NCBI GenBank assembly: GCA_001725325.1 | Contig: MEFY01000002.1 | Location: 372,001-436,000, forward strand | Reading direction: 5' to 3' | DNA length: 64,000 nucleotides | DNA from: Leifsonia sp. SCN 70-46 | GTDB taxonomy: Bacteria > Actinomycetota > Actinomycetes > Actinomycetales > Microbacteriaceae | In this document: one piece after another, positions 1 to 64,000 of the stretch | Numbering within the stretch: position 1 is the first letter of the stretch | Layout: every line of letters begins with the position of its first letter | Notes under the pieces: model-generated | What the model was told of the DNA's origin: nothing | Databases searched by the model: none | What the model saw: the letters and a program-made list of their open reading frames with translations, nothing else | Made by a program: the position numbers and the translations under genes

Positions 1-756
1 CCAGCCCCAGTAGCGGCCCCACGCGCGCTGCGCCCAGATGGCGCCCGCGATGAGGGTGAAGGTCCAGAACACGAAGCCCACGACGATCATGCGGTAGGCC
101 ATGTTCTCGAGGCGCTCCGCGGAGGGGAGCGTCGCGAGGAACCGCGGCGACGGGCGCCCGGCCTCGCGGCGCGCCTGCAGCAGCTGCATGACCGAGAGCG
201 CGGCGCCGAGCGCGAAGAAGCCCGTGCCGAGCGAGGCGACGAAGACGTGGATGACGAGCCAGGCCGACTGCAGCGACGGCGGCAGCGGCACGACGTCGAC
301 GTAGAAGTTGACGGTGGCGACACCGAGGGCGATGAGCACGAAGCCCGACACGAAGGCGCCGATGAAGCGCAGGTCCTGCCAGATCTGCACGACGAGGAAG
401 ACACCCACGATGATCGCGGTGGCCGTGAGGGTGAACTCGAACATGTTGGCCCACGGCACACGTCCGGCGGCGAGGCCGCGGAAGAGAGCCGCCCCCACAT
501 GCAGCACCCACGCGATGATCGTGAGGGCCATGGCGACGCGCAGGAAGCGCGGCGGCTTCGTCGCGGCGGGCGCCGGGGCCTCCTCCACGAGGACGGCCGT
601 CGAGCCCGAGCCCACGGTGCGGGCCGCGGCGACCGCAGGTGCGGCCACGACGGCGCGACGCGAGAGGTCGAGCGTGAACATGATGAACGCGAGAGCGTAG
701 ATCACCATGGCGGAGTACACCGCGATCGTGGAGTACTGCACGAAGGTATCGGTCAC
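1..756 (-). CDS. ccsB: Cytochrome c biogenesis protein CcsB/ResC (3' end outside window)
   Basis: Integral membrane partner of ResB in System II cytochrome c maturation. It handles haem and ligates it to apocytochrome on the outer face of the membrane. The ORF track missed it because it starts with GTG (VTDTFVQYST) and runs off the window; I read 252 codons. Several hydrophobic helices are visible, and the last residues contain the family's tryptophan-rich haem-binding motif (WGRYWGW). The start lies two bases after the resB stop, so the two are co-transcribed. The C-terminal helices and stop are missing. Family members are usually somewhat over 300 residues. Identification is firm; the exact start is slightly less so. 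Confidence 0.9.
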   Translation of the reverse strand, partial: MTDTFVQYSTIAVYSAMVIYALAFIMFTLDLSRRAVVAAPAVAAARTVGSGSTAVLVEEAPAPAATKPPRFLRVAMALTIIAWVLHVGAALFRGLAAGRVPWANMFEFTLTATAIIVGVFLVVQIWQDLRFIGAFVSGFVLIALGVATVNFYVDVVPLPPSLQSAWLVIHVFVASLGTGFFALGAALSVMQLLQARREAGRPSPRFLATLPSAERLENMAYRMIVVGFVFWTFTLIAGAIWAQRAWGRYWGW

Positions 757-758
757 CG

Positions 759-2357
759 TTACACCTTAATCCCGAGTTGTCCGACGTGGCGGTCCGCCAG
801 ATCGGTGATCGCGGCGGCGAGCGCGGGGTCGTCGCCGCGCGCGAGTCCCGCGTATTCGAGCTCCACCGAGCCATCCTCCGCCGAGACGACCTTGACCCAC
901 ACGCGGCGGCGCGGGATGAAGAGGCTCGTGACGAGGCCCGCGACGACGAGCGCGGCGAACAGCAGCACCCACCCCTGCGCGGCGTCGTGGTGCACGTCGA
1001 GCGAGGCGAAGCGGGGCACCGACGTGAACTCGATGGAGCCGAGGCCGTTCGGCAGCTCGGCGCTGTCCCCCGGGCTGAGCTTGATGGCGGGCACGGCGGA
1101 GTCGTTGCCGGCGATCTGCGTGAGGTTGTCGAGCGACAGCGCGTAGGCGTTCGACCCGACGCCGTTGTCGAGCCCGAGGTCGCCCGTGTACATGAAGAGG
1201 CTGATGACCGGGTTGACGGTGTCGGGGTAGGTCGAGGTGAGCGTTCCGTCGCCCACATCCACGGCCGTCGGGTAGAAGAAGCCGATCATGCCGACTTGCT
1301 CGGCGAGGCCGTCGGGCAGCTTGACTATGCAGTTGCTCGTGAGGTTGGCGTCCTGCGGCAGGCACGGGGTCGGCTGGGAGAAGATGACCGTGCCGTCGGG
1401 ATCCTTGATGGTGAGCACGGGCGCGTAGCCGTTGCCCAGCAGGTAGACCTGGGTGCCGCCGATCTCGAGCGGCTCGTTGACCTTGATCGTCGCCTTCTGC
1501 GGCTCTCCCCCGCGCACGGTGGTCGTGACGTTCGCCACGAAGTCGACGGCCTGGCCGAGGGCCTTCACGTTGTCGACCTCGTAGGTCGGCACGAACGAGT
1601 CGAGGGCTATCGAGTAGGGCTCGAGGGCCGCATCCGTGAAGAACCGGCCGGGGTTGAACGAGTCGTAGCTCGCGAGGGTGTTGGTCATGGCGTAGCCCTC
1701 GACGACGACGCGCTGGCCCGTGTATCCGAAGCCGCCGCCCACGCCCACGGCGACGAGCACCCCGATGAGCGCCGTGTGGAAGACGAGGTTGCCGGTCTCG
1801 CGCAGGTAGCCGCGCTCGGCCGAGATCGAGTCGTCGTACTGCTCCACCCGGTAGCCCTGCCGCGTGAGCAGGGTGCGCGCGGCCTCGACGGCGGTCGCCG
1901 CGTCGGTCTGCGCCGTGCGGGTGGTGAAGCCCTCGAGGCGCTCGAGGCGCACGGGGGTCTTGGGCGGGCGGGCGCGCAGGGCGTCGAAGTGGTGCTTCGT
2001 GCGCGGGATGACGCACCCGATGAGCGACACGAACAGCAGCAGGTAGATCGCCGAGAACCACACGGACGAGTAGGTCGAGAACACCCCGAGCTTGTCGAGG
2101 ATGTCGGCGAACTCGGGGTTCGCCGCCTTGTACTGCACGACGCCGTTGGGGTCGGAGCTCACCTGGGGCACGAGCGACCCGGGGATCGCCGCGATCGCGA
2201 GCAGCAGCAGCAGGAACAGCGCCGTGCGCATGCTCGTGAGCTGCCGCCAGAAGAACCTCAGGTAGCCGACGACGCCGAGGCGCGGCTGCTGCACCGGGTC
2301 GGCGGGAGCCGAGTCGATGTGGTCGGCCGGCCGGTCAGAGGGCTGGTGCGAAGCCAT
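759..2357 (-). CDS. resB: Cytochrome c biogenesis protein ResB
   Basis: 532-residue System II cytochrome c biogenesis protein that works with CcsB in exporting and attaching haem. The N-terminal third holds three hydrophobic helices (around residues 40-60, 95-115 and 190-215). A long extracytoplasmic domain follows, and a final helix (AALVVAGLVTSLFI) lies near residue 480. That topology matches the ResB/Ccs1 family. The ATG lies inside the 3' end of ccdA (23 bp overlap), so expression is probably translationally coupled in the order TlpA-ccdA-resB-ccsB. Length and topology are normal for actinobacterial ResB. Confidence 0.93.
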   Translation of the reverse strand: MASHQPSDRPADHIDSAPADPVQQPRLGVVGYLRFFWRQLTSMRTALFLLLLLAIAAIPGSLVPQVSSDPNGVVQYKAANPEFADILDKLGVFSTYSSVWFSAIYLLLFVSLIGCVIPRTKHHFDALRARPPKTPVRLERLEGFTTRTAQTDAATAVEAARTLLTRQGYRVEQYDDSISAERGYLRETGNLVFHTALIGVLVAVGVGGGFGYTGQRVVVEGYAMTNTLASYDSFNPGRFFTDAALEPYSIALDSFVPTYEVDNVKALGQAVDFVANVTTTVRGGEPQKATIKVNEPLEIGGTQVYLLGNGYAPVLTIKDPDGTVIFSQPTPCLPQDANLTSNCIVKLPDGLAEQVGMIGFFYPTAVDVGDGTLTSTYPDTVNPVISLFMYTGDLGLDNGVGSNAYALSLDNLTQIAGNDSAVPAIKLSPGDSAELPNGLGSIEFTSVPRFASLDVHHDAAQGWVLLFAALVVAGLVTSLFIPRRRVWVKVVSAEDGSVELEYAGLARGDDPALAAAITDLADRHVGQLGIKV

Positions 2358-3069
2358 TCACCACCCCTAGGAAGCTCGAGAGGATGGCGCCCCACAGCCC
2401 GGAGACCATGAGCACCCCCATGACGATGAGCAGCACGCCGCCCACGATGTTGAAGGCGCGGATGTGCCTGCGCACCCACCGCACCGAGCCGCCCACCCAG
2501 CCGAAGCCGAGCGCGACGAGCAGGAACGGGATGCCCAGCCCGAGGCAGTACGCGACCCCGAGGATAGCGGCGCGACCCGCGTCGCCCTCGTAGCTCGCGA
2601 GCGCGATGACGGCCCCGAGCGTGGGGCCGATGCACGGCGTCCAGCCGATGGCGAACACGGCGCCGAGCAGCGGCGCGCCCGCGAGGCCCGCGCGCGGTCG
2701 CCACGAGGGCTTGAGCTGCTGCTGGAGGAACGTGACCTGTCCGATGAAGACGAAGCCGAGCACGATGATGATGACCCCGCCGATGCGCTGCAGCACGTCC
2801 TCATAGCGGAGGAAGAACAGTCCGACGGTCGAGCTCAGCACGACGATCCCGAGGAAGACGACGCTGAACCCGAGCACGAAGAGGCCGGCGCCGAGGGCGG
2901 TGCGGCCGCGGCGCAGCTCACGGGCATCCGTCACCCCCGTCACGTAGCCGAGGTAGCCGGGCACGAGCGGCAGCACGCACGGGGAGAGGAACGCGAGCAG
3001 GCCCGCCGCGAAGGCGACGGGCAGGGCGAGGCCGAGGGCGCCCCCGCCGACGAGGTCGCCGGGGTTCAC
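2335..3069 (-). CDS. ccdA: Cytochrome c biogenesis / thiol-reduction protein CcdA
   Basis: 244-residue polytopic membrane protein that moves reducing equivalents from cytoplasmic thioredoxin to extracytoplasmic thiol-disulfide proteins, keeping apocytochrome CXXCH cysteines reduced. The two conserved redox cysteines are visible in LSPCVLPLVPGYLG (first helix) and GWTPCIGPTLG (fourth helix), the hallmark of the CcdA/DsbD-beta family. The start is GTG (VNPGDLVGGG), immediately after the TlpA stop. Its natural partner, the TlpA/ResA lipoprotein, is directly upstream. About six transmembrane segments are expected. Confidence 0.95.
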   Translation of the reverse strand: MNPGDLVGGGALGLALPVAFAAGLLAFLSPCVLPLVPGYLGYVTGVTDARELRRGRTALGAGLFVLGFSVVFLGIVVLSSTVGLFFLRYEDVLQRIGGVIIIVLGFVFIGQVTFLQQQLKPSWRPRAGLAGAPLLGAVFAIGWTPCIGPTLGAVIALASYEGDAGRAAILGVAYCLGLGIPFLLVALGFGWVGGSVRWVRRHIRAFNIVGGVLLIVMGVLMVSGLWGAILSSFLGVVNGFAPAL

Positions 3070-3663
3070 CTAGCCCTCCTCGCCGACGACCCTGTCGATC
3101 ATCGCGGTGAGGATGCTCTTGTCGCGGATGAGGCCGCTGATGCGGCCCGCGACGCGGCCCTCCCTGTCGATGATGAGCGTGGTCGGCACGGCGTTGGGGG
3201 CCACGGCGCCCTGGCCCGCGAACGCGAGCTGCACGGAGTTGGTCTGGGCGTCGAGGATCGACGGGTAGCCGATGCCGAACTCGGTCGCGAAGGTCGTGGC
3301 CGTGCCCGCGGTGTCGGAGACGTTGACGCCCAGGAACGCGACGTCGGTGTACTCCTCGCTCGCCTCCTTGAGGTCCTTGGCCTCGAGCCGGCACGGCGGG
3401 CAGCCCGCGTACCAGAAGTTGAGAACGAGCACGGAGCCGGCGTAGTCGGCGCTCGAGACGTCGTCGCCGTGCTCGGTGGTGCCGGAGAAGTCGATGGCGT
3501 CGCCGCGGTCGGCGACGGGGATCTCGGTGTACGCGCCGTCGCCCGACACATAGCCCTGGCCGGAGCCGTCGGCGTACTGCTCGGCGAGCGGGTCGGTGGT
3601 GCACCCGGCGAGCGCCGCGACGACGATCGCCGCCGCGGTCACGGCGGCCAGACGACGGTTCAC
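3070..3663 (-). CDS. TlpA/ResA-like thiol-disulfide lipoprotein
   Basis: Extracytoplasmic thioredoxin-fold reductase of 197 residues that probably reduces apocytochrome c. The ORF track extends it far upstream, but the true start is GTG at 3663: it gives a lipoprotein signal (MNRRLAAVTAAAIVVAALAGC, trimmed at the lipobox LAGC), and GTGA overlaps the stop of the phosphatase gene. The active site WYAGCPPCRLEA carries the CPPC motif of TlpA/ResA proteins, followed by the cis-proline region (NAVPTTLIID). CcdA, next in the operon, should be its electron donor. Confidence 0.92.
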   Translation of the reverse strand: MNRRLAAVTAAAIVVAALAGCTTDPLAEQYADGSGQGYVSGDGAYTEIPVADRGDAIDFSGTTEHGDDVSSADYAGSVLVLNFWYAGCPPCRLEAKDLKEASEEYTDVAFLGVNVSDTAGTATTFATEFGIGYPSILDAQTNSVQLAFAGQGAVAPNAVPTTLIIDREGRVAGRISGLIRDKSILTAMIDRVVGEEG

Positions 3664-4289
3664 ACTGCTCCCGTATCGATGGCGGATTCCAGCAACTCTC
3701 TCGCAGGTTCCTGATAGTCGACCTCGACGAACCGGTCGCCCTCGCGGCGCAGCGTCGTGATGCTCGAGAGCGTGCAGCGGCGGTTTGAGGGGTTGTGCGG
3801 CAGGCGCAGGTCCTTCACCGAGCGTGCGACCATGACGATCGGCATCTGGTGGCTCACCATGACGACCTCGCCCCCGTCGGCCCCCCGCCACGCGTCGTCG
3901 ATGGCGGCGAGCATCCTCGCCTCGACGCTGCGGTAGGGCTCGCCCCAGCTGGGGCGGAGCGGGTTGCGCAGCTGGACCCACGCCCTAGGGTGCCGCACCG
4001 CGCGCCGCACCGACGTGCCCTCGAACCAGTTGTGCGGCTCGATGATGCGCTCCTCGGTGACGATCGGAAGCCCGAACGCCTCCGACCACGGCTTCGCCGA
4101 CTCCTGCGCGCGCTGCAGCGGGCTCGCATACAGGGCGGTCACGGGATGCCCCTGCAGCGACTCCGCCGCCCTCGCGGCCATGGCGTGCCCGAGCTCGCTC
4201 AGGTGGTACCCGGGGATGCGGCCGTAGAGGATGCCCTCCGGGTTGTGGACCTCTCCGTGGCGGACGAGGCGGACGAGGTCTGCTGGCAC
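3660..4289 (-). CDS. Histidine phosphatase family protein
   Basis: 209-residue member of the phosphoglycerate-mutase-like histidine phosphatase superfamily. The phosphohistidine motif is near the N-terminus (VRLVRHGEVHNPEG) and the second catalytic histidine sits in VVMVSHQMPIV. Specificity is unknown; many actinobacterial members act on small phosphate esters. It starts with GTG and overlaps the TlpA start by four bases, so it appears to be the first gene of the cytochrome c biogenesis operon. Four bases separate it from the upstream flavoenzyme gene, which may be in the same transcript. Confidence 0.88.
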   Translation of the reverse strand: MPADLVRLVRHGEVHNPEGILYGRIPGYHLSELGHAMAARAAESLQGHPVTALYASPLQRAQESAKPWSEAFGLPIVTEERIIEPHNWFEGTSVRRAVRHPRAWVQLRNPLRPSWGEPYRSVEARMLAAIDDAWRGADGGEVVMVSHQMPIVMVARSVKDLRLPHNPSNRRCTLSSITTLRREGDRFVEVDYQEPARELLESAIDTGAV

Positions 4290-4293
4290 CCGG

Positions 4294-6525
4294 TTATTCT
4301 ACGGGCTGTAGAACCACATTGAAGTTGTCGCGGAACAGATTGCCCGGGTCGACCCGCTCCTTGATCTGCCGCAGGCGCGCGAGGGTCGCGGGCGGGAACG
4401 CGTCCGCCACGCGCTCGGGCCGCGGATCGGTGTCGAAGCTCAGGTACATCCCGCTGAAGTGCTCGCTCAGCGCGTCCCACAGGGTGTCGAGCGCCGCGCG
4501 CCTCGTGCCGAGCACCGACACGGCGAAGTTGGCCGAGCGGCCCGCGTAGGCCGTGGCGTCTGAGGGCACGTCGGCGACCGCGCCGCCCACGGACCGGATC
4601 GAGAGGAAGTAGACCTCGCCGGAGTCGGCGAGCGCCGTGAGGGCCGCCGCGAACTCGGGTGTGATGTGGTCGACGAGCGCCGAGCGCCCCACGGGCTCGC
4701 CCTGTCCGTGGTGCGGCTCGTCCCGCACGTTGTTGGCCATGACCTGCGCGTACGGCGCGAGCTCCACCGACTGCTGCACGAGGGGGGCGACCTGGGCGAA
4801 CGGCTGCAGGAGCTCGATGATGCGGTCGGGGTCTGCCGAGTCGACGACCGCCATGACCTGCGCGACCGTGGTGCGACCGGGGGTGCGCGGACCCATCATG
4901 AGGAAGCTCGTGACCTCGCGCGGCGACGTCTCGACCGCCGCGGCCCACCCCACGAGGAAGTCGGCCGTGTCGCTCGCGTCGAACCCGAGCTGGGCGAAGC
5001 CGACCTCGCCCACCTCGTCGACCTCGAACTCGAAGCTCGTCGCGATGCCCATGTTGCCGCCCGCGCCGCGCATCGCCCAGAACAGGTCGGGGTCGGTGTC
5101 CGCATCGGCGGTGACGACGGAGCCGTCGGCGAGCACCACCTGCACCGAGCGCACGTGGTCGATCGTGAGGCCGTGCTCGCGCGCGAGCCATCCGACGCCG
5201 CCCGCCGTCGCGAGGCCGCCCACGCCCACCCCGCCATAGTCCCCCGAGCTGAGCGCCCAGCCGTACGGCGCGAGCGCGGCGGCGACGTCGACCCAGCGCG
5301 CGCCCGCGCCGACCCGCACGCGGCGGGCGACCTCGTCGACGACCTCGATGGAGTCGAGCGCACCCAGGTCGATGACGATGCCGCCGTCGTTCGTCGACCT
5401 TCCGCTGATGCCGTGCCCGCCGCTGCGCACGCCGAGTGCGACGCCGGGGTGCGCGCGCGCGAACGCCACGGCGTCCACGACCTCCTCGACGCTGCCGGGT
5501 CGCAGCACGATCCCCGGGTTGCCGCCGCGGAGGTAGTTCGACCGCACGCGCGAGAACTGCGCGTCGCCGGGCTCGACGGCGCGCGCCGCGAGGGATTCGG
5601 GCACGGAGTCGTAGTCGATCCCGTCCCTGCGACGGGCGAGCGCCGCGGCACCGCGCGCGCGCGCCGTGCCCGTGCCGCGCGCCGCGCGTTCGGCGGCCAC
5701 GAGCGACCGCACCTCGGGCATGACGTCCTCCGCGAAGCGCTGCAGCGTCGTGGGATCGTCGGACGCGAGGATGAACGTGCCGATGCCCTCCTCGAGCGCG
5801 AGGTCGACGAGCTGCGCCGCGGGCAGCTCGCCGATGTTGAGCAGGCGCCGGATCTCGCGGGGGTCGCGTCCGGCGTCCACGGCGGCCGAGTCGATGGCCG
5901 CGTTGCCGCGCGCCAGGTCGCCGGGCTTCATGTAGCCGAGCGACGGCAGCCAGCCGTCGGCCTTCGCACCCGTGAGCGCGAGCATCCTCGGCTTGTACGC
6001 CCCCAGCCAGATCGGGATGTCGTGCGCCGGCGCCGGACCGCGCTTGGCGCCTTCGACCGCGTAGAACTCGCCCGCGACGCGCAGCGGCGAGCGCTCGGCC
6101 GCATCCCAGATGCCGCGCATGATGTCGATCGCCTCGCCGAGCGCCTGCACGCCCTGGCCCGGCGTGAGGCGGCGCCCGCCCATGGCCTCGATGGCGTCCC
6201 AGAACCCGCCGGCGCCCAGGCCCAGGTCGACGCGCCCGCCGGAGAGCAGGTCGAGGCTCGCCGCCGAGCGCGCGAGCACGGCCGGCTGGCGCAGCGGCAG
6301 GTTGTGCACGTTGGCCGCGACATGGATGCGCTCGGTGCTCGCGGCCACCCACGAGAGGAGCGTCCACGTGTCGTGGAACGACGGCTGGTACGGGTGGTCC
6401 TGGAAGGTCACGAGGTCGTAGCCGAGCTGCTCGCTCAGCCGGGCGCGCTGCACAGCGGCGTGCGCGGGAGAGTTCACGGGCGTGATGAACGTTCCGAAGA
6501 CGAGGGGATGACCGTAATCAGGCAT
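4294..6525 (-). CDS. Fusion of an LLM-class (luciferase-like) oxidoreductase and a PCMH-type FAD oxidase
   Basis: 743-residue protein with two flavoenzyme modules. Residues about 1-275 are a bacterial-luciferase-like TIM barrel (LLM class, FMN or F420 dependent; DLGLGAGGFWDA and PIWLGAYKPRML are typical). Residues about 300-743 are a berberine-bridge-type FAD oxidase: the histidine that normally bears FAD is in VRSGGHGISGRS, followed by VGVGGLATAGGVGWLAREHG and the C-terminal DPGNLFRDN. The cysteine that makes the second FAD bond in bicovalent members is absent, and I find no cysteine anywhere in the protein. Substrates are unknown. It diverges from the HxlR gene. Confidence 0.88.
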   Translation of the reverse strand: MPDYGHPLVFGTFITPVNSPAHAAVQRARLSEQLGYDLVTFQDHPYQPSFHDTWTLLSWVAASTERIHVAANVHNLPLRQPAVLARSAASLDLLSGGRVDLGLGAGGFWDAIEAMGGRRLTPGQGVQALGEAIDIMRGIWDAAERSPLRVAGEFYAVEGAKRGPAPAHDIPIWLGAYKPRMLALTGAKADGWLPSLGYMKPGDLARGNAAIDSAAVDAGRDPREIRRLLNIGELPAAQLVDLALEEGIGTFILASDDPTTLQRFAEDVMPEVRSLVAAERAARGTGTARARGAAALARRRDGIDYDSVPESLAARAVEPGDAQFSRVRSNYLRGGNPGIVLRPGSVEEVVDAVAFARAHPGVALGVRSGGHGISGRSTNDGGIVIDLGALDSIEVVDEVARRVRVGAGARWVDVAAALAPYGWALSSGDYGGVGVGGLATAGGVGWLAREHGLTIDHVRSVQVVLADGSVVTADADTDPDLFWAMRGAGGNMGIATSFEFEVDEVGEVGFAQLGFDASDTADFLVGWAAAVETSPREVTSFLMMGPRTPGRTTVAQVMAVVDSADPDRIIELLQPFAQVAPLVQQSVELAPYAQVMANNVRDEPHHGQGEPVGRSALVDHITPEFAAALTALADSGEVYFLSIRSVGGAVADVPSDATAYAGRSANFAVSVLGTRRAALDTLWDALSEHFSGMYLSFDTDPRPERVADAFPPATLARLRQIKERVDPGNLFRDNFNVVLQPVE

Positions 6526-6571
6526 GCACCCAGCCTCGCGCCACCGCGCGCAGGGTCCAAACGCCGCGTTA

Positions 6572-6594
6572 GTCGCTTACACTAGGTAAGTGAC
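6572..6594. promoter_or_regulatory. Candidate HxlR operator over a shared divergent -10 element
   Basis: Near-perfect inverted repeat GTCGCTTAC-ACTAG-GTAAGTGAC (8 of 9 bases symmetrical, 5-base spacer). The centre holds TACACTA, which reads as a -10 hexamer on both strands: TACACT for the HxlR gene, six bases before its GTG, and TAGTGT towards the flavoenzyme fusion. A dimeric HxlR protein bound here would block both promoters. HxlR regulators commonly control a divergent redox gene. The repeat is seen; the binding is inferred. Confidence 0.65.
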
Positions 6595-6931
6595 CATGAC
6601 GCAGATCCACCACATCGACGACGACCTGTGCCGCCGCTACCTCGCCACGTCGGTCGAGCTCGTCGGCAAGCGCTGGAGCTCGGGCATCCTGCTCGCGATC
6701 GGCACCGGCGCGACGCGCTTCAGCGAGATCACCGCGGCGGTCACGGGGCTCTCCGACCGGCTGCTCGCCCAGCGCGCCAAGGAGCTCGAGCAGGCCGGCC
6801 TCGTGCACCGCGAGGTGATCGCGACGACTCCCGTGCAGGTGCGGTACACGCTCACGGCGAGCGGGCGCGACCTGCTCGAGGCCATGCAGCCGCTCGCGCA
6901 CTGGGGGGAGCGCTGGAACAGGGCGCACTAA
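6590..6931 (+). CDS. HxlR-family winged-helix transcriptional regulator
   Basis: 113-residue HxlR-type regulator. The DUF24/HxlR winged helix covers most of the protein (VELVGKRWSSGILLAI, then TRFSEITAAVTGLSDRLLAQRAKELEQ). Members bind DNA as dimers and often sense quinones, aldehydes or redox stress. The usual N-terminal sensing cysteine is present as DDLCRRY. I keep GTG at 6590 because TACACT lies exactly six bases upstream, the leaderless pattern seen across this window; ATG at 6596 is the alternative. The divergent flavoenzyme fusion is its most likely target. Confidence 0.88.
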   Translation: MTMTQIHHIDDDLCRRYLATSVELVGKRWSSGILLAIGTGATRFSEITAAVTGLSDRLLAQRAKELEQAGLVHREVIATTPVQVRYTLTASGRDLLEAMQPLAHWGERWNRAH

Positions 6932-6934
6932 ACT
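6929..6934 (+). promoter_or_regulatory. -10 element for leaderless aspS
   Basis: TAAACT ends six bases before the aspS GTG. The first three bases are also the stop codon of the HxlR gene, so the promoter is embedded in the end of the upstream gene. No ribosome-binding site is present, consistent with a leaderless transcript. Confidence 0.5.
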
Positions 6935-6940
6935 CGCAAG

Positions 6941-8269
6941 GTGACCGAACGCACCCTCATCAAGAACCTTGCCGCTGCCACCGACGGACCCGTCTCCGTC
7001 TCCGGCTGGGTCGATACGGTGCGCGACCAGAAGAAGGTGCAGTTCGTCGTGCTGCGCGACGAGTCGGGCGCCGTGCAGCTCGTCAACCCGCGCCCGTCCG
7101 ACGACGAGGGCAACGTCATCCCCTCCGAGCTCAGCGACGCGATCTCCGGCCTCGCGCAGGGCACGTTCCTCACCGCGACGGGCGAGCTCAAGCACGACGA
7201 GCGCGTGAAGCTCGGCGGCGTGGAGATCAAGCTCGACGGCCTCGTGGTCGCGGGCGCCGCGAACCCCGAGACGCCCATCGCCGACGACACCGGCGTCGAC
7301 AAGCGCATGGACTGGCGCTTCCTCGACCTGCGCCAGCCGAAGAACAACCTCATCTTCCGCATCCAGACGACGCTCGAGCACGCCTGGCGCACGTACTGGG
7401 TCGAGAACGACTTCGTCGAGCTGCACACGCCCAAGCTCATGGCGAGCGCGAGCGAGTCGAAGGCCGAGCTCTTCGAGGTCGACTACTTCGAGGGCAAGGC
7501 GTACCTCTCGCAGAGCCCGCAGTTCTTCAAGCAGATGGCCCAGCCCGCGGGCTTCGGCAAGATCTTCGAGGTCGGCCCCGCCTTCCGCGCCGACCCGTCG
7601 TTCACCTCGCGCCACGCCACCGAGTTCACGAGCGTCGACAGCGAGATCAGCTGGATCGACTCGCACGAGGACGTCATGAAGCTGCACGAGGAGCTGCTCG
7701 TCGCGGGCTTCCAGGCCGTGAAGGACAAGCACGGCGCCGAGATCGAGGCCGCGTTCGGCATCGAGGTCGTCGTCCCCACGACGCCGTTCCCGCGCATCCC
7801 GCTCGCTGAGGCGAAGCGCATCGTCGCCGAGCGCGGCTACGAGGTGCCCCGCCACGACGACGACATGGACCCGGAGGGCGAGCGCCAGATCGCCGCCTAC
7901 GTCAAGGAGACGTTCGGCCACGAGTTCGTCTTCCTCACCGACTACGCGTCGAGCATCCGGCCGTTCTACCACATGCGCCACGAGGATGACCCGTCGCTCA
8001 CGAACAGTTACGACCTCATCTTCAACGGGGTGGAGATCTCGACGGGGGCCCAGCGCGAGCACCGCGTCGACGTGCTCGTGGAGCAGGCGAAGGACAAGGG
8101 GCTCGACCCCGAGGAGCTCGACTTCTACCTCGACTTCTTCCGCTACGGCGTGCCGCCGCACGGCGGGTTCGGCATGGGCCTGAGCCGCGTGCTCATGCTC
8201 ATGCTGCACCTCACGAACATCCGTGAGACCACGTACCTGTTCCGCGGGCCGACGCGCCTGCTGCCGTAA
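6941..8269 (+). CDS. aspS: Aspartate--tRNA(Asp/Asn) ligase, archaeal/eukaryal-like type
   Basis: 442-residue class II aminoacyl-tRNA synthetase that charges tRNA with aspartate. An N-terminal OB-fold anticodon-binding domain (SVSGWVDTVRDQKKVQFVVL) is followed by the catalytic core: motif 2 (FEVGPAFRADPSFTSRHATEF) and motif 3 (GGFGMGLSRVLMLML). It lacks the large GAD insertion of the roughly 590-residue standard bacterial enzyme, so it belongs to the short archaeal/eukaryal-like group. In bacteria such enzymes may be non-discriminating, making Asp-tRNA(Asn) for GatCAB amidation. It starts with GTG and appears leaderless. Confidence 0.93.
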   Translation: MTERTLIKNLAAATDGPVSVSGWVDTVRDQKKVQFVVLRDESGAVQLVNPRPSDDEGNVIPSELSDAISGLAQGTFLTATGELKHDERVKLGGVEIKLDGLVVAGAANPETPIADDTGVDKRMDWRFLDLRQPKNNLIFRIQTTLEHAWRTYWVENDFVELHTPKLMASASESKAELFEVDYFEGKAYLSQSPQFFKQMAQPAGFGKIFEVGPAFRADPSFTSRHATEFTSVDSEISWIDSHEDVMKLHEELLVAGFQAVKDKHGAEIEAAFGIEVVVPTTPFPRIPLAEAKRIVAERGYEVPRHDDDMDPEGERQIAAYVKETFGHEFVFLTDYASSIRPFYHMRHEDDPSLTNSYDLIFNGVEISTGAQREHRVDVLVEQAKDKGLDPEELDFYLDFFRYGVPPHGGFGMGLSRVLMLMLHLTNIRETTYLFRGPTRLLP

Positions 8270-8335
8270 ACCCGCGGGCGCTAGCATGAGCCATCGCTAC
8301 TCGGCGAGAACTATCCACAGAGGAAGTTGAAGGCT

Positions 8336-8515
8336 ATGGCTGGCAAGTTCGTGATCACGAAGGACAAGAAGGGCGAGTTCCGCTTCGTCCTCAAGGCAGG
8401 CAACGGCGAGATCATCGCCCAGTCGGAGGGCTACGCCGCCAAGGCGAGCGCCCTCAACGGCATCGAGTCGGTGCGCAAGAACGCCGCCGACGCCACGGTC
8501 GTCGACGAGTCCTAG
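8336..8515 (+). CDS. YegP/DUF1508-family small protein
   Basis: 59-residue protein holding one DUF1508 repeat (GEFRFVLKAGNGEIIAQSEGY then SALNGIESVRKNA). The family adopts a small alpha/beta fold and has no established function. Proteobacterial YegP has two tandem repeats; this one has a single copy. I start at ATG 8336 rather than the track's TTG because AGGAAG lies nine bases upstream. It stands alone after aspS. Confidence 0.85.
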   Translation: MAGKFVITKDKKGEFRFVLKAGNGEIIAQSEGYAAKASALNGIESVRKNAADATVVDES

Positions 8516-8570
8516 CCCCCGCGAGGGCCACCCCGAGCGCCCGTTAACCTTCATGGGGCAGTATGACCCC

Positions 8571-8861
8571 ATGTCCAAGAAGATCGACGCAGCGCTCAAG
8601 GAACTCACGAAGGCCCTCACCAAGCACGCCGAGGTGGTCGGCGGCAGCGCGGTATCCCTCAAGAAGGCCCAGCGGGCCAGCGCGAAGGTCGCTGCCGCCG
8701 CCACCGCATACGCGGAGATCGTCCACGCCAAGAGCGGCATGGGCAACCCGTTCGACGACATGGTGCACCCCGGTCTCGACCAGGGCACGCTCCAGTCGCT
8801 CGCCGCGGAGCGCGATGCGATCAAGGAGGGCCTCACGGGGCCCATCCCCGTGCAGGGCTAG
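8571..8861 (+). CDS. Small alanine/lysine-rich hypothetical protein
   Basis: 96-residue protein I do not recognise. It begins MSKKIDAALKELTKALTKHAE and is predicted to be mostly helical, with an alanine-rich middle (SAKVAAAATAYAEIV) and a proline-containing tail. There is no signal peptide or membrane segment. ATG 8553 is in frame upstream, but the TAACCT hexamer at 8543 would start the transcript beyond it, so I prefer ATG 8571. It ends tail-to-tail with the glutaredoxin gene on a shared CTAG. Confidence 0.6.
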   Translation: MSKKIDAALKELTKALTKHAEVVGGSAVSLKKAQRASAKVAAAATAYAEIVHAKSGMGNPFDDMVHPGLDQGTLQSLAAERDAIKEGLTGPIPVQG

Positions 8862-9100
8862 CCCAGGGCCGACGCCAACCGCTCCGCGTCCACGCGCCAG
8901 ATCGCGTGCACGCGCCCGTCGATCATGAGCACGGGGATCTCGTCCCAGTACTTCGCGTTGAGCTCGGCATCGTCGTGGATCGAGAGCTCCTCGAGCGTGA
9001 CATCCTCGCGCCCCTCGATCACCGCGCCCACGACCGCGCGCGCGTCGTCGCACAGGTGGCAGTCGGGCTTGCCGATGAGGGTGAGTCTCGTGGTGGGCAC
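8858..9100 (-). CDS. Glutaredoxin-like protein
   Basis: 80-residue thioredoxin-fold protein of the DUF836/glutaredoxin-like group, with an N-terminal redox motif (TLIGKPDCHLCDDARAVV, CXXC = CHLC) and a cis-proline region (IPVLMIDGRVHAIWRVD). It probably reduces cytoplasmic disulfides or mycothiol mixed disulfides. The track starts at ATG 9106. I prefer GTG 9100 because a TAGTCT -10 lies exactly six bases upstream, and translation from 9106 would need initiation inside that spacer. It is divergent from the HAD-IB gene, an order known from other actinobacteria. Confidence 0.85.
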   Translation of the reverse strand: MPTTRLTLIGKPDCHLCDDARAVVGAVIEGREDVTLEELSIHDDAELNAKYWDEIPVLMIDGRVHAIWRVDAERLASALG

Positions 9101-9105
9101 GACCA

Positions 9106-9112
9106 TAGACTA
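9106..9112. promoter_or_regulatory. Shared divergent -10 element (TAGACTA)
   Basis: TAGACTA reads as TAGACT on the plus strand, seven bases before the HAD-IB ATG, and as TAGTCT on the minus strand, six bases before the glutaredoxin GTG. Neither gene has a ribosome-binding site, so both transcripts should be leaderless and their RNA polymerases would compete for the same seven bases. Confidence 0.6.
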
Positions 9113-9118
9113 AACGCG

Positions 9119-9886
9119 ATGCCCCCAGCAGAGTCGCCCCCGCCGAGTGATCGTCCGATCATCGCGTTCTTCGATGTCGACAACACCCTCATGCGCGGCG
9201 CGAGCGTCTACTACGTCGGCCGCGAGGCCTTCCGGCGCGGGCTCATCTCCTGGCGCGACATCGCCCTCTTCGCCTGGCACCAGTTCCGCTTCCTCGCCGT
9301 CGGTGAGAACCGCGAGCACCTCGCGACGGCCAAAGACCGCGCCCTCGGCCTCGTGAGCGGCCACACCGAGGTCGCGCTCGTCGACATGGCCAACGAGATG
9401 TACGAGAGGGATTTCGCGCCCAAGCTGTGGCCCGAGACCGTGGCCCTCACCCAGGCCCACCTCGAGAAGGGCCACGAGGTGTGGCTCATCACGGCGACGC
9501 CGCAGCTCGTCGCCCAGGTCATCGCCGACCGGCTGGGGCTCACGGGCGCCATCGGCACGCGCGTGCAGGCGCTCGACGGTGTCTTCACGGGCGCGCTCGA
9601 CGGCCACGTCATCCACGGCGACGAGAAGGCCGCGGTCGCGCTGCGCTTCGCGAGCGACCGTCAGGCCGACCTCGCGGAGTGCTGGGCCTACTCCGACTCG
9701 AGCAACGACATCCCGCTGCTCACGCTCGTGGGCAACCGCATAGTCGTGAACCCCGACGCGAAGCTGCTCAGCCACGCGCGCTCGCACGACTGGGAGGTGC
9801 TGCCGCTCAAGCGCGCGAGCATCAGGGAGGCGCAGCGCCGCGTGAAGAAGGATGCCCGCGCCGTTAAACGACGAAAGGCGGAGTGA
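9119..9886 (+). CDS. HAD-IB family hydrolase (SerB-like)
   Basis: 255-residue haloacid-dehalogenase phosphatase, subfamily IB. Motif I is FFDVDNTLMRG, motif II is VWLITATPQL, and motif III/IV is GDEKAAV...AYSDSSNDIPLL. The family resembles phosphoserine phosphatase SerB and includes lipid-phosphate phosphatases; the substrate here is unproven. The track extends it upstream in frame. I chose ATG 9119, which follows TAGACT by seven bases and gives the family's usual N-terminus. It lies in a conserved actinobacterial neighbourhood with glutaredoxin, bS22, bldC and proC. Confidence 0.88.
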   Translation: MPPAESPPPSDRPIIAFFDVDNTLMRGASVYYVGREAFRRGLISWRDIALFAWHQFRFLAVGENREHLATAKDRALGLVSGHTEVALVDMANEMYERDFAPKLWPETVALTQAHLEKGHEVWLITATPQLVAQVIADRLGLTGAIGTRVQALDGVFTGALDGHVIHGDEKAAVALRFASDRQADLAECWAYSDSSNDIPLLTLVGNRIVVNPDAKLLSHARSHDWEVLPLKRASIREAQRRVKKDARAVKRRKAE

Positions 9887-9915
9887 GCCTCGGCCCACCC
9901 CGCCCTCCGGGACGA

Positions 9916-10014
9916 CTACTTCTTGTTGCGACGCTGGTGACGCGTCTTGCGCAGCAGCTTGCGGTGCTTCTTCTTCGCCATCCGCTTGCGGCGCTTCTTG
10001 ATAACAGAACCCAT
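9916..10014 (-). CDS. 30S ribosomal protein bS22 (AURKAIP1/COX24 domain), 32 residues
   Basis: Tiny gene absent from the ORF track. The product starts [19 protein letters not shown] and ends QRRNKK; it is almost entirely basic. This is the actinobacterial small ribosomal protein bS22, seen in mycobacterial 30S structures near the decoding centre, with an AURKAIP1/COX24-type motif. A ribosome-binding site (GAGG) lies seven bases before the ATG. Its neighbour is the BldC-like gene, matching the order bS22 / BldC-like / proC region in other actinobacteria. Confidence 0.95.
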
Positions 10015-10086
10015 GGGGTACCTCGCAGTGTGTGTGAACGAACCGATCGGCTCGAAATCAGAACCGCGGAAGAATGAACTCACCGA

Positions 10087-10107
10087 GTCTAGCGCACTGC
10101 GCTAGAC
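10087..10107 (-). terminator. Hairpin terminator downstream of the bldC-like gene
   Basis: Perfect nine-base-pair stem GTCTAGCGC with loop ACT and GCGCTAGAC, ending five bases beyond the bldC stop. No T-run follows, as is usual in actinobacterial terminators. It separates bldC from bS22, suggesting that the ribosomal gene has its own promoter. Confidence 0.7.
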
Positions 10108-10111
10108 AGCC

Positions 10112-10306
10112 CTACCCGACGTCGGAGATGGGTGTCTCGATGGCGGCGACGACTGCCGACTCGGGGATGCGGAACGAGCGGCCGAAACGCACGGCCGGCA
10201 GGTCGCCCGAGTGCACGAGGCGGTAGACGGTCATGTTCGAGACGCGCATCATCTCGGCCACCTCGGCGACCGTGAGGAAGCGCACATCGGACAGGTCACT
10301 CGGCAT
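10112..10306 (-). CDS. bldC: BldC-like MerR-type DNA-binding protein
   Basis: 64-residue single-domain helix-turn-helix protein: FLTVAEVAEMMRVSNMTVYRLV, then the wing RFGRSFRIPESAV. It matches the BldC/excisionase family, which in Streptomyces binds DNA cooperatively as head-to-tail oligomers and delays development. In non-sporulating actinobacteria its role is less clear. Length, motif and location beside bS22 fit the conserved orthologue. The symbol is given by family resemblance. Confidence 0.85.
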   Translation of the reverse strand: MPSDLSDVRFLTVAEVAEMMRVSNMTVYRLVHSGDLPAVRFGRSFRIPESAVVAAIETPISDVG

Positions 10307-10424
10307 TTCGGGAACAGCTCCTCGGTGTCATCGTCGCGCACCAGTGTGACTGGAGTGCTAAACGGCAACACTAGGGGGTGAAGTTGAACGGTGTCCACCC
10401 CCGTTCGGGGCGGCCGCAGGGGTG

Positions 10425-10880
10425 CTAGCGGGGCCGTCCGAAGAGCCTGCGGCGGAACGTCCTCGGCAGCGTCCGAGCCACCCGGTGCGCGCTCTCCGCG
10501 GCCCGGCGTCCGATGGTCTCGCCCACGTCGGCTCCCGACCATGCCGCGAACACGGCCGAGCGGCCGTCGTCGAGGGGCACGTCCTCCTCGTCGAGCGAGG
10601 GCTCGAGGTAGGGCCGGATCCAGTCCTCGAGGTCTTCGAGCGGTGCGGGGTCGAGGCGGTAGTAGCGGTGCTGCCCGTCCTCGCGCACGGTCACGAGCCC
10701 GTGGTCGCGCAGCACGCGCAGGTGCTTCGAGACCGTGGGCTGGCTGAGCCCGAGCCGCTCGACCAGGTCGCCGACGCTGATCTCGCCGGCCGCGGCATCG
10801 CGTGCGACTGCCCGTTCGAGCAGGGCCGCCATGACCTCTCGCCTCGTCGGATCGGACACGACGTCGAAGATGTCAGCCAT
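10425..10880 (-). CDS. ArsR-family transcriptional regulator
   Basis: 151-residue regulator with an ArsR winged helix in the first 85 residues (ISVGDLVERLGLSQPTVSKHLRVLRDHGLV, then a wing ending in HRYYRL). A longer acidic and then arginine-rich C-terminus follows (RTLPRRTFRRRLFGRPR-like). I see no metal-binding CxC. A TACTCT -10 lies six bases before the ATG, so the message looks leaderless. It is divergent from the potassium-uptake operon and shares its -10 element, so control of K+ uptake is possible but unproven. Confidence 0.85.
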   Translation of the reverse strand: MADIFDVVSDPTRREVMAALLERAVARDAAAGEISVGDLVERLGLSQPTVSKHLRVLRDHGLVTVREDGQHRYYRLDPAPLEDLEDWIRPYLEPSLDEEDVPLDDGRSAVFAAWSGADVGETIGRRAAESAHRVARTLPRTFRRRLFGRPR

Positions 10881-10885
10881 GCGCC

Positions 10886-10892
10886 TAGAGTA
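10886..10892. promoter_or_regulatory. Shared divergent -10 element (TAGAGTA)
   Basis: TAGAGTA gives TAGAGT towards trkH/ktrB and TACTCT towards the arsR gene, the latter six bases from its ATG. The ktrB transcript would start near 10898 and carry the ribosome-binding site GAGGGG; the arsR transcript would be leaderless. Confidence 0.55.
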
Positions 10893-10918
10893 TCGACAGA
10901 CAGATCAGAGGGGTTGGA

Positions 10919-12343
10919 ATGCGCGGCAAACCGATCTCGCGCGATACGCCGTTCGCCCGGATCAGGGACGGGGTCGACGCGTTCATCGCGGCGACGCCCG
11001 CGCGCTTCGCGATCATCATCTTCGCGGGCCTCATCCTCGTCTTCACCGCGCTGTTCTCCCTGCCGCTCTCGACGACGTCGGGCAGGCAGGCGCCCTTCGT
11101 CGACGCGCTGTTCACGGCCGTCTCGGTCATCTGCGTCACGGGCCTCTCGACCGTCGACATGGCGACGTACTGGTCGCCCCTGGGCCACGCGTTCGTCTTC
11201 ATCGGCGTCGAGATCGGCGGCATCGGCGTGCTCACGCTCGCCTCGATCCTCGGGCTCGTGATCAGCCGCAAGCTCGGCCTGCGCCAGAAGCTTCTCGCCG
11301 CGGGCGACGCCAACCCGCTGCGCATCCGCAAAGGGCCCATCGCCGAGGGCCAGGCCGTGCGCCTCGGCGAGACCGGAAGCCTGCTCCTGACCGTCGCGAT
11401 CAGCGCCCTCGTGATCGAGATCGGCGTGGCGATCCTGCTGTTCCCGCGCATGCTGCTCGAGGGGGTGGACCCGTTCAACGCCGCGTGGCAGTCGATCTAC
11501 ATCTCGGCCATGGCGTTCACGAACACGGGCTTCCTGCCGACCTCGGAGGGCCTCGACCCGTACACGGGAGACGTGTGGTTCCTGGGCGCGATCATGATCG
11601 GCGTCATCGCGGGCGCCATCGGCTTCCCCGTCATCTACGTGCTCGCGCGCAACCTGCGCCACCCGCGCCGGTGGTCGCTGCACGTGAAGATGACCATCCT
11701 CACCTTCGGCCTGCTGCTCGTGCTCGGCGCGCTCGCCTACCTCGTGCTCGAGGCCAACAATCCCCGGACGTTCGCCGACTTGGACGCGGGGCAGCGCATC
11801 CTGCAGAGCTTCTTCCTGTCGTCGATGGCGAGATCGGGCGGCTTCTCGACCATCGACATCTCGCACCTGGATGGCTCGAGCCTGCTCGTCACCGACATGC
11901 TCATGTTCATCGGCGGCGGTTCCGCCTCGACCGCGGGCGGCATCAAGGTCACGACCCTCGCGGTGCTGTTCCTCGCGGCGTTCGCCGAGGCGCGGGGCAA
12001 CGACGAGATGGAGGCGTACGAGCGCCGCATCCCGCCGGACGTGCTGCGCCTGGGAGTGAGCGTCGTGCTGTGGGGGGCGACGACGGTCGCCGCAGCCTCG
12101 ATCATCCTGCTGCTCATCACCGACGAGCCGCTGGACTACGTGCTGTTCGACGTCATCAGCGCCTTCGCCACGTGCGGCCTGAGCACGGGGTTCACGCAGA
12201 ACGCGTCCGACGGGGCGCAGTACGTGCTCGCGGCGACCATGTTCCTCGGGCGCATTGGTACCGTGACCCTTGCGGCGGCACTCGCCGCGAGCCAGCGCCG
12301 ACAGCTGTTCAGGCGACCGGAAGAGAGGCCCATCGTTGGTTGA
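10919..12343 (+). CDS. ktrB: TrkH/KtrB-family potassium uptake membrane subunit
   Basis: 474-residue polytopic membrane protein of the TrkH/TrkG/KtrB superfamily, with about eight transmembrane helices and four pore-loop repeats. The first filter region is visible as FTAVSVICVTGLSTVD, and later ones as AFTNTGFLP, SGGFSTID and FATCGLSTGF. GAGGGG precedes the ATG at a good distance. The next gene, encoding a short one-domain RCK regulator, overlaps by eight bases, so this is a Ktr-type K+ (possibly Na+-coupled) uptake system. The symbol follows that pairing. Confidence 0.9.
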   Translation: MRGKPISRDTPFARIRDGVDAFIAATPARFAIIIFAGLILVFTALFSLPLSTTSGRQAPFVDALFTAVSVICVTGLSTVDMATYWSPLGHAFVFIGVEIGGIGVLTLASILGLVISRKLGLRQKLLAAGDANPLRIRKGPIAEGQAVRLGETGSLLLTVAISALVIEIGVAILLFPRMLLEGVDPFNAAWQSIYISAMAFTNTGFLPTSEGLDPYTGDVWFLGAIMIGVIAGAIGFPVIYVLARNLRHPRRWSLHVKMTILTFGLLLVLGALAYLVLEANNPRTFADLDAGQRILQSFFLSSMARSGGFSTIDISHLDGSSLLVTDMLMFIGGGSASTAGGIKVTTLAVLFLAAFAEARGNDEMEAYERRIPPDVLRLGVSVVLWGATTVAAASIILLLITDEPLDYVLFDVISAFATCGLSTGFTQNASDGAQYVLAATMFLGRIGTVTLAAALAASQRRQLFRRPEERPIVG

Positions 12344-13007
12344 CAAGATCCCGCATGATGCACCGGTGCTCGTCATCGGCCTCGGGCGCTTCGGCGCCGC
12401 GACCGCGGGCCAGCTGCAGCGCCTCGACCGCGAGGTGCTCGCGGTCGACGAGGATGCCGGGCTCGTGCAGAAGTGGTCGGAGCGCGTGACGCACGCCGTG
12501 CAGGCCGACGCCCGCCAGATCGACGCGCTGCGCCAGATCGGCGCGCAGGACTTCTCCATCGCGGTCGTCGCCGTCGGCTCGTCGATCGAGGCCTCCGTGC
12601 TCATCACGGCGAACCTCGTCGACCTCAAGATCCCGCAGATCTGGGCGAAGGCGATAAGCCAGTCGCACGGCAAGATCCTCGCGCGAATCGGCGCGAACCA
12701 CGTCATCTACCCCGAGGCGGAGGCCGGCGAGCGCGTCGCGCACCTCGTGTCGGGCCGCATGATCGACTTCATCGAGTTCGACGACGACTTCGCGATCGTG
12801 AAGATGTACCCGCCCAAGCCCATCCGGGGGCTCCCGCTCTCCGAGTCGCAGGTGCGCCGCAAGTACGGCATCACCGTCGTGGGCGTGAAGTCGCCGGGCA
12901 AGGACTTCACCTATGCGACCCCGGAGACCGTCGTGTCGAACCACGACCTCGTGATCGTGAGCGGCAACTCGACGGACATCGAGAGGTTCGCGGCGCTCAA
13001 CAGCTAG
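12336..13007 (+). CDS. ktrA: KtrA/TrkA-type NAD-binding potassium channel regulator
   Basis: 223-residue cytoplasmic gating subunit with an N-terminal RCK_N Rossmann domain (VLVIGLGRFGAATAGQLQRL; acidic residue in VLAVDED) and a C-terminal RCK_C domain. One RCK pair makes it KtrA-like; E. coli TrkA has two. I start at TTG 12336, inside the end of ktrB, because AGAGAGG lies seven bases upstream and the following residues (VDKIPHDAPVLVIG) fit. The track's start is too far upstream. Translation is coupled to ktrB. Confidence 0.9.
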   Translation: MVDKIPHDAPVLVIGLGRFGAATAGQLQRLDREVLAVDEDAGLVQKWSERVTHAVQADARQIDALRQIGAQDFSIAVVAVGSSIEASVLITANLVDLKIPQIWAKAISQSHGKILARIGANHVIYPEAEAGERVAHLVSGRMIDFIEFDDDFAIVKMYPPKPIRGLPLSESQVRRKYGITVVGVKSPGKDFTYATPETVVSNHDLVIVSGNSTDIERFAALNS

Positions 13008-13291
13008 GGCTGGCTGTCGTCCTGCCCCGGTCCGCCCTGGCCCGGTCCGGGTCCGCCGGGGAAGCCGCCCTGGCCGGGGCCGAACTGCGACTGGGCCTGG
13101 CCCGCCGGGAGCAGCGTGCCGACGACGACCCCGCCGCCGAACAGCAGGGCTGCGATCGCCGCTGATGCGAGCGCGACGCCCGCGATGGCGAGGGGGCTGG
13201 TGCGCGGCCGCTCGGCGACCGCGACGGGGGCTACGACGGGAGCGGGCTGCGCCGCGGGCTCCTCGACGGTGTCGATCTTCTTGGTGGGCAT
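13004..13291 (-). CDS. Small single-pass membrane protein with Gly/Pro/Gln-rich tail
   Basis: 95-residue protein of unknown function. It has a proline/alanine-rich cytoplasmic N-terminus, one hydrophobic helix (about residues 34-62, LAIAGVALASAAIAALLFGG) and a low-complexity extracellular tail built from GPGQGG/FPGG repeats ending in acidic residues. Its stop shares the palindrome CTAG with the ktrA stop. No family recognised. Confidence 0.65.
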   Translation of the reverse strand: MPTKKIDTVEEPAAQPAPVVAPVAVAERPRTSPLAIAGVALASAAIAALLFGGGVVVGTLLPAGQAQSQFGPGQGGFPGGPGPGQGGPGQDDSQP

Positions 13292-13347
13292 GCGCCCAGC
13301 GTGCGCGCCCGACCTATCGGACGGCTATGAGCACGCCCTGAGATCGC

Positions 13348-14169
13348 TCAGGCGCCCGCGGCCATCTCGCGTGCGCGGGCGAGGGCCGCGGCCGTCGCCC
13401 GGTCGAACATGCCGCTCAGGTCGGCCTCCTGCATGACCCCGATGGCGCGCTCGGTGGTGCCCTTGGGGCTCGTGACCTGGGCGCGCAGCACCTCGGGCTC
13501 CTTGCCCGACGCGAGCAGGAGGTCGACGGAGCCCGCGAAGGTGCCCTGCACGAGCGTCTTCGCCTGCTCGGGCGTGAAGCCCAGGTTCACCGCGGTGCGC
13601 GTGAGCTCCTCCACCAGGTAGAAGACGTAGGCGGGGCCCGAGCCGGAGATCGTGCTGAGGGCGTCGATCTGCGACTCGGGCACCTCGACGACCGTGCCGA
13701 CCGTCTCGAAGAGCGCGACGCCGAGGGCCACCTGCTCGGCAGTCGCGCGCGAGCCCGCGGCGACGCCCGTGACGGCCTTGCCGACGATCGCAGGGGTGTT
13801 GGGCATGGCGCGCAGCACGGGGTTGGGCACGACCGCCTCCATCGCCGCGGTCGTGATGCCCGCCGCGACGCTGATGACGAGGGTGCCAGGGTCGAGCTCG
13901 AGGCTCCGCAGGGTGTCCACGATCATCGCGGGCTTCACGCCGAGCAGCACGATGCCCGCCCCGCGCACGGCTCGCCGGTTGCCGTCGGGCTCCTCCTCCA
14001 GCGCTATCGACTCCACGCCGTCCGCGGCGACGAGCGCGGCCTTCGCGGCCGTGCGGTTGGTGACCCGGATGCCCCCGTCCACGGTCACCGCGGGTGAGAG
14101 CAGCCCGCTCAGGATCGCCCCGCCCATGGAGCCGGCGCCGATGATCGCTATCGAGGGAAGTGTGCTCAC
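13348..14169 (-). CDS. proC: Pyrroline-5-carboxylate reductase
   Basis: 273-residue enzyme that reduces 1-pyrroline-5-carboxylate to L-proline with NAD(P)H, the last step of proline synthesis. The N-terminal dinucleotide-binding motif is IAIIGAGSMGGAILSGLL. The substrate region carries VLRAMPNTPA, and the C-terminal dimerisation domain has the signature SGSGPAYVFYLVEELT and SPKGTTERAI. The start is GTG with a TAGGAT -10 six bases upstream (leaderless). It is divergent from the CDF transporter. Confidence 0.96.
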   Translation of the reverse strand: MSTLPSIAIIGAGSMGGAILSGLLSPAVTVDGGIRVTNRTAAKAALVAADGVESIALEEEPDGNRRAVRGAGIVLLGVKPAMIVDTLRSLELDPGTLVISVAAGITTAAMEAVVPNPVLRAMPNTPAIVGKAVTGVAAGSRATAEQVALGVALFETVGTVVEVPESQIDALSTISGSGPAYVFYLVEELTRTAVNLGFTPEQAKTLVQGTFAGSVDLLLASGKEPEVLRAQVTSPKGTTERAIGVMQEADLSGMFDRATAAALARAREMAAGA

Positions 14170-14175
14170 GGCATC

Positions 14176-14185
14176 ATCCTAGGAT
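14176..14185. promoter_or_regulatory. Palindromic divergent -10 (ATCCTAGGAT) between proC and CDF gene
   Basis: Perfect ten-base palindrome ATCCTAGGAT. Each strand reads TAGGAT, lying six bases before the proC GTG on the minus strand and seven bases before the CDF ATG on the plus strand. The whole intergenic space is 23 bases, so both promoters depend on this element and both mRNAs should be leaderless. Confidence 0.65.
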
Positions 14186-14192
14186 TGAGCGC

Positions 14193-15158
14193 ATGAGCGC
14201 ATCGGGTGGCGGCAGGGCAATCATCGCGGCACTTCTCGCGAACCTCGGGATCGCGGTGGCCAAGTTCGTGGGCTTCCTCGTCTCCGGTTCCACGTCGATG
14301 CTCGCCGAGAGCGTGCACTCCCTCGCCGACACCGGCAACCAGGGGCTCCTGCTGCTGGGCGGCCGCAAGTCGCGCAAGCGCGCGGACGACTCCCACCCGT
14401 TCGGCTACGGCCGCGAGCGCTACGTCTACGCGTTCGTCGTGTCGATCATCCTGTTCTCGGTCGGCGGCGTGTTCTCGATCTACGAGGGCATCGAGAAGAT
14501 CCAGCACGCGAACGACCACGCGCTCGAGAACCCGATAGTGCCGCTCGTCATCCTCGTCGTCGCGATCGGGCTCGAGAGCTTCTCGCTGCGCACCGCCATC
14601 CGCGAGTCGAACCACGTGCGCGGCAAGCAGGGCTGGATCTCGTTCATCCGTCACGCCAAGGCCCCCGAGCTCCCCGTCGTCCTGCTCGAGGATGTCGCGG
14701 CCCTCACCGGCCTCGTCTTCGCCTTCGCGGGCGTGGGCCTCACGACCCTCACCCACAACGGCATCTTCGACGCGATCGGCACCCTGCTCATCGGCCTGCT
14801 GCTCGTCGCGGTCGCCGTCATCCTCGGCATCGAGACGAAGAGCCTGCTCGTGGGCGAGGGCGCGACCGCCTCGGACGTCGACAAGATCCGCGCGGCGATC
14901 AACGGGCACGCCGACGTCGAGGCGCTCATCCACATGAAGACGCTCTACCTGGGGCCGGACGAGCTGCTCGTGGCCGCCAAGCTCGCGTTCGCGAAGTCGA
15001 AGAAGCTCGCGGACGTCGCGTCGTCGATCAATGCCGTCGAGGCCGCGATCCGCGAGGCCGTGCCGATCGCGCGCGTCATCTACCTCGAGCCCGACGTCTA
15101 CATGCCCAAGAGCGCGCACCCGACGACCGACGCGATCGTCATCAAGTCGTCGGACTGA
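14193..15158 (+). CDS. Cation diffusion facilitator (CDF) transporter
   Basis: 321-residue inner-membrane divalent-metal/H+ antiporter, probably exporting Zn2+, Co2+, Fe2+ or similar. Six helices occupy the first two thirds. TM2 carries the family's SMLAESVHSLADTGNQ (metal-binding Ser/His/Asp region), and TM5 carries VLLEDVAALTGLV. A cytoplasmic ferredoxin-like dimerisation domain follows (about 215-300). I chose ATG 14193, seven bases after TAGGAT; the track adds eleven residues upstream. No metal regulator is adjacent. Confidence 0.9.
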   Translation: MSASGGGRAIIAALLANLGIAVAKFVGFLVSGSTSMLAESVHSLADTGNQGLLLLGGRKSRKRADDSHPFGYGRERYVYAFVVSIILFSVGGVFSIYEGIEKIQHANDHALENPIVPLVILVVAIGLESFSLRTAIRESNHVRGKQGWISFIRHAKAPELPVVLLEDVAALTGLVFAFAGVGLTTLTHNGIFDAIGTLLIGLLLVAVAVILGIETKSLLVGEGATASDVDKIRAAINGHADVEALIHMKTLYLGPDELLVAAKLAFAKSKKLADVASSINAVEAAIREAVPIARVIYLEPDVYMPKSAHPTTDAIVIKSSD

Positions 15159-15611
15159 TCAGCGGCGGGACTCGAAGAACTCCCGCAGCAGCGCCGCCGA
15201 CTCCTCGGCGGCGACCCCCGCGACGACCTCGACGCGGTGCGGCAGCCTGCGGTCGCGCAGCACGTCGAGCACGCTCCCGACGGCGCCCGCCTTCTCGTCC
15301 CACGCCCCGAAGACGACGCGCGGGATGCGTGCCTGCAGGATCGCCCCCGCGCACATCGTGCACGGCTCGAGGGTGACCACGAGCGTCGTGTCCTCGAGGT
15401 GCCACGTCCCGCGCGCCTCGGCGGCGGCGCGGATGGCGAGCACCTCGGCGTGGGCGGTCGGATCGTGGCTGAGCTCGCGCTCGTTGCGGCCCACGGAGAG
15501 GCGCGTGCCGTCGGCATCCAGCACCATCGCGGCCACGGGCACGTCGCCCGTCGCGAGGGCGAGCCGCGCCTCGGCGAGGGCCTCGGACATCCACACGTCG
15601 TATCCGGTCAC
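15159..15611 (-). CDS. tadA: tRNA adenosine deaminase (TadA) / nucleoside deaminase
   Basis: 150-residue zinc deaminase that converts the wobble adenosine of tRNA-Arg(ACG) to inosine. The zinc and proton-shuttle motif is HAEVLAIR, with the two zinc cysteines in EPCTMCAGAIL. Both match TadA. The start is GTG (VTGYDVWMSEALAEARLAL); an ATG eight codons in is an alternative but would cut into the first helix. Its stop abuts the CDF stop, and it diverges from upp with fourteen bases between. Confidence 0.9.
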   Translation of the reverse strand: MTGYDVWMSEALAEARLALATGDVPVAAMVLDADGTRLSVGRNERELSHDPTAHAEVLAIRAAAEARGTWHLEDTTLVVTLEPCTMCAGAILQARIPRVVFGAWDEKAGAVGSVLDVLRDRRLPHRVEVVAGVAAEESAALLREFFESRR

Positions 15612-15613
15612 AG

Positions 15614-15619
15614 TAGATT
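15614..15619 (+). promoter_or_regulatory. -10 element for leaderless upp
   Basis: TAGATT ends six bases before the upp ATG, with no ribosome-binding site between. The rule matches other genes here. Confidence 0.5.
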
Positions 15620-15625
15620 GAGCCT

Positions 15626-16258
15626 ATGCGAGTACACGTTGCCGACCACCCGCTCATCACGCACAAGCTCACCGTGCTGCGGGACAAGAACACGCCGTCT
15701 CCCACGTTCCGCGCCCTCGCCGAGGAGCTCATGACGCTCCTCGCCTACGAGGCGACCCGCAACGTGCGCACGCGCGAGGTCGAGATCGAGACTCCCGTCA
15801 CGACGACCAAGGGGCTCGCGATCAGCGACCCGCGGCCGCTCGTCGTGCCCATCCTGCGCGCCGGGCTCGGCATGCTCGAGGGCATGGTCAAGCTCATCCC
15901 CACGGCCGAGGTCGGCTTCCTCGGCATGGTGCGCGACGAGGAGACCCTGCAGCCGACGACGTACGCGCAGCGACTGCCGGAGGACCTCTCCGACCGCCAG
16001 TGCTTCATCCTCGACCCCATGCTCGCCACGGGCGGCTCGCTCATCGGCGCCATCGAGTTCCTCTTCGAGCGCGGCGCGAAGGATGTCACGGCCGTCTGCC
16101 TCATCGGAGCCCCCGAGGGCGTGGCTGCCGTCGAGAAGGCCACGGAGGGCCGCGAGGTCACCGTCGTGCTCGGCGCTCTCGACGAGCGCCTCAACGAGGT
16201 CGGCTACATCGTGCCGGGCCTCGGCGACGCGGGCGACCGCCTCTACGGCACCGTGTAA
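15626..16258 (+). CDS. upp: Uracil phosphoribosyltransferase
   Basis: 210-residue enzyme that salvages uracil to UMP using PRPP. The type I PRTase motif is [21 protein letters not shown] (PRPP loop), and the uracil-binding region near the C-terminus is [17 protein letters not shown], both diagnostic of Upp. The N-terminus ([18 protein letters not shown]) is also standard. It is monocistronic, and an attenuator-like region follows. Confidence 0.97.
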
Positions 16259-16264
16259 CGCAGC

Positions 16265-16293
16265 TTGCGTTTCTTGCGCAGATGCAAGATAGT
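16265..16293 (+). promoter_or_regulatory. Promoter of the cysteine-rich leader ORF
   Basis: TTGCGT, a 17-base spacer, then GATAGT. The -10 ends seven bases before ATG 16301, so the predicted transcript starts at or within a base or two of the ORF start, giving a leaderless short ORF. Confidence 0.5.
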
Positions 16294-16300
16294 TGCAGGC

Positions 16301-16378
16301 ATGACTGTTCGTGCGATCGCCCCGACCTCCTTCGAGGTGCGCGAGAGCATGGTCATGTGTTGTCGAATGTGTGCCTAG
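16301..16378 (+). CDS. Cysteine-rich leader peptide (25 residues)
   Basis: Short ORF encoding MTVRAIAPTSFEVRES followed by MVMCCRMCA and a stop. Three cysteines, two adjacent, lie within the last six residues. Polycysteine leaderless short ORFs of this kind act in mycobacteria as cysteine-responsive attenuators, where slow translation of the Cys codons changes expression downstream. A leaderless promoter fits directly upstream, and an inverted repeat lies 20 bases downstream. The next gene, 159 bases away, is a winged-helix regulator, not an obvious sulfur-metabolism gene. The leader role is inferred. Confidence 0.65.
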   Translation: MTVRAIAPTSFEVRESMVMCCRMCA

Positions 16379-16395
16379 CAGGCGCTCGTTTCGTC

Positions 16396-16423
16396 GGGTT
16401 CCGTTCGCCTTAGGGCGGAACTC
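16396..16423 (+). promoter_or_regulatory. Hairpin downstream of the Cys-rich leader ORF
   Basis: GTTCCG (16398-16403) pairs perfectly with CGGAAC (16416-16421), extendable by a G-T wobble and a G-C pair. A competing inner pairing uses GTTCGCC with GGCGGAAC. Mutually exclusive stems between a short ORF and a regulated gene suggest attenuation. The folding is drawn by eye. Confidence 0.4.
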
Positions 16424-16537
16424 CCGGGCCCCAGTCCTCATAACGGCTGGCTACCGCTTCGCATGACCGCAGTACCCGAAGGATCACAACCTCATCATCA
16501 GAGGCCCTTCACCCCACAACTAAGGATTCCCAGGACC

Positions 16538-17236
16538 ATGTCCATCGCCTCTCTCGACCGCGCTCCCCTCTCGCCCGTCGCCCCGGCTCCGGCCGCCACC
16601 GCGACCCCGACCCCACGCCGCCTGCAGGCCGTGCCCACCGGCACGGAGGCCCGCGGCTTCGCCCTCTACGTCGGCCTCGACGAGTTCAAGGCCCTCGACT
16701 CCGGCACCGACCTCAGCGCCGTCGTCGAGCAGCTCAAGAGCCTCCTCACCCAGCTCGTCCCGTCCGCGGAGAGCTACGCGGCCGTGGCCCTCGCCCCTGT
16801 CGGCGCCGGCGGCCGCGACCTCGAGGTCGTGCGCCTCGCGCTGCAGGACCCGGCCGCGCTCGCCCGCCACCGCCAGGCTCCCGAGGAGCCCGAGAAGGTG
16901 CGCACGGGCGTCGTCATCGACATCTCGCGCAAGCGCGTCGCCCTCGACGGCGACACCGCCCCGCTCACCTACAAGGAGTTCGAGCTGCTGCAGTACCTCG
17001 TGCTGCGCGAGGGCCGCACGATCGACCGCGCGGAGCTCATCTCGTCGCTGTGGTCGGCGGCGGATGACGAGATCCCCAACGAGCGCACCATCGACGTGCA
17101 CGTGCGCCGCCTGCGCGCCAAGCTCGGCGACTACGAGGACATCGTGCGCACCGTGCGCGGCGTCGGCTATCGCTTCGACCGCCACGCCGACGTGCAGATC
17201 CGCCAGGCGACGACCCCGAGCCCCGACTTCTTCTAG
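16538..17236 (+). CDS. Winged-helix (OmpR/PhoB C-terminal type) transcriptional regulator without receiver domain
   Basis: 232-residue protein. Residues about 125-220 are a PhoB/OmpR-type winged helix: VIDISRKRVALDGDTAPLTYKEFELLQYLV (trimmed), then a recognition helix in ERTIDVHVRRLRAKLGDYE and the wing VRTVRGVGYRF. The N-terminal half is not a receiver: it begins with an Ala/Pro-rich linker and then FALYVGLDEFKAL, and I see no phospho-acceptor pocket. Its activity may therefore be set by other signals or by expression level. I start at ATG 16538 (AAGGA eleven bases upstream); in-frame ATG 16463 would add 25 unconvincing residues. Confidence 0.82.
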   Translation: MSIASLDRAPLSPVAPAPAATATPTPRRLQAVPTGTEARGFALYVGLDEFKALDSGTDLSAVVEQLKSLLTQLVPSAESYAAVALAPVGAGGRDLEVVRLALQDPAALARHRQAPEEPEKVRTGVVIDISRKRVALDGDTAPLTYKEFELLQYLVLREGRTIDRAELISSLWSAADDEIPNERTIDVHVRRLRAKLGDYEDIVRTVRGVGYRFDRHADVQIRQATTPSPDFF

Positions 17237-17309
17237 GAGCGCCGTGCTCTAGGAGAGCGATGGTGTTCCAGAAGCGCAGGCTTCGTCGCGATTGTCGGCG
17301 CCCCATGTG

Positions 17310-17315
17310 TACATT
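17310..17315 (+). promoter_or_regulatory. -10 element for leaderless MFS gene
   Basis: TACATT ends six bases before ATG 17322. It sits inside TGTGTACATTGTTCACA, a partly symmetrical sequence that could serve as an operator. Confidence 0.45.
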
Positions 17316-17321
17316 GTTCAC

Positions 17322-18584
17322 ATGAGCGACACCACAGCCGCCCCCGCGCACTGGAAGCGCAACACGTCTCTGTTCCTCGTCGGCCAGACCGTCTCCCTGT
17401 TCGGCTCGATGATCGTGCAGTACGCGGTCATGTGGTACGTGACGTTCCAGACGGGGTCGGGCATCGCCGTCGCCCTCTACGCGGTCGCGGCGTTCCTGCC
17501 CCAGGGCATCATCTCGATCTTCGGCGGCGTGCTCGCCGACAGGATGAACCGGCGCGTGCTCGTCATGCTGTCGGACGGCATCATCGCCGCGGTGACGCTC
17601 GTGCTCGCCCTCCTCATGGCCAACGGCATCACCGACCTGTGGATCATCCTCCTCGCCGTCGCCGCGCGGTCGATAGGCGCGGGGGTGCAGACGCCCGCGG
17701 TCTCGGCCCTGCTCCCCCAGATCGTGCCCGGCGACCAGCTCATGCGCGTCAACGGAATCTTCGGCACCATCCAGTCGGCGATGGCCCTGCTCGCGCCCGC
17801 CGCGGCCGGCGCCGTGTTCGGCATCTTCGGCATCGTGCCGGTGTTCTTCATCGACGTCGTCACGGCGGTCATCGGCATCGGCATCATGTTCTTCGTCGCG
17901 GTTCCGACTCTCGCCTCCATCGCCGAGAAGGCCACGAGCTACAAGGCCGACCTCGTGGAGGGGCTGCGCTACATCTGGCACCACGCGATAGTGCGCTGGC
18001 TGCTGCTCGTCTTCGCGATCATCTTCCTGCTCATCGTCGCACCGTCGTTCGTCACGCCGCTTCTCATCGCCCGCGAGCACGGCAACGACGTCACGCTCGT
18101 CACCCTGCTCGAGATCGCGTTCAGCGTGGGCATGCTGCTCGGCGGCGTGCTCGTCTCGACGCTGCTCGCGAAGCGCAACCGCCTGGCGCTCATCCTCATC
18201 TCGACGTTCTCGTTCGCGGTGTCGTCGATCGGCATGGGCCTGAGCCTCAACCTCGTGCTGTTCTACGCGTTCATGTTCACCCTCGGCCTGTTCGTGCCGC
18301 TGTTCTCGACGCCGTTCATGACCCTCGTGCAGGAGACCGTCCCGGCCGAGATGCACGGGCGCGTGTTCAGCTACGTGGGCATCGTCATGGCGCTCGCGAC
18401 CCCCGTGGGCATGGTCGTCTTCGGCCCGCTCGCCGACATCATCAGCGTGCGCGCGATCCTCGTGATCGCGGGCGTCGTCATGGCCGTCGTCATGGGCATC
18501 GCGATGCTCGTGCCGTCGGGTCGTGCGGCGATGGCGGCGGCGCGTGCGGTAGCACCCGAGGTGTCGGAGCCCGCTCAGCCCTGA
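17322..18584 (+). CDS. MFS transporter (macrolide-efflux-like)
   Basis: 420-residue major facilitator of the MefA/EntS-like group with twelve predicted helices. The loop 2-3 signature is FGGVLADRMNRRVLVMLSD. It begins with the short cytoplasmic tail typical of the group (APAHWKRNTSLFLVGQTVSLFGS). Likely a drug or small-metabolite exporter; substrate unknown. The track's upstream start is rejected in favour of ATG 17322, which follows TACATT by six bases. The 3' end overlaps the convergent MmcQ/YjbR gene by ten bases. Confidence 0.88.
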   Translation: MSDTTAAPAHWKRNTSLFLVGQTVSLFGSMIVQYAVMWYVTFQTGSGIAVALYAVAAFLPQGIISIFGGVLADRMNRRVLVMLSDGIIAAVTLVLALLMANGITDLWIILLAVAARSIGAGVQTPAVSALLPQIVPGDQLMRVNGIFGTIQSAMALLAPAAAGAVFGIFGIVPVFFIDVVTAVIGIGIMFFVAVPTLASIAEKATSYKADLVEGLRYIWHHAIVRWLLLVFAIIFLLIVAPSFVTPLLIAREHGNDVTLVTLLEIAFSVGMLLGGVLVSTLLAKRNRLALILISTFSFAVSSIGMGLSLNLVLFYAFMFTLGLFVPLFSTPFMTLVQETVPAEMHGRVFSYVGIVMALATPVGMVVFGPLADIISVRAILVIAGVVMAVVMGIAMLVPSGRAAMAAARAVAPEVSEPAQP

Positions 18585-18919
18585 GGCCGCTGATGGCGGG
18601 GCAGCCCCGCGACGACGAGCTCCCACGAGTCGCGGATGAGGTCCTCCGCCGGCACCGTCGCGCTCGGGAGGGCGACCGTGATCCAGTGCTTCTTGTTCAT
18701 GTGGTAGCCGGGGATGACCTCGGCGAACGTCGAGACGAGCGCCTTGGCATCCTCGGGGTCAGCCTTGAGCGTGATCCTGCCGGGGCCCTGCTCGGCGTCG
18801 AGCACCGCGAACACCTTGCCGACGACCTTGAACACGGGGGTGTCCTCGCCGAACGGGTACGAGAGCTCGGTGGCGGGGAACGCCGCGCACGCCGTCATGG
18901 CGTCCTCGATCGTGAACAT
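18575..18919 (-). CDS. MmcQ/YjbR-family protein
   Basis: 114-residue protein of the MmcQ/YjbR (CyaY-like fold) family, often annotated as DNA-binding although function is unproven. Typical features are the N-terminal LSYPFGEDTPVFKVVGKVFAVLD and the late HMNKKHWITVALPSATVPAEDL. I start at ATG 18919; the track begins in a meaningless upstream extension. CAGGAT lies six bases before the ATG and overlaps the -10 of the divergent DUF952 gene. Confidence 0.88.
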   Translation of the reverse strand: MFTIEDAMTACAAFPATELSYPFGEDTPVFKVVGKVFAVLDAEQGPGRITLKADPEDAKALVSTFAEVIPGYHMNKKHWITVALPSATVPAEDLIRDSWELVVAGLPRHQRPQG

Positions 18920-18924
18920 GGGCC

Positions 18925-18931
18925 TATCCTG
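18925..18931. promoter_or_regulatory. Shared divergent -10 element (TATCCTG)
   Basis: TATCCT lies seven bases before the DUF952 GTG on the plus strand. The complement, CAGGAT, lies six bases before the MmcQ ATG on the minus strand. The intergenic gap is 18 bases, so both messages should be leaderless. Confidence 0.5.
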
Positions 18932-18937
18932 CCTCAC

Positions 18938-19255
18938 GTGACCATCCACCACCTCGCCCGGCTGCACGACTGGACACGGGCCGTCGAGGATGGCGAGTAC
19001 CGCACGTCGACCCTCGGGCTCACCCTCGACGAGGTGGGGTTCATCCACGCGTCGTACGCGCAGCAGCTCGCCGGAACGGCCGAGCGCTTCTACGCCGAAG
19101 AGACCGGGCCGCTCGTCGTGCTCGACATCGACGAGGCTGGGCTCGACGTGCGCGAGGAGGGCGGGTTCCCGCACGTGTACGGGCCGATCCCCGTGGCCGC
19201 GGTGGAGCGCGTCGTGCCCGCGCGCATGACGAACGGACGGCTCGTCACAGGCTGA
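18938..19255 (+). CDS. DUF952 domain-containing protein
   Basis: 105-residue cytoplasmic protein of the DUF952 family, which resembles glutathione-S-transferase-adjacent and ADP-ribosylation-like small folds but has no proven activity. The N-terminus IHHLARLHDWTRAVEDGEYR and the family's GFIHASYAQQL are visible. The track hides it at the end of a long shadow ORF. The real start is GTG 18938. It converges on the ECF42 gene with an 11-base overlap. Confidence 0.85.
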   Translation: MTIHHLARLHDWTRAVEDGEYRTSTLGLTLDEVGFIHASYAQQLAGTAERFYAEETGPLVVLDIDEAGLDVREEGGFPHVYGPIPVAAVERVVPARMTNGRLVTG

Positions 19256-20465
19256 GCTTGCGCTCGAGCGCCTCTCGCTCGACGGGGTTGGTGCACAGCG
19301 CGATCGCCTCGCGCAGCGCGGCGTGCGCCTCCTCGGTGCGCCCGAGCCGCAGCAGCAGCTCGCCGCGCACCGACGGCACGAGGTGGCCCGGCAGGTCGAT
19401 CGCGTCGACGAGGGCGAGGCCCGCGGCGGGGCCGGAGGCCATGGCGACCGCGACCGCGCGGTTGAGGTCGATCACGGGTGAGGGCGCGAGCTGTGCGAGC
19501 GCCTCGTAGAGGATGACGATGCGGTCCCAGTCCGTCTCGGCCACCGAGCCCGCGACCGCGTGGCACTCCGCGATCGCGGCCTGAAGCCCGTAGAACCCGA
19601 GGCCGGGGCGTCCCGCCCGCTCGAGGGCTGCGCGTCCGCGGCGGATCGCCGCGCGGTCCCACAGCCGTCGGTCCTGATCTTCGAGCAGCACGGGCCTGCC
19701 GTCAGCGCCGACGCGGGCCGGGAACCGCGCGGCACCCAGCTCGAGGAGCGCGAGCAGCCCGAACACCTCCGGCTCGGGCGAGAGGCGCACGAGCTGGCGC
19801 GCGAGCCGCAGCGCCTCCCCCGCGAGGTCGACGCGCATCCACTCGGTGCCGCCCGTCGCGAACGAGCCCTCCGTGAAGACGAGGTAGATGACCTGCAGCA
19901 CCGAGCCGAGACGGGCGGGCCGGTCGGCGGGCTCCGGCACCGAGAACGGCACCTGCGCCGCCGCGAGCGTCTTCTTCGCCCGCGTTATGCGGGCCTGGAT
20001 CGTCGCGACCGGCACGAGGAAGGCCCGGGCGATCTCGTCGGTCGTCAGACCGCCCACGACGCGCAGGGTCAGCGCGAGACGGGCCTCCTTCGAGAGCACG
20101 GGATGGCACGCCACGAAGAGGAGCGCGAGCACGTCGTCGTCGATCGCACCGGGGGCGAACAGGCTGTCCGCCCCGGGCACGTCGTGCTCGAGGTCGCGGG
20201 CGAGGAGCGCGTACCGCTCGTCCCGCGCGGCACGCCGCCGGAACGCGTCGATGGCCCGCCGCCGCCCTGTCGTGAGCAGCCAGCCCGCGGGCTCGCGCGG
20301 CACGCCGTCGACGGCCCACGAGACGAGGGCCTCGGCGAGGGCATCCTGCGCGACATCCTCGGCGAGCGCGAAGTCGCCCGTGTAGCGGGCGAGGGCGCCG
20401 ACGATGCGCGCGGACTCCATGCGCCACACCGCCTCGACGGCGCTCCTCGCCTCACTGCCTCCCAC
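19245..20465 (-). CDS. ECF42-type RNA polymerase sigma factor with TPR-like C-terminal extension
   Basis: 406-residue extracytoplasmic-function sigma factor. Region 2 lies near residues 15-80 (DFALAEDVAQDALAEALVSW), and region 4 near 130-180 (ARLALTLRVVGGLTTDEIARAFLVPVATIQARI, trimmed). The roughly 220-residue C-terminal extension (DUF6596/TPR-like) includes PVIDLNRAVAVAMASGPAAGL and is the hallmark of group ECF42, where it takes the place of an anti-sigma factor. The start is GTG three bases after the stop of the DGPF/YciI gene, the usual partner of ECF42, so both should be transcribed from the candidate ECF42 promoter upstream. Confidence 0.92.
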   Translation of the reverse strand: MGGSEARSAVEAVWRMESARIVGALARYTGDFALAEDVAQDALAEALVSWAVDGVPREPAGWLLTTGRRRAIDAFRRRAARDERYALLARDLEHDVPGADSLFAPGAIDDDVLALLFVACHPVLSKEARLALTLRVVGGLTTDEIARAFLVPVATIQARITRAKKTLAAAQVPFSVPEPADRPARLGSVLQVIYLVFTEGSFATGGTEWMRVDLAGEALRLARQLVRLSPEPEVFGLLALLELGAARFPARVGADGRPVLLEDQDRRLWDRAAIRRGRAALERAGRPGLGFYGLQAAIAECHAVAGSVAETDWDRIVILYEALAQLAPSPVIDLNRAVAVAMASGPAAGLALVDAIDLPGHLVPSVRGELLLRLGRTEEAHAALREAIALCTNPVEREALERKLSL

Positions 20466-20468
20466 GGG

Positions 20469-20888
20469 TCAGAGCTGCCCGGTCTGCTCGCGCCAGGCGC
20501 GCTCCTTCTTGACCCACTCGTTGTCCTGCGGGAACTCGTCGATGCTCGGCACCCGGCGGATCTCCGTCTTCGAGCCCGCGGTCATGGGCGCGCGCTTGGC
20601 CCACTCGACCGCCTCCTGGATGGAGGCGACGTCGAGGATGTAGTAGCCGTTGAAGAGCTCGCGCGTCTCGCCGTAGGGGCCGTCGGTCACGACGGGGGTC
20701 TCACCCGTGAAGTCGACGACGACGCCGTTCGCCGCGTCGTCGAGGCCCTCGGCCGCGAGCAGCACGCCCGCGCGGATGAGCTCGTCGTTGAACTTGCCCA
20801 CGGCGTCGAGCACCTCCCCGAAGTCCGCGTCGGCGAAGTTGGCCCACGACTCGTCGGTCGCGCGCATGATGAGCATGTACTTGGGCAT
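20469..20888 (-). CDS. DGPF/YciI-family protein, partner of ECF42
   Basis: 139-residue ferredoxin-like protein of the YCII/DGPF family, carrying the name-giving motif (VVTDGPYGETRELFNGYYILD) and starting MPKYMLIMRATDESW. DGPF proteins are the usual targets and neighbours of ECF42 sigma factors; their biochemical function is unknown. I start at ATG 20888, preceded by AGGAGA, rather than the track's 24-residue extension. The sigma gene follows after three bases. Confidence 0.9.
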   Translation of the reverse strand: MPKYMLIMRATDESWANFADADFGEVLDAVGKFNDELIRAGVLLAAEGLDDAANGVVVDFTGETPVVTDGPYGETRELFNGYYILDVASIQEAVEWAKRAPMTAGSKTEIRRVPSIDEFPQDNEWVKKERAWREQTGQL

Positions 20889-20939
20889 GGGTTTCTCCTT
20901 GTGAATCGGAAGGCCGCCTGTCGACCTTCTCATCCACAG

Positions 20940-20966
20940 GTCGAACGGCGCGACGCACAATCGACA
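20940..20966 (-). promoter_or_regulatory. Candidate ECF42-dependent promoter (TGTCGA-N17-CGAC)
   Basis: On the minus strand TGTCGA (20966-20961) is followed by 17 bases and CGAC (20943-20940), about 50 bases before the DGPF ATG. These match the published ECF42 -35 (TGTCGA) and -10 (CGA/TC) elements. The sigma factor would thus drive its own two-gene operon. Confidence 0.7.
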
Positions 20967-21034
20967 ACTCGCCCGAAAACTTCTCCGGGCGGGGTAGACA
21001 GGTCGTTCGGCAAACTCCCAGAAAAATAACGTTT

Positions 21035-21074
21035 CGGTAACTAGACACCCGTTACCGTTCCGTTATACATTCAT
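21035..21074 (+). promoter_or_regulatory. Inverted repeat and -10 of an orphan transcription unit
   Basis: Perfect seven-base inverted repeat CGGTAAC-N9-GTTACCG (21035-21057), with a TATACAT -10-like sequence starting seven bases later (21064). No good -35 is visible, so an activator or a non-housekeeping sigma factor may be needed. It lies in the 366-base space between the DGPF gene and the marR gene. Confidence 0.45.
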
Positions 21075-21075
21075 A

Positions 21076-21176
21076 GAGCAGAAGTTGTTTGCTGTGGCAG
21101 CTGAAGCGGAATGTGATTGCAGGACACTCTTGGTGCAAGGGAGAGGGTCGGTTCCTAGCCTCTGGAACCGACCCTC
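21076..21176 (+). ncRNA. Candidate small noncoding RNA ending in a strong hairpin
   Basis: About 100 bases from the predicted start after TATACAT to the end of a 13-base-pair perfect hairpin (21143-21176). I find no convincing ORF inside. The 5' half contains TTGCA...TGCAA, which can form a small stem. It does not resemble a known actinobacterial RNA (6C, Ms1, tmRNA) that I can recognise. Promoter, length and strand are inferred from sequence alone. Confidence 0.4.
21143..21176 (+). terminator. 13-bp perfect hairpin upstream of marR
   Basis: GAGGGTCGGTTCC, loop TAGCCTCT, GGAACCGACCCTC. There is no T-run. It is placed between two divergent genes, so it terminates neither; the simplest reading is the end of an intergenic RNA on the plus strand. 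Confidence 0.65.
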
Positions 21177-21254
21177 AGCCAGTTAAGGCGCACGCGGGAT
21201 CTCGACAGGTTCCATCCGCCGACGCATGTCCGTGCGTCTGCATAGAGTTGACGG

Positions 21255-21695
21255 GTGAGCGACAAGTCCGCATCCGTCTCGGCCTGGGAGGCCCTCTTCC
21301 GCGCGCAGGTGAGCGTGCTGCGGCAGCTCAACACCGAGTTCCCGACCGACCAGCTCTCGTTCACCGAGTACGACGTGCTGTTCAACCTGTCGCGGCAGGA
21401 TGACCGGGCCCTGCGCATCCGCGACCTCAACCGGCATCTCCTCCTGACCCAGCCGAGCGTCAGCCGCCTCGTCGACAGGCTCGTGGCGCGCGGGCTCGTG
21501 CGCAAGGAGTCCGACCCGGGCGACGGCCGCGGCACCATCGTGTGCCTCACCGAGGCGGGCTTCGACCTGTTCCGGCGCGTGGCCGTCGTGCACGCCGACT
21601 CCATCCACCGCCGGGTCGGGAGCGCCCTGAGCAACGACGAGCTGCGTGAGCTCGAGCGCCTCACCGACAAGCTGCGCCTCAACACGGGGGAGTGA
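21255..21695 (+). CDS. MarR-family transcriptional regulator
   Basis: 146-residue winged-helix regulator. Dimerisation helices flank a central DNA-binding domain: LSFTEYDVLFNLSRQDDRALRIRDL, recognition helix LTQPSVSRLVDRLVARGLV, and wing KESDPGDGRGTIVCLTEAG. The start is GTG with TAGAGT six bases upstream (leaderless). It overlaps the photolyase gene by a few bases, so it may autoregulate a regulator-photolyase operon. Confidence 0.9.
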   Translation: MSDKSASVSAWEALFRAQVSVLRQLNTEFPTDQLSFTEYDVLFNLSRQDDRALRIRDLNRHLLLTQPSVSRLVDRLVARGLVRKESDPGDGRGTIVCLTEAGFDLFRRVAVVHADSIHRRVGSALSNDELRELERLTDKLRLNTGE

Positions 21696-21697
21696 TC

Positions 21698-23035
21698 ATG
21701 GGCTCCCCGAGCATCGTGTGGCTGCGGGACGACCTGCGCCTCGCCGACAACCCCGCCCTCACCGCCGCGGCAGAGCGCGGCGAGCCCGTCGTGCTCGTGT
21801 ACGTGCTGGACGAGGAGAGCCCCGAGATCCGTCCGCTGGGGGCGGCGAGCCGCTGGTGGCTGCACCACTCCCTCGCGTCGCTCGGCGAGCACCTCGTGCT
21901 GCGCCGGGGGCGGGCGGAGGAGGTCATCCCTGCACTCGTCGCGGAGACGGGCGCGGGCGCCGTCTACTGGAACCGGCGGTACGGCGCCGCGCGGGAGATC
22001 GACGCGCGGCTCAAGGCGCGCCTGCGCGACGACGGCCTCGACGTGCAGAGCTTCCAGGCCAACCTGCTCGTGGAGCCGTGGACCCTGACGACCGGGGGCG
22101 GCGGCCCCTACCGCGTGTTCACGCCGTTCTGGAAGGCCGCCCGCGAGCTGCGGTTCAGGGAGCCGTTGCCCGTGCCCGAGGTGCGCTGGGGTGCGGCGCA
22201 GGGCGACTCGCTGCCCTCCTGGAACCTGCTGCCGACCCGCCCAGACTGGGCCGGGGGGCTGCGCGAGAGCTGGACCCCGGGCGAGCGGGGCGCGCACGAC
22301 CAGCTCGAGGGGTTCGTCGACGAGCGCCTCGAGGACTACCACCGCCGCGACGAGCCCGCCGTCGACGCGACGAGCCGCCTGAGCCCGCACCTGCGGTTCG
22401 GCGAGATCAGCCCGTTCCAGGTCTGGCACAGGATGCACGACCACATGTCGCCCGCGGCGCGCAAGAACGTGCCCAAGTTCCTCAGCGAGGTCGGGTGGCG
22501 CGAGTTCAACTGGAGCATCCTGTTCCACAACACCGAGCTCGCGGAGAAGAACTACCGCCCCGCGTACGACGCGTTCCCCTGGTCGGAGCCCGACCCCGAG
22601 GAGCTCGCGGCCTGGAAGGAGGGGCGCACGGGCATCCCCCTCGTCGACGCGGGGATGCGCGAGCTGTGGCGCACGGGCGTCATGCACAACCGCGTGCGCA
22701 TGGTCGTCGCGAGCTTCCTCATCAAGAACCTGCTCATCGACTGGCGCGTGGGCGAGAAGTGGTTCTGGGACACGCTCGTCGACGCCGACGAGGCGAGCAA
22801 CCCGGGCAACTGGCAGTGGGTCGCGGGCTCGGGCGCCGATGCGGCGCCCTACTTCCGTGTCTTCAACCCCGAGCTGCAGCGCGACAAGTTCGACAAGGCC
22901 GGGCGGTACGTCAACCGCTGGGTCCCCGAGGCGGGCACGCCCGCGTACCCCGACCCGATCGTCGACCTGGCCGAGACCCGCAAGCAGGCGCTCGAGGCCT
23001 ACGAGGCGGTCAAGGCCGCGGACGGCCCCCGATGA
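21698..23035 (+). CDS. phrB: Deoxyribodipyrimidine photolyase
   Basis: 445-residue blue-light DNA-repair flavoprotein that splits cyclobutane pyrimidine dimers. An N-terminal Rossmann antenna domain (SIVWLRDDLRLADNPAL) is followed by an all-helical FAD domain with SRLSPHLRFGEIS, WREFNWSILFHN and the signature RMVVASFLIKNLLIDWRVGE (trimmed). It resembles class I CPD photolyases. GGGGGAG precedes ATG 21698 by seven bases; the track's GTG 21692 is only one base from it. The 3' end overlaps the convergent kinase gene by 26 bases. Confidence 0.94.
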   Translation: MGSPSIVWLRDDLRLADNPALTAAAERGEPVVLVYVLDEESPEIRPLGAASRWWLHHSLASLGEHLVLRRGRAEEVIPALVAETGAGAVYWNRRYGAAREIDARLKARLRDDGLDVQSFQANLLVEPWTLTTGGGGPYRVFTPFWKAARELRFREPLPVPEVRWGAAQGDSLPSWNLLPTRPDWAGGLRESWTPGERGAHDQLEGFVDERLEDYHRRDEPAVDATSRLSPHLRFGEISPFQVWHRMHDHMSPAARKNVPKFLSEVGWREFNWSILFHNTELAEKNYRPAYDAFPWSEPDPEELAAWKEGRTGIPLVDAGMRELWRTGVMHNRVRMVVASFLIKNLLIDWRVGEKWFWDTLVDADEASNPGNWQWVAGSGADAAPYFRVFNPELQRDKFDKAGRYVNRWVPEAGTPAYPDPIVDLAETRKQALEAYEAVKAADGPR

Positions 23036-23891
23036 CCCCCACCGCACGGGATGCGACGCGCGCACCCGCGCGGGCCGCGGCGACCACGTCGCCCGTGTGC
23101 ACGAACTCGTCGAGGTAGCCCGCGCAGAACGCGTCGCCCGCGCCCGTCGGGTCGACGACGGGCACGGTCACGGCGTCGACGTGCGTCGCGTCGCCGTCGT
23201 GGAACACCGTGAGCCCCGCCGCGCCCTGCGTGAGCACGACGGTGTCGAACCCGAGCGCGGGGCCGATCTCGTCGGCCGAGTCGCGGCCCGTGAGCAGCCT
23301 CCCCTCGTCGAGCGAGGGGAAGAGGATGTCGGCGCCGGCCATCGCCGCGAGGAACCGCTCGGGCCCGTAGTCGGCGATGAACCCCGCAGACCCCGGCGCG
23401 ACGGAGACCGTCACCCCGGCGGCCCGCGCCCGCGCGATGAGCGAGGCGATGCCGTCGGCCCCCGCCTCGTTGAGGAGGGCGTGCCCCGTGATGTGCAGCA
23501 CCGCCGCGTCGGCGAGCAGCTCGTCGGTCACCCACGCGGGGTCGAGCAGGGTGTTCGCGCCGCGCTCCGTGAGCATCGCGCGGCGCTGGCCCTCGACGAT
23601 GACGACGATCGTGCCCGTGGGCAGCTCGGGCGAGCCGTGCAGCTCCGACCTCGCGCCCACGGCCGAGAGCAGCTGCGCGTGGCGCGCGAGGTCCCACGTC
23701 GAGACGCTGCCCACGAAGACCGCGTCGGAGCCGAGCGACCCGAGCCACGCGGCGGTGTTGGCCGCCGAGCCGCCGGGCCGTGAGTGGATCGACGACGGGG
23801 TGTCGGTGTCGTCGCGGATCGGGCCGTCCGGGATCGCGACGACGTCGTCGATGACGTCGCCGTAGGTGAGGATGCGCGTGCGCTCAGTCAC
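23010..23891 (-). CDS. PfkB-family carbohydrate kinase (probable pseudouridine kinase)
   Basis: 293-residue ribokinase-fold kinase. The N-terminal substrate region carries SRPGGSAANTAAWLGSLG, and the C-terminal PfkB signature with catalytic Asp is VVDPTGAGDAFCAGYLDEF. Its eight-base overlap with psuG upstream implies it phosphorylates pseudouridine to pseudouridine 5'-phosphate, the substrate of PsuG. Ribokinase or fructokinase activity is the alternative from sequence alone. Confidence 0.88.
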   Translation of the reverse strand: MTERTRILTYGDVIDDVVAIPDGPIRDDTDTPSSIHSRPGGSAANTAAWLGSLGSDAVFVGSVSTWDLARHAQLLSAVGARSELHGSPELPTGTIVVIVEGQRRAMLTERGANTLLDPAWVTDELLADAAVLHITGHALLNEAGADGIASLIARARAAGVTVSVAPGSAGFIADYGPERFLAAMAGADILFPSLDEGRLLTGRDSADEIGPALGFDTVVLTQGAAGLTVFHDGDATHVDAVTVPVVDPTGAGDAFCAGYLDEFVHTGDVVAAARAGARVASRAVGVIGGRPRP

Positions 23892-24801
23892 GGTTGAGAG
23901 CCGACCAGGCGGAGGCCACCTGGGCGGCGACCCGCACGTTGTTGCGCGCGAGGTCGAGGTTCACCTCGAGGCTGCGGCCGCCGGAGAGCTCCACGATCTT
24001 GAGCAGCAGGAACGGCGTGACCGCCTTGCCCGAGACGCCGGCCTCGTCGGCGAGCGCGAGGGCCTGCGTGAGAATGCGGTCGTGCTCGGCCGGATCCCAC
24101 TGCTGCTCGAGCGGGATGGGGTTGGCGAGCACGATGCCCTGGCCGTGGCCGAGGTCGTCCTGCGCGCGCATGATCGCGGCGACCTGCGCGGCGTTCTCGA
24201 CGGCCCAGTCGAGCGTGTAGGGCGACTCGCGCAGCCAGAAGCTCGGGAAGACGTTCGTGCCGAAGCCCACGACGGGCACCGAGAGGGTCTCCAGGCGCTC
24301 GAGCGTCGCAGCGATGTCGAGCACCGACTTCACGCCCGCCGAGACGACGGTGATGTTGGTGACGGCGAGGGTCGAGAGGTCTGCAGACTCGTCGAACGTC
24401 TCGTTCGCGCCGCGGTGCACGCCGCCGAGGCCGCCCGTGGCGAAGACGCGGATGCCCGCGAGGGCCGCGAGGTGCGAGGTGGCGGCGACGGTGGTGGCGG
24501 CCGAGGTTCCCGCCGCGGCGATGATGGGCAGGTCGCGCACGGAGGCCTTGGCGAGCTCCTCCTCCGCGATGCGGCGCACGCCCTCGGCGTCGAGGCCGAT
24601 CTGGGGCACCCCGTCGAGCACCGCGATCGTGGCGGGCGTGACGCCCGCATCCCGCAGGATGGTCTCGAACTCGACCGCCGCCTCGTGGTTGCGCGGGCGC
24701 GGGAGGCCGTGGGAGATGATGGTGGACTCGAGGGCGACGACCGGGTCGCCAGCGGCTAGCGCGGCGGCGACCTCGTCGGAGAGCTGGAAGGGCGTGGACA
24801 C
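23884..24801 (-). CDS. psuG: Pseudouridine-5'-phosphate glycosidase
   Basis: 305-residue enzyme that reversibly splits pseudouridine 5'-phosphate into uracil and ribose 5-phosphate by breaking a C-C glycosidic bond. Family motifs include VALESTIISHGLPRP, AAAGTSAATTVAATSHLA, FATGGLGGVHRGAN and the catalytic-lysine region GVKSVLDIAATLE. I start at GTG 24801, six bases after TACAGT; the track adds forty unlikely residues. With the kinase it forms a two-gene pseudouridine salvage operon, whose uracil product could feed upp. Confidence 0.95.
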   Translation of the reverse strand: MSTPFQLSDEVAAALAAGDPVVALESTIISHGLPRPRNHEAAVEFETILRDAGVTPATIAVLDGVPQIGLDAEGVRRIAEEELAKASVRDLPIIAAAGTSAATTVAATSHLAALAGIRVFATGGLGGVHRGANETFDESADLSTLAVTNITVVSAGVKSVLDIAATLERLETLSVPVVGFGTNVFPSFWLRESPYTLDWAVENAAQVAAIMRAQDDLGHGQGIVLANPIPLEQQWDPAEHDRILTQALALADEAGVSGKAVTPFLLLKIVELSGGRSLEVNLDLARNNVRVAAQVASAWSALNRD

Positions 24802-24807
24802 CGATCC

Positions 24808-24817
24808 ACTGTACCTT
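24808..24817. promoter_or_regulatory. Overlapping divergent -10 elements (ACTGTACCTT)
   Basis: The minus strand reads TACAGT six bases before the psuG GTG, and the plus strand reads TACCTT six bases before the ltaE-like ATG. The two hexamers share TA. The gap between start codons is 22 bases, so both messages should be leaderless. Confidence 0.55.
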
Positions 24818-24823
24818 CGACGT

Positions 24824-25879
24824 ATGGTTCCACCGATCCAGCTCCACGATCCGCAGCGCCGCGGATTCGGCTCCGACAACCAGTCGGGCGTGCATCCTGA
24901 GATCCTCGAGGCCATCGCCCGGGCCAACGGCGGGCACGTCGGGGCCTACGGCGACGACCCCTACACGGCCCGGCTGCAGCACGTCATCGCCGAGCGCTTC
25001 GGCGAGGGCGCCGAGGCGTTCCCCGTGCTCACGGGCACGGGCGGCAACGTCATCGCGCTCCAGTCGATGATCCCGCGCTGGGGGGCCGTGCTGTGCGCGT
25101 CGACCGCGCACGTCAACACCGACGAGAACGGCGCCGTCGAGAGCGTCGCCGGCATCAAGCTCCTGCCGGTCGCGACCGACGACGGCAAGCTCAGCCCCGA
25201 GCTCATCCACGCCCAGTCGTGGCGCTGGGGCTCCGTGCACCGCGGAGAGCCGCTCGCCATCACCATCACGCAGACCACCGAGCTCGGCACCGCATACACG
25301 GCCGACGAGATCGCGGCGGTCGCCGACTACGCGCACTCCCACGGCATGGGGCTGCACATCGACGGCGCGCGCCTCTCCAACGCCGCGGCGAGCCTCGGCC
25401 TCACGCTCAAGCAGCTCACGATGGACGTGGGCGCCGACACCGTCTCGTTCGGCGGCACCAAGAACGGCCTGCTGTTCGGCGAGGCGATCGTGTCGCTCAC
25501 CCCCGGCTCGCTGCACGGCTTCTCGCACCTGCGCAAGGCCGACATGCAGCTCGCGAGCAAGATGCGCTTCATCTCCGCCCAGCTCATCGCCCTGCTCGAG
25601 GGCGACCTGTGGCTGCGCTCGGCCTCGCACGCGAACGCCATGGCCTCCCGCCTCGCCGACGGTGTGCGCGGGATGCCCGGGGTCGAGATCACGCAGCGCG
25701 TCGAGGGCAACGCGGTGTTCGCCACCCTGCCGCCCGGCATCTTCGAGAAGCTCAGCCAGGTCGCCTACTTCGACGAGTGGAACGAGTTCACCCACGAGGT
25801 GCGCTGGGTGTGCTCGTTCGACACCACCGAGAGCGACGTCGACACGTTCGTGGCGGCCCTCGGGGCGCTGCTCGCCTAG
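24824..25879 (+). CDS. ltaE: Low-specificity threonine aldolase-like PLP enzyme
   Basis: 351-residue fold-type I PLP enzyme of the beta-eliminating-lyase/threonine aldolase family, expected to split L-threonine or L-allo-threonine to glycine and acetaldehyde. Visible landmarks are SDNQSGVHPEIL, GTGGNVIALQS (phosphate loop), GMGLHIDGARLSNAAASLG (cofactor Asp) and the PLP lysine in SFGGTKNGLLFGE. The start is ATG 24824, six bases after TACCTT. Tail-to-tail CTAG overlap with the FBP gene. Confidence 0.9.
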   Translation: MVPPIQLHDPQRRGFGSDNQSGVHPEILEAIARANGGHVGAYGDDPYTARLQHVIAERFGEGAEAFPVLTGTGGNVIALQSMIPRWGAVLCASTAHVNTDENGAVESVAGIKLLPVATDDGKLSPELIHAQSWRWGSVHRGEPLAITITQTTELGTAYTADEIAAVADYAHSHGMGLHIDGARLSNAAASLGLTLKQLTMDVGADTVSFGGTKNGLLFGEAIVSLTPGSLHGFSHLRKADMQLASKMRFISAQLIALLEGDLWLRSASHANAMASRLADGVRGMPGVEITQRVEGNAVFATLPPGIFEKLSQVAYFDEWNEFTHEVRWVCSFDTTESDVDTFVAALGALLA

Positions 25880-26364
25880 GCCTCCTCGGCGACCGAGAGC
25901 GCGAAGGATGCCGAGCGCTCGCGCAGCATGAGGATGCGCTCCTGGCGCGCCGCCTCCCGGTCGAAGCCGAGGTAGGCGGAGGGCGGCAGCATCCTGACGT
26001 TCTTGGAGCACTGGAAGCTCTCGCACACGAGGGTTCCGAGGGTGTTGCCGTTGCGGCCGCCGTGGCCGGCCCGGCGCGCGCCGTAGAGCACGACGTCGTT
26101 GGGCAGCGTGACGTCCTGGCACCACGAGCACTGCGCGCGCCGCCGCGGGTCGGCGTCGGCCTGCTTGAGCACGACGCCCACGAGCTCGTCGGCGACGGGG
26201 ACGACTATCCAGGCGCGCTTGGCGAACTTGGGGTCGCGCCAGCCGAAGTAGTCGAGGTTGGCCCACGCGATGTCCGCGAGGTCGGGGAGGGCGAGCTCGG
26301 CGAGCTCCTTGCGGGTGGCGTTGACGAAGGACGCGCGGATGACGGCGTCATCGAGGGGAAGCAT
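25876..26364 (-). CDS. FBP-domain protein (FusB/EF-G-binding C-terminal type)
   Basis: 162-residue protein whose C-terminal half is the FBP/treble-clef zinc domain of FusB-type elongation factor G-binding proteins: cysteine pairs CSWC and CESFQC, with LVCESFQCSKNVRML diagnostic. FusB proteins bind EF-G and release it from fusidic-acid-stalled ribosomes; actinobacterial FBP proteins are mostly untested. I start at ATG 26364, with AGGAG seven bases upstream. The 134-base leader upstream looks like an attenuator, as expected for a ribosome-stress gene. Confidence 0.88.
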   Translation of the reverse strand: MLPLDDAVIRASFVNATRKELAELALPDLADIAWANLDYFGWRDPKFAKRAWIVVPVADELVGVVLKQADADPRRRAQCSWCQDVTLPNDVVLYGARRAGHGGRNGNTLGTLVCESFQCSKNVRMLPPSAYLGFDREAARQERILMLRERSASFALSVAEEA

Positions 26365-26407
26365 GGAAGGTCTCCTGAAGTGTTCGGTAAGTGGGTACGA
26401 CTCAGCG

Positions 26408-26430
26408 CCGGGCTCCGCGGGGGAGCCCGG
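26408..26430 (-). repeat. Nine-bp hairpin in the FBP leader
   Basis: Perfect inverted repeat CCGGGCTCC-GCGGG-GGAGCCCGG between two divergent genes, where a terminator for either flanking gene is not expected. It lies between the leader-ORF stop and the FBP ribosome-binding site. Confidence 0.65.
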
Positions 26431-26438
26431 GGGCGGGG

Positions 26439-26498
26439 CTATCTGCCGCCGGCGGACGAGCCGCCGGAGACCTCCACGAACCGGGAAAACAACTTCAC
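26439..26498 (-). CDS. Leaderless short ORF (leader peptide) upstream of the FBP gene
   Basis: 19-codon ORF: GTG start, product MKLFSRFVEVSGGSSAGGR. The GTG lies six bases after TATTCT, fitting the leaderless rule of this window. Codons 7-9 (GAG GTC TCC) contain the sequence complementary to the FBP ribosome-binding site. The stop TAG directly precedes the stable hairpin. Not a recognised family; proposed as a stall-sensing leader. It could be fortuitous. Confidence 0.5.
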   Translation of the reverse strand: MKLFSRFVEVSGGSSAGGR

Positions 26499-26540
26499 CT
26501 CCCCAGAATAGACTTGGCGCGCGCACGAAGGGGGATGTCC

Positions 26541-29450
26541 ATGGGTGGGTTCGCAGCCTTCCTCTTCGGGCTCAAGGTCCAGCAGCCGCTCGAATACCGG
26601 CGGCTCATGCGTATCCGGCGCGGCATCTACACGAAGGTCGCGCCCCTCTCGGCCGAGATCGTGACGTCGCCCGAGCCCATCCCGTTCGACGAGCTCGACC
26701 GCGGCGCGTTCCGGCCCGTGCGCCCCGGGGCGCGCTGGGGCGGCATCTTCGACTGCGCGTGGCTGCGGATCACGGGCGAGGTGCCCCGGGGCGTCGAGGG
26801 CGCGGTGGTCATGCTCGGCGTGCGCGGCGAGGGGCTCGTGCACTCCCCCGAGGGCGAGCTGCTCGACTCGGTGAGCACGGCGTTCCAGCAGGGCGACCTG
26901 CCCCAGAGCGGCGGCGGCCGCTACCGGCCCGTGCCGCACGTCGACACGTCGGGGCTGAGGGTCGAGTTCTTCGCGGACGTCACGTGGAACGGCTGGATCC
27001 TCTACCAGGTGGGCAGGCCCGTGTACCACGGCGCCTACCTCGCGACGAAGGACGAGGAGGCGTACGCCCTCTTCTACGACTACCTCACGCTGCTCGTGCT
27101 CGCGGGCGCCACCGAGGATGCGGCGCTCGAGGCCGAGCTGAGGGCATCCCTGCGGCGTGCCTACGCCGCCCGCGCCGACGTCGCCGCGGCGCGGGGCATC
27201 CTCGCCGAGCAGCTCTCCCAGCCCTCGACGAGCGAGTTCCTCTACAGCGCCGTGGGCCACGGACACCTCGACATGGCGTGGCTGTGGCCGCTGCGCGAGA
27301 CGCGGCGCAAGGCGGCGCGCACGTACATCCGCGCCGTCAACGCCATGGACGCGCGCCCCGACTACGTCTACGGCACGAGCCAGCCGCAGCAGATGGCGTG
27401 GATGAAGCAGCGCCACCCCGCGCTCTTCGACCGGCTGAAGGCCGCGGTCACGAGGGGCCAGCTCGAGATCCAGGGCTCGTTCTGGGTGGAGCCCGACACG
27501 AACCTGCCGTCGGGCGAGTCCCTCGTGCGGCAGGCGGTCGTCGGCCGCCGGTTCCAGCAGCAGGAGTTCGGGCTCACCGACGACCAGCTGCGGCTGTGCT
27601 GGCTGCCCGACACCTTCGGCTACAGCGGCAACCTCCCGCAGCTGCTGCGCAAGAGCGGCATGGACTGGTTCCAGACCACGAAGCTCTCGTGGAACAAGGT
27701 CAACGACTTCCCCAACCGCACCTTCCACTGGGCGGGCATCGACGGGTCGAGCGTGCTCGTGCACATGCCGCCCGAGGGCGACTACAACAGCCGCGGCGCG
27801 GCCGACAACCTCCTGCTGGGCCTCAAGCGCTACCCCGAGAAGCAGCTCAACACGGCCCTGCTCGTCTACGGCTCCGGCGACGGCGGCGGCGGCCCCACCG
27901 AGATCCACCACGAGGTCACGACGCGCGAGCGCTCGCTGCGCGGCCTCCCCCGCGTCGAGTACTCGACGGCCTCCGACTTCTTCCGCGCCCTCGAGAAGCG
28001 CGACATCGCCCACACCCACCACGGCGAGCTCTACCTCGAGACGCACCAGGGCACGTACACGACGCAGGCGCAGATCAAGCGGCACAACCGGTTGGTCGAG
28101 CGGCTCCTGCACGAGGTCGAGGCGCTCGCGGTCGCCGTGGGCGACGACAGCCGTCCCGTGCTCGAGGAGCACTGGCGCGAGGTGCTGCTCAACCAGTTCC
28201 ACGACATCATCCCGGGGTCGTCGATCGCGCGCGTCAACCGCGAGGCCGTGGAGACCTACGAGCGCATCGAGGTGGCGCTCGAGGAGTACCGCCAGGAGCT
28301 GCTCGCACGGCTGCCGCGGTCGGGCGCCTCGGCCCTCAACCTCACGGCCTTCCCGCGCGACGAGGCGGTCAAGGTCGGGGATGCCTGGTTCCGGGCGTCC
28401 GTCGCGCCCTACTCGTCGGCGGCTCTCGCCGCGGAGCCCGCGCACCCCGAGCTCTCCTCCACGCCCGACTCCATCAGCAACGGGATCCTCACCCTCCGCT
28501 TCGGCCCCTCGGGCGAGATCGTGTCGTGCGTCGACGCCTCCGGCACCGAGCACGCCGCAGACGGCCTCAACCGCATGACCCTCCACAAAGACCCGTACGT
28601 GTGGCCGTTCAACGCGTGGGACATCGCCGTCGACTACACGAAGCGCGCGCCGCGCACGCTGCGCATGGCGCACGAGTCGACGACGGTCGACGGGCCCACG
28701 GTCATCCGCACCCAGACGCACCGCTCGGCGGCCGTGACCCTCACGCAGCGCATCGTGCTCGAGGCCGGCAGCGACGTCGTGCGCTTCGACACCGAGGTCG
28801 ACTGGCACGCGAAGCACAGGATGCTGCGGGCCGAGTTCCGGCCCGCGCGCTACTCCGACACCGTGCGGTGCGAGATCCAGTTCGGCCACATCGAGCGCGT
28901 GACGACCGAGAACGACTCCGTCGAGAAGGCGCAGTTCGAGGTGTGCGCGCACAAGTGGCTGGCCGTCGAGGATGCCGCGGGCGGCTTCGCCCTGCTCAAC
29001 AACGCCAAGTACGGGCACCGGGCCAAGAACGGCCTGCTCTCGATCAACCTGCTGCGCGCGCCCACCTATCCGGACAGGACCGCGGACCGCGGCCACCACT
29101 CGTTCAGCTATGCGTTCACGCCGTTCGCGCCCGGCGACCTCGCCAAGGCGGTGCGGGAGGGCTACCGTCTCAACAACCCCCTCGCCCTCGCGGAGGTCTC
29201 GCTCGAGCCCCTCGCCACGGTCGACGACCCGGGCATCGTGCTCGAGACGATCAAGGTGGGCGAGAACGGCGGGACTGTGCTGCGCCTCTACGAGAGCCTC
29301 GGGCGCGAAACGACCACGGCGCTGCGCACGCGCCTGGCGCACGCGACGGCGCGCGAGACCGACCTGCTCGAGCGGCCGACGGGGGTGGCCGACCTCGCCG
29401 CGCTCGCCTTCACCCCGTTCGAGGTCAAGACGATCCTCCTGGAGGGCTGA
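26541..29450 (+). CDS. GH38 alpha-mannosidase
   Basis: 969-residue cytoplasmic glycoside hydrolase family 38 enzyme. After an N-terminal beta domain (about 1-230) comes the catalytic barrel with GHGHLDMAWLWPLRETRR (zinc ligands His/Asp), FWVEPDTNLPSGESLVRQ and LPDTFGYSGNLPQLL, where the nucleophilic Asp is expected. Beta-sandwich domains follow. It removes alpha-mannosyl residues from internalised oligosaccharides. AGGGGG precedes ATG 26541 by six bases; the track starts well upstream. The next gene, a GPH-type symporter overlapping by one base, likely imports the substrate. Confidence 0.93.
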   Translation: MGGFAAFLFGLKVQQPLEYRRLMRIRRGIYTKVAPLSAEIVTSPEPIPFDELDRGAFRPVRPGARWGGIFDCAWLRITGEVPRGVEGAVVMLGVRGEGLVHSPEGELLDSVSTAFQQGDLPQSGGGRYRPVPHVDTSGLRVEFFADVTWNGWILYQVGRPVYHGAYLATKDEEAYALFYDYLTLLVLAGATEDAALEAELRASLRRAYAARADVAAARGILAEQLSQPSTSEFLYSAVGHGHLDMAWLWPLRETRRKAARTYIRAVNAMDARPDYVYGTSQPQQMAWMKQRHPALFDRLKAAVTRGQLEIQGSFWVEPDTNLPSGESLVRQAVVGRRFQQQEFGLTDDQLRLCWLPDTFGYSGNLPQLLRKSGMDWFQTTKLSWNKVNDFPNRTFHWAGIDGSSVLVHMPPEGDYNSRGAADNLLLGLKRYPEKQLNTALLVYGSGDGGGGPTEIHHEVTTRERSLRGLPRVEYSTASDFFRALEKRDIAHTHHGELYLETHQGTYTTQAQIKRHNRLVERLLHEVEALAVAVGDDSRPVLEEHWREVLLNQFHDIIPGSSIARVNREAVETYERIEVALEEYRQELLARLPRSGASALNLTAFPRDEAVKVGDAWFRASVAPYSSAALAAEPAHPELSSTPDSISNGILTLRFGPSGEIVSCVDASGTEHAADGLNRMTLHKDPYVWPFNAWDIAVDYTKRAPRTLRMAHESTTVDGPTVIRTQTHRSAAVTLTQRIVLEAGSDVVRFDTEVDWHAKHRMLRAEFRPARYSDTVRCEIQFGHIERVTTENDSVEKAQFEVCAHKWLAVEDAAGGFALLNNAKYGHRAKNGLLSINLLRAPTYPDRTADRGHHSFSYAFTPFAPGDLAKAVREGYRLNNPLALAEVSLEPLATVDDPGIVLETIKVGENGGTVLRLYESLGRETTTALRTRLAHATARETDLLERPTGVADLAALAFTPFEVKTILLEG

Positions 29451-30775
29451 TGGCCGAACTCACCCTGCGCCGGCAGGCCGTCTCGATCGTCACGGCGGGG
29501 TTCGGCCAGAACTTCGTGCTCACGACCGTCTCGACCTTCCTGCTGCTCTACCTCGTGCAGTACGCCGACATCAGCGTCGCGGGCATCGCCGTCGTCACGG
29601 CGATCATCACCGTCGCGAAGGTCGTCGACGCCGTGCTCGACCCCGTCATGGGCAGCATCATCGACATGACCCGCACGCGCTGGGGCAAGCTGCGGCCGTA
29701 CATCCTGTTCTCCGCGCTGCCCGTCGCCGCCCTCTCGGGCCTCATCTTCACGGTCCCGGATGTCGACGAGCCCCTCAAGCTCGTGTACTTCGCGATCACG
29801 TACCTGCTGTGGGGCCTCGCCTACACCGTGTGCGACGTGCCGTTCTGGGGCCTCATCGGCTCCGCGTTCGTCGACCCGGGCGCGCGCACGCGCGTCATCG
29901 GGTTCGTTCGCGCCTTCGGCGCCATCGCGCTCGGGCTCTCGACCCTCGGCATGCCGTGGGTTGCCAAGGCCCTGAGCTTCGGAAGCCCTGACACCACCGC
30001 GTCCGGCTGGTCGATAGCCGTGTTCCTCACCTCGGTGCTCGGCATGGGCGTGTTCCTGCTCGCGTTCGTGAACGTCCGCGAACGGCAGACGACTGCCAAG
30101 GCGACGGGCCTCACGTTCCGGCAGCTGTTCACGACCCTCGCGCGCAACACGCCCCTGCTCATGGTCATCCTCGGCTCGCTTCTCGGCTTCGGCAGGTTCA
30201 TCGTGCAGGCCGGCGGCGCAGTCTTCGTGGTCATCGCGTACGGCGACGAGGGCACGTTCACGCTCGTGGGGGCCTCGATCATCGGCGGCCTCGTGATCTC
30301 GTCGTTCGCGACGCCCGCGCTGCTGCGCCGTTGGTCGGGGCGCACGCTCATCATCGTGAGCACGCTCGTGGCCGTCGTGCTCTACCTCGGGCTATACGTC
30401 GCGGGGTTCCAGAACCTCGTCGTCATGCTCGTGTTCATCTTCCTCACGGGCCTCACCCTCGGCGTCTTCCTCGTCGCCCAGGCGACGATGATCGCCGACG
30501 CCGTCGACGACGTCGAGCAGCGCCTCGGCGTGCGCAACGACGGCATCTCGTTCGCGACCCTCACCTTCGTCTCGAAGATCATGAACGCGGTCGCGCTGCT
30601 CGTCTTCGGCGTCTTCATCGTCGCCGCGGGCTACGAGAACGGCATCACCGTGACTGACGAGATGCAGGCCACGGTCTTCACGTCGATCACGCTCGTGCCC
30701 GCGATCAGCTGCCTCGTCTCGATAGTGCCGTTCCTGTTCTACCGCCTGGGCGGGCCGCGCGCGGCCGCGGCCTAG
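29450..30775 (+). CDS. Glycoside-pentoside-hexuronide (GPH) cation symporter
   Basis: 441-residue transporter of the MFS-related GPH family with about twelve helices. The loop 2-3 motif is DPVMGSIIDMTRTRWGKLRPYILF, matching MelB/GusB-like symporters, and VCDVPFWGLIGS follows. Its ATG overlaps the mannosidase stop (TGATG), so the pair forms a transport-and-hydrolysis operon, probably for alpha-mannosides. Substrate assignment is by neighbour only. Confidence 0.9.
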   Translation: MAELTLRRQAVSIVTAGFGQNFVLTTVSTFLLLYLVQYADISVAGIAVVTAIITVAKVVDAVLDPVMGSIIDMTRTRWGKLRPYILFSALPVAALSGLIFTVPDVDEPLKLVYFAITYLLWGLAYTVCDVPFWGLIGSAFVDPGARTRVIGFVRAFGAIALGLSTLGMPWVAKALSFGSPDTTASGWSIAVFLTSVLGMGVFLLAFVNVRERQTTAKATGLTFRQLFTTLARNTPLLMVILGSLLGFGRFIVQAGGAVFVVIAYGDEGTFTLVGASIIGGLVISSFATPALLRRWSGRTLIIVSTLVAVVLYLGLYVAGFQNLVVMLVFIFLTGLTLGVFLVAQATMIADAVDDVEQRLGVRNDGISFATLTFVSKIMNAVALLVFGVFIVAAGYENGITVTDEMQATVFTSITLVPAISCLVSIVPFLFYRLGGPRAAAA

Positions 30776-30807
30776 CGGCGCTCGGGATCGCGGCGGTCTC
30801 GGCAGCC

Positions 30808-30865
30808 GCGCCGGTTCGCACGCGTCGCGCCGTGCCGAAGCAGCGCGATCCGTGCGAACCGGCGC
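30808..30865. terminator. Long bidirectional hairpin between convergent genes
   Basis: GCGCCGGTTCGCACG pairs perfectly with CGTGCGAACCGGCGC (15 base pairs). The 28-base interval contains a second perfect stem, TCGCGC/GCGCGA, so 21 pairs stack with one two-base internal loop. It is placed between the GPH symporter and the convergent PPOX gene, and symmetrical enough to work on both strands. Confidence 0.75.
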
Positions 30866-30871
30866 GTGGGC

Positions 30872-31252
30872 CTAGCGCGCGAGCAGGCCCGCCGAGCCGA
30901 GGGCGGTCTCGACAGTGACCTCGATCGCGACGCGCAGCGGGTTGACGCGCGGCTGCCGGTACCGCTGCGCGTAGAGCCCGACCGCGAGGGCGACCGAGTC
31001 GGGGTCGTCGAGGATGCGCGCGCTCCCCGCGAGCGTGAGCCACCGTCCGCCGTCGACCTGCGAGACCGTGGCGCGGGCATCCCGCCGCAGGTTCGCGACC
31101 TTCTGCGACGGCCCGGACGTGATGATGCGCACGAGCCCGTCGCGGTACGTGAAGCCCACGGGCACGACGTGGAACCGCCCGTCGGGACCGAGGGTGGTGA
31201 GGGTCGCGAGGTGCCGCTCGGTCACGAAGTCGAGTCCGTCGGGGGTGAGCAC
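30872..31252 (-). CDS. PPOX-class (pyridoxamine-oxidase-like) F420/FMN-dependent protein
   Basis: 126-residue split-barrel flavin-binding protein of the PPOX/flavin-reductase superfamily. The pattern LATLTTLGPDGRFHVVPVGFTYRDG followed by SGPSQKVANLRRDARATVSQVDGG resembles actinobacterial F420-dependent members. Activity unknown; quinone or biliverdin-type reduction is known in the family. The start is GTG 31252, with TAGGCT eight bases upstream and an ArsR-type operator just beyond. Shared regulation with the divergent SRPBCC-ArsR operon is likely. Confidence 0.82.
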   Translation of the reverse strand: MLTPDGLDFVTERHLATLTTLGPDGRFHVVPVGFTYRDGLVRIITSGPSQKVANLRRDARATVSQVDGGRWLTLAGSARILDDPDSVALAVGLYAQRYRQPRVNPLRVAIEVTVETALGSAGLLAR

Positions 31253-31265
31253 CTCTCGAGCCTAC

Positions 31266-31318
31266 TGCAATCGAATAGTTGCAACTCCGACTCGCGATGT
31301 GCAACTATAAGGTTGCAC
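31266..31318. promoter_or_regulatory. Two copies of an ArsR-type operator, TGCAA-N8-TTGCA
   Basis: Site 1, TGCAATCGAATAGTTGCA (31266-31283), lies directly upstream of the PPOX -10. Site 2, GTGCAAC-TATAAG-GTTGCAC (31299-31318), is a perfect seven-base inverted repeat that encloses the TATAAG -10 of the SRPBCC operon. The sites resemble each other when one is reversed. The arsR gene is second in the operon, so autoregulation of both directions is expected. Confidence 0.7.
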
Positions 31319-31332
31319 ATAAGGAGGACCTC

Positions 31333-31794
31333 ATGGACAACCCGGCATCCGTCGTCGACGAGGCGGCGTTCAGCGTCAGCAGGAGCATCCGCATCGCCGC
31401 GCCCGTCGAGAAGGTGTGGGCGGCGATCACCGAGCCGGAGCACATCTCCGGCTGGTTCGGCCGCACCGTGATCGATGAGTCCGGCGTCGGGAGCATGACC
31501 TGGCCGGGGGGCTACCGCGTGCCCCTGCGGGTCGAGTCGGTCGACGCTCCGCGCTCCGTCTCGTACCGCTGGACCAACGACGACGCGCAGGGCGACCCGC
31601 CCGCCGAGGTCGACCCCCTGCGCTCGACGGTCTTCACGTTCACGCTCGAGGCCGTGCCCGAGGGGACCCTCCTCACCGTGGTCGAGACGGGCTTCGAGAG
31701 CACGTCCGACCCGCTCAAGAACCTCGAGTTCCACCGCCAGGGCTGGAACGACGAGCTCGACAAGCTCGTCGCCCTGTTCGGGGCGGCGGCGTGA
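31333..31794 (+). CDS. SRPBCC/AHSA1-domain protein
   Basis: 153-residue START-like helix-grip protein of the AHSA1 group: VSRSIRIAAPVEKVWAAITEPEHISGWFGR near the N-terminus and a C-terminal helix beginning FHRQGWNDELDKLVALF. Such proteins bind hydrophobic ligands and are often encoded with an ArsR repressor, as here. AAGGAGG lies five bases before ATG 31333. Function is unproven. The arsR gene overlaps its stop (GTGA). Confidence 0.9.
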   Translation: MDNPASVVDEAAFSVSRSIRIAAPVEKVWAAITEPEHISGWFGRTVIDESGVGSMTWPGGYRVPLRVESVDAPRSVSYRWTNDDAQGDPPAEVDPLRSTVFTFTLEAVPEGTLLTVVETGFESTSDPLKNLEFHRQGWNDELDKLVALFGAAA

Positions 31795-32105
31795 CGACCG
31801 CCCTCGTCCCCGTGTTCGCCGCGCTCGGGGATGAGACGCGCTGGAGCATCCTCGCCGCCCTCGGCGACGGCGACGCGTCGGCGTCCGCCCTCGCCGCCCG
31901 CCTACCCGTCACCCGCCAGGCCATCGCGAAGCACCTCGCCGTGCTCGAGGAGGTGGGGCTCGTGGAACCCGTGCGGGTCGGCCGCGAGGTGCGCTTCCGC
32001 GTGCTCGGGTCGCACCTGGCGGAGACGGCACGGCAGCTCGACGCGGTCGGCCGGCAGTGGGAGGCGCGCCTTGCGGCGATCAAGGAGATCGCGGAACACT
32101 TGTAG
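31791..32105 (+). CDS. ArsR-family transcriptional repressor
   Basis: 104-residue winged-helix protein: ALGDETRWSILAALGDGDASASALAARL, recognition helix VTRQAIAKHLAVLEEVGLVE, and wing VGREVRFRVL. There are no metal-binding cysteines, so it is not a classical metal sensor. It overlaps the SRPBCC gene by four bases (GTGA) and probably binds the paired TGCAA-N8-TTGCA sites upstream of the operon. Confidence 0.9.
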   Translation: MTTALVPVFAALGDETRWSILAALGDGDASASALAARLPVTRQAIAKHLAVLEEVGLVEPVRVGREVRFRVLGSHLAETARQLDAVGRQWEARLAAIKEIAEHL

Positions 32106-32110
32106 CCATC

Positions 32111-32659
32111 ATGGCGGCCAACTCGCGGATCGAGGGCATCGAGCGCGCTACCGGGCGGTCGTGGGCCGACTGGGTGGCGTGGCTCGACGGCATCGGCGCG
32201 GCCGGGCTCGATCACCACGCGATAGCGACGGCGCTGCTCACCGAGCTCGAGGGCATGGTCGACAACCTCGGCTGGTACGCGCAGATGACCGCGGTCGCCT
32301 ACGAGCAGCACATCGGCCGGAGGGTGCCGGGCCAGCAGCCCGACGGCACGTTCCGCCTGAGCGTGAGCAAGGCCACGGCGATGAGGATGCCCGACCTCAT
32401 GTCAGCGTGGACCGCGTTCGCCGCGACCGACCCCGAGGTGCTCGCGCTGCTCGCCGCCGAGCCGCGCGTGAGCGGCACCGAGCGGCGGATCGCCTGGCGG
32501 GCCAAGGGCGCGGACGACACCGTCATCACGGTGATCAGCGAGCCCAAGCCCAGCGGGACCGCGACCCTCGTCGTGCAGCACGGCGGCCTGCCGTCGCCGG
32601 CGGCGAGCGCGGACACGCGCCTCGTGTGGGTCGCCGCGGTGGAGCGTTTCCTCAGCTGA
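32111..32659 (+). CDS. DUF4287-like conserved protein
   Basis: 182-residue cytoplasmic protein. The N-terminus (IEGIERATGRSWADWVAWLDGIGA, HHAIATALLTEL) resembles DUF4287 helical domains. The middle (GWYAQMTAVAYEQHIGRRVPGQQ) is shared with a group of actinobacterial AHSA1-associated proteins, and the C-terminal half may be a degenerate SRPBCC fold. It starts five bases after arsR, so it is third in the operon. Function unknown. Confidence 0.65.
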   Translation: MAANSRIEGIERATGRSWADWVAWLDGIGAAGLDHHAIATALLTELEGMVDNLGWYAQMTAVAYEQHIGRRVPGQQPDGTFRLSVSKATAMRMPDLMSAWTAFAATDPEVLALLAAEPRVSGTERRIAWRAKGADDTVITVISEPKPSGTATLVVQHGGLPSPAASADTRLVWVAAVERFLS

Positions 32660-33536
32660 GCCCGAGCTCGGCGACGACCCGCGCCACCCGGTCGCGGGCG
32701 GCCGCGCGCAGCGGGAGCAGGGGCCGCGGCATGCTGTCGGGCTTCACGAGGCCGAGCACCTCGGCGATCGTCGCGACCACGCGGAAGCTTCCGCCGAACT
32801 CGGCGAACAGGTCCCACAGCGGCTGGAGGCGGGCGGACTCCTCGGTCGCTGCGGCGGCGTCGCCGGCGAGGGCGGGGCGCGAGATCGCGAGCGCCGCCGC
32901 GGGGATGGTCCCCGCGATGACCGAGTACCACGCGTCGCACCCGGCGTTGAGGCCCGCCGCCGCGGACGCGTCCCCCGAGACGCCGATGGTCACGCGGGAC
33001 GGGATGACGGCGCGGATCTTGGCGACGTGCGCCGCCGCATCCGCGGGAACCCCGGGGATCTTGATCGAGGCGACGTTCGGCAGCTGCGCGATGCGCGCGT
33101 ACAGGTCGAGGCTGAAGGTGAAGTGCGTGGTGCCGGGGTTGTCGTAGACGATGACCGGGAGGTCGACGGCGGCGGCCAGATCCTCGAACAGTCCGAGCAC
33201 GTCGTCGTCGCGCAGCGCCTGGTACGACACGGGGGCGACGAGGATGCCCGCGGCGCCCGCGTCACGGGCATCCTGCGCGAGGGAGATCACATGGCCCGTG
33301 CGCGTCGCGCCGACGCCCGCGAGCACGGGGACCGTGCCCGCATGCGCGAGTGCCAGGCGCAGCACGCGCCGGCGCTCGTCGTGGTCGAGGTAGGCGTACG
33401 AGCCCGTGGAGCCGAGCGCGGTTATCGAGTCGACTCCCGAGACGGCGAGACGCTCGACGATGCCCGCGTAGGCCGACTCGTCGACGCGGTCGTCGTGGAG
33501 GGGGGTCAGGGGGAAGGCGCCGAGTCCGGTGAACAT
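32652..33536 (-). CDS. Dihydrodipicolinate synthase (DapA/NanA) family aldolase-lyase
   Basis: 294-residue TIM-barrel class I lyase. The catalytic tyrosine is in PVIVYDNPGTTHF and the Schiff-base lysine in VASIKIPGVPADA. The N-terminal loop GSTGSYAYLDHDERRRVL takes the place of GTTGE. Being alone and divergent from an asparaginase gene, it is more likely a catabolic aldolase or dehydratase than biosynthetic DapA. TATCGT lies six bases before its ATG. Confidence 0.85.
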   Translation of the reverse strand: MFTGLGAFPLTPLHDDRVDESAYAGIVERLAVSGVDSITALGSTGSYAYLDHDERRRVLRLALAHAGTVPVLAGVGATRTGHVISLAQDARDAGAAGILVAPVSYQALRDDDVLGLFEDLAAAVDLPVIVYDNPGTTHFTFSLDLYARIAQLPNVASIKIPGVPADAAAHVAKIRAVIPSRVTIGVSGDASAAAGLNAGCDAWYSVIAGTIPAAALAISRPALAGDAAAATEESARLQPLWDLFAEFGGSFRVVATIAEVLGLVKPDSMPRPLLPLRAAARDRVARVVAELGLS

Positions 33537-33542
33537 GGTCAG

Positions 33543-33558
33543 ACGATATCCCTAGGCT
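33543..33558. promoter_or_regulatory. Divergent -10 elements between the DapA-like and asparaginase genes
   Basis: The minus strand reads TATCGT (33548-33543), six bases before the DapA-family ATG. The plus strand reads TAGGCT (33553-33558), six bases before the asparaginase GTG. Both genes lack a ribosome-binding site, and the entire gap is 28 bases. Confidence 0.55.
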
Positions 33559-33564
33559 GGTGCG

Positions 33565-34485
33565 GTGACCACGAACCCCCTCACCGCCGACGGCTCCGTC
33601 GAGCTCGCGACCGTGCTCCGGTCGGGCATCCCCGAGTCGCGGCACCTGGGCGTCGCCGTGCTCGTCGCGGCCGACGGCGCGGTGCTCGAGTCGCACGGCG
33701 AGACGGGCGCGATCGTCTTCCCGCGCTCCGCGCTCAAGCCGCTGCAGGCGCTCGCGATGCTCGAGGCGGGCGCGCCCCTCGAGGGCGACGCCCTCGGCCT
33801 CGCGACCGCGAGCCACGACGGCACGGCGGCCCATGTGGCGGTCGTCGAGGGCATGCTCGCCGCGGCGGGGCTCACCGAGCACGACCTCGGGTGTCCCCGC
33901 GCGTGGCCCGCCGACCCCACGGCGCGCGCCGCGGCTGAGGGTCCGCGCCGCATCACGATGGTGTGCTCGGGCAAGCACGCGGGGTTCCTCACCGCGTCGG
34001 TGAGCTCGGGGGCCACGACCGCCGACTACCTCGAGGCCGGGCATCCTGTGCAGCGCCGCGTCGCCGCCGTCGTCGAGGATCACGCGCACGAGCGCGTCGC
34101 GCACTGGGGCGTCGACGGATGCCTCGCGCCCACGCCCGCGCTCTCGCTGCGCGGGTTCGCACGCGCCTTCGGCTCCGCCACGGGCTCGGCATCCCCCGTG
34201 CGGCAGGCCGTCGTCGCGGCGCCGTGGACCATCGAGGGTCCCGGTGCCATCGACACGACCATCATCGAGCGCACGGGGTTCTTCGTGAAGACGGGCGCCG
34301 AGGGCGTCATCGCCGTCTCGGTGCCCGATGTCGCGACCGTCGCCGTCAAGGTGCTCGACGGGTCGCGCCGCCCCGCCGCATCCGTCGCGCTCACGCTTCT
34401 CTCGCGCGCGGGGCTGCTCGACGAGTCGCTGCGCGCGGAGGTCGAGGCCCTCGTGGGCAGCCCGGGCGTGGAGGTCGCGATCTAG
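33565..34485 (+). CDS. L-asparaginase (type II-like, thermolabile/Rhizobium etli family)
   Basis: 306-residue enzyme of the Pfam asparaginase_II family (unrelated in fold to E. coli AnsB). Diagnostic segments are IVFPRSALKPLQALAMLEAGA (the S-x-x-K pair) and VCSGKHAGFLTASV, followed by WGVDGCLAPTPALSL with a conserved Cys. It hydrolyses L-asparagine to aspartate and ammonia. The start is GTG, leaderless. It ends at a hairpin shared with the convergent gabD gene. Confidence 0.9.
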   Translation: MTTNPLTADGSVELATVLRSGIPESRHLGVAVLVAADGAVLESHGETGAIVFPRSALKPLQALAMLEAGAPLEGDALGLATASHDGTAAHVAVVEGMLAAAGLTEHDLGCPRAWPADPTARAAAEGPRRITMVCSGKHAGFLTASVSSGATTADYLEAGHPVQRRVAAVVEDHAHERVAHWGVDGCLAPTPALSLRGFARAFGSATGSASPVRQAVVAAPWTIEGPGAIDTTIIERTGFFVKTGAEGVIAVSVPDVATVAVKVLDGSRRPAASVALTLLSRAGLLDESLRAEVEALVGSPGVEVAI

Positions 34486-34497
34486 CCGGTCGACGGC

Positions 34498-34527
34498 CCG
34501 CCCGCGCGACCGAGATCGCGCGGGCGG
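34498..34527. terminator. 12-bp hairpin between convergent asparaginase and gabD genes
   Basis: CCGCCCGCGCGA, loop CCGAGA, TCGCGCGGGCGG; perfect stem, placed between two stop codons and so usable on either strand. Confidence 0.75.
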
Positions 34528-34543
34528 TACCCGGTCGCCCGGG

Positions 34544-35905
34544 CTAGGCGCTGCGGATGAGCTTCTTGTTGACGAACTCGTCGGCACCGAGGTAGCCGAG
34601 CTCACGGCCGATGCCGCTGCGCTTGACCCCGCCGAAGGGCAGCTCGGGGCTGTCGGCGAGCACGAGGTTGACGTAGACCATGCCCGCCTCGATGCGGTCG
34701 GCGACCCGGTCGGCCTGCTCCGCGTCGGTCGTGAACAGGTAGGAGCCGAGGCCGAAGCTCGTGCCGTTCGCGATCGTCACGGCCTCATCCTCGTCCTTGG
34801 CCTTGTAGACGACGGCGACGGGGCCGAAGAACTCCTCGCGGTAGGCGTCCATGTCGGCGGTCACGCCCGTGAGCACGGTCGGCTCGAAGAACGCGCCGTC
34901 GCGGCGTCCCCCCGTCGCGATCGTCGCGCCCTGCGCCACCGCGCGCGTGACCTGCTCCTCGAGGCCCTCAGCAGCGGAGAGCGACGAGAGCGGGCCGAGC
35001 ACGGCGTCGGGGTCCGTGGGGTCGACGGCCTTCACGGCGCCGAGGCCCGCGACGAACTTCTCGAGGAAGGCGTCGTGCAGCTCGTCGGCGACGATGAACC
35101 GCTTGGCGCCGTTGCACGACTGCCCGCTGTTGTCGAGGCGGGCGTCGACGGCGGCCTGCACGGTCGCGTCGAGGTCGTCGGTCGAGAGCACGATGAACGG
35201 GTCGGAGCCGCCCAGCTCGAGCACGACCTTCTTGAGGTTGCGGCCCGCAACCTCGGCCACCGACGCGCCCGCGGCCTCGGAGCCCGTGAGCGAGACGCCC
35301 TGCACGCGCGGGTCGGCGATGATGTCGGCCGCCTGCCCGCTCGAGATGTAGAGGTTGACGTAGGCACCCTCGGGGAAGCCCGCGTCGAGGAAGATCCTCT
35401 CGAGCGCGGCCGCGGACGCCGGGCACTGCGAGGCGTGCTTGAGCAGGATCGTGTTGCCGATGATGAGGTTCGGGCCCGCGAAGCGCGCGACCTGGTAGTA
35501 CGGGAAGTTCCACGGCATGATGCCGAGCAGCGCGCCGAGCGAGCCGCGCCGGATCACCGCGGTGCCGTCGCCCTGGATGGCGAGCGGCTGGTCGCGCATG
35601 ATGTCCTCCGCGCTGTCCGCGTAGTACTCGAGGATGTCCGCGGCGAAGTCCACCTCGCCGAGCGCGCCCTCGCGGATCTTGCCCATCTCCTCGACGATGA
35701 TGTCCGCGAGCTCCTCGCGGCGGTCTCGGTGCAGCTGCGCGGCCTTGCGGAGCAGGTCGGCGCGCTCCTGCACGGTCGTCTTGGTCCCCCACTCGCGGTG
35801 GGCGCGGTCGGCGGCGGCCACGGCCTTCTCGACCTGGGCGGCGTCGAATGTCGGGTAGGTCGCCCCGGTCTCACCGGTGGCGGGGTTGGTGACGGCGTAC
35901 GGCAT
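34544..35905 (-). CDS. gabD: NAD(P)-dependent succinate-semialdehyde dehydrogenase
   Basis: 453-residue aldehyde dehydrogenase. The general base Glu lies in KKVVLELGGSDPFIVL, the nucleophilic Cys in NSGQSCNGAKRFIV, and the C-terminal ELPFGGVKRSGIGRELG is typical of GabD/SSADH-like members. It oxidises succinate semialdehyde to succinate; related aldehydes are possible. AAGGAGA precedes ATG 35905. It is divergent from the HAD gene and stands alone without a GABA transaminase nearby. Confidence 0.88.
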   Translation of the reverse strand: MPYAVTNPATGETGATYPTFDAAQVEKAVAAADRAHREWGTKTTVQERADLLRKAAQLHRDRREELADIIVEEMGKIREGALGEVDFAADILEYYADSAEDIMRDQPLAIQGDGTAVIRRGSLGALLGIMPWNFPYYQVARFAGPNLIIGNTILLKHASQCPASAAALERIFLDAGFPEGAYVNLYISSGQAADIIADPRVQGVSLTGSEAAGASVAEVAGRNLKKVVLELGGSDPFIVLSTDDLDATVQAAVDARLDNSGQSCNGAKRFIVADELHDAFLEKFVAGLGAVKAVDPTDPDAVLGPLSSLSAAEGLEEQVTRAVAQGATIATGGRRDGAFFEPTVLTGVTADMDAYREEFFGPVAVVYKAKDEDEAVTIANGTSFGLGSYLFTTDAEQADRVADRIEAGMVYVNLVLADSPELPFGGVKRSGIGRELGYLGADEFVNKKLIRSA

Positions 35906-35943
35906 CGAGTCTCCTTCGGCTTGAGTGCCTCTAGTCTTGCACC

Positions 35944-36525
35944 GTGACCCACCGCGCCGCCCTGTTCGACATGGACGGGACGCTCGTCGACTCCACCGCC
36001 GCCGTCGAGGTGGTGTGGACGGAGCTCGCCGACCGCTATGGCCTCGATGCCGCCGAGATCCTCTCCGTCGCCCACGGCGTGCGCGCCATCGACACCATGC
36101 GCAGGTTCGTGCCCCAGGACGAGGTGGCGGGGGCCGTCGCGCTCCTCGAGGAGCGCGAGCTCGGCATGATGGACGGCGTCGTCGAGGTCCCCGGCGCGAT
36201 CGACTACCTCCGCGCCCTGGACATCCCCTACGCCATCGTCACGTCTGCAGCACCGGCGCTCGCCCATGCGCGGCTCGCGGCGGCGGGGATCCCCCTGCCC
36301 GAGGTGCTCATCACCGCTGTCGACGTCACCCAGGGCAAGCCGTCCCCCGAGGGCTACCTGCTCGCGGCGCAGCGCCTCGGCGTGCCGATCGTGGACTGCG
36401 TCGTCTTCGAGGACGCCGAGGCGGGCATCCTCGCGGGCCTCGCCGCGGGCGCCGACGTCGTCGTCGTGGGCGGCTGGGAGTCGGAGACCACCCGCGGTCT
36501 GGAGAGGATCGCGGACTACCGCTAG
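35944..36525 (+). CDS. HAD-IA sugar-phosphatase-like hydrolase
   Basis: 193-residue HAD phosphatase. Motif I is ALFDMDGTLVDST, motif II YAIVTSAAP, the motif III lysine is in QGKPSPEGYLLAA, and motif IV is VVFEDAEAGILAGLAAG. Cap type and spacing resemble YfbT/HxpA hexitol and sugar phosphatases. The start is GTG with TAGTCT six bases upstream (leaderless). A LacI regulator follows after 44 bases but has its own -10. Confidence 0.88.
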   Translation: MTHRAALFDMDGTLVDSTAAVEVVWTELADRYGLDAAEILSVAHGVRAIDTMRRFVPQDEVAGAVALLEERELGMMDGVVEVPGAIDYLRALDIPYAIVTSAAPALAHARLAAAGIPLPEVLITAVDVTQGKPSPEGYLLAAQRLGVPIVDCVVFEDAEAGILAGLAAGADVVVVGGWESETTRGLERIADYR

Positions 36526-36569
36526 CTCGCGGTGCTCCTCGCGCCCCCGCGCGAATGTAGTGTTCCCGT

Positions 36570-37571
36570 ATGCCCCAGCCGGTGACCCTGCACGACGTCG
36601 CGGCGGCAGCGGGCGTGTCCATCGCCACGGCGTCCCGCGCGCTCGCAGGCAAGCCGCGCGTCTCGCCGGAGACCGTGGAGCATGTGCTCGCGGTCGCCCG
36701 GAAGCTCGACTACCGGGTCAACCCCATCGCGCGGGCGCTTCGTGAGGGGTCGACGCGCACCGTGGGGATGATCGTGCCCGTGATCGGCAACCCGTTCTTC
36801 GCGGAGCTCATCGACGCCATCGAGGCCGAGCTGCACCTCGCGGGCCTCGAGCTCGTGCTCGCCGACTCCCACGGCGATCTCGAGCAGGAGCGCCGGCGGC
36901 TGCAGACCCTCGTCTCGCGCCGCGTCGACGGCATCTTCATCGTGCCGCACCACGAGCAGCTCTCGGCGGCGGGCATCCTCGCGGCCATGAGCCACGTGCC
37001 CATCGTGCAGATCGACCGGCGGGTCGAGCAGCTCGACACCGACTTCGTGGGCATCGACAACGAGCGCGGCATCCGATCCGCGGTCGAGCACCTCGCGGCG
37101 GTGGGCGTGCGCACGGCGGTGCTCGCGTCCGCCGACGACGAGAACGCCGCGGGTCGGGGCCGCCGAGCCGCGTTCGAGGCCGCCGTCGCGGAGTTCGGCC
37201 TCACGGCGCTCCCGCACCTCCTCGGCGCGTTCTCCCTCGGTTCCGGGCAGGAGGCGGGCCGGGCCCTGCTCGCGGCGGGCGCGCTCCCCGACGCGGTTGT
37301 CGCGGGATCCGACCTCAACGCTTTCGGCATCATCTCGGCCCTGCGCCAGGGCGGTGTGCGCGTGCCGGAGGACGTGCTCGTGACAGGATTCGACGGCACG
37401 ACCCTCTCGGAGGTCTTCGACCCCGCCCTCACGACCGTGCGCCAGCCCACCGCCGAGATCGCGGCGACGGCCGTCGCCTTCCTCACCAGGCGCATGGCGG
37501 ACTCGGACGAGCCCGTCCGCTCCCAGGTCGTCCGGCCCGAGCTCGTCGTGCGGGAGTCGACGACCCGCTAG
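36570..37571 (+). CDS. LacI-family transcriptional regulator
   Basis: 333-residue regulator. The N-terminal helix-turn-helix is LHDVAAAAGVSIATASRALAGKPRVSP, followed by a hinge helix and a periplasmic-binding-protein-like effector domain (VGMIVPVIGNPFFAELIDAIE, TGFDGTTLSEVFDPALTTVRQP). The effector is unknown. TAGTGT lies six bases before the ATG. It converges on kbl with a shared CTAG stop and could regulate an unlinked sugar gene set. Confidence 0.9.
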   Translation: MPQPVTLHDVAAAAGVSIATASRALAGKPRVSPETVEHVLAVARKLDYRVNPIARALREGSTRTVGMIVPVIGNPFFAELIDAIEAELHLAGLELVLADSHGDLEQERRRLQTLVSRRVDGIFIVPHHEQLSAAGILAAMSHVPIVQIDRRVEQLDTDFVGIDNERGIRSAVEHLAAVGVRTAVLASADDENAAGRGRRAAFEAAVAEFGLTALPHLLGAFSLGSGQEAGRALLAAGALPDAVVAGSDLNAFGIISALRQGGVRVPEDVLVTGFDGTTLSEVFDPALTTVRQPTAEIAATAVAFLTRRMADSDEPVRSQVVRPELVVRESTTR

Positions 37572-38752
37572 GCGAGCTCCTCGCGCGCCGCGACGAACTG
37601 CTCCGCGGCGCGCCGAAGCTCCTCCTCCGTGTGCGCCGCCGAGATCTGCACGCGCAGGCGCGAGCGGCCGAGCGGCACCACGGGGTACGAGAACGCCGTG
37701 ACGTACACCCCCCGACGGCGCAGGGCGTCGGCCATGGCGACCGCGTCGCGGGCGTCGGGGATCATGACGGGGATGATCGGGTGCTCCCCCTCGAGCAGGT
37801 CGAAGCCCGCCTCGGCCATGAGCGAGCGGAACAGGTCGGCGTTGCGGCGCAGGCGCTCGCGGGCATCCTTGCCGGAGCGCACCTGTGCGAGCGCCTCGAG
37901 CGAGCCGCCCACGATCGCCGGCGGCACCGCATTGGAGAAGAGGTACGGTCGGCCGCGCTGGCGCAGCAGGGCGACGACGGGCGAGCTCGCGCTCACATAT
38001 CCGCCCGAGCCGCCGCCGAGGGCCTTGCCGAGCGTGCCCGTGACGACGTCGACGCGGTCGACGACGCCGAAGAGCTCGGGCGTGCCCGCGCCCGACTCGC
38101 CGACGAACCCCACGGCGTGCGAGTCGTCGACCATGACCATGGCTCCGAACTCCTCCGCGAGGTCGCAGATCTCCCGCAGGGGCGCGAGGTAGCCGTCCAT
38201 CGAGAACACGCCGTCGGTGACGACGAGGATGCGGCCGCCCCCCGCCGCCGCGGCCGCGAGCTGCTCGCGCAGGTCGCCCATGTCGCGGTTGCGGTAGCGG
38301 AACCGCCGGGCCTTCGACAGCCTGATGCCGTCGATGATCGACGCGTGGTTGAGCTCGTCGGAGACGACGGCGTCATCGGGCCCGAGGAGCGTCTCGAACA
38401 CGGCGCCGTTGGCGTCGAAGCACGAGGGGAACAGGATCGTGTCGTCCGTGCGCAGGAGCGCCGAGATGGCCTCCTCGAGCTCGCGGTGGATGTCCTGCGT
38501 GCCCGCGATGAAGCGCACGCTCGCCATACCGAAGCCGCGCTCGTGGAGCGTGCGGGCCGCAGCCGACACGACCGCGGGGTCGTTGGCCAGGCCCAGGTAG
38601 TTGTTGGCGCACAGGTTGATGAGCTCGCCCGCGGCCGTGCCGATGAGCGCACCCTGCGGCGTCACGATCTGCTGCTCGGTCTTGAGCAGGCCCGACTCCG
38701 CGATCTCGGCGAGGGTCGCCTCCATCGCGGCACGCACGTCGTCTCTCAGCAC
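37568..38752 (-). CDS. kbl: 2-amino-3-ketobutyrate CoA ligase (glycine C-acetyltransferase)
   Basis: 394-residue alpha-oxoamine synthase that turns 2-amino-3-oxobutyrate plus CoA into glycine and acetyl-CoA. Motifs are LCANNYLGLANDP, FPSCFDANGAVF, MVMVDDSHAVGFVGESG (cofactor Asp) and the PLP lysine in VVTGTLGKALGGGSGGYVS. The GTG start touches the tdh stop (TAGTG), so the two-step threonine degradation pathway is translationally linked. Confidence 0.95.
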   Translation of the reverse strand: MLRDDVRAAMEATLAEIAESGLLKTEQQIVTPQGALIGTAAGELINLCANNYLGLANDPAVVSAAARTLHERGFGMASVRFIAGTQDIHRELEEAISALLRTDDTILFPSCFDANGAVFETLLGPDDAVVSDELNHASIIDGIRLSKARRFRYRNRDMGDLREQLAAAAAGGGRILVVTDGVFSMDGYLAPLREICDLAEEFGAMVMVDDSHAVGFVGESGAGTPELFGVVDRVDVVTGTLGKALGGGSGGYVSASSPVVALLRQRGRPYLFSNAVPPAIVGGSLEALAQVRSGKDARERLRRNADLFRSLMAEAGFDLLEGEHPIIPVMIPDARDAVAMADALRRRGVYVTAFSYPVVPLGRSRLRVQISAAHTEEELRRAAEQFVAAREELA

Positions 38753-39792
38753 TACGCATCACTCCAGTCGATGATCACCTTGCCGGCGTCGCCCGATCGG
38801 GCACGTGCGAACGCCGACTCCCACCCGGCGGCCGGGAGCGTGTCGGAGATCACCCCCGAGACGTCGAGGCCCGACGCCAGCATCGCCGACATCTCGTACC
38901 ACGTCTCGTACATCTGCCGCCCGTACACGCCCTGGATCGTGAGCATGTGGGTGACCACGCGCACCCAGTCCACCGCGATCGGCTCGGTCGGGAGGCCCAG
39001 CACGGCGACGCGTCCGCCGTGGTTCATGTTGGAGAGCATCTCGGTGAGGGCGCTCGCCTGCCCGCTGATCTCGAGGCCCACGTCGAAGCCCTCGCGCATG
39101 CCGAGCCTGCGCTGGGCATCCTCGATGCGCTCGGTGCGCACGTCGACGGCGAGGTCGACACCCATGGACCGCGCGATCTCGAGGCGCTGCTCGTTGACGT
39201 CGGTCACGACGACGTAGCGCGCCCCCACGTGCCGCGCGACCTTGGCCGCCATGAGGCCGATGGGTCCGGCCCCCGTGATGAGCACGTCCTCGCCCACCAC
39301 CGAGAACTGCAGCGCGGTGTGCACGGCGTTGCCGAGCGGGTCGAAGATCGCCGCGAGCTCGGGCGCCATGCCGGCCTCGTGCACCCACAGGTTGCCCTCG
39401 GGCATGACGACGTAGTCGGCGAAGGCGCCGTCGCGGTTGACGCCCAGGCTCGACGTGCGCACGCACAGGTGGCGGCGGCCGGCCCGGCAGTTGCGGCACT
39501 TGCCGCACACGATGTGCCCCTCGCCAGAGACCAGGTCTCCCACCGCGACCGACGTCACCCCGTCGCCGAGCGTGTCGACGATGCCGCTGAACTCGTGCCC
39601 GGGGATGAGCGGCGCGACGATCGTCGCCGCCGCCCACGCGTCCCACGAGTCGATGTGCAGGTCGGTGCCGCAGATGCCCGTGCGCAGCACGCGCACCTTC
39701 ACCTCGCCCGGACCCGGCTCGGGCTCCGGCACGTCGACGAGCTCGAGGCCCGGACCGGCGGTCGTCTTGCGGAGTGCTCTCATCGCTCCCAT
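38752..39792 (-). CDS. tdh: L-threonine 3-dehydrogenase
   Basis: 346-residue zinc-dependent medium-chain dehydrogenase that oxidises threonine to 2-amino-3-oxobutyrate with NAD+. The catalytic-zinc region is [16 protein letters not shown] and GHEFSG. The structural zinc cysteines are in [15 protein letters not shown], and the Rossmann motif is [17 protein letters not shown]. The product goes to Kbl downstream. ATG 39792 is used, but ATG 39783 (MRALRKT) is equally plausible. Together with the aldolase at 24.8 kb, the window encodes two threonine-breakdown routes. Confidence 0.94.
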
Positions 39793-39829
39793 TCGACATC
39801 ATGTCCGCCCTCTCGTCCATAGTGGGGGG

Positions 39830-40408
39830 ATGACCACCGTCACCCCGATCCACGTCGCCGACTTCCTCATCGAGGGGGAGGTGATGCCGGTGTACGTGCA
39901 CCTGCTCGAGCATCCGGAGGGCCGCATCCTCGTCGACACGGGCTTCACCGAGCTGCACCCGGCCGTCGAAGACATGAACCCGAGCCTCGTCGCGTGGGAG
40001 CCGCCCGCCGTCGACTACGTCGTCAACACCCACCTGCACTTCGACCACGTGGGCGGCAACCACCGCTACGCGGGCACGCCCGTGTACGTGCAGCGCCGCG
40101 AGCTCGAGGATGCGCGCACCCAGGCCGAGTACACGATCCCCGAGTGGGTCGACCCGCCCGGGGTGGAGTACGTGCCCGTCGACGGGGAGCTCGAGCTGCT
40201 GCCCGGCGTGCGCCTCGTGCCCGCGCCCGGCCACACCGCCGGAAGCCAGATCGTCGTCATCGACGGCGATCGCCCGGTCGTGATCGCGGGCGACACCGCC
40301 GTGTGGTTCGGCGAGCTCGACGAGCCCGAGACCGAGGGGCAGCGGATGATCGTGGCGATGAACCCGCGGCAGGTGTGGCTCTCGCACACCGCCGAGCCGT
40401 GGAGCTGA
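39830..40408 (+). CDS. MBL-fold metallohydrolase (AHL-lactonase-like)
   Basis: 192-residue metallo-beta-lactamase-fold hydrolase with the dinuclear-zinc motif THLHFDHVGGNHR and later histidine/aspartate ligands in APGHTAGSQIVV and AGDTAVWFGEL. Arrangement and size resemble N-acyl-homoserine-lactonase-like proteins, but lactone hydrolysis is only one option. The track's long upstream extension is antisense to tdh; I start at ATG 39830. A YciI-like gene follows two bases after the stop. Confidence 0.86.
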   Translation: MTTVTPIHVADFLIEGEVMPVYVHLLEHPEGRILVDTGFTELHPAVEDMNPSLVAWEPPAVDYVVNTHLHFDHVGGNHRYAGTPVYVQRRELEDARTQAEYTIPEWVDPPGVEYVPVDGELELLPGVRLVPAPGHTAGSQIVVIDGDRPVVIAGDTAVWFGELDEPETEGQRMIVAMNPRQVWLSHTAEPWS

Positions 40409-40410
40409 CG

Positions 40411-40752
40411 ATGGCCCTCTTCGCAGTCCTCATCTACTCCGGCGACTCGCTGCACGCACCCGACGCGACCGACGAGGATCTCGCCGAGCCGAACGCCCAC
40501 GGCGACGAGGTCGCCGCCACGGGGTCGATGGTGGCGGCGTACGCGTTCCATCCGCGGGCGTTCGCGCGCAGCATCCGCGCGACCGGCGTCACGGAGGGCG
40601 CGTTCCTCGACGCCCCGCAGGCCGTGGCCGGCGTGTACGTGCTCGAGGCGCCCGACCTCGACGCCGCGATCGCGATCGCGGCGACCAACCCCGAGGTGCG
40701 CGGCACGGGCGGCGTCGAGGTGCGGCCCGTGCACAGCTCGTTCTCGGCCTAG
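40411..40752 (+). CDS. YciI-family protein
   Basis: 113-residue ferredoxin-like protein of the YciI/DGPF superfamily: MALFAVLIYSGDSLH at the start, and VAGVYVLEAPDLDAAIAIAA near the end. It lacks the DGPF tetrad. It starts two bases after the metallohydrolase stop, forming a two-gene operon. It ends tail-to-tail with the DUF4188 gene on CTAG. Function unknown. Confidence 0.82.
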   Translation: MALFAVLIYSGDSLHAPDATDEDLAEPNAHGDEVAATGSMVAAYAFHPRAFARSIRATGVTEGAFLDAPQAVAGVYVLEAPDLDAAIAIAATNPEVRGTGGVEVRPVHSSFSA

Positions 40753-41222
40753 CGCGAGCTGATCCGCTCCCGCGCCGACTCACCGCGCTGGCCGACGGGG
40801 ATGTGCTCCCCCGCGACCGCGAGGCCCATGACGGGCATGTTGCTGTAGACCGCCTCGTAGTCGCCGGGCCGCACGCGGTATGTCTCGTGGAAGACGCCGA
40901 CGTCGCCGCTCGTGCCGACCTTGCGGTTGAACGCGCGCCACGCCTCGAGGTGCGGGTCGTCGCGGTCGCGCGCGAACTTCTCGAGCTGGTCGAAGCTGCG
41001 CCAGTGCTGGATGAGGGTGATAGTGCGCCCCGACCAGCCGTACTGCACGGCCAGGAGTCCCTTCTCCGGGTGGGTGAAGAGCTCGCGCAGCATGGGTCCC
41101 ATGGCCGCCGCGACGGGCGCCCACCTGTGCACCTTCCAGAGCTTGTTGATGCGCATCCCGATGACGAAGACGACGAAGTCGCCCTCGATCCTCGCTGTGT
41201 ACCGCCCCGGATGGACCTTCAT
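40749..41222 (-). CDS. DUF4188 domain-containing (haem-/monooxygenase-like) protein
   Basis: 157-residue protein of family DUF4188, related in fold to ABM/chlorite-dismutase-like alpha-beta barrels. Visible landmarks are YTARIEGDFVVFVIGMRINKLWKVHRW, LAVQYGWSGRTITLIQHWRS and WRAFNRKVGTSGDVGVFHETY. Function unknown; fungal phenylacetaldoxime dehydratase-like relatives exist. I start at ATG 41222 with GGGAGG upstream. A symmetrical operator separates it from a divergent merR gene. Confidence 0.83.
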   Translation of the reverse strand: MKVHPGRYTARIEGDFVVFVIGMRINKLWKVHRWAPVAAAMGPMLRELFTHPEKGLLAVQYGWSGRTITLIQHWRSFDQLEKFARDRDDPHLEAWRAFNRKVGTSGDVGVFHETYRVRPGDYEAVYSNMPVMGLAVAGEHIPVGQRGESARERISSR

Positions 41223-41242
41223 CGCCGCCTCCCGACGTAATG

Positions 41243-41279
41243 GATAGTTTGACTCTCTATTACGGAGAGTGTCACTATC
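41243..41279. promoter_or_regulatory. Symmetrical MerR-type bidirectional promoter
   Basis: 37-base dyad GATAGT-N3-ACTCTC-N7-GAGAGT-N3-ACTATC. On the plus strand TTGACT (41249) and ACTATC (41274) are 19 bases apart, the overlong spacing typical of MerR activation. The minus strand has the same arrangement, GACACT-N19-ACTATC. The inner repeat ACTCTC/GAGAGT is the likely MerR site serving both genes. Confidence 0.7.
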
Positions 41280-41301
41280 TATCCGTGGAGTCAAGACCCT
41301 G

Positions 41302-41922
41302 ATGCGCATGTCCGAGCTGAGCACTGCGACGGGCCTGCCCGTCGCGACGCTGAAGTACTACCTGCGCGAGGGGCTGCTCAACGCCGGCACCGCCACCGCG
41401 GTCAACCAGGCCTCCTACGGCGACGGCCACGTGCGGCGCGCGCGGCTCGTGCGCGCGCTCATGGAGCTCGGCAACCTGCAGCTCGCCGACATCAAGCGCG
41501 TCGTCGCGGCCGTCGACGACGAGTCGGTGCCCCTGCACGACGCGTTCGGGGTCGCGCAGGACGCGATGGTCCCGCCGCGCGACCGCTCCGACGACGCCTA
41601 CCGGCGGGCGTTCGAGGATGTCGACGCCTTCGTCACCCGTCACAAGCTCCGCGTGCGTCCCGACGCCCAGGTGCGCGGCATGCTCGCGGACGCCCTCGTC
41701 GCCATGCGGTCCGGCGGATGGGAGCTCGACCTCGCCGCCTTCGACGAGAGGATGCCCGCGGTCGTCGCCCAGGCTGTGGCCGAGCTCGGCGGCATCCCCG
41801 CCGAGGGGCGCGAGGCCCAGATGGAGGCCTCCGTCATCGGCACGATCTCGTACGAGGTGGCGATCTCCGCGCTGCGCCGGCTCGCCCTCGAGCACGCGAG
41901 CTGGAGGCGGTTCGGCCGCTGA
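41302..41922 (+). CDS. MerR-family transcriptional regulator
   Basis: 206-residue regulator. The N-terminal winged helix is MSELSTATGLPVATLKYYLREGLL, then a wing and the dimerisation helix. The remaining 130 residues form a helical domain with WELDLAAFDERMPAVVAQAV and no obvious cysteine sensor. I use ATG 41302 (GGAG eleven bases upstream); ATG 41308 is possible. The adjacent symmetrical promoter makes DUF4188 the likely target. Confidence 0.86.
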   Translation: MRMSELSTATGLPVATLKYYLREGLLNAGTATAVNQASYGDGHVRRARLVRALMELGNLQLADIKRVVAAVDDESVPLHDAFGVAQDAMVPPRDRSDDAYRRAFEDVDAFVTRHKLRVRPDAQVRGMLADALVAMRSGGWELDLAAFDERMPAVVAQAVAELGGIPAEGREAQMEASVIGTISYEVAISALRRLALEHASWRRFGR

Positions 41923-42000
41923 CGTGACTGCGCGGGCAGGGATCTTGCCCCGCAGCGCAGCGCACCACCACCGGGCGGCCGCGGGGTGGGACCGTCGTGC

Positions 42001-42735
42001 ATGACGACTTTCCAGCCAGACCTGTTCGCCGGCTCCGTGGCCGTGGTGACGGGCGGCACGTCCGGGCTCGGAGCGGGCACCGCCCGCTACCTCGCCGAGC
42101 TCGGCGCGCGCGTCTACGCCGTGGGGCTCGGCGCGGAGCACGCCTCGTTCCCGCCCGGGCTCGGCATCGAGGTGCGCGAGCTCGACGTGACAGACGGCAC
42201 CCAGCTCGAGGCGCTCTACGCCGAGCTCGACCGGCTCGACATCCTCGTGCCCGCCGCGGGCATCAGCCTCGGCGAGCGCGAGCTCGAGTGGGACGCGTTC
42301 ACCCGCGTCGTCTCCGTGCAGCTGCTGGGCGTGTACCGCACGATCGAGCTCGCGCGACCGCTGCTCGCCGTGCGCGGCGGCTCGGTCGTCACCATCGCGT
42401 CGATGTACGCGTTCTTCGGCGGGGGCGGCATCGCGGCGTACTCGGCCTCGAAAGGCGGGGTCGTGCAGCTCACGAAGTCCCTCGCCGAGGTGTACGCGGG
42501 CGAGGGCATCCGCGTGAACTCGATAGCACCGGGATGGATCGACACCCCGCTGCTCACGCCGCTGCGCACCGACCCCGAGGTCGGCCCGCGCATCCTCTCG
42601 CGCACGCCTCTCGCACGCTACGGGGACACCGCCGAGATCGGCGCGGCCGTGGCCTTCCTCGCCTCACCCGCGGCGTCGTTCATCACGGGGGCCGTGCTGC
42701 CGGTCGACGGCGGGTATCTGGTCACGGGGATCTGA
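42001..42735 (+). CDS. Short-chain dehydrogenase/reductase (SDR)
   Basis: 244-residue classical SDR. The cofactor motif is VAVVTGGTSGLGAGTARYLA, the active-site Ser/Tyr/Lys lie in VVTIASMYAFF and AAYSASKGGVVQ, and the C-terminus is GAVLPVDGGYLVTGI. Substrate unknown. The 3' end overlaps the convergent ABC permease gene by 14 bases; functional linkage with that importer is possible but not shown. I start at ATG 42001, not the track's upstream TTG/GTG. Confidence 0.88.
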   Translation: MTTFQPDLFAGSVAVVTGGTSGLGAGTARYLAELGARVYAVGLGAEHASFPPGLGIEVRELDVTDGTQLEALYAELDRLDILVPAAGISLGERELEWDAFTRVVSVQLLGVYRTIELARPLLAVRGGSVVTIASMYAFFGGGGIAAYSASKGGVVQLTKSLAEVYAGEGIRVNSIAPGWIDTPLLTPLRTDPEVGPRILSRTPLARYGDTAEIGAAVAFLASPAASFITGAVLPVDGGYLVTGI

Positions 42736-43732
42736 GCGGCCCGTCCTTGAGGGCCGAGCCGCCCTCGCGCCACGCGCGCAGGCGCGTGACCGTGGCGTGG
42801 AGGCCCGGAGCGTCGACTATCGCGATCGCGATGAGGAAGACGGCGAACGCGATCTGCGTCACGTAGCCCGGCAGGCCCAGCATGGTCGTGAGCTGCCCCA
42901 CGAAGGCGACGGAGAGCACGCCGAGCACGATTCCGAGAGGATGCCCGCGCCCGCCCGAGAGCGACAGCCCGCCCAGGAGCGACGCGACGACACCGAGGAT
43001 GAGCAGCTGCGGCCCCGGGTCGGGGTTCGCCGAGGAGTAGCTGTAGGCGAGGAGCACCCCGCCCAGCGCGGCGAGCGCACCCGAGGCCCCGAAGGCGCCC
43101 ACGAGCAGCCGTGCCACAGGCACGCCAGCGACGCGCGCAGCTCGACGGTCGCTGCCGATCGCGCGCAGCTCGCGCCCCAGCCGGGTCGCGGTCAGGATGC
43201 CCGCGGCGAACAGGAACACCCCGATGAGGATGAGGCTGCGCGGCGAGAACACCCCGAGCAGGGTCTCGTCCACGAGCAGGGTCACTGCGGTGTTCGTGTA
43301 CGTGAGGCTCAGGCCGCCCGTGATCATGCTCGCGAGGCCGAGCGTGGCGATGAGGGTACCGAGGGTCACGGCGAGCGAGGGGGCGCGGGTCGCCGCGATC
43401 ACGATCCCCTGCGTGATGCCGATGAGGAGGCCGGCCCCCACGCCCACGGCGAAGCCCACCAGGGCGTTCTCGGCGCCGAACGACACGGCGAGCACGCCGC
43501 CGAGCACGTGCACGCCCGTCACGGAGAGGTCGAACTCGCCCGCGATCATCGTGATGCCGAGCGCGAGCGCGATGAAGCCGAACTGCGCGGCGCCCTGCAG
43601 GCCGTTGTAGACGTCGAAGATCCGGATGCCGCGGCCCGACAGCTGCGGCAGCACCACGAACGCGAGCACGACGACCGCGATCGACAGCGCGGGCACGAGC
43701 CGGTCGGGGCGGCGGAAGGTGCGGGGCATCAT
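42722..43732 (-). CDS. CUT2-type ABC transporter permease (second)
   Basis: 336-residue RbsC-like permease with about ten helices (VLGGVLAVSFGAEN, VTLGTLIATLGLASMITGGL, SLLGGLSLSGGRGHPLGIVLG, trimmed). The EAA-less CUT2 family is confirmed by the GGxSLSGG-type motif near the C-terminus. The ATG overlaps the previous permease stop (ATGA). The last gene of the pucR-ligase-SBP-ATPase-permease-permease operon. Two unlike permeases imply a heterodimeric channel, as in several CUT2 systems. Confidence 0.9.
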   Translation of the reverse strand: MMPRTFRRPDRLVPALSIAVVVLAFVVLPQLSGRGIRIFDVYNGLQGAAQFGFIALALGITMIAGEFDLSVTGVHVLGGVLAVSFGAENALVGFAVGVGAGLLIGITQGIVIAATRAPSLAVTLGTLIATLGLASMITGGLSLTYTNTAVTLLVDETLLGVFSPRSLILIGVFLFAAGILTATRLGRELRAIGSDRRAARVAGVPVARLLVGAFGASGALAALGGVLLAYSYSSANPDPGPQLLILGVVASLLGGLSLSGGRGHPLGIVLGVLSVAFVGQLTTMLGLPGYVTQIAFAVFLIAIAIVDAPGLHATVTRLRAWREGGSALKDGPLRSP

Positions 43733-44652
43733 CGGGTCCTCTCTCGGTTCCTCAGCTGCAGCACGACCACGATGAGCACCACGAGCAGTCCCTTCACGAG
43801 CAGCTGGGCACCCGTGTCGAAGCCCCTGAGCAGCAGGAGGTTGGTGATCGCCGAGATCGCGACGGCCCCCAGCATCGCCCCGATCGCCGAGCCGCGCCCG
43901 CCCGCGATCGCAATGCCGCCGACGAGCACGGCCGCGATGACGTCGAACGTGAGGTTGCCCGCGAGCGAGATGTTCGCCTGCCGGTTGAACGCGCCGAGGA
44001 ACGCGGCGCCGATGCCCGACATGACGCCGAACATGGTCCAGGCGAAGACCGTGACCGCCGTCACGGGCAGGCCCGCCACCCTCGCGGCGCGCGGGTTCTC
44101 GCCCACGAGGGGAACCTGGCGGCCGATCGTCGTGAAGCGCATGACGAGCTCGTTGAGGATGCCCAGGGCGACGAGCACGTACACGGCGACGGGGATGCCG
44201 AGCGGGGTCGCGTTGAGCGCGTCGAAGCCCGTGCCGCTCGGCGCGACGATGCGCCCGCCGGTGAGCCACGTCGACAGGCCCACGAGCGCGAAGCTCACGG
44301 CGACGGTGAGCACTATGGGGTTCGCGGACCACGCGCCCACCGCGTAGCCCTGCACGGCCCCGAGGGCCGCGCCCGCGAGCACGGCGACGAGGACGGCGGC
44401 GGGCAGCCCCCACAGCTGGCTCGCGACGAAGACCATCGCGAGCAGCGACACCGACTGCGACGTCGCGAGGGAGCCGATCGAGCCCACGATCGTGATGTAG
44501 CCCGCGCCGATCGCGACGATGCCGATCCCCGTCGACGCGCTCAGGATGGCGCGCACGTTCTCCCACGTGAGGAACCGGTCGGTTGTCGCCGCCGCGATCA
44601 CCACGAGGACGACGATGACGGCGAGCGCGGTGATCCTGACCACGCGGCTCAT
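43729..44652 (-). CDS. CUT2-type ABC transporter permease (first)
   Basis: 307-residue RbsC-like permease with eight to ten helices. Family motifs include ILSASTGIGIVAIGAGYITIVG and, near the end, VIAAVLVGGIAIAGGRGSAIGAMLGA (trimmed). Four-base ATGA overlaps on both sides couple it to the ATPase gene and the second permease. Confidence 0.9.
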   Translation of the reverse strand: MSRVVRITALAVIVVLVVIAAATTDRFLTWENVRAILSASTGIGIVAIGAGYITIVGSIGSLATSQSVSLLAMVFVASQLWGLPAAVLVAVLAGAALGAVQGYAVGAWSANPIVLTVAVSFALVGLSTWLTGGRIVAPSGTGFDALNATPLGIPVAVYVLVALGILNELVMRFTTIGRQVPLVGENPRAARVAGLPVTAVTVFAWTMFGVMSGIGAAFLGAFNRQANISLAGNLTFDVIAAVLVGGIAIAGGRGSAIGAMLGAVAISAITNLLLLRGFDTGAQLLVKGLLVVLIVVVLQLRNRERTR

Positions 44653-46193
44653 GACAGTGCTCCTTCATCGTGGGTCGTCTCCCGCAGGATGACCGAGGTG
44701 GTGGGCGGCGACGCGTGGTAGCCCACCCGCGCGCCGTCGCGCATGGTCACGATGACGTCGGCGAGCTCGCGCAGCTCCTCCGTCTCCGTGGACGTGAAGA
44801 CGACGACGAGCCCGTCGGCGGCAGCGGACCTGATGAGGTCGTGGATGGCGGCGCGGCCGCCGATGTCGACGCCGCGCGTGGGCTCGTCGACGAGCAGCAC
44901 GTGGGTGCCGGGGCGCTCGAGGGTGCGGCCGACGAACACCTTCTGCTGGTTGCCGCCGCTCAGCTCGCGCACGCGGGCGCCCGCGCCGGCGACGACTCCC
45001 GCCGCGGTGCGCAGGCGGGACGCCGCAGCGCGCTCGCGGCCGACCGCGCGGAACCCCGCGACATCGAGGTCGCGCAGCCGGGTCGCGACGAGGTTGAGCC
45101 AGACGGGCATCCCGAGGAAGAGGCCCTCCTCCTTGCGGTCGTTCGAGACGAAGGCGATGCCCGCGCGGGCCGACGACCGCGGGCGGCCAAGCGGGGCGCG
45201 GCGGCCGCGGAGCAGCACCTCCCCGACGGCGGCGGGGTGCAGTCCGGCGAGGGCCCGCAGCACGTCAGACGTGCCCGAGCCGACCTGTCCGGCGAGGCCG
45301 TAGACCCGTCCGGGGAACGCCTCGAGCTCGAAGCCCGAGACTGAGCCAGGCACGCTCAGCGCGCGGACGACGAGGGCGTGGTCGATGCTGCCGTCGAAGG
45401 TCTCCGCCGCCTGGGGCACTGTGACCTGCTCGCCGAGCATCTGCTCGATGAGGGTGTCGACGGTCAGCTCGGCCGCGGGGGTCGTGGCCACGAGGGCGCC
45501 GTCGCGCAGCACGGTGACGGTGCCGCACAGTTGCAGCACCTCGCGCAGGCGGTGGGAGACGAACACGACGGCGCAGCCCGTCGCGGCGATGCGCCGTACG
45601 CCCTCGTAGACGAGCTCGCTCTCGGAGTCGTTGAGTGTGGCCGTGGGCTCGTCGAGGACGACGAGGCGCGGGCCTTGGCCCAGCGCGCGGGCGATCTCGA
45701 CGAGCTGACGCTCCCCGATGCTCAGCGACGACAGGAGGTCGTCGGGGTCGAGGCGCCCGAGGCCGACCGTGTCGAGCAGCTCGCGGCTGCGGCGGCGCTG
45801 GGCGCGCGGGCGCACGACCACGCTCGCGCCGACGTCGCCGAGCGCGAGGTTCTCGGCGATCGTGAGGTCGGGCACGACGCTCAGCTCCTGGTCGACGAGG
45901 GCGATGCCCGCCCGCTGCGCCTGGCGGCGCGAGCGCAGTCGCACGGGCTCGCCGTCGATCTGGATCTCGCCCGCGTCCGGCTGGAGCTGGCCCGAGATCA
46001 TCTTGATGACCGTGCTCTTGCCTGCGCCGTTGTGGCCGCACAGGGCGCGGATCTCGCCGGGCTGCAGCTCGAGGCTCACATCCTTGACCGCTTGGGTGCC
46101 CGCGAAGGATTTGCGCAGGCCGGTGATCCGGATCAGCGGGTTGCCGATCCGGACCACCGGTTCCGTGTTGCGTCCGCTCAACTGAACGTGCAC
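44649..46193 (-). CDS. CUT2-type ABC transporter ATPase (two nucleotide-binding domains)
   Basis: 514-residue RbsA/MglA-like tandem ATPase. Domain 1 has Walker A GHNGAGKSTVIKM, signature LSIGERQLVEIARAL and Walker B LVVLDEPTATL. Domain 2 has the degenerate Walker A AGQVGSGTSDVLRAL, signature ELSGGNQQKVFVGRTL and VLLVDEPTRGVDIGG, as expected for CUT2. The GTG start at 46193 overlaps the reconstructed end of the binding-protein gene. Starts a few codons inside (MIRITGLRKSF-like) are possible. Confidence 0.9.
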   Translation of the reverse strand: MHVQLSGRNTEPVVRIGNPLIRITGLRKSFAGTQAVKDVSLELQPGEIRALCGHNGAGKSTVIKMISGQLQPDAGEIQIDGEPVRLRSRRQAQRAGIALVDQELSVVPDLTIAENLALGDVGASVVVRPRAQRRRSRELLDTVGLGRLDPDDLLSSLSIGERQLVEIARALGQGPRLVVLDEPTATLNDSESELVYEGVRRIAATGCAVVFVSHRLREVLQLCGTVTVLRDGALVATTPAAELTVDTLIEQMLGEQVTVPQAAETFDGSIDHALVVRALSVPGSVSGFELEAFPGRVYGLAGQVGSGTSDVLRALAGLHPAAVGEVLLRGRRAPLGRPRSSARAGIAFVSNDRKEEGLFLGMPVWLNLVATRLRDLDVAGFRAVGRERAAASRLRTAAGVVAGAGARVRELSGGNQQKVFVGRTLERPGTHVLLVDEPTRGVDIGGRAAIHDLIRSAAADGLVVVFTSTETEELRELADVIVTMRDGARVGYHASPPTTSVILRETTHDEGALS

Positions 46194-46224
46194 TGCTCCG
46201 CGAAGTCGGCGACGTTCTTCGCGG

Positions 46225-47193
46225 TCACGCGGTCCTCCTGGCCGTCACAACGCGCTCGGGGTTCTCGCCCTTGAGGAACGAGAGCGTGTAGTCGACCATC
46301 TGGTTCGCGAGGGTGATGGGGTCCTCGGTGGCCGTGCCGTACAGCTCGCCCGCCTTGATCGACTCGATTCCCGAGGCGAAGCAGTTGCTGCCCGTGACGA
46401 TGAGCCCGCTCGAGCCGACGGAGATGCCGGCCTGCTTGGCAGCCTCGATGATCGGGATGGCCATGTAGTCGGCCATGCCGTAGGCGGCGTCGACGCCGTC
46501 AGCGCCGAACTTCGCGAAGAGCGACGTCGCGATGGTGCCCGAGAGCGTCGGATCCCAGTTGCCGTCCTCCTCGGCGATGACCTCGAAGCCCGTGCCCTTG
46601 AGCTTGTCGTAGAAGGCCGTGAGGCGGTCCTGCGTCACGAGCATTGACGCGGTGCCCTTGATCACGATGATCTTGCCCTCGGTCTTGCCCTGCGCCTCGA
46701 GCCCCTCGATGATGTTCTCGGCCGCGAACTCGCCGAGCGCGGCGCTGTCGGACAGCACCTGGCGGATGCCGGGGTCGTCGGCGACGGCGGGGTCCGGCGG
46801 TCCGTCGTAGACGATGACGGGGATGCCCGCCTGGATCGCCTTCTGCATGGGCGCGACCATCGCCGCGGTGTCGAGGAGCGAGACGACGATGGCGTCGGGC
46901 TGGTCGGCGATGGCCTGGTTGAAGCTCTGCACCTGGGCACCGGCGTCCATCGTGGACATGTCGTTGATCGTCACCCCCTCGGCCTCGAGCGCGGGGCGGT
47001 AGATCGCGTTGAAGGCGGCGCCCCACGGGTTCACGTCGCCGTATCCGACGAACGCGATGGTCTTGCCCTCGGCGCTTCCGTCGCCTCCGGTGGGTCCTTC
47101 GGCCGCGGGGCCGGTCGAACAGGCTGCGAGCAGCGCGAGCGAGGCGCCCGCCGCCAGCACGGCGAGCGTGCGGCGTGGGAGTGTGCGTGCCAT
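46225..47193 (-). CDS. Sugar-type substrate-binding lipoprotein (CUT2), 3' end frameshifted
   Basis: 322-residue periplasmic-binding-like lipoprotein: signal with lipobox (LALLAACSTG), then IAFVGYGDVNPWGAAFN and AQVQSFNQAIADQPDAIVVS, which match the type 1 (RbsB/LsrB-like) fold. AAAGGAGA precedes the ATG. It ends abruptly with ARRTA. In the +1 frame the sequence continues EDRVTAKNVADFAEQCTFS to a stop at 46178, a normal family C-terminus, so one base seems missing near 46233-46242. Ligand unknown; the flanking acyl-CoA ligase argues against a simple sugar. Confidence 0.85.
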   Translation of the reverse strand: MARTLPRRTLAVLAAGASLALLAACSTGPAAEGPTGGDGSAEGKTIAFVGYGDVNPWGAAFNAIYRPALEAEGVTINDMSTMDAGAQVQSFNQAIADQPDAIVVSLLDTAAMVAPMQKAIQAGIPVIVYDGPPDPAVADDPGIRQVLSDSAALGEFAAENIIEGLEAQGKTEGKIIVIKGTASMLVTQDRLTAFYDKLKGTGFEVIAEEDGNWDPTLSGTIATSLFAKFGADGVDAAYGMADYMAIPIIEAAKQAGISVGSSGLIVTGSNCFASGIESIKAGELYGTATEDPITLANQMVDYTLSFLKGENPERVVTARRTA

Positions 47194-47237
47194 GTGTCTC
47201 TCCTTTGAAAACGTGACTTGGTGGATGGGCGGGTCGG

Positions 47238-48854
47238 TCAGGGGGTGGCGTCCGACCCCTCCAAGAGACGGCGGAGGGCCGTCTTGGAGAACTTGCCGGA
47301 GCCGGTCTTGGGCAGCTCGGGCAGGAAGATGATGTCCTCGGGCAGCCACCACTTGGCTACGAGGGTCCGCAGGTGCTCGCGCACCATGTCGGGGGTGAGG
47401 GCCGCCTCGCCGCGGCGCACGACGTACGCGACGGGCCGCTCGGCCCACTTCGGGTCGGCGCGGCCGATGACCGCAGCCTCCTCGACGTCGGGGTGGCTCA
47501 TGATCGCGTTCTCGAGGTCCACCGACGAGATCCACTCGCCGCCGGACTTGATGATGTCCTTCACGCGGTCGACGATGCGGAGGTACCCGACCCCGTCGAT
47601 CGTCCCCAGGTCGCCCGAGCGCAGCCAGCCGTCGGCCGTCATGCCCTCGCTCTCGCGCTGGTAGTAGCCGGACGCGACCCACGGCCCCGCGACCTGGACC
47701 TCGCCGACCGAGGATCCGTCCCACGGCAGCTCGAGGCCGTCGTCGTCGACGAGGCGCAGCTGCACGAGCGGCACGGGACGGCCCTGAAGCGCGCGCAGCT
47801 CGACCTTGCGCTCCTCGGACGCCCCGGCCTCGGCGGCGCTGACTCCCCCGATGACCGCGACAGGCGAGATCTCCGTCATGCCCCACGAGTGCGTGATGGG
47901 GATGCCCGCCCGCTCGCGCCACAGCTCGGACAGCGATGAAGGGGTCGCGGATCCACCGCTCATCACCATCCGAAGGCTGGAGAGGTCGAAGTCGTCGAGG
48001 TGCGGGGCCGCGAAGTTCCACACCGTCGTCGCGGCGGCCGCCATGGTCACGCGGTGGCGCTGCATGAGCGCGAGCAGCTCGACGGGCTGGGTCGAACGCG
48101 CGGGCAGGACGAGGTCGGCGCCCGCCAGGAGCGCGGCGTAGGGCAGCCCCCACGCGTTGACGTGGAACATCGGCACGATGGGCATGACGACGTCGGCCTC
48201 GCGGATGCCCAGGCTGTCGACGCCGAGCTGGCCCAGCGAGTGCAGCATCGTCGAGCGGTGCGTGTAGACGACGCCCTTGGGGTCGCCCGTCGTCCCCGAC
48301 GTGTAGCAGAGGCCGGATGCGCGGTTCTCGTCCTGGATCTCGAACAGCCCGTCGCGCGGCGGCGTCGAGGCCAGCAGCTCCTCGTAGTCGACGAAGGCCG
48401 GCCCCGCGGGGATGTCGGCGCCCGACCCGTCCTCGACGAGGATCCAGTGCCTGACCGTCGGCAGGCGGTCGGCGATCTCGGCGAGCAGAGGGACGAGGCT
48501 CCTGTCCACGATGAGCACCTCGTCGGCGGCGTGGGTGATGACGAAGGCGAGGTGCTCCGCCGTGAGGCGCATGTTGATCGTGTGCAGCACCCGGCCGGTG
48601 AGCGGTGCGGCGTAGTACGCCTCGAGGTGCGCCTGGGTGTTCATCGCGAGCGTGCCGACCCGGGCATCCGGGGCCACGCCGAACGCGTCCAGGGCTGCGG
48701 CGAGGCGCCGCACGCGCACCGCCCAGTCGCGCACGGCCGTGATCCGGTCGCCGTCGCGCTCCGCGGTGATGATCCGGGTGTCGCCGAACATCTGCTCCGC
48801 GCGGTGGAAGATGTGCGCGAGGCTGAGCGGACGATCCTGCATCCGGCCGATCAT
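47238..48854 (-). CDS. Acyl-CoA synthetase (AMP-binding, fatty-acid/aromatic-acid type)
   Basis: 538-residue adenylate-forming ligase. The P-loop is LCYTSGTTGDPKGVVYTHRS, followed by the A5 motif SWGMTEISPV, hinge region GWLRSGDLGTIDGVGYLRIVDRVKD (trimmed) and catalytic lysine in LPKTGSGKFSKTALR. It activates a carboxylic acid as its CoA thioester before beta-oxidation-like steps. Its ATG overlaps the pucR stop (ATGA), and the importer genes follow, so import and activation are coupled. The exact acid cannot be predicted. Confidence 0.88.
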   Translation of the reverse strand: MIGRMQDRPLSLAHIFHRAEQMFGDTRIITAERDGDRITAVRDWAVRVRRLAAALDAFGVAPDARVGTLAMNTQAHLEAYYAAPLTGRVLHTINMRLTAEHLAFVITHAADEVLIVDRSLVPLLAEIADRLPTVRHWILVEDGSGADIPAGPAFVDYEELLASTPPRDGLFEIQDENRASGLCYTSGTTGDPKGVVYTHRSTMLHSLGQLGVDSLGIREADVVMPIVPMFHVNAWGLPYAALLAGADLVLPARSTQPVELLALMQRHRVTMAAAATTVWNFAAPHLDDFDLSSLRMVMSGGSATPSSLSELWRERAGIPITHSWGMTEISPVAVIGGVSAAEAGASEERKVELRALQGRPVPLVQLRLVDDDGLELPWDGSSVGEVQVAGPWVASGYYQRESEGMTADGWLRSGDLGTIDGVGYLRIVDRVKDIIKSGGEWISSVDLENAIMSHPDVEEAAVIGRADPKWAERPVAYVVRRGEAALTPDMVREHLRTLVAKWWLPEDIIFLPELPKTGSGKFSKTALRRLLEGSDATP

Positions 48855-50089
48855 GTTCGCTCCCGTAGGTATTGGTGCACGCGGATGGCGAGCAGGAGGG
48901 TCGCCGCCTGATCGCCCTCGAGGGCGTCCGGCGGGAGATAGGGGCTCAGCTCGCTCATGCGGTACTTGACCGTGTTGGCGTGCACGCCGAGGGCGTCGGC
49001 CATCTGGCCGGTGCGCCCGCCGCGGCTGAGGTACGCGTCGAGCGTCGACAGCGCCCAACGGCGGGAGAGGACCTCGGCGAACGGCTCGAGCGCCGTCGCG
49101 GCGAACCGCTGCGCCGCATCCCGATCGCGCAGCAGGGCGAGCACGGGTGCGAGCGCGCTGTAGTCGTAGACGCGGCCTGACGTGATGTTGAGCGCCGGGC
49201 CCGCGTTGGCGGCCTCGGCCGCCTCCGCGTAGCTCACGCGCGTCTCGGCTGTCGACGTCGCACGGTTGCCGAGGCCGAAGGCGATGACCTTGCCGTCGTC
49301 CGGGAGGCTCGCGAGCCGCTCGCGCAGGATCGAGCGCGCTTGCGATCCGAAGATCACGGCGACGAGGCTCGAGTGGCGCACGGTCCACAGCCGGGCACCC
49401 GCGTGCCGTTCGAGCAGCGCGCCGACCGACTCGAGCTTCGCGAGCGGAGCGCCGTCCTCGACCTGCGCGACGATGACGCAGTGCGGCTCGGCGAGGTCGG
49501 CGAGCGCGCGGTGCTGCTCGGAGGTGGGGCCGGCGAGGATGACGTTGAGCAGGCTCGACCGCCGGTGCTCGCGCTCGCGGGTCAGGTGGGCGACCTCGTC
49601 GAGGTAGGCGGCGGCGACCGCCGTCGTGACACGGTCGGCGAAGGCGAGCGCCCCCGTGGAGAGCGGTCCCATCGCGGAATCGAGGGAGCTCGACTTCCAC
49701 AGCGCCGACGCGATGAGCTCGGTCCACATGACGCGGATGCCGACGCGGTAGGCGCGCAGCAGGGGCTCGAGCCCGATCCCCTGCGTCGCGCGTCGGCGCG
49801 CTCCCTCGATGACGGGGGCGATGGCGTCGTCGCTGAGCCTGCCGCCGCTCGCGAGCACGTCGAGCCACATGCCGACGACGGCGACCGACACCGACCGCGC
49901 GTCGGCGAGCAGCGACTGGTCGAACAGCTCGTAGTAGCCGTTCACCTCCGCGCGCTGTGCCGCGATCATGCGATCGGCGATCTGGTCGACATCGGGTCTC
50001 AGTCCTTCGGCGACGGTGCTGAGCACGGCCGCGGTCTCGGGAGGAAGGTCTCCCCAGGGAGCGCGGGACTGCACGTCTGCATCGCTCAC
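48851..50089 (-). CDS. PucR/CdaR-family transcriptional regulator
   Basis: 412-residue regulator. A helical N-terminal domain (about 1-170, with GIGLEPLLRAYRVGIRVMWTELI) is followed by a GGDEF-like central region and a C-terminal PucR helix-turn-helix: TLDAYLSRGGRTGQMADALGVHANTVKYRM (trimmed). The family activates catabolic genes in response to the substrate. It is first in the importer operon. A GTCC-N4-GGGACGAA motif lies about 100 bases upstream and again at 51688 between the other two catabolic units. Confidence 0.88.
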   Translation of the reverse strand: MSDADVQSRAPWGDLPPETAAVLSTVAEGLRPDVDQIADRMIAAQRAEVNGYYELFDQSLLADARSVSVAVVGMWLDVLASGGRLSDDAIAPVIEGARRRATQGIGLEPLLRAYRVGIRVMWTELIASALWKSSSLDSAMGPLSTGALAFADRVTTAVAAAYLDEVAHLTREREHRRSSLLNVILAGPTSEQHRALADLAEPHCVIVAQVEDGAPLAKLESVGALLERHAGARLWTVRHSSLVAVIFGSQARSILRERLASLPDDGKVIAFGLGNRATSTAETRVSYAEAAEAANAGPALNITSGRVYDYSALAPVLALLRDRDAAQRFAATALEPFAEVLSRRWALSTLDAYLSRGGRTGQMADALGVHANTVKYRMSELSPYLPPDALEGDQAATLLLAIRVHQYLRERT

Positions 50090-50176
50090 CGGACTTCCTC
50101 GTCCTTCTTGTTCGGATTGCAGGTCACGCTATTTGTCTTGAACTGCCCACACATCGGCTCTTCGCACCAACTTTCT

Positions 50177-50203
50177 GGACGTTTTACGTCCTTTTGGGAC
50201 GAA
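50177..50203. promoter_or_regulatory. Palindrome and PucR-motif candidate upstream of pucR
   Basis: GGACGT-TTT-ACGTCC (50177-50191, perfect inverted repeat) runs into GTCC-TTTT-GGGACGAA (50188-50203). The second motif recurs at 51688-51703. It lies about 90-115 bases upstream of the pucR ATG in an otherwise plain AT-richer stretch. Confidence 0.5.
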
Positions 50204-50228
50204 TTTAGCCCCCGTGCCCGAGCACGAC

Positions 50229-50261
50229 GAAGCGGCCGGCCCCTCGGGGACCGGCCGCTTC
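50229..50261 (-). terminator. 11-bp hairpin terminator after the SMP-30 gene
   Basis: GAAGCGGCCGG pairs with CCGGCCGCTTC; the 11-base interior contains CCC/GGG and can extend the stem past one mismatch. It starts twelve bases beyond the SMP-30 stop on the minus strand. Confidence 0.72.
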
Positions 50262-50272
50262 GAGGATGGGGG

Positions 50273-51097
50273 TCAGGCGGTCAGGCGGAGGCGCTCGATG
50301 CGGCCCTCCCTCACCTCGGTCTCGTCGGGTTGGAAGCTGTTCGCCGTGGACAGGAGCAGGTTCCGCCCGTCACCGTCCAGGATGCAGTCGACGGCCAGGC
50401 GGTCGCCGAGCTCGACGGTGTCGAGCACCTCTCCGCCCTCGCGCACGCGCAGGAACCTGCCGTCGACGATCGACGACACCCACACGGCGTCGGTCGCGTC
50501 GCGGCAGATGCCGTCCGGTGTCGAGCCCTCGGGCAGCGTCGCCCAGATCCGGTCGTTCTCGAGCGCACCCGACGGCCCGATGTCGTACGCGCGCAGCCTC
50601 GCGCCCCACGTCTCCGCCACGACGAGCGTGCCGTCGCCCAGCAGCACCATGCCGTTGGGGAACACGAGGTCGTCGGCGAGCACGTGCACCGAGCCGTCGG
50701 GGTCGATGCCGATGAGGGGGCCAGGCGCCTGCTCGCCGCCGCCGTAGAGGTCGTAGCCGAAGCCGCCCACGATGATGCGGCCCGACCGGTCGACGACGAG
50801 GTCGTTGGTGGGGAACGGGGTGACAGACGAGAGGTCGGCGTGCAGCTCCACGTCGCCGCCCGGGCGGCGGCGCAGCACCGTGCGGTCGAGCATCGAGCTC
50901 ACGACGAGGGTGCCGTCGGGGAGCCAGTCGATGCCCGAGAGCCGGGCATCCACCGAGAACTCGATCCGCAGGTCGGCGGTCTCGGGGTCGGCCGAGTACA
51001 GGGTGCCCGTGTGCATGTCGCTGAACCAGAGCCGTCCGTCGTGCCAGCGGCACCCCTCGGGGAACCGGAGCCCGTCGAAGACCACCTCGCGCCGCAT
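50273..51097 (-). CDS. SMP-30/gluconolactonase-family protein
   Basis: 274-residue six-bladed beta-propeller lactonase. The N-terminal FPEGCRWHDGRLWFSDMHTGTL carries the metal-binding Glu, DLVVDRSGRIIVGGFGYD supplies the central Asn/Asp region, and STPDGICRDATDAVWVSS the catalytic Asp region. It probably hydrolyses a lactone or ester intermediate. It starts one base after the cupin stop, with which it forms a two-gene operon next to the PucR unit. Confidence 0.88.
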   Translation of the reverse strand: MRREVVFDGLRFPEGCRWHDGRLWFSDMHTGTLYSADPETADLRIEFSVDARLSGIDWLPDGTLVVSSMLDRTVLRRRPGGDVELHADLSSVTPFPTNDLVVDRSGRIIVGGFGYDLYGGGEQAPGPLIGIDPDGSVHVLADDLVFPNGMVLLGDGTLVVAETWGARLRAYDIGPSGALENDRIWATLPEGSTPDGICRDATDAVWVSSIVDGRFLRVREGGEVLDTVELGDRLAVDCILDGDGRNLLLSTANSFQPDETEVREGRIERLRLTA

Positions 51098-51098
51098 G

Positions 51099-51611
51099 TC
51101 AGTACCTCACCGGGTCGCCGCCGACCTGGGCGAACACCATCGTCGCGGGCTCGCTCCCGCGGTTCTCCCACGCGTGGCGGGTGCCCCGCTGCACGACGAC
51201 CGTGCCGGGCGTGATCCGCGCCTCGCGACCGTCGTCGAGGATGAGCCACATCTCGCCGCTCAGGCAGATGCCGTAGTCGATGGAGTCGGTCGTGTGGAAC
51301 GGGGTGCCGTCCTCGAACACGCCGAGCAGGCCGGGAAGGAGCGCCTCGGCCTCCGCGGGGTCCCCTCCCGAGCCGTGCGCCGCCGCGCTGGCGGGCGCCC
51401 ACGTCACGCCCACGAGGCGTGTGCCGTCGGGGCCGGGGAAGTAGGGGCGCACCTCGCCGTCGGGCAGCGAGGCGTGATCCTCGGTGGCCCACAGCGGGTA
51501 GAAGGTGAACCCGCCGAGGGCTTCGGCCTCGACGGGCCGGGCGGGGCCGTTCTCGACGAAGTCGGACGTGCCGTCCGGCCGGTTCCCGGTCACGATGCGC
51601 GTGATCTCCAT
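51099..51611 (-). CDS. Cupin-domain protein
   Basis: 170-residue single-cupin protein: HTTDSIDYGICLSGEMWLILDDG is motif 1 and GTVVVQRGTRHAWENRG motif 2, with histidines suitable for a metal site. Similar proteins occur beside aromatic- and sugar-acid catabolic genes, but no activity is established. GGAGGAG lies eight bases before ATG 51611; the track's upstream start is rejected. Co-transcribed with the SMP-30 gene. Confidence 0.82.
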   Translation of the reverse strand: MEITRIVTGNRPDGTSDFVENGPARPVEAEALGGFTFYPLWATEDHASLPDGEVRPYFPGPDGTRLVGVTWAPASAAAHGSGGDPAEAEALLPGLLGVFEDGTPFHTTDSIDYGICLSGEMWLILDDGREARITPGTVVVQRGTRHAWENRGSEPATMVFAQVGGDPVRY

Positions 51612-51687
51612 GCGGAGCGCTCCTCCAGATCTCCCCGCGGCTCTGCGGAGTGCTCTCAGGGTAGCGAGGCGCGCGCGCCGCGTACTT

Positions 51688-51703
51688 GTCCGGGCGGGAC
51701 GAA
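51688..51703. promoter_or_regulatory. Second copy of the GTCC-N4-GGGACGAA motif
   Basis: GTCC-GGGC-GGGACGAA lies in the 160-base gap between the divergent cupin and SDR genes, with the same orientation and spacing as the copy upstream of pucR (50188). It contains the symmetrical core GTCC-N5-GGAC. Probable PucR binding site; not tested. Confidence 0.5.
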
Positions 51704-51771
51704 ACGGGGGCCGCTCTTGGTGGATCGGGGCCGATGTGTCGTGCGCGGACGCCAACTAGCGTGAGGCCCCG

Positions 51772-52539
51772 ATGGACGAACCAACTACGCCCCGGACCGC
51801 TGTCGTCACCGGTGCTGCTCGCGGGATCGGCGCCGCCTTGGCGCGCCGGCTCGGTGCCGCCGGGCTGCAGGTCGCCGTGCTCGACCTCGACGCGGAGGCG
51901 GGTGAGCCCGTGGTCTCGGAGCTGCGCGACGCGGGCGTGCGAGCCCTCTCGCTCGGCGCGGACGTGTCCGATGAGGATGCCGTCGCCGCGGCAGTCGCGC
52001 GCTGCGCCGACGAGCTCGGGCCGCCGACCGTGCTCGTGAACAACGCGGGGATCATCCGCGACAACCTCCTCTTCCGCATGAGCACGGGCGACTGGGACGC
52101 CGTCATGGGCGTGCACCTGCGCGGCGCGTTCCTCATGACCCGCGCATGCCAGGCGTTCATGGTGCAGGAGCGCTGGGGCCGCATCGTGTCGGTGTCGAGC
52201 ATCTCGGCGCAGGGCAACCACGGCCAGGCCAACTACTCCGCGGCGAAAGCGGGGCTCGAGGGGATGACCCGCACGCTCGCCCTCGAGCTCGGACCCTTCG
52301 GCGTCACCGCGAACGCGATCGCGCCCGGCTACATCGAGACCGACATGATCCGGCAGACGGCGGAGCGCGTGGGCGAGCCGTACGACCAGTTCGTGGCCCG
52401 CATCGCGGAGGGCGTGCCCGTGCGCCGCATGGGTCGCCCCGACGACATCGCCGCCGCCGTCGAGTACTTCGTCGGCGACGACGCCGGTTTCGTGACGGGC
52501 CAGACCCTCGTGGTCGCAGGCGGCCTGACGAGCGCGTGA
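51772..52539 (+). CDS. SDR family oxidoreductase (FabG-like)
   Basis: 255-residue SDR. The cofactor motif is [36 protein letters not shown] and [27 protein letters not shown] (trimmed) carry the active-site Ser/Tyr/Lys, and the ending is [11 protein letters not shown]. It resembles 3-oxoacyl reductases such as FabG/PhaB, suggesting action on a CoA ester or alcohol intermediate. GAGG lies six bases before the ATG. First gene of the SDR-thiolase-HBD operon. Confidence 0.88.
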
Positions 52540-52546
52540 GGACCCC

Positions 52547-53704
52547 GTGAGAGAAGCCGTCGTCGTCGCCGTCGCCCGCACCCCCATCGGTCGCGCCTAC
52601 CGGGGGACGCTCGCGGACACCTCCCCGCAGGAGCTCGCAGGACACGCCATCTCCCACGCCGTCGAGCGGGCGGGCGTCGACCCGGGCTCCGTCGACGACG
52701 TGATCCTCGGCTGCGCCATGCCCGAGGGCGCGCAGGGGTTCAACGTCGCCCGCCAGGCCGCGCTGCGCGCCGGGCTCCCCGCCTCGACCCCCGGCATGAC
52801 CGTCGACCGCCAGTGCGCCTCGGGCCTCATGGCGATCGCGACGGGCGCGAAGCAGATCGTCCACGACGGCATGCGCGTGGTCGTCGCGGGCGGCGTCGAG
52901 TCGATCTCGCTCGTGCAGAACGAGCACGCCATCCGGTTCCGGGCCCACGACCCGTGGCTGCAGGCCGAGCGCCCGGACATCTACCTGCCCATGCTCGAGA
53001 CCGCCGAGATCGTCGCCGAGCGCTACGGCGTCTCGCGCGAGCTGCAGGACGCGTACGCCCTCGAGTCGCAGCGGCGCACGGCCGCGGCACAGGATGCCGG
53101 CCGCTTCGACGCCGAGATCGCACCCATCGACGTGGGCGGCGTGCTCTTCTCTCGCGACGAGGGCAACCGCCCGGGGACGACGCTCGAGGCGCTCGCGGGG
53201 CTCTCGCCCGTACTCCCGGACGGGCGGGTCACCGCACGGTCGACGGTCACGGCGGGCAACGCGTCGCAGCTCTCGGACGGCGCGGCGGCGGTCGTGCTCG
53301 CCGACGCCGGCACGGCAGCGGGCCTCGGCGACGCCCTCGGTGTCTACCGCGGCATGGCCGTGGCGGGGGTCGAGCCCGACGAGATGGGCATCGGCCCCGT
53401 GCTCGCGGTGCCCAAGCTCCTCGCCCACGCGGGTCTCACGGTCGCCGACATCGGGCTGTGGGAGCTCAACGAGGCCTTCGCCTCCCAGGCCGTGTACTGC
53501 CGCGACGAGCTCGGGATCGACCCCGACCTCTACAACGTCGACGGCGGAGGCATCTCCATCGGCCACCCGTACGGCATGTCCGGTGCCCGCATGGTCGGGC
53601 ACGCGCTGCTCGAGGGCCGCAGGCGGGGCATCCGCTACGCCGTCGTCACGATGTGCGTCGGCGGGGGCATGGGCGCGGCCGGGCTGTTCGAGATCCTGCC
53701 ATGA
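52547..53704 (+). CDS. Acetyl-CoA acyltransferase (thiolase)
   Basis: 385-residue thiolase that cleaves 3-ketoacyl-CoA with CoA. The acyl-accepting Cys is in [14 protein letters not shown], the general-base His in [17 protein letters not shown], and the second Cys in [16 protein letters not shown], as in degradative thiolases. The start is GTG seven bases after the SDR stop. ATGA overlap with the hydroxyacyl-CoA dehydrogenase gene. It completes a beta-oxidation-like end of the pathway. Confidence 0.92.
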
Positions 53705-54555
53705 CCGCCGCCGACCTGCGCGTGGGCGTCATCGGACTCGGGCTCATGGGCAGCGGCATCGCCGAGGTCTGCGCGCGCGCCGGGTTCGACGTGCGCGCCG
53801 TCGACATCGACGAGGATGCCGTCGCGGCGGGCCTCGACCGCGTGCGCGGGTCCCTCGCGCGCGCCGTGGAGCGCGGCAAGCTCCCGGTCGCCGAGTCGGA
53901 GGCGGCCCTCGCGCGCATCGCCGCCGGTACCGAGATCGGCGCCCTCGGCGACCGCGACCTCGTCATCGAGGCCGCGAGCGAGGACGAGGCGATCAAGGTC
54001 GGGCTGTTCCGGCGGCTGGACGGCATCGTCGGCCCCGACGCGATCCTCGCCTCGAACACCTCCGCCATCCCCATCAGCAGGCTCGCGGCCGCGACGGCGC
54101 GCCCCGAGCGGGTCATCGGCCTGCACTTCTTCAACCCCGCGCCCGTCATGGCCCTCGTCGAGGTCATCGCGGGGCTGCGGACTGCCGAGAGCACCCGGCA
54201 GCGCGCGGAGGACTTCGTGCGCGCCCTGGGCAAGACGGCGGTCGCGGCACCGGACCGCGCGGGCTTCATCGTCAACGCGCTGCTCGTGCCGTACCTGCTC
54301 GCGGGCATCAGGATGCTCGACACCGGCCGCGCGTCGGCCGACGACATCGACACGGCGATGCGCCTCGGCTGCGGCCACCCCATGGGACCGCTCGAGCTCG
54401 CGGACCTCGCGGGGCTCGACACCGTCGCGGCCGCGGCGGAATCCCTGCACCGCGAGTTCGGCGAGCCCCTGTACTCACCCCCGCCCCTGCTGCTGCGCAT
54501 GGTGGAGTCGGGGATGCTCGGGCGCAAGTCGGGGCGCGGGTTCCACTCGTACTAG
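53701..54555 (+). CDS. 3-hydroxyacyl-CoA dehydrogenase
   Basis: 284-residue stand-alone HBD-type enzyme oxidising 3-hydroxyacyl-CoA to 3-ketoacyl-CoA. The NAD motif is [21 protein letters not shown], the catalytic His lies in [18 protein letters not shown], and the C-terminal domain has [19 protein letters not shown] and [16 protein letters not shown]. It supplies the thiolase substrate. Co-transcribed with the thiolase gene by four-base overlap. Confidence 0.92.
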
Positions 54556-54559
54556 GCGC

Positions 54560-55579
54560 TCAGGGCCTGCCCACCGACGCCCGGTGCACGACGGGCATGG
54601 GGATGAGCACCTCGCCCTCGTCCGTGCCGGCGAGGAGCAGCTCGACCGCGCGGCGCCCCATCGCCTCGTGGGGCAGGCCGATCGTCGTGAGCCCGGGCCG
54701 GAGGTAGGCGGCGAGCTCGTCGTTGTCGAACGAGACGATCGACACGTCGCCGGGCACCGAGAGCCCTGCCTCGCTGAGCGCCTGGTACGCGCCGAAGGCG
54801 ATCCGGTCGTTCATGCACAGGAGGGCCTTCACGTCCGACCGCCGCTCGAGGAGCTCCTTCGTGGTGCGGTAGCCCTCGTCGGGCTCCCACAGCCAGATCG
54901 ACTCCTCGGCGACGAACTGCAGCCCCGCGTCGGCCATGCCCTTGCGGATGCCCGCGACCCGCCGCGCGACGGTCGCCGAGCGGAAGGTGTCCCGTTCCAC
55001 CTCGTCGTTCTGCCCCAGCAGCACGATGCCCGAGGTGTGGCCGTTGTCGACGAGCAGGCGCACGGCCTGCTCCCCGCCCGCCAGCTCATCGGGGAGCACG
55101 GATGTCGAGTAGCGCGGGTTCGTCGCGTTGAGCATCACGACCGAGGTCGCCGCAGGGAGCTCGGGCACGAAGAGCTCGCGCGCGCGCATGGTCGCGAAGA
55201 TGATGCCGTCGACCTGGCGGTCGAGCACGGCGCCGATCGCCTCGGCCTCGCGGGCCGGATCGCCGCCCGTCTCGAGCACGAGCACGACGTGCCCCGCAGC
55301 CTCTGCGGCCTCGAGCGCGCCCTTGATGAGTCCGCTCGCGAATCGCGTGGTGGCGACGAGGTCGGAGATGAAACCGATGGTGAGCGTCTTGTCGGTGCGG
55401 AGCCCCCGGGCCGCGACGTTCGGCCGGTAGCCGAGGGCTTGGGCTGCGGCGTTGACGCGGTCGTGGGCATCCTGCGACAGGCGCGTGTCGGGGCGGCCGT
55501 TGAGGATCATCGAGGCCGAGGTGGGGGAGAGCCCGGCGAGGCGCGCCACGTCGGCGAGCGTTGCCCGCTTGCTCGACAT
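54560..55579 (-). CDS. LacI-family repressor of the CUT1 sugar operon
   Basis: 339-residue LacI protein: helix-turn-helix TLADVARLAGLSPTSASMILNGRPDTRLS and a sugar-sensing domain with IGFISDLVATTRFASGLIKGA and VSIVSFDNDELAAYLRPGLTTI (trimmed). I start at ATG 55579 (AGGAC upstream), which gives a standard N-terminus; the track adds 22 residues. A typical LacI operator, TGCTAAA-N4-TTTAGCA, overlaps the promoter of the divergent sugar-import operon. Confidence 0.9.
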   Translation of the reverse strand: MSSKRATLADVARLAGLSPTSASMILNGRPDTRLSQDAHDRVNAAAQALGYRPNVAARGLRTDKTLTIGFISDLVATTRFASGLIKGALEAAEAAGHVVLVLETGGDPAREAEAIGAVLDRQVDGIIFATMRARELFVPELPAATSVVMLNATNPRYSTSVLPDELAGGEQAVRLLVDNGHTSGIVLLGQNDEVERDTFRSATVARRVAGIRKGMADAGLQFVAEESIWLWEPDEGYRTTKELLERRSDVKALLCMNDRIAFGAYQALSEAGLSVPGDVSIVSFDNDELAAYLRPGLTTIGLPHEAMGRRAVELLLAGTDEGEVLIPMPVVHRASVGRP

Positions 55580-55638
55580 CGAGCCGTCCTTTCCCATTCC
55601 CGCATCGTAGCGATCGCCGCAGCCGACGATTTTGCGAC

Positions 55639-55691
55639 TTGACATCGCTATCGCGTGCGCTCACTATAAGTCATGCTAAACCCATTTAGCA
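55639..55691 (+). promoter_or_regulatory. Promoter and LacI operator of the CUT1 operon
   Basis: TTGACA (55639-55644) and ACTATAAG (-10 region, about 55663-55670) are followed at once by the perfect seven-base inverted repeat TGCTAAA-CCCA-TTTAGCA (55674-55691). An operator at the transcription start should block initiation until an inducer sugar binds the adjacent LacI protein. The remaining 120 bases to the SBP start form a long untranslated leader with a small CACCC/GGGTG stem. Confidence 0.72.
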
Positions 55692-55813
55692 CGCACCAGC
55701 CGAGCTGAATGCCCGGCACCGGCCCGAATCCCAGGCCCGGATGCACCCACCTCGGGTGTTGATGGAAGGCCGACGGTCTGCATCAATCACAGAAGACAAA
55801 GGAGTCATACGAG

Positions 55814-57169
55814 ATGGCATTCTCCCGACCTCGCGCCCGCTTCGGGCGTGGACCTGTGGCAGTCGTGGCAGTCGCCGCTACCGCCGCCCTCGCCCTCGCC
55901 GGCTGCGCGCCCGGCGGTTCCGGCCCCGCGCCGACCAACTCCGTCGAGGTCAGCACCGAGCTGACGACCGAGCCCGTGGTCCTCACGATCGCGGACGAGA
56001 CGGGCTTCCCCCTCACCGACGACCTGGCCGCCGAGTTCACGAAGCAGTACCCGAACGTGACGTTCAACATCACGCGCGACACCTTCGCCAACCTGACGGC
56101 CAACGCGCCGAAGCTCCTCGCGAGCGACACGCCCCCCGACCTCATCCGCCTCCCCACGATCGGCGACACGGTCAAGGACGGCCTGCTCGCCAACCTCGAT
56201 CCGTGGTTTGACGCGTACGGCTGGGACAAGTGGTCCGAGGCACAGCTCGCCCCGCTGCGCATGGGCGAGGACGGCGTCCGCGGTGCGGGATCGCTCTACC
56301 AGCTCGGCCTCGGCTACAGCATCACGGGCATCTACATGAACACGAAGCTCGCCGACCAGCTCGGCATCACCGAGACGCCCTCGACGCTCGCCGAGCTCGA
56401 GGAGGACTTCGCCATCGCGAAGGCCGGCGGCGTGCTCCCGATGATGGAGGGCGACAAGGACGGCGTCGTGAACTTCGTCGTGCAGGCCGCGATCAACCAG
56501 TACGCGGACCCGAAGGAGCTCATGGACTGGATCCTCAACGTCGAGGGTGCGACCTACGACACCCCCGGCAACGTCCAGGGCGCCGAGCTCATCCGGAAGT
56601 GGGCGGACGCCGGCTACTTCCCGAGCGACATCAACTCGATCGACTACGCGACCTTCGTGAGCCGCTTCCAGGCGGGCGAGGGCCTCTTCACCTTCAACGG
56701 CAACTGGGCGGCCGCAGACACGCAGGCCAAGATGGGCGACGACGTCGCGTTCTTCCTCGTGCCGCCGGTCGAAGAGGGCGGCAACCACGTCGCCATGGGC
56801 GCGGCGAACTCGTTCTCCGTCGCGGCGGGCTCCAAGCACCTCAACGAGATCGTGTTCTTCCTCAACTGGATCCACACGAACGACAAGGCCCGCCAGATCG
56901 TCACCGACGTGACGGGCGCGGCTCCCGGCGGCGACCCGTCGCAGACGCAGCCCACGGTCGCCGCGGGATCGCTCATCGAGGACGCCCTCGCCATGTCCGC
57001 GCAGATCGCCGCCGAGAACGGACAGGTCGACTTCATGGCCAACGCGACCGCCGGCATCTACGCGGGCGCCATCATCCCCGAGTCCCAGCTGCTGGTGACC
57101 GGGAAGATCAGCGGGCAGGACTTCGTCACCGCCGTCCAGAAGTTCTACGCAGACGAACTCGCCGGCTGA
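55814..57169 (+). CDS. CUT1-type sugar-binding lipoprotein
   Basis: 451-residue extracellular solute-binding protein, family 1. The lipoprotein signal ends ALALAGCAPGG. The mature protein has LTIADETGFPLTDDLAAEFTKQYPNVTFNI (trimmed) and LGLGYSITGIYMNTKLADQLG. AAAGGAG precedes the ATG by nine bases. It delivers a sugar or oligosaccharide to the two permeases downstream. The ATPase is not encoded here, so a shared MsiK-like ATPase elsewhere is expected. Confidence 0.92.
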   Translation: MAFSRPRARFGRGPVAVVAVAATAALALAGCAPGGSGPAPTNSVEVSTELTTEPVVLTIADETGFPLTDDLAAEFTKQYPNVTFNITRDTFANLTANAPKLLASDTPPDLIRLPTIGDTVKDGLLANLDPWFDAYGWDKWSEAQLAPLRMGEDGVRGAGSLYQLGLGYSITGIYMNTKLADQLGITETPSTLAELEEDFAIAKAGGVLPMMEGDKDGVVNFVVQAAINQYADPKELMDWILNVEGATYDTPGNVQGAELIRKWADAGYFPSDINSIDYATFVSRFQAGEGLFTFNGNWAAADTQAKMGDDVAFFLVPPVEEGGNHVAMGAANSFSVAAGSKHLNEIVFFLNWIHTNDKARQIVTDVTGAAPGGDPSQTQPTVAAGSLIEDALAMSAQIAAENGQVDFMANATAGIYAGAIIPESQLLVTGKISGQDFVTAVQKFYADELAG

Positions 57170-57246
57170 TCGATGAAAGACCGTAATCGAACTCGAGGCG
57201 TCAGCCGCACGGAGTCACGTGCCTGGCGTGGTGAAGGACTGCCGGC

Positions 57247-58161
57247 GTGACGACTTCGATTGCGCCTCGCCGGGCCGCTGCTCGTTCAGCGGCCCGGCGG
57301 GGAATCCTCCTGGGCTGGCTCTTCGCGGCCCCCGCCCTCATCGCCTACTGCGCGTTCGTGATCTACCCGCTCGCGCTGGGCATCCAGTACTCCTTCTACA
57401 AGTGGAACGGCGTCGGCCCCTCCGAGTGGGTGGGCCTCGCCAACTACCTGCGGGTCTTCACGGATGCCACGCTCCTCGGCTCGATCGGCAACGCGTTCGT
57501 GCTCATCGGCTTCTTCACCATCATCCCCGTGGCGGCGGGGCTCGTGCTCGCGACGCTCATCCGCTCCCTCAAGCCCGGGCCGTTCTCGAGCTTCTCGCAG
57601 ACCGTGCTGTTCCTGCCCCAGATCATCCCGCTCGCCGCCGCCGGCATCGCGTGGTCGTGGATGTACGCGCAGACGGGCGCCGTCAACCAGGTGCTGAACG
57701 CGGTGGGCCTCGGCTTCCTCGCCCGGCCCTGGCTCGGCGACTTCCAGACTGCACTGCCCGCGGTGGGGCTCATCGGCTCCTGGGTCCTGACGGGACTGTG
57801 CACCGTGCTCTTCCTCACGGGCATCGGCAAGATCGACCAGTCGCTCTACGAGGCCGTGCGCCTCGACGGCGCGAGCTGGTGGCGCGAGTTCTTCACGATC
57901 ACGATCCCCGGGCTCCGCCAGGAGATCGCCGTGCTCGTGACCATCACCGTCATCGCGGCCCTGAGCAGCTTCGACATCATCTACACGACGACGCTCGGCG
58001 GCCCCGGCCGCGCGACCCTCGTGCCCGGCATCTCCATCTACCGCATCGGGTTCACCCAGAGCGAGGTCGGCCTCGCGTCCGCGTTCGGCATCGTGCTCAT
58101 GGCGCTCGTGCTGGCGTGCGTCCTCCCCATCCAGCGACTGGCGAGAGCGAGCGAGCGATGA
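57247..58161 (+). CDS. CUT1 ABC sugar permease (MalF/UgpA-like)
   Basis: 304-residue six-helix permease. The EAA loop reads YEAVRLDGASWWREFFTITIPGL. The start is GTG, 77 bases after the SBP stop; that gap has a small CACG/CGTG stem and may lower expression relative to the binding protein. ATGA overlap with the second permease. Confidence 0.92.
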   Translation: MTTSIAPRRAAARSAARRGILLGWLFAAPALIAYCAFVIYPLALGIQYSFYKWNGVGPSEWVGLANYLRVFTDATLLGSIGNAFVLIGFFTIIPVAAGLVLATLIRSLKPGPFSSFSQTVLFLPQIIPLAAAGIAWSWMYAQTGAVNQVLNAVGLGFLARPWLGDFQTALPAVGLIGSWVLTGLCTVLFLTGIGKIDQSLYEAVRLDGASWWREFFTITIPGLRQEIAVLVTITVIAALSSFDIIYTTTLGGPGRATLVPGISIYRIGFTQSEVGLASAFGIVLMALVLACVLPIQRLARASER

Positions 58162-58982
58162 TCGTCAACAAGTCCGAGTACGTGATCGGGCGCATCGTGC
58201 TCGTCGTGGTGCTCATCCTCACCCTCATCCCGCTCGTCAACATGCTCTCCGCCGCTCTGCAGCCCGCCGACACGAACCCGACGGGCCTGACCTTCCCGGC
58301 CGACCCGCAGTGGGGCAACTTCGTCACCGCCTTCACCACCGGCAACGTCTGGCGGCTCATGGGGTCGAGCCTCTTCATCGTCGTCTTCGTGGTGCCGATA
58401 AGCCTGCTCTTCGCGACGCTCGCGGGCTATGCCCTCGGCAACCTGCGCATGCGCGGCGGGCGCTTCGTGTTCCTCTTCCTCATCCTCGGGCTGACCATCC
58501 CGTTCGAGGCGCTCATCATCCCGCTGTACTACGAGATCCAGGCCATGGGCCTCCTCAACACCCAGTGGGCGGTCATCCTGCCGCTCATCGGCCTGTACAT
58601 GCCGTTCAGCGTCGTGTGGATGCGCGCGCACTTCCTCGGCGTGCCGCAGGAGCTGTCGGAGGCCGCCCGGGTCGACGGGGCCGGGATGCTGCAGGAGTTC
58701 CGGCGCATCCAGCTGCCCCTCGCCCGCCCCGCGCTCTCGGCCCTCGCGATCCTGCTCTTCCTCTGGACGTGGAACCAGTTCCTGCTCCCGGTCGTGCTCA
58801 TCTCAGACCCGCTCAACCGCACGGTCGCCGGCGCGCTCACCTTCTTCCAGGGGCAGTACTACTCGAGCATCCCGCTGCTCAACGCGGGCGCGCTCATCAT
58901 CATCGTGCCGACGATCCTCGTGTTCGTGATCTTCCAGCGCCAGTTCATCGCAGCGCTGCTGCAGGGCGCGGTCAAGGGCTGA
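58158..58982 (+). CDS. CUT1 ABC sugar permease (MalG/UgpE-like)
   Basis: 274-residue six-helix permease with the EAA motif SEAARVDGAGMLQEFRRIQLPLARPAL (trimmed) and the usual ending FQRQFIAALLQGAVKG of the MalG family. Starts inside the stop of the first permease (ATGA). The glycosidase gene follows four bases later. Confidence 0.92.
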   Translation: MIVNKSEYVIGRIVLVVVLILTLIPLVNMLSAALQPADTNPTGLTFPADPQWGNFVTAFTTGNVWRLMGSSLFIVVFVVPISLLFATLAGYALGNLRMRGGRFVFLFLILGLTIPFEALIIPLYYEIQAMGLLNTQWAVILPLIGLYMPFSVVWMRAHFLGVPQELSEAARVDGAGMLQEFRRIQLPLARPALSALAILLFLWTWNQFLLPVVLISDPLNRTVAGALTFFQGQYYSSIPLLNAGALIIIVPTILVFVIFQRQFIAALLQGAVKG

Positions 58983-58985
58983 CCG

Positions 58986-59960
58986 ATGACGTTCACACTG
59001 GACACCCACTGGGTGTGGGACTTCTGGCTGGCCGACGACGGCGACCTCTTCCACATGTACTACCTCCACGCGCCCAAGTCCCTCGGCGACCAGCACCTCC
59101 GCCACCGCAACGCGCGCGTGGGCCATGCGACCTCCGCCGACCTCGTCGAGTGGAGCGACCTCGGGCCCGTGCTCGGCCCGGGCGCCCACGGGAGCTTCGA
59201 CGAGACCGCGACGTGGACCGGCAGCGTGCTGAAGGGGCCCGACGGCCTGTGGCGCATGTTCTACACCGGGTCGCGGTTCCTCTCCCCCGACACCAACGCC
59301 AACATCGAGACCGTCGGGGTCGCCACCTCCGGAGACCTCCACACGTGGACGAAGGCACCCGGGCCCGTCGCCGAGGCCGACCCGCGCTGGTACGAGAAGC
59401 TGGGCGACTCCGGCTGGCCCGAGGAGGCCTGGCGCGACCCGTGGGTCTACGCCGACCCCGACGGCGACGGATGGCACATGCTCGTCACCGCACGGGCGAA
59501 CTCGGGAGACGAGCTCGACCGCGGCGTCATCGCCCACGCGACGTCGTCCGACCTGGCGACGTGGGAGGTGCGGCCACCCCTGAGCGAGGTCGGGGCGGGG
59601 TTCAAGCACCTCGAGGTGCCGCAGGTCGTCGAGTCGGACGGCCGCACCGTGCTGCTCTTCTCCTGCGACGGCCCCGCACTCGCGGGCGCGCGGGCCGGCG
59701 GTACGGGCGGGATCTGGGCGGTCCCCGCGGACTCCCCCACGGGCCCGTTCGCGACTACCGACGCGGGCCTCGTCGTCGACGAGCGCCTCTACAGCGGGCG
59801 CATGATCGTCGACAGGAGCGGCGAGCTCGTCCTGCTCGCCTTCGAGAACTCCACGAACGACGGGCACTTCGTCGGCTCGCTCTCCGACCCGATCCGGGTC
59901 AGGTGGGATGCCGACGCGCCCACCCTCATCGTGCTCGACCGCTTGGAGGAACCGGCGTGA
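58986..59960 (+). CDS. Five-bladed beta-propeller glycosidase (GH32/GH43-like)
   Basis: 324-residue cytoplasmic protein of the furanosidase superfamily. Likely catalytic residues are the nucleophile Asp in HWVWDFWLADDG, a stabilising Asp in WRDPWVYADPDGDGW (RDP motif, as in GH32/GH68) and an acid/base Glu in HLEVPQVVESDG. No secretion signal. It probably splits the oligosaccharide imported by the CUT1 system. It differs from standard invertases (no WMNDPNG box), so fructosidase activity is only one possibility. Confidence 0.78.
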   Translation: MTFTLDTHWVWDFWLADDGDLFHMYYLHAPKSLGDQHLRHRNARVGHATSADLVEWSDLGPVLGPGAHGSFDETATWTGSVLKGPDGLWRMFYTGSRFLSPDTNANIETVGVATSGDLHTWTKAPGPVAEADPRWYEKLGDSGWPEEAWRDPWVYADPDGDGWHMLVTARANSGDELDRGVIAHATSSDLATWEVRPPLSEVGAGFKHLEVPQVVESDGRTVLLFSCDGPALAGARAGGTGGIWAVPADSPTGPFATTDAGLVVDERLYSGRMIVDRSGELVLLAFENSTNDGHFVGSLSDPIRVRWDADAPTLIVLDRLEEPA

Positions 59961-61129
59961 CCACTCTTGTCCACGGCACGACATCGCCGGGGTTCGACCG
60001 GGTGCGCGACGCCTTCGAGGCGGCGTTCGACGGCAAGCCGGACATGGGCGGCGCGGTCGCCGTGTTCCAGCACGGACGGCAGGTCGTCGACCTCTGGGGC
60101 GGCATCAAGGACGAGCGTGACCGGCAGCCGTGGCTCCACGACACGCCCGGCGTCGTGTTCTCGTGCACGAAGGGTCTCGTCTCCATCCTCGCCGCGAGGC
60201 TCGTCGAGGAGGGGCGCCTCGACTACGACGCGCGGGTCACCGACTACTGGCCGGAGTTCGGCGCCGCGGGCAAGGCGGACGTCCGCGTCTCCGACCTGCT
60301 CGCGCACCGTTCGGGGGTGTCCGCGCCGCGGGTGGCGCTGACCCCCGACGACGTTCTCGACTGGGACCTCGTCGTGGGCCGTCTCGCGGCGCAGGAGCCG
60401 CTCTGGAAGCCCGGCGCGGGCTACGCGTACCACGCGCTCACGCACGGGTGGCTCGCGGGAGAGGTCGTCCGCCGCATCACGGGGCTCACCGTCGGCGGGT
60501 ACTTCCGGCAGCTCATCACCGAACCCCTGCACGCGGAGGCGTGGATCGGGCTCCCGCCCGGCGAGCACCCGCGGGTCGCGCATATGCAGGTCGGCAGCAC
60601 CCTCGCCCAGCTCACGGCGCAGCAGGCTTCGACCCGCGTACCGGGACGGATCGACTGGTCGAACGAGGCGATGACGCTGGGCGGCGCCTTCCCGCCGGAG
60701 CTCGTCTCCGACCGCGGCGGCTTCAACAGCGCCGATGTGCAGGCCGCCGAGATCCCTGGCGCGGGCGGCATCGCGACGGCCAGCGCGCTTGCGGCCATCT
60801 GGTCGGCGACCGTCGTCGAGACCCACGGTGTCCGTCTGCTCGAGGATGCGACCCTCGCGCGTGCCACCGAGGTGCAGACCGAGGGCCCGCCCGTGTGGGA
60901 TGTCCCCGGGCCCTGGCCGCGCTGGGGCATGGGCTTCCAGCTCGACAGCGAGGCCCGCCGCTACCTCGGCCCCACGGGCTTCGGGCACGACGGCGCCGGC
61001 GGGCAGTGCGCGTTCGCGGACCCCGAGTCGGGCATCGGCTTCGCCTTCATCACCAACCAGATGGAGGCCATCGACGACCTCCGCGCCACCCGCATCGTCG
61101 ACGCGCTCCGCGAGGCGCTGCGGGGCTGA
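59957..61129 (+). CDS. Serine hydrolase (beta-lactamase / EstB family)
   Basis: 390-residue class C beta-lactamase-fold esterase. The S-x-x-K motif is VFSCTKGLVSILA, the tyrosine motif is AGYAYHALTHGWLAGE, and a late GFGHDGAGGQCAF corresponds to the KTG-like position. No signal peptide, so cytoplasmic deacylation of an imported acylated sugar is plausible. The GTG start overlaps the glycosidase stop by three bases; last gene of the sugar operon. Confidence 0.88.
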   Translation: MTTLVHGTTSPGFDRVRDAFEAAFDGKPDMGGAVAVFQHGRQVVDLWGGIKDERDRQPWLHDTPGVVFSCTKGLVSILAARLVEEGRLDYDARVTDYWPEFGAAGKADVRVSDLLAHRSGVSAPRVALTPDDVLDWDLVVGRLAAQEPLWKPGAGYAYHALTHGWLAGEVVRRITGLTVGGYFRQLITEPLHAEAWIGLPPGEHPRVAHMQVGSTLAQLTAQQASTRVPGRIDWSNEAMTLGGAFPPELVSDRGGFNSADVQAAEIPGAGGIATASALAAIWSATVVETHGVRLLEDATLARATEVQTEGPPVWDVPGPWPRWGMGFQLDSEARRYLGPTGFGHDGAGGQCAFADPESGIGFAFITNQMEAIDDLRATRIVDALREALRG

Positions 61130-61145
61130 GCGCGGTCGACCCCCT

Positions 61146-61180
61146 CCGCGCCGCGCGCCTGCCAGGGGCGTGCGGCGCGG
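61146..61180. terminator. 14-bp hairpin between the serine hydrolase and gntR genes
   Basis: CCGCGCCGCGCGCC, loop TGCCAGG, GGCGTGCGGCGCGG; thirteen Watson-Crick pairs plus one G-T. It serves two convergent genes. Confidence 0.72.
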
Positions 61181-61187
61181 GTGCGGC

Positions 61188-61832
61188 CTACTCGTCGACG
61201 GTGAGCGTGTGCCAGATGTCGAAGGCCACGATCGAGGCCTGATCGGCCTCGCCGCGCGCCAAGAGGTCGATGAGCTGCTCGTGCACGTCGAACGACGAGT
61301 CGTCATCGCCGCTGAAGCGCTGCCGCTCCGCCCGGCGCACCAGGGGGTCGAAGTGGTCGAGCACCGACTCGACCGCGTGGTTGCCGAGGATGGCGACGGG
61401 GATGCGGTGGAGCTCCTCGTCGATGTCGAGCGCGAGCTTCACGTCGCCCTTGCGCACGGCCTTCGCGAAGCGGCGGTTGGCGTCGCGCATGCGCTCGAGA
61501 TCGTCGTCGGACATGAGGCCCGCGACCTGCCGCACCACCATCGCGTGCATGGCGGCGATGACGTCGCGCGCGTCGCTCGCGGCCTTCGCGTCGATGGCGG
61601 TGACGGTCGTGGAGCGCCCGGGCACCGCGACGACGAGCCCGCTCGTGCCCAGACGCAGCAGTGCCTCGCGGATGGGCGTGCGGCTGACGCCCAGCCACTC
61701 GGCGAGCTCGCCGTCCTTCAGCTGCTCGCCCGGCGCGAAAGTGCCGTCGACTATCGCGTCGCGCAGACGCCGGAAGACGTCGTCGCGCAGCAGTGATCGG
61801 TCGACGCCGCCGGAACCTGTGGGAATGGGCAT
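61188..61832 (-). CDS. GntR/FadR-family transcriptional regulator
   Basis: 214-residue regulator: winged helix LRDDVFRRLRDAIVDGTFAPGEQLKDGELA (trimmed), recognition helix VSRTPIREALLRL, then an FCD-type helical effector domain with DEELHRIPVAILGNHAVESVLDH. I use ATG 61832; the track merges it with shadow sequence. Its start codon lies inside one of two identical GCATGCAATATGTTGC repeats in the divergent promoter, implying autoregulation and control of the alpha/beta hydrolase gene. Confidence 0.88.
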   Translation of the reverse strand: MPIPTGSGGVDRSLLRDDVFRRLRDAIVDGTFAPGEQLKDGELAEWLGVSRTPIREALLRLGTSGLVVAVPGRSTTVTAIDAKAASDARDVIAAMHAMVVRQVAGLMSDDDLERMRDANRRFAKAVRKGDVKLALDIDEELHRIPVAILGNHAVESVLDHFDPLVRRAERQRFSGDDDSSFDVHEQLIDLLARGEADQASIVAFDIWHTLTVDE

Positions 61833-61844
61833 GCAATATGTTGC
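61829..61844. promoter_or_regulatory. GntR operator copy 1
   Basis: GCATGCAATATGTTGC overlapping the gntR start codon. The core TGCAATATGTTGCG is one base short of the symmetrical TGCAA-N4-TTGCA. Identical 16-mer at 61898. Confidence 0.65.
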
Positions 61845-61897
61845 GCACAGAATCCACCCCATGGCAAATCTGGAAGTCATCCTTGCCATTACGTACT

Positions 61898-61913
61898 GCA
61901 TGCAATATGTTGC
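61898..61913. promoter_or_regulatory. GntR operator copy 2
   Basis: GCATGCAATATGTTGC followed by ACA, so the core TGCAA-TATG-TTGCA is a perfect inverted repeat. It starts 69 bases from copy 1 in the same orientation. The two copies flank the likely promoters of both divergent genes. Confidence 0.68.
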
Positions 61914-61973
61914 ACATTGACGGCGAAAGACGTCGCCACAACCCTGGCCCCGGCCGATGAGAGAGGAAGCCCC

Positions 61974-62681
61974 ATGAGCACCATCGAAGGAATCAAGAAC
62001 GTCGTTCTCGTCCACGGCGCGTTCGCCGACGGATCCGGCTGGCGCAACGTCTACGAGAACCTCACGGGCCGCGGCTACCGCGTGAGCGTGGTGCAGAACC
62101 CGCTCACCTCCTTCGCGGACGACCTCGCCGCGACCAAGCGTGTGCTCGACGCGCAGGACGGCCCGAGCATCCTCGTCGGCCACTCGTGGGGCGGCACGGT
62201 TATCACCGAGGCGGGCAACCACGACAAGGTCGCGGGACTCGTCTACATCGCCGCGCTCATCCCCGACTCGGGGCAGACCTCGGGCCAGCAGTACGAGGGC
62301 TTCGCGGCCACCCCCGAGTTCGTCATCGACATCGCCGACGACGGCTTCGGCGCCCTGCGGCGCGGGACGTTCGCGAAGGGCTTCGCAGCGGACGCGAGCG
62401 ACGCCGACGCGGCCTTCCTCGAGGCCGCGCAGGTGCCCGTGAACATGGCGGTGTTCGGCGAGGCCGTCACCACGGCCGCGTGGCACACCAAGCCGAGCTG
62501 GGCGGTCATCGCCACCGAGGACAACGCGTTCGACCAGGCGATGCTGCAGCACATGGCGCAGCGCGCAGGCGCACGGATCACGACGACCCCCGGCAGCCAC
62601 GCCGTGTACCTCACGCAGTCCGGAGTCGTGTCCGACGTGATCGCCGAGGCCGCCGAGAACGCTCTCGTCAGCGCGTCCTGA
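61974..62681 (+). CDS. Alpha/beta-fold hydrolase (esterase-like)
   Basis: 235-residue alpha/beta hydrolase. The oxyanion loop is VVLVHGAFADGSGWRNV, the nucleophile elbow SILVGHSWGGTVITEA, with a probable catalytic Asp/Glu in VIATEDNAFD and His in TPGSHAVYL. It is close to the group annotated as salicylate-esterase/HNL-like hydrolases. AGAGGAAG precedes ATG 61974. Probably the main target of the divergent GntR regulator. Confidence 0.9.
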   Translation: MSTIEGIKNVVLVHGAFADGSGWRNVYENLTGRGYRVSVVQNPLTSFADDLAATKRVLDAQDGPSILVGHSWGGTVITEAGNHDKVAGLVYIAALIPDSGQTSGQQYEGFAATPEFVIDIADDGFGALRRGTFAKGFAADASDADAAFLEAAQVPVNMAVFGEAVTTAAWHTKPSWAVIATEDNAFDQAMLQHMAQRAGARITTTPGSHAVYLTQSGVVSDVIAEAAENALVSAS

Positions 62682-62691
62682 CCCTTCGGGA

Positions 62692-62724
62692 AACGGGCCG
62701 GCCCCGGTCGGGGGCTGGCCCGTT
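62692..62724 (+). terminator. 14-bp hairpin between the hydrolase and TRIC-type genes
   Basis: AACGGGCCGGCCCC, loop GGTCG, GGGGCTGGCCCGTT; thirteen Watson-Crick pairs and one G-T. It ends just before the AGGAG of the next gene, so read-through may set the channel's expression. Confidence 0.7.
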
Positions 62725-62743
62725 CCGCACCCCAGGAGACACC

Positions 62744-63388
62744 ATGGCCATCGCCCAGTTCCAGCTCGCCCTCTGGATCGAGCTCGTCGCCGCCGCCCTC
62801 GGAGGCATCCAGGGCGCCCTGTTCGCGGCGACCCAGCGCGCCCACCGCATCGACGTGCTCGGCGTGGTCGTGATCGGCCTGACCGTGTCGCTCGGCGGCA
62901 GCCTGCTCAGGGACGTCGTACTCAACCAGCCGCCCGTGGTGGTCTGGGTCAACTGGTACCTGCTCGTCGCGGGGGCCTCCGCGCTGGTGGGGATGCTCGT
63001 GCAGCCCCTGCTCGCCCGCGCGGTGTGGACGATCACGGTGCTGGACGCCGTCGTGATGGGGCTGTTCGGCGCCATCGCCGCGTCCAAGGCGCTCTCGCTC
63101 GGCGTCGGGAGCGTCGGCGCCCTCGTCGTGGGCGTGATCGGCGGCATCGGCGGCGGACTGCTGCGCGACGTCATCCTCGGCCGCCCGATCTCGGTGCTGC
63201 AGGTCGGCGCCCTCAACGCCGTCGCCGCGGGTGTGGGAGTCGCCACGCTCATCGTGCTCGTGCGGTTCGGCGTACCCGTGCCGATGGCGGGCGTTATCTC
63301 CGCGGCGACGACGGCCGGTGTCCGGCTGGCCGCCGTCGTCTTCAACTTGACGTTCCCCGAGCAGCGCGCGTTCAGCCGCCGAGCGTAG
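62744..63388 (+). CDS. TRIC-type (UPF0126/YadS-like) membrane channel protein
   Basis: 214-residue membrane protein with seven helices arranged as two repeats plus one, the topology of trimeric intracellular cation (TRIC) channels and glycine-channel-like UPF0126 proteins. Each repeat carries the family's GGxxRD motif: SLGGSLLRDVVLNQPP and IGGGLLRDVILGRPI. Substrate (K+ or small amino acid) is unknown. AGGAG precedes ATG 62744. Confidence 0.9.
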   Translation: MAIAQFQLALWIELVAAALGGIQGALFAATQRAHRIDVLGVVVIGLTVSLGGSLLRDVVLNQPPVVVWVNWYLLVAGASALVGMLVQPLLARAVWTITVLDAVVMGLFGAIAASKALSLGVGSVGALVVGVIGGIGGGLLRDVILGRPISVLQVGALNAVAAGVGVATLIVLVRFGVPVPMAGVISAATTAGVRLAAVVFNLTFPEQRAFSRRA

Positions 63389-63413
63389 TCGCCACGTGCG
63401 CTGAACTCCGCCC

Positions 63414-64000
63414 CTAGCTGCTGAGAGCGGTGTTCGGCGGCGTGCGCGCCGCCCGCACGGCCGGGTAGAGCCCCGCGACGGCGCCGACGACGAGGGTCGA
63501 GGCGATACCGGCCACCACGACGAGCACGGGGACCACGATGGGCCATCCGCTCACGATCGCGACCGATGCCGTGGCGATCGACCCGATCGCGGCGCCGGCC
63601 GCGCCGCCGAGGGCCGAGAGCACGAGCGCCTCGATGAGGAACTGCAGCCTGATGTGCTGACGGGTGGCACCCAGCGCCCTGCGAAGCCCGATCTCGCGAC
63701 GCCGTTCGATCACGGAGATGATCATGGTGTTCGCGACCCCGATCGCACCGACGAGCAGAGCGACCGAGCCGAGACCCACGAGCATGCCGGTGAGGGTGTC
63801 GTCCACGGCGTCGACCGCCGCCAGCGCGTCGGAGGGGCGCGTCACGGCGACGCTCGCCGGCGCCCCCGGCTGCACGGCCGGGGCGATGAGCGGGCGCACC
63901 TCGCGGATGCTCGCCTCGTCGATCCGCAGGTAGAGCCTCGTGGGGCTTCCGGCGAACCCGTAGCTGCTCTGCGCGACGGGCATGCCGACGAGGGCGGCAT
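63414..64000 (-). CDS. MacB/FtsX-like ABC transporter permease (5' part outside window)
   Basis: C-terminal 195 codons of a MacB-type permease. The periplasmic region ends near TRPSDALAAVDAVDDTLTG. Three helices then follow, with the family's cytoplasmic loop ERRREIGLRRALGATRQHIRLQFLIEALVLS (trimmed) and the end VAGLYPAVRAARTPPNTALSS. The track's ATG 63983 is internal, since the frame stays open to the window edge. Probably part of a lipoprotein- or peptide-exporting ABC system. Confidence 0.88.
   Translation of the reverse strand, partial: AALVGMPVAQSSYGFAGSPTRLYLRIDEASIREVRPLIAPAVQPGAPASVAVTRPSDALAAVDAVDDTLTGMLVGLGSVALLVGAIGVANTMIISVIERRREIGLRRALGATRQHIRLQFLIEALVLSALGGAAGAAIGSIATASVAIVSGWPIVVPVLVVVAGIASTLVVGAVAGLYPAVRAARTPPNTALSS

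What the first reader, a model, noticed from the sequence alone, without database searches (positions are those of the whole stretch)
26365..26514. Attenuator-like leader with a leaderless short ORF whose sequence can mask the FBP ribosome-binding site
The FBP gene belongs to the FusB-type EF-G-binding group, a ribosome-rescue family. Its minus-strand leader has an unusual order of elements. TATTCT is followed by exactly six bases and a GTG that opens a 19-codon ORF (MKLFSRFVEVSGGSSAGGR). AGGTCTCC inside that ORF is perfectly complementary to GGAGACCT over the FBP ribosome-binding site. Two strong hairpins lie between, one overlapping the AGGTCTCC arm. This is the layout of translational attenuators that sense ribosome stalling. 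Elements are seen; the mechanism is inferred.
Basis: partly seen in the sequence, partly recalled or inferred. Interest (0 to 1): 0.78.

Follow-up and report, generated by a model that had tools for sequence, protein, structure and literature searches.

The report
Conserved leaderless uORF guarding FBP gene
In front of a bacterial gene for a relative of the FusB fusidic-acid resistance protein lies a tiny reading frame that has been kept in front of the same gene in many actinobacteria, and its first bases repeatedly co-evolve to pair with the start site of that gene, which suggests a switch that turns the gene on when ribosomes are slow.

Summary
The elements exist as described: TATTCT, six bases, a GTG opening a 19-codon ORF, hairpins, and AGGTCTCC complementary to the FBP ribosome-binding site. 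Comparison with about 180 other FBP leaders shows that the short ORF is no accident. It lies before FBP across Microbacteriaceae and in some members of a second actinobacterial order. The TAnnnT-6/7-RTG start is in frame with the conserved 3' module in 92 leaders and out of frame in none. The peptide ends [EG]V[VA]Gx3A[GD]xR-stop; the RNA reads GGRGGU, covarying hairpin, AGA/AGG, stop. No convincing copy was found before other genes, and Rfam has no such family.

The AGGTCTCC/GGAGACCT helix itself is private to this species and borderline against chance. The principle of masking nevertheless holds: the variable first ~27 nt of the uORF are complementary to the FBP initiation region well beyond permuted pairings (p=0.0007; held-out leaders p=0.0002). 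Best reading: a translational attenuator, as described for fusB and toiL, but with a leaderless uORF and a conserved, probably slow, 3' module. That ribosome occupancy unmasks FBP, and that EF-G trouble is the signal, is inferred. A 2025 review says how FusB homologs are regulated is unknown.

The parts
26505..26510 (-). -10-like TATTCT; with a 6-nt spacer it puts the presumed transcript start on the GTG
   Evidence: TAnnnT 6 nt (77 of 93 leaders) or 7 nt (12 of 93) before an ATG/GTG; TSS itself not measured
26439..26498 (-). leaderless-type uORF VKLFSRFVEVSGGSSAGGR*
   Evidence: conserved start, frame and stop in orthologous leaders
26470..26475 (-). GGAGGT, the GGRGGU (Shine-Dalgarno-like) core of the conserved 3' module, codons xxG-GAG-GTC
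   Evidence: GG.GGT invariant in 55 aligned leaders; GGRGGY in 27 of 28 held-out leaders
26449..26467 (-). hairpin P1 (CCGGCGG-ctcgt-CCGCCGG) inside the 3' end of the uORF
   Evidence: 97.9% of cells paired over the 7 core pairs, U-G/U-A/C-G exchange at one pair
26439..26444 (-). AGA codon followed by TAG stop
   Evidence: AGA or AGG in 93 of 93 leaders; 24 of 28 held-out; AGR is 9% of Arg codons in window ORFs
26466..26473 (-). AGGTCTCC, arm of the masking helix in this species
   Evidence: not conserved as such
26492..26497 (-). TGAAGT at the uORF start, complementary to ACTTCA next to the FBP RBS; this species' candidate for the 5'-segment pairing seen in relatives
   Evidence: longest-complement rank p=0.09 for this species alone
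26368..26386 (-). FBP initiation region: CGAACACTTCA then GGAGACCT; complementary to uORF segments
26408..26430 (-). second hairpin CCGGGCTCC-cccgc-GGAGCCCGG; retained by eye with compensatory changes in the three nearest relatives only
26365..26438 (-). C-rich, G-poor spacer between uORF stop and FBP start
   Evidence: C>G skew in 76 of 76 leaders; first 100 nt mean 0.22 against 0.04 in 117 control 5' intergenic regions
25876..26364 (-). FBP gene (162 aa, FBP_C treble-clef zinc finger, FusB/FusC relative)

Best explanation
This is a translational attenuator. The transcript most likely starts on the uORF's GTG. Left alone, the 5' part of the uORF folds back on the FBP initiation region and masks it (in this species AGGTCTCC can do so as well). 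Ribosomes that load on the leaderless start and are slow to clear the uORF keep that segment covered, so FBP is translated. The conserved 3' module (GGRGGU, hairpin P1, rare AGR codon, stop) is probably a built-in slow step that makes occupancy sensitive to translocation, termination or recycling. The output, a FusB relative expected to bind EF-G, would then rise when EF-G works poorly, as on fusidic acid. Shown: the ORF, its conservation and frame, the P1 covariation, the co-evolving complementarity. Inferred: transcript start, translation, masking in the cell, pausing, the signal, and that FBP binds EF-G.
For: uORF conservation: 93 leaders with 77 distinct peptides, plus 28 new ones in 40 held-out leaders. 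Frame: 92 in frame, 0 out of frame; first in-frame stop within two codons of the AGR codon in 85 of 95. P1 covariation. uORF first 27 nt against FBP initiation region: permutation p=0.0007 (35 representatives), dinucleotide shuffles Stouffer -5.3 with flat controls, held-out p=0.0002 with flat controls. Native uORFs leave the RBS less accessible than swapped ones (0.439 against 0.476, p=0.01), and removing the uORF raises it to 0.564. The element is FBP-specific. Precedents: fusB (PMC12493156), toiL (PMC12121999), leaderless RTG initiation (PMC4633059).
Against: No transcript start, ribosome profile or expression data. Individual species seldom reach significance alone (7 of 64 by energy), and some clades show no pairing. 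A ribosome parked only at the stop codon does not raise predicted RBS accessibility (0.458 against 0.439, p=0.60), so the model needs ribosomes on the 5' half of the uORF. The idea for the 5' segment came from the same leaders used, though one search is independent. Many FBP starts have poor Shine-Dalgarno sequences, so what is masked is not always a canonical RBS. Homology to FusC covers only its C-terminal domain.
Confidence: 0.6

Rival explanations
1. Transcription attenuation by Rho. A ribosome that terminates at the uORF stop exposes the C-rich, G-poor spacer as a Rho loading site and FBP is not transcribed; a ribosome that lingers at the module shields it. Could act together with translational masking.
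For: C>G in all 76 leaders downstream of the stop, mean skew 0.22 against 0.04 in controls; C is 53% in the first 10 nt after the stop; the module sits right at the stop, where a slow ribosome would shield the spacer; no intrinsic terminator found in the window leader.
Against: Leaders are related, so the skew p-value is inflated; rut sites cannot be predicted reliably; does not explain the co-evolving uORF/RBS complementarity.
Confidence: 0.2
2. The conserved hairpin module is a protein- or ribosome-binding RNA (for example autoregulation by FBP itself), and the reading frame matters little.
For: RNA-level constraint is strong: GGRGGU, P1 and AGR are kept while E/G, V/A/T and G/D exchange; the element is found only before FBP.
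Against: Start codon, frame and stop are conserved; the seven leaders with a shorter GRG-to-AGR distance are shorter by exactly one codon; class II leaders keep the same frame for GRGGY and hairpin with a mostly Shine-Dalgarno start instead.
Confidence: 0.1
3. The uORF encodes a functional micropeptide.
For: Conserved C-terminal residues EVVG...AG.R.
Against: The N-terminal part varies freely in length and sequence; C-terminal residues that change do so in ways that keep RNA features (GAG/GGG, AGA/AGG).
Confidence: 0.04
4. An ordinary GC-rich leader with a chance ORF and chance complementarity.
For: The AGGTCTCC helix alone is within 6% of shuffles and private to this species.
Against: Conservation, frame test and held-out complementarity test.
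Confidence: 0.03

Closest known systems
fusB leader of S. aureus plasmid pUB101 (translational attenuation; described in review PMC12493156)
   Same: Leader sequence upstream of a FusB-family gene whose translation, when ribosomes stall on it, opens the gene's expression
   Different: Here the uORF is leaderless, chromosomal, in actinobacteria, with a conserved GGRGGU-hairpin-AGR-stop module; FBP lacks the FusB N-terminal domain; inducer untested. No sequence comparison with the fusB leader was made here
E. coli toiL-topAI (PMC12121999)
   Same: uORF bases pair with the downstream Shine-Dalgarno region; stalling within the uORF is proposed to unmask it; linked to Rho termination
   Different: Unrelated genes, sequence and start mode; here the pairing segment is the fast-evolving 5' end and a separate 3' module is conserved
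Leaderless small ORFs upstream of mycobacterial genes (PMC4633059)
   Same: RTG at the transcript start directs translation of small upstream ORFs in actinobacteria
   Different: I saw no mention there of this module or of FBP genes in the passages read
Class II FBP leaders of other Micrococcales families (seen here)
   Same: uORF before FBP with in-frame GRGGY and a hairpin (GGCC-N5-GGCC-UGC)
   Different: Start mostly with a Shine-Dalgarno sequence rather than leaderless; peptide motif [EG][VA]AxxAC; stop lies several codons later

Membership tests
FusB-type EF-G-binding proteins | FBP_C treble-clef zinc-finger domain with four cysteines | tested here: met
   PF16571 E=3.7e-49; C79, C82, C114, C119 invariant in 26 homologues; profile hit to FusC 2yb5 E=6.7e-6; Foldseek 2yb5 E=1.9e-4, probability 1.00
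FusB-type EF-G-binding proteins | N-terminal domain that wedges between EF-G domains (PMC12008383) | tested here: not met
   Profile matches only FusC residues 101-202; the protein is 162 aa against 215. It is therefore called a relative, not a full FusB-type protein
FusB-type EF-G-binding proteins | Binds EF-G and rescues from fusidic acid | not testable with these tools
   Needs biochemistry
Translational attenuators (fusB, toiL, erm type) | Conserved translated uORF upstream of the regulated gene | tested here: met
   Conservation and frame; translation itself inferred
Translational attenuators (fusB, toiL, erm type) | uORF sequence pairs with the downstream initiation region | tested here: met
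   for the family; for this species one strong helix in the MFE fold, private to it
Translational attenuators (fusB, toiL, erm type) | Ribosome stalling in the uORF induces the gene | not testable with these tools
   Needs reporters or ribosome profiling
Leaderless transcripts of actinobacteria | RTG at the 5' end of the mRNA, 6-7 nt after a TAnnnT element | tested here: inconclusive
   Spacing met in 89 of 93 leaders, but no TSS data
Known Rfam leader families | Match to a covariance model | tested here: not met
   No match in 26000-27000 at E<=1 or in 20 loci at gathering score

The most novel reading that the evidence does not exclude
The GGRGGU-hairpin-AGR-stop module is a dedicated sensor of EF-G function: it holds the ribosome until EF-G-dependent translocation or EF-G/RRF recycling succeeds, and the queue behind it opens the start site of an EF-G helper protein, a homeostatic loop not tied to antibiotics.
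Probability: 0.25. Interest if true: 0.85.

Novelty: new variant of a known kind. Interest (0 to 1): 0.7.

Why it matters
A 2025 review states that fusB is controlled by translational attenuation and that how FusB homologs are regulated is unknown (PMC12493156). Here a large chromosomal branch of that family carries a deeply conserved, testable leader. It would be an attenuator that starts with a leaderless ORF, it offers a natural series of co-evolved masking helices, and it points to translation stress as the signal for these housekeeping FBP proteins. The module can be searched for and put into a reporter directly.

Tried and rejected
1) AGGTCTCC/GGAGACCT as the conserved switch: rejected, no excess over shuffles across leaders. 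2) A regulon beyond FBP: the best covariance-model hit outside FBP leaders (G043:C6, E=5.7e-4) lies in a coding region, as do the other weak hits inspected. 3) Known riboswitch or leader family: none in Rfam, no NCBIfam model for the peptides. 4) Sigma-70 consensus promoter and intrinsic terminator scans: nothing, uninformative for this group. 5) Ribosome at the stop codon as the sole unmasking event: folding does not support it. 6) Masking by the uORF 5' end in class II leaders: not significant (p=0.23), whereas their hairpin and post-stop segments were (p=0.0045, 0.002; small set, exploratory). 7) Literature searches for a description of this leader found none in the open-access library.

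Full report
WHAT IS IN THE WINDOW. On the minus strand, TATTCT (26510-26505) is followed by GGGGAG and a GTG at 26498 that opens VKLFSRFVEVSGGSSAGGR* (26498-26439). FBP starts at ATG 26364 and encodes a 162-aa protein. AGGTCTCC (26473-26466) and GGAGACCT (26375-26368) are perfect complements and form the closing helix of the predicted fold, with two hairpins inside. The fold is only modestly better than shuffles (z=-1.70), and the 8-nt match alone occurs in 6% of shuffles.

THE GENE. The protein is a nearly full-length PF16571 match. A profile of 26 homologues finds FusC (2yb5) at E=6.7e-6, covering FusC residues 101-202 only. An AlphaFold2 model (pLDDT 91) has FusC as its only significant PDB match. 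It is therefore a relative of the FusB/FusC C-terminal zinc-finger domain without the N-terminal wedge domain. EF-G binding is an inference from the family; 'ribosome rescue' is further inference.

CONSERVATION OF THE SHORT ORF. FBP leaders were collected from relatives, the family, the order and the phylum. In 93 of 138 leaders of the first set (these include paralogues and a few genomes present in two collections; 77 distinct peptides), a uORF lies upstream, with ATG or GTG 6 or 7 nt after TAnnnT in 89. It ends [EG]V[VA]G-x3-A[GD]xR*. At RNA level: GGRGGU, hairpin P1 (GUCGGCG/CGCCGGC), AGA or AGG, stop. A frame test that did not assume the frame found a TAnnnT-6/7-RTG start in frame in 92 of 95 leaders with the RNA motif and out of frame in none; the first in-frame stop is within two codons of the AGR codon in 85 of 95. 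The GRG-to-AGR distance changes only by a whole codon (86 leaders with 10 codons, 7 with 9). The Arg codon is AGA/AGG in 93 of 93, against 9% of Arg codons in window ORFs; in held-out leaders 24 of 28, so it is not absolute.

RNA STRUCTURE. P1 is 97.9% paired over seven core pairs, with U-G, U-A and C-G exchanged at one pair; the structure outscores its shuffles and the slid controls on pairing and covariation score. An upstream GCCC-NNN-GGGC hairpin (P0) is present in most leaders, but not in the window's genus or in the shortest uORFs. The second hairpin of the window is retained, with compensatory changes by eye, in the three nearest relatives and is not a family-wide feature.

SPECIFICITY AND SPREAD. 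A covariance model finds strong hits almost only before FBP. The best other hit (G043:C6, E=5.7e-4) and the weak hits inspected lie in coding regions. In a family of another order, 7 of 101 genomes have a hit, all before FBP. The second FBP paralogue, including that of this genome, lacks it; its start follows a TetR-like gene end closely. Other Micrococcales families have a different, class II leader: usually a Shine-Dalgarno-led uORF with in-frame GRGGY, GGCC-N5-GGCC hairpin and a UGC codon (27 leaders). Rfam and NCBIfam know neither.

DOES THE uORF MASK THE FBP START? Not by the AGGTCTCC segment in general. A scan of whole uORFs against the initiation region suggested the 5' end. Tested on 35 cluster representatives, the first 27 nt are more complementary to -28..+3 of FBP than permuted partners (p=0.0007); the window just upstream deviates weakly (p=0.03) and the post-stop window in the opposite direction. 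Against dinucleotide-shuffled RBS the combined z is -5.3, with flat controls including the reversed RBS. Because the hypothesis came from the same leaders, 40 further leaders were fetched: 28 had a new uORF, and 21 representatives gave p=0.0002 with flat controls, while the GGRGGU/P1 arm (p=0.27) and the 3' arm (p=0.49) gave nothing. Examples are L008, L060, L071 and L272, where bases at or next to the uORF's own start codon pair just upstream of the FBP start. Native uORFs lower RBS accessibility compared with swapped ones. In this species the same end seems to be reached by AGGTCTCC, with TGAAGT/ACTTCA as a weaker alternative.

MECHANISM. Masking by the uORF 5' segment plus a conserved, probably slow, 3' module fits an attenuator in which ribosome occupancy of the uORF turns FBP on. 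A ribosome only at the stop codon would not unmask the start, so queued or early-stalled ribosomes are needed; this is inference. A C-rich, G-poor spacer follows the stop in all leaders (skew 0.22 against 0.04), so Rho control, alone or in addition, remains open.

PRECEDENT. fusB of S. aureus is under translational attenuation by fusidic-acid-stalled ribosomes, and regulation of its homologs is stated to be unknown (PMC12493156). toiL of E. coli pairs with the topAI Shine-Dalgarno region and is relieved by stalling (PMC12121999). In mycobacteria an RTG at the mRNA 5' end suffices for translation (PMC4633059). The present element would work like these but is a distinct variant. No transcript or protein data were available here.

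Noticed in passing
L204-L230, L011, L012, L014, L020 (leaders of FBP in other Micrococcales families): Class II FBP leader: uORF, usually with a Shine-Dalgarno start, peptide motif [EG][VA]AxxAC, hairpin GGCC-N5-GGCC-UGC; hairpin and post-stop segments complementary to the FBP RBS in a small exploratory test.
   Followed up: partly
G000:C2:1823858-1824307 (L028) and L013-L030: Second FBP paralogue in the same genome and relatives, placed directly after a TetR-like gene end with a TAGGTAGG..T element close to its start and no uORF; Streptomyces-like FBP genes lie next to palindromic TetR-type operators.
   Followed up: partly
L088, L090, L091, L093, L103, L111, L121: One clade has lost the stop after the AGR codon; the uORF runs on to 36 codons and ends ...SPTR*.
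   Followed up: no
L239, L241, L265, L270: Held-out leaders whose uORF keeps GGAGGT but lacks the AGR codon before the stop.
   Followed up: no
window 25876-25879: FBP and the convergent Beta_elim_lyase gene (PF01212, threonine-aldolase-like) overlap by four bases at their stop codons.
   Followed up: no
window about 26540-29450: Divergent GH38 alpha-mannosidase gene whose start lies close upstream of the FBP promoter-like element.
   Followed up: no
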